Origin: a virus
Reading direction: 5' to 3' (one strand)
Length of the DNA: 31,567 nt
Virus record (IMG/VR): IMGVR_UViG_3300046011_005173
Coordinates: 1-31,567 of that record
The position numbers were made by a program, and so were the translations under genes. Shown in pieces: positions 1 through 31,567 of this stretch (position 1 is its first letter; each line of letters opens with the position of its first letter). Under the pieces are notes generated by a model that was given only the letters and a program-made list of their open reading frames with translations, made no database searches and had not been told where the DNA came from.

Positions 1-1
1 T

Positions 2-769
2 GGCACAGGGAAGTTTGTTGGTGATACCGCTCCGACTATGACTAATGTAACAATTAATGATATTAACATTAACACGGACACAATTAGCACTGTTACAACT
101 AACGGCAATTTATATTTAGAGCCAAACGGAACCGGTCATGTTGATGTTGGAGACCCAGGTCTTGAAGTAGGAAATATTTTAATTGATGGCGTGGCATTTA
201 ATTCCCGATTCCGTGTCAATGATATCGGTAACGTTGCCCCCGCAATGGTTACAATTCATAAGCATTCAACCACACAGGAGCCATTGCAGATTGCAGCTAG
301 AAGCAATTCTAATACTTCTGCTCACGCTACTGTCACCGCAAACATGCCATTGTATAGCATGTATGCGACTGGCTGGTTAAATAGTTACTATGGCATCTTT
401 GGTCAAATACGCTTCAGTGCTGATAGCACTGGAACTTTGGCTGATGGCTCTGCTCCCGGAAAATTGGAGTTAATGGTTACACCTAATGGCGCGTTGATTC
501 CTGTAACAGCATTAAGCATTAGTAATGCTGGCGTCACAACCCTTGCAAATGCACTGCCTGTAGGTTCGGGAGGGTCTGGTAGAACTACAGCAACAGCCTA
601 TGCGGTAATTTGTGGTGGGACTACTAGTACGGGTGCGCAACAAAGTATTGCTAGTGTTGGCACAGCAGGGCAAATTTTAACTAGTAATGGTGCAGGTGCT
701 CTTCCTACTTTCCAAGCAGCCCCAGAAGGCACTGGCGCAGCATTCACTTTCCTTTTAATGGGTGGTTAA
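2..769 (+). CDS. Tail fibre protein, C-terminal part (5' end outside window)
   Basis: The reading frame is open from base 2, upstream of the first ATG at 38, so the gene starts before the window. The first residues read GTGKFVGDTAPT, a phrase found many times in phage tail fibres. Near the C terminus there is a second typical fibre segment (GGSGRTTATAYAVICGG, then TAGQILTSNGAGALPTFQ). The rest is Thr/Ser/Asn-rich, as expected for a beta-structured trimeric fibre. It is the first gene of a run of tail genes ending at 5108. The family assignment is firm; which fibre it is and what it binds cannot be told. It could be the far end of the gene that begins at 30741 if the genome is circular, but that is not shown here. 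Confidence 0.8.
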   Translation, partial: GTGKFVGDTAPTMTNVTINDININTDTISTVTTNGNLYLEPNGTGHVDVGDPGLEVGNILIDGVAFNSRFRVNDIGNVAPAMVTIHKHSTTQEPLQIAARSNSNTSAHATVTANMPLYSMYATGWLNSYYGIFGQIRFSADSTGTLADGSAPGKLELMVTPNGALIPVTALSISNAGVTTLANALPVGSGGSGRTTATAYAVICGGTTSTGAQQSIASVGTAGQILTSNGAGALPTFQAAPEGTGAAFTFLLMGG

Positions 770-770
770 T

Positions 771-1100
771 ATGGCAACAACTTACAAGATTTTAGGTCAA
801 TCGAAACCAAGTGCTACAACTCTCACGGCAGCTTATACTGTTCCTGCTTTGACAACAGCAACAGTTTCAACAATTACTGTGGCAAACCAAAGTGCTACCG
901 CAACAAGTTTTAGAATTAGTGTTGCGGTTGCTGGAGCTGCTGATACTCCTGCGCAATACTTGTATTATGATATTGCAATATCAGGCAACAATACTTTTGC
1001 TACGACAATTGGTATTACTTTAGGGGCTGGGGATATTGTTAGAGTATACAATACTTTAGCAACTTGTTCATTTAATATATTTGGCGTAGAAAATACTTAA
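771..1100 (+). CDS. Small tail-associated protein, 109 residues
   Basis: The protein begins MATTYKILGQSKPSATT and resembles small proteins often found next to phage tail fibre genes; no catalytic motif is visible. It is rich in Thr, Ala and Val and ends in a hydrophobic beta-like segment (FNIFGVENT). A GTG at 762 is in frame, but the ATG at 771 follows the upstream stop by one base and has a weak GGGTGG about five bases ahead, so 771 is preferred. Close packing with the fibre genes suggests a virion or fibre-tip accessory role; the exact function is not known. Confidence 0.75.
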   Translation: MATTYKILGQSKPSATTLTAAYTVPALTTATVSTITVANQSATATSFRISVAVAGAADTPAQYLYYDIAISGNNTFATTIGITLGAGDIVRVYNTLATCSFNIFGVENT

Positions 1101-1109
1101 GGAATTGTT

Positions 1110-2279
1110 ATGACACAAGGCTTTGTAAATCCATATACATATGCAGTATCTGCTCCAACAGTAACTACTTATACTAGCGGCTCTGGGACATATACAGTTC
1201 CTGCTGGCGTGCAATATTTAGTTGTTGAATTAGTCGGCGGCGGTGGAGGTGGTGGCGGTGGTGGTACAACTGGCGCAGGTATTGGAAATACAGGAGGAAC
1301 TACTACATTTGGAAGTCTTTCTGCAACTGGTGGGGTCGGTGGTGCAGCCTCAGGAAACGCAGGGGGATGGGGTGCAAGCTCCCCAGGCATTGGCTCTGGC
1401 GGTGATGTTAATGCAGCAGGTGGTACAGCATCCCCATACTTTCCGGGTAATGCCTCATTAGGTACAGCAACAAATGGTTATGCACCAGCTGGGGGCAACT
1501 CAATCTATGGTGGGGGTGGCCTAGGTGGTGCAAATGGCGGAGACACTGGTAAAAATGCAACAGGTTTTGGTGGAGGCGGTGGCGGCGCAGGCGGAACAAA
1601 TGTTGGTGGTGGAATAACAGGAACTGTTGGGGGCTCTGGCGGTGGTTATTGTCGAAAAGTCATATCAAATCCATCCGCAACTTATTCTTATGCTGTTGGC
1701 GCTGGTGGCGCATCAGGCACTGTTGGGACAAATGGAGCAGCAGGTGGCGCAGGTTCGGCTGGTATTATTATTATTTATGAATACTACCAAACCCTAGGCA
1801 TTCCTACGACTTTGACTTTGCCGTTGCCGATTAGTAATGGTGGCACAGGGACCTCGGTTGCTCCAAGTACATTTTATGTAAACACAGCAAATACTACTGT
1901 TAATGGCTTATCAGTTGTAAAATATTCTAATGTGATTAATGATTCAGCAAGCGCTTATAGCACAAGCACAGGTTTATATACGATTCCTAGAGCTGGATGG
2001 TACATAGTTAATGCTAATATTAAATTTACTAACTATAACTATGGTGCGGGCGCAATTACGCAAATGAACATTTACCAAAACAGCACCGTTATCGCTTCAA
2101 CCCTAACAACTCCGACAGCTTATAATTCAACCGCCCCAGCATTAAATGCAGGAACAGTTTATTATTTTACAGCAGGAGATACCGTAAGCGTTCAAGGTTT
2201 TGGTAATCTTGGCGGCGCTACTACAACACTCGATAACTCTGTCACAAACTTTTTAAGCATTAACTTTTTGCATAGCTAG
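1110..2279 (+). CDS. Gly-rich tail fibre with C1q/TNF-like tip
   Basis: 389 residues in three parts. Residues 1-45 are an N-terminal module (MTQGFVNPYTYAV... GSGTYTVPAGVQYLVVELVG). Residues about 43-225 are very rich in glycine, followed by the linker ISNGGTG near residue 243, a phrase common in fibres. Residues about 250-389 look like a C1q/TNF-type jelly roll: YSTSTGLYTIPRAGWYIVNA matches the usual pattern of this fold. Such tips usually make trimeric receptor-binding heads. AAGGA lies about seven bases before the ATG. The next gene is a paralogue sharing the first two parts but not the tip. The role as receptor-binding fibre is inferred. Confidence 0.8.
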   Translation: MTQGFVNPYTYAVSAPTVTTYTSGSGTYTVPAGVQYLVVELVGGGGGGGGGGTTGAGIGNTGGTTTFGSLSATGGVGGAASGNAGGWGASSPGIGSGGDVNAAGGTASPYFPGNASLGTATNGYAPAGGNSIYGGGGLGGANGGDTGKNATGFGGGGGGAGGTNVGGGITGTVGGSGGGYCRKVISNPSATYSYAVGAGGASGTVGTNGAAGGAGSAGIIIIYEYYQTLGIPTTLTLPLPISNGGTGTSVAPSTFYVNTANTTVNGLSVVKYSNVINDSASAYSTSTGLYTIPRAGWYIVNANIKFTNYNYGAGAITQMNIYQNSTVIASTLTTPTAYNSTAPALNAGTVYYFTAGDTVSVQGFGNLGGATTTLDNSVTNFLSINFLHS

Positions 2280-2288
2280 GAGACAATA

Positions 2289-3530
2289 ATGTCACAAGGA
2301 TTTACTAATCAACAAACATACGCGGTCTTGCCTCCTACAGTGCAGAAATTTACATCTGGAAGCGGAACTTATACTCTGCCTTCAGGAGTGAAATATATTC
2401 AAGTTTTAATGTGCGGTGGCGGTGGTGGCGGGGGCGGCAGTGGTAACAATAATAATGGAACCACTGGCGGAACTGGAGGTACAAGTACTTTTGGGTCTTC
2501 GCTGCTTACTTGTACAGGCGGAGTCGGGGGCGCAGGAACAACCGGAACTTCTGGTGGTGCTGGCGGTACTTTTACTTTGAATTCTCCTGCGATTGGTTTT
2601 GGATGCATCGGGTCTACTGGAAATGCTTCGTTAGAAGGAGAAGGGGTTCTTACAACCTTTTTATTTACTGGTGGTGCAGGTGGCCAATCAGCTTTTTTTG
2701 GCGGCAACGCAGGAGCCACGGCATTAGGAAATGTCGTGGGTATAAGCGCTGCAGCTAATTCTGGCTCTGGTGGGGCTGGAGCATCAAATCCAGGAGGCGC
2801 TAATAGTCAAACAGGACGCGGTGGTGGCGCTGGAGCTTGTATTAACGCATTTATAACATCGCCATCATCTACATATAGTTACAACGTAGGGGCTGCAGGG
2901 ACTGCCGGGACGGCTGGTCCTGGAGGTCAAGCTGGTGGCGCTGGTGGGTCAGGTATTATTATTGTTTTAGAATATTACGATTTAATAGGCATTCCCACTA
3001 ATCTAACTTTGCCTATTCCTGTAAATCAGGGTGGGACAGGTATGACTAATAGTAACTGGACTGCTGGGAGTTTAACTTTCAGTCCTACGACTCAGGGTAT
3101 TGTGGGGACAACGACAAATAACAATGCGTCCGCTGGATATGTTGGGGAGTTAATATTTAGCGAGGTGTTCAACACTTCACCAGTGACGCTTACATCTACC
3201 GTAACAGCGAATGTCACATCAATTACAATCACAGCAGGGGATTGGGATGTTTTTGGGCAAATTCAATATTCTCCTGCATCTCTATCTACAAGATTGGGTT
3301 ACAGAACTGCTGGGTTCAATACTGTTTCAGCAACTTTGAATGATGCATTATATCGTGCCACAGATTACACAAACCTATTAACAGGCATTCCTTTGTCTTT
3401 GGGCGCTGTAGTTCCAACAATTAGATATACTGTAGCAAGTAGCACAACTATTTACTTAACTGTTAATGCAAGTTTTGATACTGCTGGGTTATCAGCCTTT
3501 GGCGCAATTTATGCAAGGAGAAGAAGATAA
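2289..3530 (+). CDS. Gly-rich tail fibre, paralogue with a different tip
   Basis: 413 residues. The N terminus (MSQGFTNQQTYAV... GSGTYTLPSGVKYIQV), the Gly-rich body (about residues 43-225) and the linker (LPIPVNQGGTGM, near 245) match the preceding gene. The C-terminal region, about 255-413, does not: it runs through GDWDVFGQIQYSP and ends in the basic tail YARRRR, a terminus seen in other phage fibres. The two genes look like a duplication in which one tip was replaced, giving two receptor specificities. GGAG lies seven bases before the ATG. The stop overlaps the start of the next gene as TAATG, so translation is probably coupled. Confidence 0.8.
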   Translation: MSQGFTNQQTYAVLPPTVQKFTSGSGTYTLPSGVKYIQVLMCGGGGGGGGSGNNNNGTTGGTGGTSTFGSSLLTCTGGVGGAGTTGTSGGAGGTFTLNSPAIGFGCIGSTGNASLEGEGVLTTFLFTGGAGGQSAFFGGNAGATALGNVVGISAAANSGSGGAGASNPGGANSQTGRGGGAGACINAFITSPSSTYSYNVGAAGTAGTAGPGGQAGGAGGSGIIIVLEYYDLIGIPTNLTLPIPVNQGGTGMTNSNWTAGSLTFSPTTQGIVGTTTNNNASAGYVGELIFSEVFNTSPVTLTSTVTANVTSITITAGDWDVFGQIQYSPASLSTRLGYRTAGFNTVSATLNDALYRATDYTNLLTGIPLSLGAVVPTIRYTVASSTTIYLTVNASFDTAGLSAFGAIYARRRR

Positions 3531-3988
3531 TGAACATTGTAGACGTATGTAAAATTAAATATCCCAACCAAGTTGAATTGGGAAATATACAATTTGGTCA
3601 AGACACTCAAGACTCACCAATCGTTATTAAGCACTGGGCGGTTCCTGATATTGCACAACCAAGTGAGGCAGAACTCGAGGCTGAGATACCACAATATCAA
3701 CGACAGTTTGATGTAGAAACCTTTAAGTCAGATATTGACAGAAAAGTTGGTGCATTACTTGATAGTACTGCTCAAAGTCGTGGCTATAGTAATTCTCAAA
3801 GCATTGCTAGTTATGTTAGTTCCTCTAACGTGCAATGGCATTCCGAAGCCGAAGCATTTGTTGCATGGCGCGACCAAGTTTGGGAGCATGTTTATATTGA
3901 ATATATGGCAATTGATGCAGGGGGAGATATTCCTAACGAAGATACATTCATGGCTTCTTTGCCATTAATCGTTTGGCCAGGTGCATAA
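3530..3988 (+). CDS. Tail fibre-associated / fibre assembly-like protein
   Basis: 152 residues. The pattern is that of a recurrent family downstream of phage fibre genes: an N-terminal beta part ending in IVIKHWAVPDIAQPSEAEL, then a helical part with IDRKVGALLDSTAQSRGY and the hallmark WHSEAEAFVAWRDQVWEHVY at about residues 103-122. Members are usually annotated as fibre assembly or tail-associated proteins; the biochemical role is not settled. Start and stop both overlap the neighbours by one base (TAATG), indicating coupled expression with the fibre gene. Confidence 0.65.
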   Translation: MNIVDVCKIKYPNQVELGNIQFGQDTQDSPIVIKHWAVPDIAQPSEAELEAEIPQYQRQFDVETFKSDIDRKVGALLDSTAQSRGYSNSQSIASYVSSSNVQWHSEAEAFVAWRDQVWEHVYIEYMAIDAGGDIPNEDTFMASLPLIVWPGA

Positions 3989-4257
3989 TGAAAAAAAAAC
4001 CATCCGTGGTAATGACTAAAAAAGACAAAAATCCTTCTGGGGGATTAACCGCTGCTGGAAGAGCTAAATATAACGCTGCCACAGGTGGAAATCTTCAGGC
4101 GCCAGTAAGTGCTAAAGCTGCCGCTAAAAGCCCAAAGAAAGCTGCTAGACGCTCATCTTTTTGTGCTCGTATGTCTGGAGTTAAAGGACCTATGAAAGAC
4201 GAAAAAGGTCGCCCAACACGCAAAGCATTGGCTCTTAAGAAATGGGATTGCAGATGA
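3988..4257 (+). CDS. Small Lys-rich phage protein (DUF6321-like)
   Basis: 89 residues, strongly basic. It has KNPSGGLTAAGRAKYNAATG near the N terminus, then SFCARMSGVKGPM, and ends RKALALKKWDCR. This order (GGLTAAGR, ARMSGMKG, KALRKWxC) is a known small phage family that I recall as DUF6321; its function is unknown. An in-frame TTG at 3973 would lie inside the upstream gene, so the ATG at 3988, which overlaps that gene's stop as TAATG, is the better start. The stop overlaps the next start as ATGA. Basic charge and position suggest a minor virion or DNA-associated protein, but that is inference. Confidence 0.75.
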   Translation: MKKKPSVVMTKKDKNPSGGLTAAGRAKYNAATGGNLQAPVSAKAAAKSPKKAARRSSFCARMSGVKGPMKDEKGRPTRKALALKKWDCR

Positions 4258-4418
4258 AAAAAGAAATCTGGGACAAGCCTAGGCCCACAAAATTAGGCAA
4301 ATCTAAACCATTATCATCAAAAAAGAAAACGGCCGCTAAAGCTATGGCAAAAAAAGCGGGGAGGCCTTATCCTAATTTAGTTGATAATATCCGTGCGGCA
4401 CGAAAAAAAGGAAAATAA
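4254..4418 (+). CDS. Tiny basic phage protein, 54 residues
   Basis: This gene is short enough to be dropped by common length cut-offs. It begins MKKEIWDKPRPTKLGKSKPL, contains AKKAGRPYPNLVDNIRAARK and ends in KKGK. The GRPYPNLVDN core is a recognisable phrase of small phage proteins that travel with the preceding DUF6321-like family. The ATG overlaps the upstream stop as ATGA and the stop falls three bases before the next gene, so it sits exactly in the operon. About a third of its residues are Lys or Arg. The function is unknown. Confidence 0.75.
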   Translation: MKKEIWDKPRPTKLGKSKPLSSKKKTAAKAMAKKAGRPYPNLVDNIRAARKKGK

Positions 4419-4421
4419 ATC

Positions 4422-5108
4422 ATGGCAATTTTAAATATTGTAACATCTGTAACAGGACTTGTAGGCGTTACACCACGTATCGTTTACATTGACACAAATG
4501 ATACTTTGGCCACTGTAACTACAGCAGGTTATTTGAACAAAGCACAGCAAGATGGCGCAAGCTTAAAAGAATCTGATATGGCTTTAGTCACCATCAAATC
4601 CTCCCCAAGCGCTATCAGTGTACAAGTTGCATGGCTTGAAATCAGTTATAGTTCTGGAAATTGGAGTCTTGTTGCTTCTAGCACCACTTTGCCTTTAGCT
4701 AATGCTAATATTTTAGTGGGAAACGCAGCGGGAGTAGCCACAGCAGTTTCAATGTCTGGGGATGCCACAATAGCATCGTCGGGCGCATTAACAATTGCAG
4801 CTGATGCTGTGACTACAACTAAAATCATTAATGCTGCTGTAACCAAAGCAAAACTCGCTACTGCTTTACAACCTGCGGCAGTTGTTAAGTTTGCTAACAA
4901 ACATACAGAAGCTGGTGGCTCTGCAACTGTAACTATTACAGCAACTGGTGCGGCTGCTACAGATTTAGCTTTCGTTGCTATTCAATCGAGTGCTAATGCT
5001 GTATCGATTCAAAAAATAACACCTAGTGCTAATACTATCACAGTTCTTTGCTCTGGCGACCCTGGGGCATCGGTCTTTGCGTGGCAGGCGCTGACGCTAA
5101 CACCATAA
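4422..5108 (+). CDS. Fibre-like tail structural protein
   Basis: 228 residues. The middle contains LANANILVGNAAGVATAV followed by SMSGDATIASSGALTIA, a segment typical of phage tail fibre shafts, then a helical AVTTTKIINAAVTKAKL. The C-terminal part (about 150-228) is beta-rich and low in charge. It is the last gene before the terminator at 5115-5138, so the tail group ends here. The ATG at 4422 is three bases after the upstream stop, with only a weak AAGGA upstream. Best description: virion-associated tail protein, possibly a short fibre or fibre-base component. Confidence 0.7.
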   Translation: MAILNIVTSVTGLVGVTPRIVYIDTNDTLATVTTAGYLNKAQQDGASLKESDMALVTIKSSPSAISVQVAWLEISYSSGNWSLVASSTTLPLANANILVGNAAGVATAVSMSGDATIASSGALTIAADAVTTTKIINAAVTKAKLATALQPAAVVKFANKHTEAGGSATVTITATGAAATDLAFVAIQSSANAVSIQKITPSANTITVLCSGDPGASVFAWQALTLTP

Positions 5109-5114
5109 TATAAG

Positions 5115-5138
5115 GCCCCTTAATTGGGGCTTTTTTTT
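5115..5138 (+). terminator. Rho-independent terminator
   Basis: GCCCC (5115-5119) pairs with GGGGC (5126-5130) across a six-base TTAATT loop, followed directly by eight T residues. It lies seven bases after the stop of the last tail gene, so it ends the tail transcription unit before the lysis cassette. Confidence 0.9.
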
Positions 5139-5170
5139 AACTTTAGTTTGAAATAAGGAGATATCAAGCT

Positions 5171-5386
5171 ATGTTTTGTCATGCCTATAATAATTATTTG
5201 TCAAAAAAATTGATTGTTTTATTATTTTTTATACTAATTTGCCATGCTTATTTTTACACAGTCTTGTTACAATTAGATGAATTAGTTAATCTAACAAAAA
5301 AACATGGATTTTTTGGTAATGGGTATCGACGTAAAATTAATATAGAGTCTATAAAGGGATGTTATGAAAATAAAAGATATATTTAA
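5171..5386 (+). CDS. Small membrane protein in lysis cassette (holin candidate)
   Basis: 71 residues with one clear hydrophobic segment at about residues 13-34 (KLIVLLFFILICHAYFYTVLL) after a short polar N terminus, then a basic, charged tail. AAGGAG lies about ten bases before the ATG. It is the first gene after the terminator and precedes the DUF1353-like protein and the muramidase, so a holin or other lysis-timing membrane protein is a reasonable guess. No family match is evident, and one membrane span alone does not prove holin activity. Confidence 0.55.
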   Translation: MFCHAYNNYLSKKLIVLLFFILICHAYFYTVLLQLDELVNLTKKHGFFGNGYRRKINIESIKGCYENKRYI

Positions 5387-5903
5387 AAGATATGGTTTAA
5401 TAGGTTTTGCTATTTTTGCTGTTGTTTTTTTTACAGGAACCATAGCTTTAAATGAAATTGAAGAATATAACGTAGATGTTATGGAAAAAAGCCCTGTGTT
5501 TCCCTACCAAAATTATGATTACATGACAACTGAAGATACCTTTTACTCTATAGATAAAGAATATTCTGTGGTTCCATCATACTTTAGAACTGATTTTGCG
5601 AGCATTCCCAGGGTTTTATGGTTTATTGACGCGCCATACAAAGCATCTTTTATATATCCCGCCTTATGGCATGATTATAATTATAGCTGCCCAAGCAAAA
5701 GAACAAGAAAACAAATTGATGATATCTTTTTTTGGTTATTACGAAACGAACAAAATTCATTATATACGAGTTTAAAAATGTATTTAGCGGTTCGTATATT
5801 TGGAATGTCGCATTTCAATGAGAATGGCGTATGTGAAGATATTGTTGTTCAAATGGAAAATGATGAACAATATTACAAACAGGAGAATATAAACCATGGC
5901 TAA
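5364..5903 (+). CDS. DUF1353-like membrane-anchored protein
   Basis: 179 residues. Residues 8-29 form an N-terminal membrane segment (GLIGFAIFAVVFFTGTIAL). The rest fits DUF1353: YFRTDFASIPRVLW (the TDFASIPR signature) at about 74-87, then the ALWHDYNYSCPSKRTRKQIDD region with the conserved HDY, and a final MYLAVRIFGMSHF. DUF1353 proteins are common in phages near lysis genes; their activity is unknown. The start overlaps the preceding small membrane gene by 23 bases, with AAGGGA as its ribosome site, and its end overlaps the muramidase by eight bases. It may be anchored in the inner membrane facing the periplasm. Confidence 0.75.
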   Translation: MKIKDIFKRYGLIGFAIFAVVFFTGTIALNEIEEYNVDVMEKSPVFPYQNYDYMTTEDTFYSIDKEYSVVPSYFRTDFASIPRVLWFIDAPYKASFIYPALWHDYNYSCPSKRTRKQIDDIFFWLLRNEQNSLYTSLKMYLAVRIFGMSHFNENGVCEDIVVQMENDEQYYKQENINHG

Positions 5904-6435
5904 CTATGGCAAAGCATTTGATAAAACAATCAAGCACGAAGGCGGGTATAATGATATACAAGGTGATAATGGAGGCCCTACGAATTTTGGCGTTAGTTTG
6001 CGTTTTCTTAGTTTACTTTACAAAGATTGTGGCATTGGCGATTTTGACAATGATGGCGATGTTGATAAGGATGATATTAAAAAACTCACCATTGAAAATG
6101 CTAAAGAAATTTACTTTAAAGCTTTTTGGCTTAAACAAAAATGTGATTTAATTGATGACGATGAAATAGCCGCTAAACTTTTTGATTTATCTGTTAATGC
6201 AGGATTGATGCAAGCGGCAAAACTCATACAAAGAGCGTGCAATCAATTTGGTAAAGATTTAACAGAAGATGGCAAGCTAGGCCCTAAAAGTATTATAGCT
6301 ATTAATAACATCAATCCTGATGAGCTTTTAATTGCATATCGTTATGAATGCGTACAATTTTATTTGAAACTTGTAGAGCAAACACCAAGCTTTTCAAAAT
6401 TTATTAAAGGATGGTTGCGTAGGGCTGTAAGTTAA
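5896..6435 (+). CDS. GH108 endolysin (N-acetylmuramidase)
   Basis: 179 residues, the normal length for the glycoside hydrolase 108 family with a C-terminal peptidoglycan-binding type 3 region. The N terminus has the catalytic signature HEGGY with Glu15, followed by DNGGPTNFGVS. Residues 49-60 (DFDNDGDVDKDD) fit a calcium-binding EF-hand loop, an insert that other GH108 members also have. The C-terminal half (LFDLSVNAGLMQAAKLIQRA, DGKLGPKS) matches the peptidoglycan-binding part. The enzyme would cut the glycan backbone of the cell wall at the end of infection. No signal peptide is visible, so export probably needs a holin. The stop overlaps the next start as TAATG. Confidence 0.9.
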   Translation: MANYGKAFDKTIKHEGGYNDIQGDNGGPTNFGVSLRFLSLLYKDCGIGDFDNDGDVDKDDIKKLTIENAKEIYFKAFWLKQKCDLIDDDEIAAKLFDLSVNAGLMQAAKLIQRACNQFGKDLTEDGKLGPKSIIAINNINPDELLIAYRYECVQFYLKLVEQTPSFSKFIKGWLRRAVS

Positions 6436-6776
6436 TGTCTGAGCGTGATGAGCAAATTAAGCTGTTTCAATGGATTAAATTACATCCGTTGCTTAAAAGA
6501 CATTCAATTTATATACCTAATGATGGCAAACGTAGTCCGCAGCTAGGAGCGATTTATAAACGTATGGGATTAAGACCTGGCACAAGCGACATCTTCATTG
6601 CTGTAAGTAGAGGAGGATATCATGGTTTTTTTATTGAACTCAAGTTTGGTAAAAATCAAGCTACCCCCGCGCAACTAGAATTTATTGATGATATGCGTAA
6701 AAATGGTTATAAAGCAGAAGTGATTTGGGGTGCTGATGAAGCAATTAAACAAATTCAAGAATATCTTTTGAGCTAG
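6435..6776 (+). CDS. VRR-NUC domain nuclease
   Basis: 113 residues, the size of stand-alone virus-type VRR-NUC proteins. Conserved features in order are IPNDGKRSPQLGAIYKRMGLRPGTSDIFI (about 27-55, including the active-site Asp of GTSD), FFIELKFGKNQATPAQLEF (about 65-83, with the E-x-K pair of the PD-(D/E)XK nuclease fold and the TPAQ motif) and a C-terminal GADEAIKQIQEYL helix. The family includes structure-selective nucleases of DNA repair such as the FAN1 core. Here it is translationally coupled to the endolysin by TAATG, so it is probably made late and may trim DNA junctions before or during packaging. That timing is inferred. Confidence 0.85.
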   Translation: MSERDEQIKLFQWIKLHPLLKRHSIYIPNDGKRSPQLGAIYKRMGLRPGTSDIFIAVSRGGYHGFFIELKFGKNQATPAQLEFIDDMRKNGYKAEVIWGADEAIKQIQEYLLS

Positions 6777-6777
6777 A

Positions 6778-6806
6778 AGCCGTCCTTGAGGAGTGCAAAG
6801 ACGGCT
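6778..6806. terminator. Hairpin between converging genes (possible terminator)
   Basis: AGCCGTC (6778-6784) pairs perfectly with GACGGCT (6800-6806) across a 15-base loop, in the 48-base gap between the converging nuclease and SSB genes. There is no run of T on either side, so it is at best a weak or factor-dependent terminator. Confidence 0.4.
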
Positions 6807-6824
6807 AGATAGAGAGCGGACGTT

Positions 6825-7229
6825 TTACCAGGGGATGTCATCATCGAGTAGCGGCCCTGATGTTTTTACATTACCACTTTTTTGATTTGTTTGTACAGCA
6901 TCTTCTTGAGGTGAATTATTTAATATTTTAAATTCAGTAGCAGTAATGCTGGAACTAATTTTTTCAACGCCACTTTCATCTTTATATTTGTTTTGAGATA
7001 TTTTGCCTTCGACATAAACAATATCGCCTTTCTTAGCGTACCGAGCCATAATCTCTGCCAATTTATTGAACCCGCAGACATTGTGCCAAATGGTTTTTTC
7101 TTGTTTTTCACCATTCTTGTCTTTCCATTTTTCATTGGTAGCTACTGATAACTTAGTGTATTGCATGCCATTGTGATTTTTTGTTTCAATAAAACCAATT
7201 CGACCAAGTATAATTGCTTTATTTATCAT
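6825..7229 (-). CDS. ssb: Single-stranded DNA-binding protein
   Basis: 134 residues. The OB-fold core (INKAIILGRIG..., WHNVCGFNKLAEIMARYAKKGDIVYVEGKI) is at about residues 2-105, followed by a short flexible linker and the acidic tip DDDIPW. The tip matches the bacterial SSB tail (DDDIPF), with Trp in place of the final Phe; this tail recruits repair and replication proteins. It is the last gene of the minus-strand recombination operon, and its start overlaps the stop of the 53-residue gene as ATGA. It would coat single-stranded DNA during phage replication and annealing by the Bet protein. Confidence 0.93.
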   Translation of the reverse strand: MINKAIILGRIGFIETKNHNGMQYTKLSVATNEKWKDKNGEKQEKTIWHNVCGFNKLAEIMARYAKKGDIVYVEGKISQNKYKDESGVEKISSSITATEFKILNNSPQEDAVQTNQKSGNVKTSGPLLDDDIPW

Positions 7230-7387
7230 TTTTTTGCGCCTATTTTGTTGAGTTTAGCTATTAAATCTAATCGTTGGTTTTCTAAAACTAAATAACTTTT
7301 AATATCTTGTGCGCCAACTAGTGCCTTATTTAATTTTTTTAATTTACGATTGATTAGATACTTTTTAAATCTTTTAGTAAATATCAC
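7226..7387 (-). CDS. Small basic protein between bet and ssb, 53 residues
   Basis: A short reading frame fills the gap between the annealase and SSB genes. It starts with GTG at 7387, preceded nine bases upstream by GGAGG, and its TGA overlaps the SSB start as ATGA. The protein begins MIFTKRFKKYLINRKLKKLN and ends LDLIAKLNKIGAKK: basic, helical, with a heptad-like Leu/Ile pattern. I do not recognise a family. The good ribosome site and exact coupling argue that it is real; its function may relate to recombination or only to coupling SSB translation. Confidence 0.65.
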   Translation of the reverse strand: MIFTKRFKKYLINRKLKKLNKALVGAQDIKSYLVLENQRLDLIAKLNKIGAKK

Positions 7388-7402
7388 GTCCCTGTGCCTC
7401 CA

Positions 7403-8308
7403 TTAGTTAGATTTAAGTTTATTAAGTTGATAGATAAGTATTTTGGCCTTGGTTTCAGTAAGCTCCTCTAGGCAACTAACTTCATGAGCAATTAAAGCCT
7501 TTGTGATTCTGTCATCTGTCAAAGCAAGCTCTGTAAACAATCCTTCAATTTCTTTTAATTGTTCATCGGTAGCTTTTGGATGTTCAAATGGTTCATCAAT
7601 AATTGTTGGTGTAAATAAGTCTTTTAATTCATCATTTTGTTGAAAGGCGGGACGAGGCGGCTCCGCTTTTTTTTCGCCTTTTTCTTCCCACTCCTCTTCT
7701 TCAGCATAAGTGCCACCTAACAAATCTTGGAAGCATGCGCGAAGACATTGGCTTTCAGCAACTTTTTTAATCATCGTTGCTGGCTTCCCACCTTCTTTAT
7801 ATTTGCCTCCGTATTTATTATCTTTCCAAACAGGCTCAGCCCATAAACTTTTGCCAGTTGTATATTCATTTAATTCACAAAAAACATAAATTGGGCGTGA
7901 TGATTTATGGCGTTTAGCAACACAATATGCGCCAACCAATTTGCCACGGTTATTTAGTTTGTATTTATGATGTACTACACCATTAACAACTTCATATTCA
8001 TCATTTTCATAAACAGCATCAGCTTGATGAAAGTCATACTCTGGATGCGCTTGGGCAGCTTTTCTATAACCATCACGACCAATAAATACTTGAGCGGGTA
8101 TATCGTTGCCATCTTTATCTTTTCCGTATTTTACGGCCCATATTTCTTTGGTAAATGGATTTAAGCGCGTAGCTTTTCCAAGCCCCACAAAATATTGAAA
8201 TTCGCTATCACTCAATTTTGGCGCAAATAGTTTTCTAATTTCTTGTAGTTGCTCTTTGTTTTCCCACATCATTAATACATCATTTACAGTTGTCATAGCA
8301 TTCGTCAT
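7403..8308 (-). CDS. bet: Phage recombination protein Bet (RecT family annealase)
   Basis: 301 residues from the chosen start. The RecT/Bet core is clear: LSDSEFQYFVGLGKATRLNPF at about 32-52 leading into TKEIWAVKYG, then QVFIGRDGYRKAAQAHPEYD (73-92), and LRACFQDLLGG near 210. The C-terminal third is a charged linker followed by a helical segment. The family anneals complementary single strands and works with a 5'-3' exonuclease, here the adjacent gene. Eight more residues are open upstream, but the ATG at 8308 has GGAG eight bases ahead and gives MTNAMTTVND, a more usual length. The operon partners exonuclease and SSB flank it, forming a Red-like system. Confidence 0.93.
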   Translation of the reverse strand: MTNAMTTVNDVLMMWENKEQLQEIRKLFAPKLSDSEFQYFVGLGKATRLNPFTKEIWAVKYGKDKDGNDIPAQVFIGRDGYRKAAQAHPEYDFHQADAVYENDEYEVVNGVVHHKYKLNNRGKLVGAYCVAKRHKSSRPIYVFCELNEYTTGKSLWAEPVWKDNKYGGKYKEGGKPATMIKKVAESQCLRACFQDLLGGTYAEEEEWEEKGEKKAEPPRPAFQQNDELKDLFTPTIIDEPFEHPKATDEQLKEIEGLFTELALTDDRITKALIAHEVSCLEELTETKAKILIYQLNKLKSN

Positions 8309-8313
8309 TTTAA

Positions 8314-9174
8314 TTACTCCGTTTTCAACCAAGCAGGTATTGATAAAGTTTGTATTCCATAATCAGGGAATTCATTGCGTTCGATATATTTTTGTAATTC
8401 AACCATAAGCGTATCGAATTCATTTGCACCATATTCTAAAGCTTCGTCGTCAAGTTTATAAATACCAATGGCATAGGGTTCTTTTTTCTCAACAACAACA
8501 AATATGAAATTTTTTAAAGGCCTATTTAAACTTTCTAAGGCTCGCTTAATCATACCCGCTTGAAGATAGTATCCGTTAGTAATCGCGCTTGATTGAAATG
8601 CCCTGAATGATGCGTCAGCAGATGTTTTTAAATCGATAACAATATCACCTAGCCACGCATCAGGTCGTACTTTGCATTGTAAGCCAGTTAATTCATGTCG
8701 AAAAAATATGGAATTTTCGACACGATAGCCCTGTGATAGGTATTGTTTAAACATATGGTTGTTAACAGCATCAGCATAAGTTTTAGCTTTAGCGTAATGA
8801 TTTGATTCAATTACACGTTTACCAACGCTAGTTAATTCAAATTCATCCATAATTCTTTTGTTATTATCTTGTATAAATTTGCGCTGTGCTTTGTAAGCTT
8901 CAAATTGTTCTTTGCCAACATCTTTTAAACGCACTTCAGTCGGCAATTTATCTAAAGCTGGTTTTAAAACAAATTTAATATCAAACAATTCTGGTTCTAA
9001 AACTAATGTGTGAACTAATTCACCGATGATTAAAGCTTCGGTTTCTTCTGTTACAGGCTTGTATTTATAGTGCATTGGTGAGCGTTTGAAACGCATCAAA
9101 TCGCTTCGTGAGATGCCTTCTGAGCTGTGATATTGCTCGTTGGTAATTGCATGTATACCGTTTTCAAATTTCAT
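8314..9174 (-). CDS. RecE-type exonuclease (PD-(D/E)XK)
   Basis: 286 residues, matching the C-terminal nuclease part of exonuclease VIII/RecE. Motifs in order: GELVHTLVLEPE (51-62, with the family His55), KVRPDAW (168-174, Asp172), VIDLKTSADAS (179-189, Asp181 and Lys183 of the D-x-K core) and GYYLQAGMI (201-209, Gln205). It would resect one strand of double-stranded ends so that the Bet protein can anneal the other. The start at 9174 is chosen over an in-frame ATG at 9237 because GGAG lies eight bases before it, and because the 9237 start would overlap the predicted promoter. It is the first gene of the operon. Confidence 0.92.
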   Translation of the reverse strand: MKFENGIHAITNEQYHSSEGISRSDLMRFKRSPMHYKYKPVTEETEALIIGELVHTLVLEPELFDIKFVLKPALDKLPTEVRLKDVGKEQFEAYKAQRKFIQDNNKRIMDEFELTSVGKRVIESNHYAKAKTYADAVNNHMFKQYLSQGYRVENSIFFRHELTGLQCKVRPDAWLGDIVIDLKTSADASFRAFQSSAITNGYYLQAGMIKRALESLNRPLKNFIFVVVEKKEPYAIGIYKLDDEALEYGANEFDTLMVELQKYIERNEFPDYGIQTLSIPAWLKTE

Positions 9175-9182
9175 TTTATGAA

Positions 9183-9196
9183 CTCCGCTACTCGTT
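9183..9196 (-). promoter_or_regulatory. Leader element copy 1 (contains the RBS)
   Basis: On the minus strand this reads AACGAGTAGCGGAG and ends in the GGAG ribosome site of the exonuclease gene. The 13 bases ACGAGTAGCGGAG recur at 12255-12267 and 12689-12701, each before another minus-strand gene. By the predicted start point it lies about 6-19 bases into the transcript. Confidence 0.7.
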
Positions 9197-9208
9197 ATTA
9201 ACAAAACA

Positions 9209-9237
9209 ATTATACGTAATATATTTTTATTCGTCAA
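9209..9237 (-). promoter_or_regulatory. Early leftward promoter for the recombination operon
   Basis: Minus strand: -35 TTGACG (9232-9237), 17-base spacer, -10 TATAAT (9209-9214). This is a near-consensus sigma70 promoter. Its -35 box is one arm of the palindrome at 9232-9250, so binding there should block it. Confidence 0.85.
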
Positions 9238-9250
9238 ACTATATTTGACG
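9232..9250. promoter_or_regulatory. Operator-like palindrome shared by divergent promoters
   Basis: CGTCAAA-CTATA-TTTGACG is a perfect 7-bp inverted repeat with a five-base centre. The left arm holds the -35 box of the leftward promoter and the right arm that of the rightward promoter, so one bound dimer would cover both. The Cro-like protein encoded 44 bases downstream is the obvious candidate ligand (inference). Confidence 0.75.
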
Positions 9251-9273
9251 ATGAATATTTATTATAATATAGT
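9245..9273 (+). promoter_or_regulatory. Early rightward promoter
   Basis: Plus strand: -35 TTGACG (9245-9250), 17-base spacer, -10 TATAGT (9268-9273). It would drive the Cro-like gene and the replication genes. The first gene has a perfect AAAGGAGGT ribosome site at 9279-9287, six bases before the ATG. Confidence 0.75.
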
Positions 9274-9293
9274 TAGCTAAAGGAGGTACGAGA

Positions 9294-9542
9294 ATGACTA
9301 TAGATGAAGTTTTACATCATTTCAAGAGTGAATATAAGGTTTGCCAGTTACTAGGAATTGGCCGACAAAATTTTACATATTGGAAAAAGAAAGGTTATAT
9401 AACCTATATGCAACAACTGGAAATTGAAAAACTATCAGGGGGTGTATTAAAAGCAAATATTCAAGATTTATATGACAGATATACGCATCATAGCGAAAAA
9501 ACCAAACAAGGTATTAATAAAAATAAAGGAATTAGCAAATGA
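9294..9542 (+). CDS. Cro-like helix-turn-helix regulator
   Basis: 82 residues. The N terminus matches small phage Cro-type proteins: MTIDEVLHHFKSEYKVCQLLGIGRQNFTYWKKKGYI, where YKVCQLLGIGRQNFTYWKKKG (about 14-34) is the helix-turn-helix, then QQLEIEKLSGGVLKA. The C-terminal 25 residues are polar and basic. It is the first gene of the rightward early operon, has a perfect ribosome site, and lies just behind a palindrome overlapping both early promoters; repression of those promoters is the likely job. No separate CI-type repressor is seen in the window. The stop overlaps the next start as ATGA. Confidence 0.85.
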   Translation: MTIDEVLHHFKSEYKVCQLLGIGRQNFTYWKKKGYITYMQQLEIEKLSGGVLKANIQDLYDRYTHHSEKTKQGINKNKGISK

Positions 9543-9808
9543 TTAAAGCGTTGAGTTGGGCATTAAGGCAGCATCCAGATAAAGTAACAACACATGAAAA
9601 ACTTGTGTTAATTGGAATGGCTGACATGTGCGATGAAGACATGAATGTAAGAGTATTGAAATATAAGCTTGCAAGATTTGCTGGATTAGATGTTCCTGAA
9701 ATCACAGAAATATTACGTCAACTAACTGATAAGGGTTTTATTAAAGAGCTAGAAGAAGATACAGATGGCGCTGATACATCAATTGCATATAGATTAATTG
9801 CATCTTAA
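9539..9808 (+). CDS. Winged-helix DNA-binding protein, 89 residues
   Basis: The protein starts MIKALSWALRQHPDKVTTHEKLVLIGMADMC and continues with RVLKYKLARFAGLDVPEITEILRQLTDKGFIKEL (about 37-70), a winged-helix arrangement like the N-terminal domains of phage replication initiators. It lacks any C-terminal domain. It is coupled to the Cro-like gene by an ATGA overlap. It may be an accessory replication protein or transcription regulator; the sequence does not decide. Confidence 0.7.
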   Translation: MIKALSWALRQHPDKVTTHEKLVLIGMADMCDEDMNVRVLKYKLARFAGLDVPEITEILRQLTDKGFIKELEEDTDGADTSIAYRLIAS

Positions 9809-9822
9809 TAAGGATATTTTCA

Positions 9823-10275
9823 ATGACTATTGAAGAACGAATAAAAGAAACACAAAAGGGCTTAGCAGAAAAACATGATTTAATTTTAGATGAAATTGAA
9901 ACTAAAGAATTGCTTGATGAAATGTGCACCAAGGCTGAATTTGGCTCATCAGAACTTGAAAAAGAAATTGTGCGTATGCTCATGGCATTACATACTTTAG
10001 ATGGTGATGAAGAGTGTAATCAAGTTTATTATGAAGTACAAGAGCGTTTAGATGAGTTGAGATTAAACGAAGGTATGGAGCCAATTAAAGACAAAGTGTT
10101 TAATAATGCGATTATAAACTTACTTAATTTAGGGTTAGTTGAAACAGTTAAATCCTTGAATTACAAAACAAAAAGATTGCAACATGGCGTAAAAATAAAC
10201 TTTAATTACAAGATGGATTTACACAAAATGACGCAACGTGTTATTCAAGAATGGAAATTGAAAAAAAGCAACTGA
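9823..10275 (+). CDS. Helical protein of unknown function, 150 residues
   Basis: I do not recognise a family. The N-terminal 95 residues are acidic and helical (TIEERIKETQKGLAEKHDLILDEIETKELLDEM). The C-terminal part (KVFNNAIINLLNLGLVETVKSLNYKTKRLQHGVKINF) resembles a winged-helix segment with a basic wing. AAGGA precedes the ATG by about nine bases. Position in the early operon between a winged-helix protein and the replication initiator suggests a role in replication or its control. Confidence 0.6.
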   Translation: MTIEERIKETQKGLAEKHDLILDEIETKELLDEMCTKAEFGSSELEKEIVRMLMALHTLDGDEECNQVYYEVQERLDELRLNEGMEPIKDKVFNNAIINLLNLGLVETVKSLNYKTKRLQHGVKINFNYKMDLHKMTQRVIQEWKLKKSN

Positions 10276-10350
10276 TTAAATAAATGTTAATTTTGATCTA
10301 CACAAGAACAATTTACTCTATAAATTAATTTTAAGTTGACATAGAATGAA

Positions 10351-10372
10351 AAGCCTCAGGGAGATGAGGCTT
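10351..10372 (-). terminator. Hairpin, terminator-like on the minus strand
   Basis: AAGCCTCA (10351-10358) pairs perfectly with TGAGGCTT (10365-10372) across GGGAGA. On the minus strand it is followed by a T-rich stretch (CTTTTCATT), so it could stop antisense transcription. On the plus strand it has no T run and could act as an RNA-stabilising or attenuating stem in the 171-base gap at 10276-10446. A TTGACA at 10336-10341 lies just ahead, but with no acceptable -10 box. Confidence 0.45.
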
Positions 10373-10406
10373 AAGGATAAACAAAAATAATAAGGAGTTT
10401 TGAAAA

Positions 10407-10442
10407 ATGCTTATTTTAAGGAATATAACAAAAGGAGTATAA
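10407..10442 (+). CDS. Possible 11-residue leader peptide
   Basis: An ATG with AAGGAG about ten bases upstream opens a reading frame of 11 codons (MLILRNITKGV) ending in TAA at 10440-10442. The last codons contain the AAAGGAG ribosome site of the next gene, whose ATG is five bases further on. Translation of the leader could expose or mask that site. It may also be chance. Confidence 0.3.
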   Translation: MLILRNITKGV

Positions 10443-10446
10443 CAAC

Positions 10447-10635
10447 ATGCCAAAATTTGATAAAGAGTTTTTCATTAATTATTTCGGAAGACAATTAGCC
10501 CTTGATATAGGCCAACTAGATTGTTTTGTGAATTCTTATAGACAAAGTTTGAATAAGCATGATTTAGCAATGATAATTAAATGTGTTGAAGATATTAGTT
10601 TTAAAACTGATTTATTAGATATTTTAAAAGAGTAG
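10447..10635 (+). CDS. Small early protein, 62 residues
   Basis: MPKFDKEFFINYFGRQLALDIGQLD... helical, nearly neutral, with no motif that I recognise. AAAGGAG lies nine to ten bases before the ATG. It stands alone between two hairpins in the early operon, ahead of the replication initiator. The good ribosome site and conserved position support it as a gene; the function is unknown. Confidence 0.6.
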   Translation: MPKFDKEFFINYFGRQLALDIGQLDCFVNSYRQSLNKHDLAMIIKCVEDISFKTDLLDILKE

Positions 10636-10654
10636 TTGTAAAAATACAGCTTCC

Positions 10655-10684
10655 ATGCTTTCCCGACGGCAATCGGGCTTGCAT
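10655..10684. promoter_or_regulatory. Two-part hairpin ahead of the replication gene
   Basis: ATGC (10655-10658) pairs with GCAT (10681-10684), and inside it CCCGA (10662-10666) pairs with TCGGG (10673-10677) across CGGCAA, with three-base bulges (TTT/CTT) between the stems. It lies 30 bases before the initiator ATG and is not followed by T residues. It could be an RNA control element or a protein-binding site. Confidence 0.4.
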
Positions 10685-10713
10685 CATACAACAACAACAA
10701 AAGGATTTTACCA

Positions 10714-11661
10714 ATGATTGGTCAAATTAGCAACAAAAACTTTAATCATCCCGCCTATATTAATGTTCAATATTTTGTACTTAAAGATAAAAACTTGAAT
10801 TTACTAGAAAAATTAATTTTTTCTGTTTTTTATTCTTTCTATTTTTCTGGAATGCCTATCAAGATGTCAGATGCTTATTTAGCTGAGATGATTTCATCTT
10901 CTGATGGTGACTATTCAGTACGACATATGAAGCGCGTTATAAATTCTTTAGAAGAAAAAGGATATATCAAACGATATAAAAACAAAAAAGGAAAAAGGCT
11001 AATTCAGGTTACAAAAATTATACAAACTCCAATAGAAATTAATGATGATGAAGATAATTTATACACAGATGCTGATGGGAAAGTTATCCACATTAGTAGT
11101 ACAAAAATTATACCAGAGGGACATCCTTGTCCCCATGAAGGGACATCTATGTCACCAGAGGAGGGACATTCTTGTCACCCATATAATAAAGAAGATAATA
11201 AAAAAGATAATAAAGTGTGTGATAAATCACAACGCACACAAAAATTTGATATTAAAAAACATAACCCCTTTGGCTTAAGTGATGAGACGCTCAAAGGTTA
11301 CATTGAGATGCGAAAGGCAATAAAAAAACCTTTAACTGAGCATGCTTGGAATTTATTAACCAATGAAATACAAAAAGCGGTCGATTTAGGATATACGGCT
11401 CAACAATGTATTGATGAAGCAATATTAAATACTTGGCAAGGTTTTAAAGCTGAGTGGATCCAAAACAGATATGCCGATAAAACGCAAAATAAAGCACCTA
11501 GAAGCGATTATCCAACGACAGCAGCACAAGAAGAACAGTATAGAAAAGAAAAGCAGCTAAGAGCTCAGGAAGAGGCTAAGGCATTTCGTAATTTAAAAGA
11601 AGTAGTTCACACACAAACAAGTTTATCTAATATCGCTAAAATGCGTGAAAGTTTGAAATGA
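10714..11661 (+). CDS. Phage replication initiator (lambda O-like organisation)
   Basis: 315 residues. Residues about 1-105 form a winged-helix DNA-binding domain (LEKLIFSVFYSF..., MSDAYLAEMISSSDGDYSVRHMKRVINSLEEKGYIKRY). Residues about 110-180 are a polar linker whose DNA holds three iterons and an AT-rich stretch. Residues about 188-250 (SDETLKGYIEMRKAIKKPLTEHAWNLLTNEI... TWQGFKAEWIQNRY) match the C-terminal domain of many phage replication proteins that recruit the helicase or its loader. The rest is charged and helical. It should bind the internal iterons and open the origin. AAAGGA precedes the ATG by about eight bases; the stop overlaps the next start as ATGA. No helicase gene is in the window. 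Confidence 0.8.
   Translation: MIGQISNKNFNHPAYINVQYFVLKDKNLNLLEKLIFSVFYSFYFSGMPIKMSDAYLAEMISSSDGDYSVRHMKRVINSLEEKGYIKRYKNKKGKRLIQVTKIIQTPIEINDDEDNLYTDADGKVIHISSTKIIPEGHPCPHEGTSMSPEEGHSCHPYNKEDNKKDNKVCDKSQRTQKFDIKKHNPFGLSDETLKGYIEMRKAIKKPLTEHAWNLLTNEIQKAVDLGYTAQQCIDEAILNTWQGFKAEWIQNRYADKTQNKAPRSDYPTTAAQEEQYRKEKQLRAQEEAKAFRNLKEVVHTQTSLSNIAKMRESLK
11118..11179 (+). repeat. Three 17-bp iterons, putative replication origin
   Basis: Units at 11118-11134 (GGGACATCCTTGTCCCC), 11140-11156 (GGGACATCTATGTCACC) and 11163-11179 (GGGACATTCTTGTCACC) share 13 of 17 bases and are spaced 22 and 23 bases apart, about two helix turns. Each has dyad symmetry around GACA...TGTC. The middle unit lies in a different codon phase from the other two, so the repeat is kept at the DNA level rather than for the protein. 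They sit inside the initiator gene, as in lambda. Confidence 0.75.
11181..11262 (+). other. AT-rich stretch after the iterons (unwinding-element candidate)
   Basis: The bases after the third iteron are nearly all A and T on one strand (ATATAATAAAGAAGATAATA and more, with GATAATA twice), followed by a small dyad GTGATAAATCAC. Iterons next to such a stretch are the layout of a lambda-type origin. Confidence 0.55.
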
Positions 11662-11924
11662 ATCCACATCTGACGCACATAAAATCCATATTGGACGGAA
11701 CTGCTACGGTAAAAGATGCTAAATGGGAAACTAAAAAAGCCGTGGATTTGGCAAATAAATCATTGCCGAAAGACAAACAAACGAATTTGCGTGAAGTGCG
11801 TGAAAACCTAATAGCTGATTGTGATGTTGAGGATATTAAAAATGGGGAATATACAACAGAGCAACTTGCCTTTCACATACAAGTCTGGGCTGAGTCAGGC
11901 AAGCTGTGTTGCATTAGAAAGTAA
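11658..11924 (+). CDS. Unknown protein coupled to the replication initiator
   Basis: 88 residues: MNPHLTHIKSILDGTATVKDAKWETKKAVDLANKSLP..., with REVRENLIADCDVEDIKNGEYTTEQLAFHIQVWAESGKLCCIRK in the second half. Mixed charge and helical, with three cysteines near the end. I do not recognise a defined domain. Its ATG overlaps the initiator stop as ATGA, so it is the last gene of the rightward early operon and probably works with the initiator. It meets the 33-residue gene on the opposite strand stop to stop with no gap. Confidence 0.65.
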   Translation: MNPHLTHIKSILDGTATVKDAKWETKKAVDLANKSLPKDKQTNLREVRENLIADCDVEDIKNGEYTTEQLAFHIQVWAESGKLCCIRK

Positions 11925-12026
11925 TTACCAACACATGGTTACGCCATTACTATACGTTACACATGTTTCAGCTAAAACAGCGGTAGAAATTATTGTTAAA
12001 AATAATAAAGTTGTTACTTTTTTCAT
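11925..12026 (-). CDS. Secreted microprotein, 33 residues with signal peptide
   Basis: Very short but well supported. The ATG at 12026 has AAGGAG five bases upstream. The protein MKKVTTLLFLTIISTAVLA-ETCVTYSNGVTMCW has a textbook signal peptide (two Lys, a hydrophobic core, AVLA before a polar residue), leaving a 14-residue mature peptide with two cysteines that could form a disulfide in the periplasm. The gene ends exactly where the converging plus-strand gene ends. It is the last member of the minus-strand microprotein operon. A periplasmic role such as superinfection exclusion or lysis control is possible but is inference. Confidence 0.65.
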   Translation of the reverse strand: MKKVTTLLFLTIISTAVLAETCVTYSNGVTMCW

Positions 12027-12080
12027 GTTTGCTCCTTGGTTAATAAAATTTTTTTGATATACTGCGCGGGCTGATGGCTA

Positions 12081-12248
12081 TCAATAGCTCCTTGGTTTAG
12101 CCAAAGTTTGATTAAGCCACTCAGCACCAAAGTTCATAAGGTCATATTCAGTTAAATAATATTTTTGTTCTTCTAATACGCTATACATATATTCATAATG
12201 CATGTCTTCAGTTGGGCAATCACATTGACATTCATGATGTAAATTCAT
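12081..12248 (-). CDS. Small acidic protein, 55 residues
   Basis: Begins MNLHHECQCDCPTEDMHYEY and ends LNQTLAKPRSY. The N terminus has a His/Cys cluster (HHECQCDC) that could bind a metal; the rest is rich in Tyr and Glu. GGAG lies six bases before the ATG and is the end of the second copy of the repeated leader element. I recognise no family. It sits in the middle of the minus-strand microprotein operon. Confidence 0.6.
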   Translation of the reverse strand: MNLHHECQCDCPTEDMHYEYMYSVLEEQKYYLTEYDLMNFGAEWLNQTLAKPRSY

Positions 12249-12254
12249 AATAAA

Positions 12255-12267
12255 CTCCGCTACTCGT
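12255..12267 (-). promoter_or_regulatory. Leader element copy 2
   Basis: ACGAGTAGCGGAG on the minus strand. Here its TAG is the in-frame stop codon of the 31-residue gene and its GGAG is the ribosome site of the 55-residue gene. A weak TATGAT lies just upstream on this strand, but the -35 is poor, so this copy is probably internal to an operon. Confidence 0.65.
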
Positions 12268-12355
12268 CACGATCATAATCATTTTTTGATTCTATGTAGT
12301 TCTTTAATGTATGAACCACGCCCCAAGCAAAAATAATAGCTAGAAGGGTATTCAT
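12260..12355 (-). CDS. Membrane microprotein, 31 residues
   Basis: MNTLLAIIFAWGVVHTLKNYIESKNDYDRDE: residues 3-17 are hydrophobic enough for a short membrane segment, followed by a charged tail. The ATG overlaps the stop of the 108-residue gene as TAATG, and its own TAG lies inside the second leader element. No family is recognised. Coupled start and shared operon support it; small membrane proteins of this kind in phage early regions often change the host envelope, which is only a suggestion here. Confidence 0.5.
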   Translation of the reverse strand: MNTLLAIIFAWGVVHTLKNYIESKNDYDRDE

Positions 12356-12681
12356 TATTTTTTACCTTTAATGCGTTCATATGAAGTTAAAAAGCGTTGG
12401 CAAAACTCTGCAAAGCCATCTAGAACGCACATATTAGCTTCGCCATTTTCTGCAACAACATTGTTGTGATAATCTTCAATAGATATTGTGTAATCACCAT
12501 CACTGTTTTTTGTGATGTACGGATAGTAGTCATCGCCCATTAAGTCATATACAGACATATCTTCGGTTGATGGGGGATTTGGCTCGTCAATGCAAACTAA
12601 GTTGCCATCGTTGCCAAAAATGCCGTTTTGTAACATGTTGTCAAAGTAATCACGCAATCTATCTTCGTTTTCTATAAACAT
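12355..12681 (-). CDS. Acidic protein of unknown function, 108 residues
   Basis: About 22 Asp/Glu against 8 Lys/Arg, so strongly negative. Sequence features: MFIENEDRLRDYFDNMLQNG at the start, a central PNPPSTEDMSVYDLMGDDYYPY, and a helical end FCQRFLTSYERIKGKK. No known motif. GGAG lies seven bases before the ATG, within the third leader element, and a strong promoter is directly upstream. It is the first gene of the minus-strand microprotein operon. Its charge would suit a DNA-mimic or protein inhibitor, but nothing proves that. Confidence 0.65.
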   Translation of the reverse strand: MFIENEDRLRDYFDNMLQNGIFGNDGNLVCIDEPNPPSTEDMSVYDLMGDDYYPYITKNSDGDYTISIEDYHNNVVAENGEANMCVLDGFAEFCQRFLTSYERIKGKK

Positions 12682-12688
12682 CTGTATT

Positions 12689-12702
12689 CTCCGCTACTCG
12701 TT
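12689..12702 (-). promoter_or_regulatory. Leader element copy 3 (contains the RBS)
   Basis: AACGAGTAGCGGAG on the minus strand, identical over 14 bases to copy 1 and preceded by a similar ATTAAC (GTTAAT in copy 1). It provides the GGAG of the 108-residue gene and begins about six to seven bases after the predicted transcription start. Confidence 0.7.
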
Positions 12703-12714
12703 GTTAATGATTGC

Positions 12715-12742
12715 ATTATAGCAATGCTGGCTTATATGTCAA
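12715..12742 (-). promoter_or_regulatory. Strong promoter for the microprotein operon
   Basis: Minus strand: consensus -35 TTGACA (12737-12742), 16-base spacer, consensus -10 TATAAT (12715-12720). This is the best sigma70 match in the window, apart from the slightly short spacer. Confidence 0.85.
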
Positions 12743-12761
12743 GCTTTATTTTACTAATTTA

Positions 12762-12809
12762 CTAGGTAGTAAGTGGTAAGAGCTACCCAGCAGCTAGGTA
12801 GCAAATGGT
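12762..12809. repeat. Direct and inverted repeats in the divergent control region
   Basis: CTAGGTAGTAAGTGGT (12762-12777) and CTAGGTAGCAAATGGT (12794-12809) match at 14 of 16 bases, 32 bases apart (three helix turns). Between them GCTACC (12782-12787) and GGTAGC (12797-12802) form an inverted pair. They lie upstream of both divergent transcription units, so they are likely protein-binding sites. Confidence 0.5.
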
Positions 12810-12836
12810 GGGTACCAAAAAATATTACCAATGGAT

Positions 12837-12878
12837 TTGACATATTACATGTTGTTTGGTAAGTTAACATCTTAACTT
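12837..12878 (+). promoter_or_regulatory. Possible promoter with an overlapping palindrome
   Basis: A consensus -35 TTGACA (12837-12842) is followed 17 bases later by only a weak TAAGTT. That position overlaps the palindrome AAGTTAA-CATC-TTAACTT (12861-12878). The weak -10 and the overlap suggest a regulated promoter for the zinc-finger, XRE and small terminase genes. The rest of the gap 12702-12955 shows no credible gene. Confidence 0.4.
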
Positions 12879-12955
12879 GCACCCGCAGAATCATTGGGTC
12901 AAAAGCGCATTTTTTAGTTTTATAAACAGATTTATCAACAGATTTTGGGGATAAG

Positions 12956-13207
12956 ATGCATCAAAGATGTCAACAATGTAGAGGCCAAAAATACGCAACA
13001 GGTTTAGGTGGTATGCGTAAAAAATGTTATGTATGCGGTGGCGTTGGCTATGTTGACTTGTCCGATTTAGAAGAGCATGATGAAAGTTATGTTGATGAAT
13101 CGGCAGACATTGATGATGAGCAAACAGAAATGGAAGAACAGGAAAGAGATGTTGAAGAAGTTTCTATGCCGCCTCAAAAAAAATCTAGAAACCGTCGTAG
13201 TGAGTAA
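12956..13207 (+). CDS. Small zinc-finger protein, 83 residues
   Basis: Residues 5-8 (CQQC) and 24-27 (CYVC) form two Cys pairs, each followed by a Gly turn (CRGQK, CGGVGYV), a zinc-ribbon like those of DnaJ-type and small phage zinc proteins. The C-terminal half is very acidic (EEHDESYVDESADIDDEQTEMEEQE) and ends in a basic cluster (KKSRNRRSE). GGGG lies about seven bases before the ATG. It precedes an XRE regulator and the small terminase, so it may regulate late genes, but the family is not functionally defined. Confidence 0.75.
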   Translation: MHQRCQQCRGQKYATGLGGMRKKCYVCGGVGYVDLSDLEEHDESYVDESADIDDEQTEMEEQERDVEEVSMPPQKKSRNRRSE

Positions 13208-13211
13208 TTGA

Positions 13212-13433
13212 GTGACTAGAGGTCAATTTATTGCTTACAAGCGTGAGCTTTGTGGTTATAAAAAAATTGAATTTAGTAAGTTGCTTGGCGTGGGAGATGA
13301 TACTTTACGCTCATGGGAGCGCGACAGATTTAAACCCGCAGGTATAAATTTAAGAAATCTTGTTAAATACTTAAAACTTAGTAATGATGATATAAAAACA
13401 TATTTTGAGTATGAATATGTCCCGACCATCTAG
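13212..13433 (+). CDS. XRE-type helix-turn-helix regulator, 73 residues
   Basis: A GTG start four bases after the upstream stop gives MTRGQFIAYKRELCGYKKIEFSKLLGVGDDTLRSWERDRFKPAGINLRNLVKYLKL. Residues about 18-52 are a typical XRE/HTH_3 fold: KKIEFSKLLGVGDDTLRSWE is the helix-turn-helix. There is no C-terminal oligomerisation domain. It overlaps the small terminase gene by 17-23 bases. Candidate sites are the repeats and palindrome at 12762-12878. It could govern the switch to late expression. Confidence 0.8.
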   Translation: MTRGQFIAYKRELCGYKKIEFSKLLGVGDDTLRSWERDRFKPAGINLRNLVKYLKLSNDDIKTYFEYEYVPTI

Positions 13434-13839
13434 TTATAATATAGAATTAGCCAAAATAATTTGCGAAAGAATCGCAACGCATACTATTGGCATTCAAGCA
13501 TTATGTAAAATGTACGATGATATGCCAGACCAGCAAACAATTAAACGTTGGCGACATACTATTCCAGAGTTTTGCGCTTTGTATGACCAAGCTAAACAAT
13601 TTCAAGCCCAACTATTAGTTGAAGAATGTGAAGATTTGATACCATTAGAAATTAAAACTTACTTTGATGACGCTGGGAATGAAAGATATGACCCTGTAAG
13701 TGCAACATTGCTTAAGGAAAAGGTCGCGCATAGACGCTGGATGGCCGCTAGACTCGCACCTAAAGTTTACGGCGACCGTCAAACCATTGAGCAGACAGTC
13801 ACAGTAAAACATGAAGATGCGTTAAAAGAGCTTGAATAA
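13417..13839 (+). CDS. terS: Terminase small subunit (Sf6/P22 type)
   Basis: 140 residues from the chosen ATG, the usual size for the Sf6-like small terminase. It opens MSRPSSYNIELAKIICERIA, a DNA-binding helical domain, with the signature MYDDMPDQQTIKRWRHTIPEF (about 37-57), then a long helix (YDQAKQFQAQLLVEECEDL) and a C-terminal KVAHRRWMAARLAPKVYGDR. It forms the ring that recognises the packaging site. ATGs at 13411 and 13417 are both in frame; GAG lies seven bases before 13417. It ends directly against a minus-strand block, and the large subunit gene begins 2.1 kb further on. Confidence 0.88.
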   Translation: MSRPSSYNIELAKIICERIATHTIGIQALCKMYDDMPDQQTIKRWRHTIPEFCALYDQAKQFQAQLLVEECEDLIPLEIKTYFDDAGNERYDPVSATLLKEKVAHRRWMAARLAPKVYGDRQTIEQTVTVKHEDALKELE

Positions 13840-14097
13840 TTAATCTATTTCATCAACAACATTAAGCATCTTTTTTAATTTATCATAAAAATAATCAGCA
13901 TCAGCATGACTTTCTATTTCTTCTAAATGAAAGAAAGTATTTGTGTGAGTCACGCCATCGATTGTTTTAATATATACAATAGTTTTTGTGTATTCTTTTG
14001 CAAATGACGGGGATGTTTCTTCATCAACATGAAAACTTACAATATGATTAGTGTTTAAAACTATAAAACCATTATCCATATATAATTCTATAAACAT
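13840..14097 (-). CDS. Unknown protein, 85 residues
   Basis: MFIELYMDNGFIVLNTNHIVSFHVDEE... alternating beta-like hydrophobics (TIVYIKTIDGVTHTNTFFHLEEI) and an acidic C-terminal helix. I do not recognise a family. Its ATG overlaps the stop of the next upstream gene as TAATG. It is the last gene of the minus-strand block, ending stop to stop with the small terminase gene without a gap. Confidence 0.6.
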   Translation of the reverse strand: MFIELYMDNGFIVLNTNHIVSFHVDEETSPSFAKEYTKTIVYIKTIDGVTHTNTFFHLEEIESHADADYFYDKLKKMLNVVDEID

Positions 14098-14366
14098 TAT
14101 TTTTGTAATCCTAAATCTTTAAGTTTTTGTGCAAATTCTTCAAAATTGTTTTTATTCAGCGTTTTAACAGAAAATGCAGATTCAAAATCTTTTAATATAA
14201 AATCACTTAATTTTTGATTTAACTCACCAATCATATTATTAAATGATTTTTCGTTCTCTTCTTTGTAATTATTAATCATAAATTTTATCTTATTTGTTAA
14301 TTCAGCTGGCTCATTTTCTAAATGATAATAGATCAACTCAAGCTCTTCTTTTGTGAATTCATTCAT
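14097..14366 (-). CDS. Unknown helical protein, 89 residues
   Basis: Starts [37 protein letters not shown], a pattern seen at the start of many small phage proteins of unknown role; the remainder is charged and helical. Two ATGs in a row are possible (14369 and 14366); the second has AGGGG six bases ahead and is preferred. It overlaps the end of the thymidine kinase gene, so it is coupled to it. Confidence 0.6.
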   Translation of the reverse strand: MNEFTKEELELIYYHLENEPAELTNKIKFMINNYKEENEKSFNNMIGELNQKLSDFILKDFESAFSVKTLNKNNFEEFAQKLKDLGLQK

Positions 14367-14908
14367 CATTTACCCCTAAAAAAATCCGCTCTACACACTG
14401 AAACATATGATTCTTCACGCCCAATTTTAACTTGCGCGCCTTCGTCTATGCGTTCGCCGTCTGCATCTATACGGATGTTCATCGTTGCCTTTTTGCTACA
14501 AGAGCAAGTTGTTTTAATTTCATTAATTTCATCAGCCCAAGCTAATAAATATTTACTGCCTTCAAATGGTTCGCCTTTGAAATCAGTGCGCAATCCATAG
14601 GCTTGAACTGGTATATCTGAAATATCTACGACACTTGCAAGAAATGTGACTTGTGCTTTTGTGAGAAACTGCGCTTCATCTACAAATACGCAACTTATGT
14701 CTCTAAGTAAACTTGCGTCAAATGTATCGGCATCCCACACCATCGCATCGCTAGAAAGGCCTATACGAGACTCTATTCTAGTTTTACCTACAACAGCAGG
14801 AATCAATAAAAGTGTCTTCATGCCCCGCTCTTGATAGTTATATGCTGATTGTAAAAGGGATGTCGTCTTGCCAGCATTCATCGCTGAATAGTAATAATAG
14901 AATTTCAT
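14366..14908 (-). CDS. tdk: Thymidine kinase
   Basis: 180 residues, close to bacterial type II thymidine kinase. The P-loop is SAMNAGKTT (8-16), the Walker B/substrate loop VDEAQFL (76-82), and the thymidine-binding segment [16 protein letters not shown] (103-118) is nearly the same as in E. coli. Zinc ligands Cys135 and Cys137 (TCSCSKKA) and Cys172 (SVCRAD) are present, but the fourth ligand, His in the E. coli CRKH, is Asp here. It phosphorylates thymidine to dTMP to feed phage DNA synthesis. GGAG lies four bases before the ATG. It is probably of bacterial origin and sits in a reverse-strand block between the terminase genes. Confidence 0.93.
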
Positions 14909-14964
14909 ATTTCTCCATAAACATTTAACAAATTCTCATGTGTACAATTAACAGCGCATTTTAT

Positions 14965-14989
14965 ATAACCCAGTTGTGAGCTGGGTTAT
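14965..14989. other. 9-bp hairpin between the alpha-CTD-like and tdk genes
   Basis: ATAACCCAG (14965-14973) pairs perfectly with CTGGGTTAT (14981-14989) across a seven-base loop. It lies in the only sizeable gap (109 bases) of the minus-strand block. No T run follows on either strand, so an attenuator, RNA-processing or protein-binding role fits better than a simple terminator. Confidence 0.5.
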
Positions 14990-15017
14990 TCATGTGATTG
15001 TGTTGCTTAAACAATTA

Positions 15018-15572
15018 TCATTGCTTCCATCTACGAATTACATGACCATGCTTAGCAATTTCATCGGCTAATAAGTTGTAACTTTTCCTACCCAGGTTTG
15101 GGATTAGTTGTATAGCTCTCTTGTTGCCTGTTTTAAATGGAAAATTTACTATATCTTCAACTGTATGCAAGCCTTCGGCTAATAAACAATTCTTAGTTCT
15201 TACATTTAAATCTAAATCATCGATGTGTATGTATTTTACCTTCACAGGAAGCATTACATTAACAGCATTAAAAGCTTTAGATACTTCTTCTTTAAATTCT
15301 TGAAATTCTTTATATACATTGTGAACGCCTTCGCTATAACTATTTATTAATCTTTGATTATCTGAGATAAATTGCTCTATATTGCCTCTATCAAATTTAG
15401 ATAAACTGTTAACTCTAAGATGTAATTCGTTTACTTTTTGAGCTATAAGTTCAATTTTTTTAAAAAAATGATGATATTGGGCATCACGCTCATCTAAAGC
15501 TTTAGCTAAATCATCGTTTATTTTTTGTCTAATATCATTTAGAAACAGCTCATACATTTTATCTAATACCAT
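15018..15572 (-). CDS. Protein with RNA polymerase alpha C-terminal-like domain
   Basis: 184 residues. Residues 1-108 are helical and probably coiled-coil (DIRQKINDDLAKALDERDAQ, FQEFKEEVSKAFNAV). Residues 115-176 align with the C-terminal domain of the RNA polymerase alpha subunit: IDDLDLNVRTKNCLLAEGLH and IPNLGRKSYNLLADEIAKHG correspond to E. coli [20 protein letters not shown] and [20 protein letters not shown]. The main DNA-contact residues (E. coli R265, N268, C269, G296, K298, S299) are kept as R125, N128, C129, G161, K163 and S164; K271 and E302 are not. About five residues are inserted between the two blocks. GGGAG precedes the ATG by nine bases. A DNA-binding or polymerase-directed role is inferred; a helix-hairpin-helix protein of other purpose is the alternative. 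Confidence 0.75.
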   Translation of the reverse strand: MVLDKMYELFLNDIRQKINDDLAKALDERDAQYHHFFKKIELIAQKVNELHLRVNSLSKFDRGNIEQFISDNQRLINSYSEGVHNVYKEFQEFKEEVSKAFNAVNVMLPVKVKYIHIDDLDLNVRTKNCLLAEGLHTVEDIVNFPFKTGNKRAIQLIPNLGRKSYNLLADEIAKHGHVIRRWKQ

Positions 15573-15939
15573 TTACTTCTTCTCCCTTATATAACATTTC
15601 CATAGTTTTAGCTTGAGAGATGAAACCTCGTAAGCCTGGGGCTAAATTTTCTGTTATATGGGTGACAATAAAATCAATGTATTGTGGGAGTTCTTGGCCG
15701 TTGTAATAGGCTTTCAAATCATTTGCAGTAGCTTCTAATTGATTAACCTGTGCAACCATTTGGTCTAATAAATTCTTATTTTCCATTAGTTTATCCTTCA
15801 TTACTATATTTGCAAAACGCATGTTAAATCCTACGATGCCAAGTATATCACCAATTTTGCGAACGTCATCTATACTTTGACAGTCAAAAGCAATTTGACC
15901 AATTGTATAATCTTCACTAATATCAAGTTTTATTCCCAT
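15559..15939 (-). CDS. Unknown protein, 126 residues, first gene of the reverse block
   Basis: MGIKLDISEDYTIGQIAFDCQSIDDVRKIGDILGIVGF... with a predicted coiled-coil centre (MENKNLLDQMVAQVNQLEATANDL) and a helical end. I do not recognise a family. GAGGA lies seven to eight bases before the ATG. Its 3' end overlaps the alpha-CTD-like gene by 14 bases, so the two are coupled and may act together. Its start faces the large terminase start with only 11 bases between, so its promoter must lie inside the terminase gene. Confidence 0.6.
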   Translation of the reverse strand: MGIKLDISEDYTIGQIAFDCQSIDDVRKIGDILGIVGFNMRFANIVMKDKLMENKNLLDQMVAQVNQLEATANDLKAYYNGQELPQYIDFIVTHITENLAPGLRGFISQAKTMEMLYKGEEVNGIR

Positions 15940-15950
15940 AGCTATCCTCT

Positions 15951-17528
15951 ATGACTAAATTATCTGAACGTGAAAAATTAATTAGACAAAAATTGAAAGA
16001 TGATTTTCCGCATTTTGCTAACAAATGCCTTAAGATTCGCACAAAAGAAGGGCAGATTCTACCTTTCACACTTAATCGTGCGCAACTTTACATACACGCC
16101 AAGCTTGAAGAACAAAGAGCGATGACTGGTAAGGTGCGCGCATTGATATTGAAGGGCAGGCAACAAGGGTGTTCTACTTATGTTGGCGCAAGATATTACC
16201 ATCAAGTTATACATCGCTTTGGTACACAAGCATTCATTTTGACTCACGCCTTAGATGCAACTAACAACCTTTACAAAATGGCGCAACGATATTATGAAAA
16301 TACACCAGAATTACTTAAACCGTCCGTTACCACATCAAATGCAAAAGAACTTATTTTTGGGAAACTCGACAGCGGATACAAATTGGGTACTGCCGAAAAT
16401 CAAAGTGTCGGTCGCTCGGCGACAATCCAACTTCTACATGGTTCTGAAGTTGCATTTTGGAACCATGCCAGCGAACACGCCAAAGGTATCTTTCAAGCAG
16501 TTCCTAACGCGGCAAATACGGAAATTGTGCTTGAGTCTACAGCAAATGGGGTAGGGAATTTTTTTCATCAACAATGGCAAAAAGCAGAGGCTGGCGAATC
16601 GGAATACATTGCAATCTTTGTGCCGTGGTTTTGGCAAGACGAATATCAAGTAACACCTCATCACGGGTTTACATTGACAGTTGACGAAGAAGAATTGATG
16701 CGTCAATATAGATTGACATTAAATCAAATTGCTTGGCGCAGAAACAAGATAGCAGAATTTAGTGTTAATGGCACTGATGGCATTAAATCATTTATGCAAG
16801 AGTATCCTTGCAATAGCGCTGAGGCATTTCAACTTACTGGTGAAGATAGTTATGTCGCTAATGAGCTTGTCTTGCGTGCTCGCAAAACAATCCAAGTGGA
16901 CGATTACGGGCATCTTGTTGTCGGTGTTGACCCTGCTCGCTTTGGCGCTGATAGATCAGCAATTATCAGACGCAAAGGACGTAAGGCGTATGGTCTTGAG
17001 ACTTATGTCAAAAAGGACACAATGGAGCTTGTCGGAATCGTCAATCAGATTATCGTCAACGAGCAACCTGCCAAAGTTTTTGTAGATGTTGGCGGTCTTG
17101 GCGCAGGAGTTGTAGACAGACTGAAGGAATTAGGGCATGGGCATATCGTCGTCGGCATTAATGCTGGCTCAACACCGCTTGATGGTCGTAAATACAGTAA
17201 TAAGCGGTCTGAAATGTGGGGCGAACTTAAATCCTGGCTTGAAGATGAGCCTTGTCAAATACCTGACTCTGATGAACTCCATTCTGACATTTGCGGAACA
17301 CGTTACCGCATTGATAGCAATTCCAGATTAGTCATGGAAAAGAAAGATGAAATGAAAAAAAGAGGCATTCGTTCGAGCGACACAGCAGATAGTTTATGTC
17401 TCACATTTGCGTTGCCAATTTCTCAAATAACAAATAGTAGCAAAACAAGCCAAACTGCTGGTAAGATTATGGGTAAACAAAGAACGTTGCTCAACGCTAA
17501 GGGACAGCTTTATGGTAACAGTAGCTAA
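15951..17528 (+). CDS. terL: Terminase large subunit
   Basis: 525 residues with both domains. ATPase: Walker A-like KGRQQGCST (68-76), Walker B region LLHGSEVAFW (161-170, Glu166) and coupling motif ESTANG (195-200). Nuclease: VGVDPARFGADRS (324-336, Asp327), VFVDVGGLGAG (377-386, Asp379) and SSDTADSLCL (475-484, Asp477/Asp480), the RNase H-like metal site. It translocates DNA into the procapsid and cuts it. The ATG has no visible Shine-Dalgarno sequence and is only 11 bases from a divergent start codon, which is unusual for a major late gene. A TATAAT at 15906-15911 lies upstream without a good -35 box. Confidence 0.93.
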   Translation: MTKLSEREKLIRQKLKDDFPHFANKCLKIRTKEGQILPFTLNRAQLYIHAKLEEQRAMTGKVRALILKGRQQGCSTYVGARYYHQVIHRFGTQAFILTHALDATNNLYKMAQRYYENTPELLKPSVTTSNAKELIFGKLDSGYKLGTAENQSVGRSATIQLLHGSEVAFWNHASEHAKGIFQAVPNAANTEIVLESTANGVGNFFHQQWQKAEAGESEYIAIFVPWFWQDEYQVTPHHGFTLTVDEEELMRQYRLTLNQIAWRRNKIAEFSVNGTDGIKSFMQEYPCNSAEAFQLTGEDSYVANELVLRARKTIQVDDYGHLVVGVDPARFGADRSAIIRRKGRKAYGLETYVKKDTMELVGIVNQIIVNEQPAKVFVDVGGLGAGVVDRLKELGHGHIVVGINAGSTPLDGRKYSNKRSEMWGELKSWLEDEPCQIPDSDELHSDICGTRYRIDSNSRLVMEKKDEMKKRGIRSSDTADSLCLTFALPISQITNSSKTSQTAGKIMGKQRTLLNAKGQLYGNSS

Positions 17529-19665
17529 AAGTGCATCAGATAAACTAGCACGCATTAAAGAAGATGTTTCTACGTCTTATAAATATTTTCAAGATAACTA
17601 TAAAAGATTTCACGAGTTTCGAAAATATATTTTTAAAGAATCTATAACTGAGCAGCAAAAAGCAGCTATGATGCAGTTGCATCGTCCTGTGCTTGAGTTT
17701 AATATTTTGGAAGCTTACATATCACGTCTTCTCGGTGAATTCGCACAACAAGAGCCAAGTATTTGTGTGACCCCCGCTGAAGGCGTCCCTATACCTTATG
17801 AAGTTTTAAATGTGGTAGAAGGGCATATTAGACACATCCTTCATCAAGCTGATAAAGATTCTTTCAGTTATGAGATTTATAAAGACTTATTATCTGGTGG
17901 TTATTCAGTGGCTAAGGTTTGGACTGACTATTCAAGCCCTATGAGCTTCAATCAACAAATTTATTTATCACGAGTTTTCGACCCAACCTTATGCGGATTT
18001 GATCCAGCAGCGCGTGCGTCACATAAGGGTGATGGCCAATATTGCTTTGAAGTTTTTCCTATGGATGTAAAAGATTTTGAACGCGACTACCCCGATGTAG
18101 AACTTAAAGGAATAAATTATGAAAGGGACTTCGAGGGGTTTAATTGGTCATATAAAGATGCCATGGGCAAAAAACTTATTCTTGTTGTCGACTATTTCGA
18201 GAAAAAGAAAAGACGTACTCGCATTGTAAGACTTGCTGATGGTCGAGTTATGACAGTCAAAGATTATGAGCGAATGCAAGCATATTGGGAAGAAATGAAT
18301 TTTATTGAGCAGCTGCCAATTGTAATGGGCAAGCCGCGTTGGACAGAGCTTGAAACAGTTTGCCGATATCGTTTGATTGAAAACCAAGTGCTCGAATATG
18401 AAGAAACAGATTATACTTTTTTGCCCTATGTTTTTGTTGATGGCAATTCAATCAATTTGACTCAAGGTACATCGAATACAACTTACCAGATGACGCGCCC
18501 TTACGTTTATCACGCCAAAGGTATTCAAGATCTCAAAAACTTCGCAGGTATTAGTTTAGCAAACTACTTAGAAAACCAAATACAATCTAAGTTTATTGTG
18601 ATGAAAGAGGCTATTCCCCAGGAAGACGACTATATTGAGGCGCTAACGGACATTCAAAAAGCCAACACAATTGTAGTGAATGCTTTCTATGAAAATGATC
18701 CTAACAAAGCAATTCCGCAACCTATTCGTGAAGTGGTTAATCAAGGTGCGCCGCCTGAAATTATGGGTGCATTCCAAGTTACTGACCCAACCACACAAAC
18801 TATCTTGGGTTCTTATGCTTCTAATCTCGGCCGAGACGACACAAGATTGTCTGGAAAAGCTGTTATCGAAACAGCCTCCCAAGGAAACTCTGCGGCAATG
18901 CCTTACATTGTCGGTTACTTACAAGGCTTAACTCAAATTGGAAATATCATTGTAGATTTGATGCCTAAATATTTAGTGGGTAAACGCACTATCCCTGTGA
19001 TTGATAGCAACGGCGAACAGTCTTATCAAGAAATTAATATGGAAGGCAAACCAGTGCTTGATTACAAAGACCGTGCTGTCAAAGTCAACATTGATGCAGG
19101 CGTAAACTTCCAAATACAAAAAAATAAAGCGCTTGAGCAAATAGTTGGACTCATGCAAGCAAGCCCTCAGTTTGGCCAGTTTATGAATAGTCCTCAGGGC
19201 CTTAAAATCTTAGTATCTAACCTAACCATTTATGGCGCGGATAGATTACAAGAATCAATCGACCCATATTTACAAGAGCAAGCTCAGCAGCAACAACAGG
19301 CCATGCAAATGCAACAACAAGCGATGATGCAGAACCCGCAAATGATTCGTGCGCAAGCTGAAATGATTAAAGCTCAATCTGATGTACAACAAAATCAAAT
19401 TGAAAATCAGTTTGAATTGGCTCGCTTAGCTACAGAAAAAGAATTAGCTGATGCAAAAATACTTGAAGCCGAAGCAAAAATATCGCAAGCTCAAATTGAT
19501 AGTGCTGTGCGTTTGGAAGAGTCACAGACCAGCCTTGAAGTACATGCGCTGGAGTCAGCGGCAAAACTAGCTGAAGTGCAACAACGCGCTCAGGCGCATC
19601 AAATAGATATACAAAAAGGCATGAAAGAGTTAGTCGGAGAGCAAAGTGCACAGTCTTCTGAATAA
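17512..19665 (+). CDS. Portal protein (P22 gp1-like)
   Basis: 717 residues, near the 725 of P22 gp1. The N-terminal part fits the P22 portal family: SYKYFQDNYKRFHEFRKYIFK, RPVLEFNILEAYISRLLGEFAQQEPSI and CGFDPAARASHKGDGQYCFEVFP. The central region has NYLENQIQSKFIVMKEAIPQEDDY. The last 150 residues are helical and Gln-rich (AQQQQQAMQMQQQAMM, then long coiled-coil repeats), as in the portal barrel. It forms the dodecameric vertex ring through which DNA enters and leaves. GGGA is seven bases before the ATG. The start overlaps the terminase end by 17 bases, so translation is coupled. Confidence 0.92.
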   Translation: MVTVAKSASDKLARIKEDVSTSYKYFQDNYKRFHEFRKYIFKESITEQQKAAMMQLHRPVLEFNILEAYISRLLGEFAQQEPSICVTPAEGVPIPYEVLNVVEGHIRHILHQADKDSFSYEIYKDLLSGGYSVAKVWTDYSSPMSFNQQIYLSRVFDPTLCGFDPAARASHKGDGQYCFEVFPMDVKDFERDYPDVELKGINYERDFEGFNWSYKDAMGKKLILVVDYFEKKKRRTRIVRLADGRVMTVKDYERMQAYWEEMNFIEQLPIVMGKPRWTELETVCRYRLIENQVLEYEETDYTFLPYVFVDGNSINLTQGTSNTTYQMTRPYVYHAKGIQDLKNFAGISLANYLENQIQSKFIVMKEAIPQEDDYIEALTDIQKANTIVVNAFYENDPNKAIPQPIREVVNQGAPPEIMGAFQVTDPTTQTILGSYASNLGRDDTRLSGKAVIETASQGNSAAMPYIVGYLQGLTQIGNIIVDLMPKYLVGKRTIPVIDSNGEQSYQEINMEGKPVLDYKDRAVKVNIDAGVNFQIQKNKALEQIVGLMQASPQFGQFMNSPQGLKILVSNLTIYGADRLQESIDPYLQEQAQQQQQAMQMQQQAMMQNPQMIRAQAEMIKAQSDVQQNQIENQFELARLATEKELADAKILEAEAKISQAQIDSAVRLEESQTSLEVHALESAAKLAEVQQRAQAHQIDIQKGMKELVGEQSAQSSE

Positions 19666-20005
19666 AATACTCCAGGGTATGTATGGTTATGGGGTAAATC
19701 CAATTGTTCCTGAAAGAGGTTTTCCTGGAATGGTTAAGCCTGGAAATATTGATATTTATAATCGCCCTTTAGTAAAAAACCCAAAAGGTGGCACGAGCAC
19801 TGCTTATTCTATGGGTGTTAATTTAGATGGTAATGAATATTTGATACCTAGAGTAACTGATGACGGTAAAATATTATCAGAAAGAGAAGCTGTAGCGCAT
19901 TTTAAAAAAACTGGAAAGCATTTTGGGATATTTGAAAGCCCAGAAGCATCAACGCAGCATGCCAAGTACTTACACAATCAACAAAAATCTTTTTATAACC
20001 TATAA
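19646..20005 (+). CDS. Small virion-associated protein, 119 residues
   Basis: Residues about 30-118 (GNIDIYNRPLVKNPKGGTSTAYSMGVN..., YLIPRVTDDGKILSEREAVAHFKKTGKHFGIF, ASTQHAKYLHNQQKSFY) form a recurrent phage domain usually found inside large ejection or transglycosylase proteins; here it stands alone. The GTG at 19646 is chosen because GGAG lies six bases upstream, inside the portal gene; an ATG at 19679 has no well-spaced site. Function is unknown, but location between portal and scaffold suggests a virion component. Confidence 0.65.
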   Translation: MHSLLNKILQGMYGYGVNPIVPERGFPGMVKPGNIDIYNRPLVKNPKGGTSTAYSMGVNLDGNEYLIPRVTDDGKILSEREAVAHFKKTGKHFGIFESPEASTQHAKYLHNQQKSFYNL

Positions 20006-20014
20006 GGACATAAA

Positions 20015-20188
20015 ATGAGCAAATATAAAATCACTGAACACCATATTACACAGCCTGGCGGCGTAGAAAAAATGAAACGCGATGGTTACACTCGAAGTGA
20101 AATTATGCAAACCATGTATAAAGTTACAAGCGGCGCATCTAAGGACGAAAGAAACAAAATTGTTTCTGACTTGTTCAGGAAAGATTGA
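20015..20188 (+). CDS. Small protein, 57 residues
   Basis: MSKYKITEHHITQPGGVEKMKRDGYTRSEIM..., basic, with a GYTRSEIMQTMYKVTSG segment that may be a short helix-turn-helix-like fold. AAGGA lies six bases before the ATG, and the stop overlaps the next start as TGATG. The tight packing supports it as a real late gene; the role is unknown. Confidence 0.7.
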   Translation: MSKYKITEHHITQPGGVEKMKRDGYTRSEIMQTMYKVTSGASKDERNKIVSDLFRKD

Positions 20189-20463
20189 TGAAGACGTTGC
20201 TTAAAGATGACAGCGGAAGCGATATAGTTTTGCCGCGCGTAACAGACGTGCAGCCTGTTGCTAACTGGTGGATATGGAAACCAAATGGCATGTTTGAGCG
20301 CGCTATAGCGCTTGTAATATTTGATTATTTTGAGCCTGAAATGGAAGTCATTGAGCAATCTACCGCCCTAATGGGTGTTTCTGATTTAGGCTTGGCATCA
20401 ATGGTTGAAATTTTAAGCGAAGAGCGTAATTATATATATTCTGAAACTTACCCTGGAAGCTAA
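20188..20463 (+). CDS. Unknown late protein, 91 residues
   Basis: MKTLLKDDSGSDIVLPRVTDVQPVANWWIWKPNGMFERAIALVIFDYFEPE..., an acidic protein with an aromatic-rich centre and no membrane segment long enough to be convincing. The ATG at 20188 overlaps the upstream stop; an in-frame TTG at 20185 is less likely. I recognise no family. It lies in the portal-to-scaffold group of small genes. Confidence 0.6.
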   Translation: MKTLLKDDSGSDIVLPRVTDVQPVANWWIWKPNGMFERAIALVIFDYFEPEMEVIEQSTALMGVSDLGLASMVEILSEERNYIYSETYPGS

Positions 20464-20465
20464 TC

Positions 20466-27817: not shown

Positions 27818-28708
27818 ATGGCGATAAATTTTCCTACAATGCCTAGATTCACGCCTGAAGAAGCAGGTGCGATGCCAGATTTGCAGCAAGCTATCATGCA
27901 AGGCCTTGGCAATTACATGCAAATGCAAACCCAGCCTAAACAGATGGCGCAAGACTTTTTGGCTAAACAACTGTCAAATAAAATGAAAGGTATCGAAGCG
28001 CAATATGCAGAGCCTATGGCGAAAACCTCTTATGACCAAGCATTATTTAATTTATCTAAAGAACGACAATTACTGCCTTTAGAAATGCAAGCCAAGCAAG
28101 CACAATTAGAATTGGCACCTTTTGAAAAACAATATAAACAAGCTCAAATTCAAGCCCAAATCGCTAAAGCACAAAAAGATGCTGGTATTGTCACAGGAGC
28201 ACCTGAGGGCAATATTCCCATTTCTAGCGGAACCAGAAAAGAACATGAGGCTCAAATTTCTTCTATTGACGCAGTAAGAGAAGGCATACAAGATTTGGCT
28301 TCTATGGTTAAAAAACAAGGTGCTCCTGGTTATTCAGAGTGGTACGGAGATAGAAGAGCGGCTTTTGATGCCCAAGTCGGATTAATTACTGACTTGTTAT
28401 CCAAATCACTTAAATTACCTGCATTTGAAAGAGCTTTTAAAGGAGCTGAGGTTAATTTAACCAGAGGATTCAATGAAAGTGACGAGAATTACTTAAATAG
28501 AATTATTAGCTTATCTAATAAATTATTTAACGAACGTGATTATTTAATGAATCAAATCAAGTTCGGCATACCCGCTAAAGGAAAAGATAAATTGTCTGTA
28601 GAAAAACTTTCTACACCAGAAGAAACTTCCCAGAAAAATGCAAAACAACTTAATGACGAACAATTAATTGCTTTAAAAAAATATCGCATGCAACAAGGGG
28701 CTAAATAA
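27818..28708 (+). CDS. DNA ejection protein 2, helical
   Basis: 296 residues, mostly helical with a long Gln/Ala/Lys coiled coil at about 85-125 (MQAKQAQLELAPFEKQYKQAQIQAQIAKAQKDAG). No transglycosylase motif is visible. The C-terminal third contains ERAFKGAEVNLTRGFNESDENYLNRI and a polar tail. Its location between two likely ejection proteins and the lack of globular motifs support the same class; direct recognition is weak. The last base overlaps the next start (TAATG). Confidence 0.6.
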   Translation: MAINFPTMPRFTPEEAGAMPDLQQAIMQGLGNYMQMQTQPKQMAQDFLAKQLSNKMKGIEAQYAEPMAKTSYDQALFNLSKERQLLPLEMQAKQAQLELAPFEKQYKQAQIQAQIAKAQKDAGIVTGAPEGNIPISSGTRKEHEAQISSIDAVREGIQDLASMVKKQGAPGYSEWYGDRRAAFDAQVGLITDLLSKSLKLPAFERAFKGAEVNLTRGFNESDENYLNRIISLSNKLFNERDYLMNQIKFGIPAKGKDKLSVEKLSTPEETSQKNAKQLNDEQLIALKKYRMQQGAK

Positions 28709-30681
28709 TGTTTAATCCTGCTGAATACGAACACATAAGCACTGAAGATTTAGATAAAGAAATTGCTTCTAGAAAAGGACTGAAAGGTGTTGTCAGCGAT
28801 ATTGAAAGCACACTAACAGGATTTCCTAGCGCACTCAAATCTTTTGCTACTGAATTACCTGAGGAGGCTCTTGCATCGGGAGCGCAATTGTTCCAACAGC
28901 CAGGTAGATTTGCAAAAAATATTTTAGCGGGAATTGGTGGTGGTATAACTAGCCCTGCTTTATTGCCTGAAGTAGCTAGCAAATATGCTGCTGAAAAAGG
29001 ATTTATAGAGCCACAAACAGCGCAAACAATATCAGAGTATACGCCGCATATTGGTGAAAGATTAAAACAAATGCTGGGCTTACAAGAACAACAACCTGGC
29101 GATGTTTTGTTACAACAACTTACAGGTTTTGCAGCTAGCCCATTCAAATTTGCAAGCAGAGGCGCAGGGGCATTAGGTCGAACAGGCGCATTATCGGGTT
29201 ATGCGGCAACGCAGGAACAAAATCCATTAGAAGCAGCTCTTATGGGTGGACTGTTTGAAGGCGCTGGACAAGCAGCAACAAAAATACCAGGTCTTGCGCC
29301 TAGCAGAATGTTAGCCCCCAATATTCCTATGGAAAGATTGCAGCAAAATTTGGAGGCAGCCAGAGGCACTGAAACTAACTTAGGGCGAGTTATTGAAAAT
29401 CCATCCTTAGCGCGCACATACGAAAACCAATTATTCAACCAAAAATTTAGTGGTGTTCCTGCGCAATTGCAAAAAGTTGGTCAACAAGTCCAATCTAAAG
29501 CGCAAGATTTAATGTCTAAGATTCGTGGTGATGTTGAATTTAATAATGCTGGTGATTATTTGTTGCAAGGTATTAAAACTGCCGAAAAAGATGTACAAAA
29601 ACAAAAAGATGCTTTATTCAAAAAGTATAATGATTTGGTTGAAAAACAAGGCGTTACAACAAATCGACAAAATCTACGGGATAGGGCACAAGATATTTTA
29701 GATAAAATTGAACAAGATCCAGATTTGGCAGCATTTAGAGACCCTGGTGACTTGAAACTTTTAGAAAGAATAACAAAACCTAGTGAAAAAAATGAATTTT
29801 CAATTAAAGAAACTGATTATTTGTTAAGTGAATTAGGAAAACTGTCTAGCGATGCTTTTAGAAAAGGTGATTCTGTAAAAGCAGGAATCTACGGCGATTT
29901 GAGAAATGCGCTTGAAGATGATATTGAGCAAGCAACTGATAATGAAGATATTCATAAGGCCAGAACTGAAGCTCGTGATTTTTATCGTCGGGAGGTTGTG
30001 CCTTTCATGGATAAAGATATTACAAGATTTACTAGGGGCAATGCTGACCCTGACACACTACTACCATTTTTTGTAAGACGAAATCAATTACACGAAAGAC
30101 CTAATTTAGCTAGAAAGCTAATGTCAAAAATGGATGAAAACGGTCAGCGTGTAGTCCAATATACTTGGCTGTCATCAGCATTTAATGAAGATGGCACTAT
30201 CAACCCATCTAAACTCAGAAACTTATGGACAAAGCTTGGGCCACAACAAAAAGAAGCTATTTTCCCAAATAAACTTATTCGTAAAGAATTCGATAATTTT
30301 GCGCGTCTTGTTGAAATGAATCCACAAGCTATGCAAGTAATGTTCAATCCTCCAACAGGTCAAAAACTAGCTGATATTTTATCTTCATTAAAAGGAAGCG
30401 GTATTGCTGCAACAGCGGGCGGAGCTTTGTTCGGCCCTCCAGGAGCGGCGATTGGCGCATTGACTGGTAGCGCAATCCCTGGCTTAGCATCTCGCTTGAT
30501 AACAAAACCATTAACTTCCGAACAAACTAGAACAAAATTAGTTGGTAAAATTATGAAAGAAGCTAAAAGAGCAGCTTCTGGAGAAAAAACCAAAGGTCAA
30601 AATTACGCTGAAAAACTTAGTAAAGTTTTAAAAAAATCTGCGCCTATGGAGTTGATATTAACTAAAGATATTAATGAATAG
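28708..30681 (+). CDS. DNA ejection protein 3 (large)
   Basis: 657 residues. The N-terminal third has amphipathic and Gly/Ala-rich segments (GRFAKNILAGIGGGITSPALLPEVASKYAAEKGF, FKFASRGAGALGRTG). The centre is long charged helices (DVQKQKDALFKKYNDLVEKQ). Residues about 555-590 form a Gly/Ala hydrophobic hairpin (GIAATAGGALFGPPGAAIGALTGSAIPGLA) that could insert in membrane, and the end is Lys-rich. This fits the largest of the three internal proteins of P22-like phages (gp16/gp20 position), which are ejected to build a conduit through the envelope. Confidence 0.75.
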   Translation: MFNPAEYEHISTEDLDKEIASRKGLKGVVSDIESTLTGFPSALKSFATELPEEALASGAQLFQQPGRFAKNILAGIGGGITSPALLPEVASKYAAEKGFIEPQTAQTISEYTPHIGERLKQMLGLQEQQPGDVLLQQLTGFAASPFKFASRGAGALGRTGALSGYAATQEQNPLEAALMGGLFEGAGQAATKIPGLAPSRMLAPNIPMERLQQNLEAARGTETNLGRVIENPSLARTYENQLFNQKFSGVPAQLQKVGQQVQSKAQDLMSKIRGDVEFNNAGDYLLQGIKTAEKDVQKQKDALFKKYNDLVEKQGVTTNRQNLRDRAQDILDKIEQDPDLAAFRDPGDLKLLERITKPSEKNEFSIKETDYLLSELGKLSSDAFRKGDSVKAGIYGDLRNALEDDIEQATDNEDIHKARTEARDFYRREVVPFMDKDITRFTRGNADPDTLLPFFVRRNQLHERPNLARKLMSKMDENGQRVVQYTWLSSAFNEDGTINPSKLRNLWTKLGPQQKEAIFPNKLIRKEFDNFARLVEMNPQAMQVMFNPPTGQKLADILSSLKGSGIAATAGGALFGPPGAAIGALTGSAIPGLASRLITKPLTSEQTRTKLVGKIMKEAKRAASGEKTKGQNYAEKLSKVLKKSAPMELILTKDINE

Positions 30682-30687
30682 TTGCAA

Positions 30688-30716
30688 TTGTAAATTCATC
30701 GAACTAATAGCATAAT
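30688..30716 (+). promoter_or_regulatory. Possible promoter for the tail fibre gene
   Basis: -35 TTGTAA (30688-30693, four of six), 17-base spacer, -10 CATAAT (30711-30716, five of six), 25 bases before the fibre ATG. It would allow extra fibre transcription independent of the upstream late message. Confidence 0.4.
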
Positions 30717-30740
30717 GATGTAATAAAAAAAGGACTTAAT

Positions 30741-31567
30741 ATGGCGACACCAACACCTAATCCTTTGTACTTCGCTTGCTTTCCTTTGCAAGAGTACTTT
30801 GTAAATAAAGACACAGGCTTTCCTTTGGCTGGCGGCTATGTACAGTTCTTTAGTGACCCAGCCTTTACTGTGCCTAAAGATGTCTATCAACAATCTTTAG
30901 TTGGCGGAACAACTTATGACTATACTAATCTTGGCCCTGTATTAGTTCTCTCAAGCGTTGGAACCTTTGTTGATAATAATGGCGATGATATTATTCCTTT
31001 TTTATTTCCATATGATGGAACACCTTCGGCTCCAGGTAATATACAGTTATATTTCATTCGTGTTTGGAGTGGCGATCCAAGTGTACAAGGCTCTGTCTTG
31101 CAATTCACGCGCCAAGGTTGGCCGCCTAATTTAATTCAAAGCACAAGCCCTACTGATGTTTTTGAAAGCTCACAAAATTTATTTACTAATCCACAATTTT
31201 CAATTGTTAATTTTGTTAATACCGTAGGGCAAACTTATTATGAAATTACTGTATCAGGAGCTGGAAGTGTTGAAATAGCGCCTGGTTGGTCTATTTCTTA
31301 TGCAGGAACAGGAAGCCTTAAACTAAGTCAAGGCGTTATTTCAAGCGAAATTACCACAAACCCTAGCTACTATTTGCAGATTGACAGTGATGCGGGCGTT
31401 ACGCCAATAAAATTAATACAAAGATTAAATTATTCACCAAGAGTTTTTGAAAATAATTATTTAAGTGTTGCTGTGTTAGCTAATTGCACGGATAACATCG
31501 CAGAAACAATAACGGTTGACTACACAACAAGTTCAGGCTCCTCCAAACAAGTTTTAGCAGGTCAAGT
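30741..31567 (+). CDS. Tail fibre/spike protein, N-terminal part (runs off window)
   Basis: 275 codons are present and the frame is still open at the window end. The first 130 residues are a head-binding type domain: MATPTPNPLYFACFPLQEYF, then GFPLAGGYVQFFSDPAFTVPKDVYQQ, TFVDNNGDDIIPFLFPYDG and GNIQLYFIRVWSG, a pattern found at the start of podovirus tail fibres. From about 145 (NLFTNPQFSIVNF) a jelly-roll, carbohydrate-binding-like domain begins and is cut off by the window end. AAAGGA lies about seven bases before the ATG. It would attach to the tail hub and contact the host surface. Confidence 0.8.
   Translation, partial: MATPTPNPLYFACFPLQEYFVNKDTGFPLAGGYVQFFSDPAFTVPKDVYQQSLVGGTTYDYTNLGPVLVLSSVGTFVDNNGDDIIPFLFPYDGTPSAPGNIQLYFIRVWSGDPSVQGSVLQFTRQGWPPNLIQSTSPTDVFESSQNLFTNPQFSIVNFVNTVGQTYYEITVSGAGSVEIAPGWSISYAGTGSLKLSQGVISSEITTNPSYYLQIDSDAGVTPIKLIQRLNYSPRVFENNYLSVAVLANCTDNIAETITVDYTTSSGSSKQVLAGQ

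Follow-up and report, generated by a model that had tools for sequence, protein, structure and literature searches.

The window analysed here, a viral DNA stretch of 31,567 nucleotides from IMG/VR, is predicted to carry its replication origin inside the coding sequence of its own replication initiator. The segment at about 11084-11264 is highly likely to serve as the phage origin through initiator binding, duplex opening and help from DnaA, and in its sequence organization it is an intragenic iteron origin laid out like lambda ori. Several elements of this account are established computationally: the repeats and their dyad, their position in the linker of the protein, the DnaA box, the AT-richness, the exchange of the winged-helix (wHTH) domain together with iterons and box, and the association between recognition helix and iteron class. 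Every tested sequence feature of known origins of the lambda-O kind is present except a neighbouring loader.

The initiator gene and the iterons in its linker

The gene at 10714..11661 (+ strand) encodes an O-like replication initiator of 315 aa (PHROG 678 'replication initiation O-like', E 2.9e-34). Its homology is to O-like proteins through PHROG 678, with no direct match to lambda O itself. A Pfam scan of the protein returned only generic HTH matches, all sub-threshold, and did not place it in the RepA_N family. The bacterial genomes searched contained no close relative of the initiator, and the host was not found; among the cultured phages listed, none has a portal protein more than about 20% identical to that of the window.

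The AlphaFold2 model of the initiator has a mean pLDDT of 61 and was therefore used for domain limits only. It delimits a wHTH DNA-binding domain at residues about 30-100 (10801..11013, + strand), also matched by an HMM of GACA-iteron initiators (E 8e-10), and a helical C-terminal domain at residues 190-257 (11281..11484, + strand) with a WQGFKAEW motif common to relatives. Foldseek gave weak matches of the wHTH to MarR/Fur/DnaD-N wHTH folds. The recognition helix comprises residues 69-81 (10918..10956, + strand) and includes the class-determining Arg, R74 (10933-10935), which is preceded by R70, the window's version of a conserved R/K.

Between the two domains, residues 104-175 are predicted to be unstructured (pLDDT under 50) and contain three 17-bp repeats on the + strand: GGGACATCCTTGTCCCC at 11118-11134, GGGACATCTATGTCACC at 11140-11156 and GGGACATTCTTGTCACC at 11163-11179. 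Their consensus is GGGACATnnnTGTCnCC, the start spacings are 22 and 23, and the dyad core common to all three is GACA-N4-TGTC. The preliminary description had reported three such dyad repeats in the linker between the DNA-binding and C-terminal domains, an AT-rich run after them and a middle repeat in another codon phase, all of which is borne out. Counted from 10714, iterons 1 and 3 are read alike (EGHPCP and EGHSCH) and iteron 2 differently (EGTSMSP), which rules out a repeated peptide as the source of the set. The triple is unique within the window (at least 11/15 pairwise identity, spacing 19-26), its score was reached in 0/400 local Markov simulations, and the repeat count of the gene was reached in 1/300 synonymous-codon shuffles. 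Among three close relatives the segment shows only weak synonymous conservation, with p 0.03 in comparison with the remainder of the gene and 0.31 in comparison with the N-domain.

After the iterons, at 11180-11264 (+ strand), comes a candidate unwinding element in which GATAATAAA motifs occur in tandem. At 80% AT this run ranks among the top 0.4% of windows of 85 bp; ranked by duplex stability over 60-100 bp, it reaches only the top 1-5%. GC skew has no clear switch at the segment and is uninformative. A feature missed by the preliminary description is a perfect DnaA box, TTATCCACA, at 11084-11092 (+ strand), about 26 bp upstream of the first iteron. It is the single copy in the window, it is invariant in close relatives, and it supplies the consensus DnaA box next to iterons that is expected of a DnaA-dependent iteron origin. 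A weaker DnaA-box-like sequence, TTATACACA at 11059..11067 (+ strand), is not conserved in the close relative L002.

Repeats in the linker are also frequent in the wider set of initiators. Among 31 clusters of C-terminal relatives, picked regardless of repeats, the linker repeats of 18 exceed those of synonymous shuffles (p<0.01) and are nearly all of different sequence; an excess over shuffles is also seen in 22 of the 33 initiators in an independent prophage sample. The positive controls scored 0.007 (lambda O) and 0.023 (P22 gp18), so the shuffle test recovers known origins. PHROG 270 was rejected as a wider probe for being too generic, as it also matches 10/14 control genomes.

Exchange of domains and iterons among sister phages

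Sister contigs in IMG/VR, with flanking DNA roughly 70-95% identical to the window on both sides, provide a natural domain-swap experiment within one phage group. These phages have in common the 88-aa ORF downstream of the initiator and, within the initiator itself, its first codons and its C-terminal tail. Type A initiators (the window, L002, L003 and L004) have GACA iterons. Type B (L006/L092 and L093) has two copies of GTGTTCCAAATGGACAC at a spacing of 24 nt, and type B' (L094, L089 and L095) has two copies of GTGTTCCAGAAGGACAC, also spaced 24, with an identical centre change in both. Type C (L096) has three GTGCATGAGGTGCAC-type dyads of the GTGCA-N5-TGCAC class at a spacing of 21.

In the A to B swap, codons ~8-254 are exchanged; in the B to C swap, the N-domain and linker are replaced and the C-domain is kept (82% DNA identity). 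With every swap the wHTH domain and the iterons change, and the incoming cassette has a TTATCCACA of its own. Exactly one such box lies in the linker of every type, against 0.02-0.09 expected per gene under synonymous shuffling, and it comes back in types B, B' and C, whose linkers are non-homologous. In these three types, too, the iterons are succeeded by an AT-rich segment. The order of box, iterons and AT run is identical in A, B and B'; in type C the box lies 3' of the iterons and on the opposite strand.

A stand-alone winged-helix protein of 89 aa, similar to the N-terminal domains of initiators (PHROG 270, E 1e-4), is encoded upstream, at 9539-9808 of the window. We rejected it as the iteron binder, since its gene is kept across the swaps while the iterons change; it is the N-terminal part of the initiator itself that travels with the iterons. 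Types B and B' alone have an extra 68-aa ORF of no family between the initiator and the 88-aa ORF (L006 3195-3401, L087 3798-4004).

Recognition helix and iteron class

A DNA-only scan of viral contigs in IMG/VR for three copies of GACATNNNTGTC at iteron spacing gave 97 stretches, against a roughly estimated chance expectation far below 1. Most of these matches lie at nt 270-470 of ORFs of 200-450 aa, with a winged helix before them. The repeat sequence, described at first as unrelated, is indeed unrelated to that of lambda but proves to be a member of a widespread iteron class. Both GACA-N4-TGTC and GTGCA-N5-TGCAC form large intragenic iteron classes, found in the initiator-like genes of numerous phages unrelated to one another (IMG/VR contigs L154-L250, L254-L263, L264 and following).

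Clustering at 60% identity grouped the GACA matches into 50 clusters of unrelated phages. Initiators with three GACA-N4-TGTC have Arg at helix column 91 (equivalent to R74 of the window) in all 50 clusters, against 5/30 control initiators with other iterons (Fisher 4e-16), and the presence of this Arg in five controls without GACA palindromes means that it is not sufficient. A prediction recorded before the scan, that GTGCA-N5-TGCAC initiators would lack the column-91 Arg, held in 44/44 alignable clusters among the matches listed. This class has at least 44 alignable clusters and 17 others, and the scoring left out those 17, which align too poorly.

The difference at column 91 between 50/50 GACA and 0/44 GTGCA clusters, the latter among the matches listed, has a Fisher value of 7e-28, and this column separates the classes far better than any other (0.997 bits against 0.567 for the next column, with the same scope for GTGCA). 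A further prediction, of Tyr or Ser at column 91 of GTGCA helices, held only as 'not Arg', with Tyr/Ser in 14/44 and Asn in 12 of the clusters among the matches listed. Five positions before column 91, Arg or Lys occurs in 32/44 GTGCA clusters (among the matches listed) against 3/50 GACA clusters. The swap series of the window group fits the rule: type A has R, and type C combines Y at this column with R five positions before it. Type B, which represents a third site class, has K at column 91. Co-variation of repeats and winged helix in related phages, which the preliminary description had named as a check, is strongly positive across the sister group and about 94 clusters (among the matches listed). 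On the best tree the class switches 8 times, each time together with the Arg, and supported branches force only 1 of these switches. The tree of these short domains is poorly resolved, and the cases behind the association may not all be phylogenetically independent.

From the co-variation of iteron classes with the recognition-helix Arg we infer that the initiator N-terminal domain very probably binds the three repeats. The winged-helix domain would contact the GACA-N4-TGTC palindromes via Arg74 of the recognition helix, most likely with one dimer per iteron and all on one face of the DNA, as the spacing and the analogy with lambda O suggest. Assembly of the initiator on the iterons would then open the adjacent AT-rich run. 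We hypothesize that host DnaA at TTATCCACA assists in this opening, in recruiting the host helicase, or in both; the C-terminal domain may also play a part in helicase/primosome recruitment.

DnaA box, helicase source and comparison with known origins

The origins in lambda gene O (lambda ori), P22 gene 18 and phage L gene 18 resemble the segment in having ~20-bp iterons inside the initiator gene by an AT-rich run. Lambda has four iterons with spacing of 20, 24 and 23 (PMC3349717), the initiator genes of lambda, P22 and L each have their own different iterons (PMC8022706), and DnaA sites occur near pO in lambda (PMC3985674). The window shares with lambda-O-type origins the O-like homology, the spaced dyad iterons in the linker and the adjoining AT-rich region, and specificity of the N-domain for its own iterons is indicated by co-variation (domain swaps and the helix-iteron rule). 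It differs from lambda, P22 and L in iteron sequence, in having a DnaA box within the cassette and in lacking a recognisable neighbouring gene of the P or DnaB type. The proposal of a lambda ori layout therefore stands in its arrangement and is amended in two respects, with a DnaA box in the origin and no recognisable lambda-P-like or DnaC-like loader.

No phage helicase loader or helicase (P, DnaC or DnaB) is recognisable beside the initiator in the window group, and such a neighbouring gene is the one tested feature of the lambda-O kind that was not found. Of the distant relatives, by contrast, the majority carry a DnaC-, P- or DnaB-like gene beside the initiator. A conserved ORF of 88 aa and no family lies directly downstream of the initiator (11658..11924, + strand). 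We considered it as a hidden helicase loader and rejected it, as its model is small and helical and has no fold match. Further downstream, 12757-12836 is noncoding (about 80 bp) and contains CTAGGTAG repeats and inverted repeats; it is matched only in L085 among the relatives compared, both its neighbours are conserved, and it is perhaps an operator region for divergent genes. DnaA-like boxes occur at 12920 and 12932. A thymidine kinase gene at 14366-14908 is found in the sister phages L083 (3346-3884) and L086 (4279-4827) in opposite orientation and in another place, just after the replication genes.

Among AT-rich (<40% GC) iteron initiators, the strict TTATCCACA is confined to the group of the window. 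GACA clusters other than this group (n=50) have 0 DnaA boxes, against 0.85 expected; in GTGCA clusters of unrelated phages, boxes are enriched (10 observed against 2.25 expected, among the matches listed). The unrelated phages L272 (nt offsets 242-286 of the initiator ORF), L366, L314 and L379 have one to three consensus boxes near GTGCA iterons in the same ORF, and in L272 and L366 the boxes are directly beside the iterons. A link between DnaA box and absent loader as a general rule is suggestive only: boxes are rare outside the window group, and a search without hits does not prove absence.

The box might instead be coincidental or vestigial in a lambda-like origin without DnaA binding. This concerns one step of the mechanism and not the origin itself, and we consider it a minority reading that deserves weight, given that most GACA-iteron phages lack the box (0 observed, 0.85 expected). 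It also has a parallel in the P1 lytic origin oriL in repL, which is intragenic like the segment and has an AT-rich element and DnaA sites; those DnaA sites proved dispensable (PMC9948254), and oriL is not known to contain iterons, in which it differs from the window. Set against this reading is the perfect TTATCCACA in all three non-homologous linkers of the group, compared with 0/35 other AT-rich iteron initiators.

Iteron plasmids of the Rep_3 type (P1 oriR, F, pSC101 and RK2) combine iterons, a DnaA box and an AT-rich region. They differ from the window in that the plasmid origin lies outside the rep gene and the initiator is of another family, and their dependence on DnaA is noted in PMC5703833. 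The staphylococcal RepA_N plasmid pSK41 has a 319-aa Rep with DnaD-like folds, whose N-terminal domain binds four boxes mid-gene and whose ori-encoded centre is a linker (PMC5703833). It is like the window initiator in its three-part protein plan, and differs in being from a plasmid of a Gram-positive host, in its boxes and in the lack of detected sequence homology to the window protein. In PLE RepA and ICP1 Odn, an N-terminal domain and its iterons are likewise exchanged as a specificity pair (PMC8263062), with the differences that those iterons are noncoding and the protein family is another.

With the origin reading as the reference, it could also be argued that the repeats are an intragenic operator only, by which the initiator represses or roadblocks its own transcription, the origin lying elsewhere. 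Evidence of binding alone would not prove origin function, and the repeats of the noncoding 12757-12836, with the nearby DnaA-like boxes, could host other control sites. We regard this as improbable in view of the recurrence of DnaA box, iterons and AT-rich run together in all four cassettes, and of similar arrays in the lambda and P22 genes that are origins (PMC8022706). Less probable still is a role of the dyads as mRNA hairpins that regulate translation or decay. The mRNA of 11076-11262 does fold better than shuffles (z -3.06), as is expected from the dyads, and a search of RNA families found no Rfam match for the segment; an RNA function would not account for the helically regular spacing of the direct repeats, for the DnaA box and AT-rich flank, or for co-variation with a residue of the recognition helix. 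That the repeats encode a repeated peptide or arose by chance duplication in a free linker is hardly credible, for although types B and C do have spacing in multiples of 3 and peptide repeats, the codon phase differs in the window, the repeats exceed synonymous shuffles, and the motif recurs in 97 IMG/VR stretches, mostly linkers of divergent proteins.

Taken as an origin, the segment belongs to a protein and binding site held within one gene, which makes each such phage a self-contained protein-DNA specificity pair. We tentatively offer a joint reading, possible though doubtful as a whole, in which a code (Arg at one helix position with GACA-N4-TGTC; non-Arg and a basic residue five positions earlier with GTGCA-N5-TGCAC) would go with trading of wHTH, iterons and DnaA box as one intragenic cassette, and with host DnaA recruiting the helicase in place of a phage loader. 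The recurrent DnaA box poses the question of where phages with no recognisable loader obtain their helicase. Large contig collections may then serve to decode winged-helix recognition, and origins of this kind would be predictable from sequence alone.
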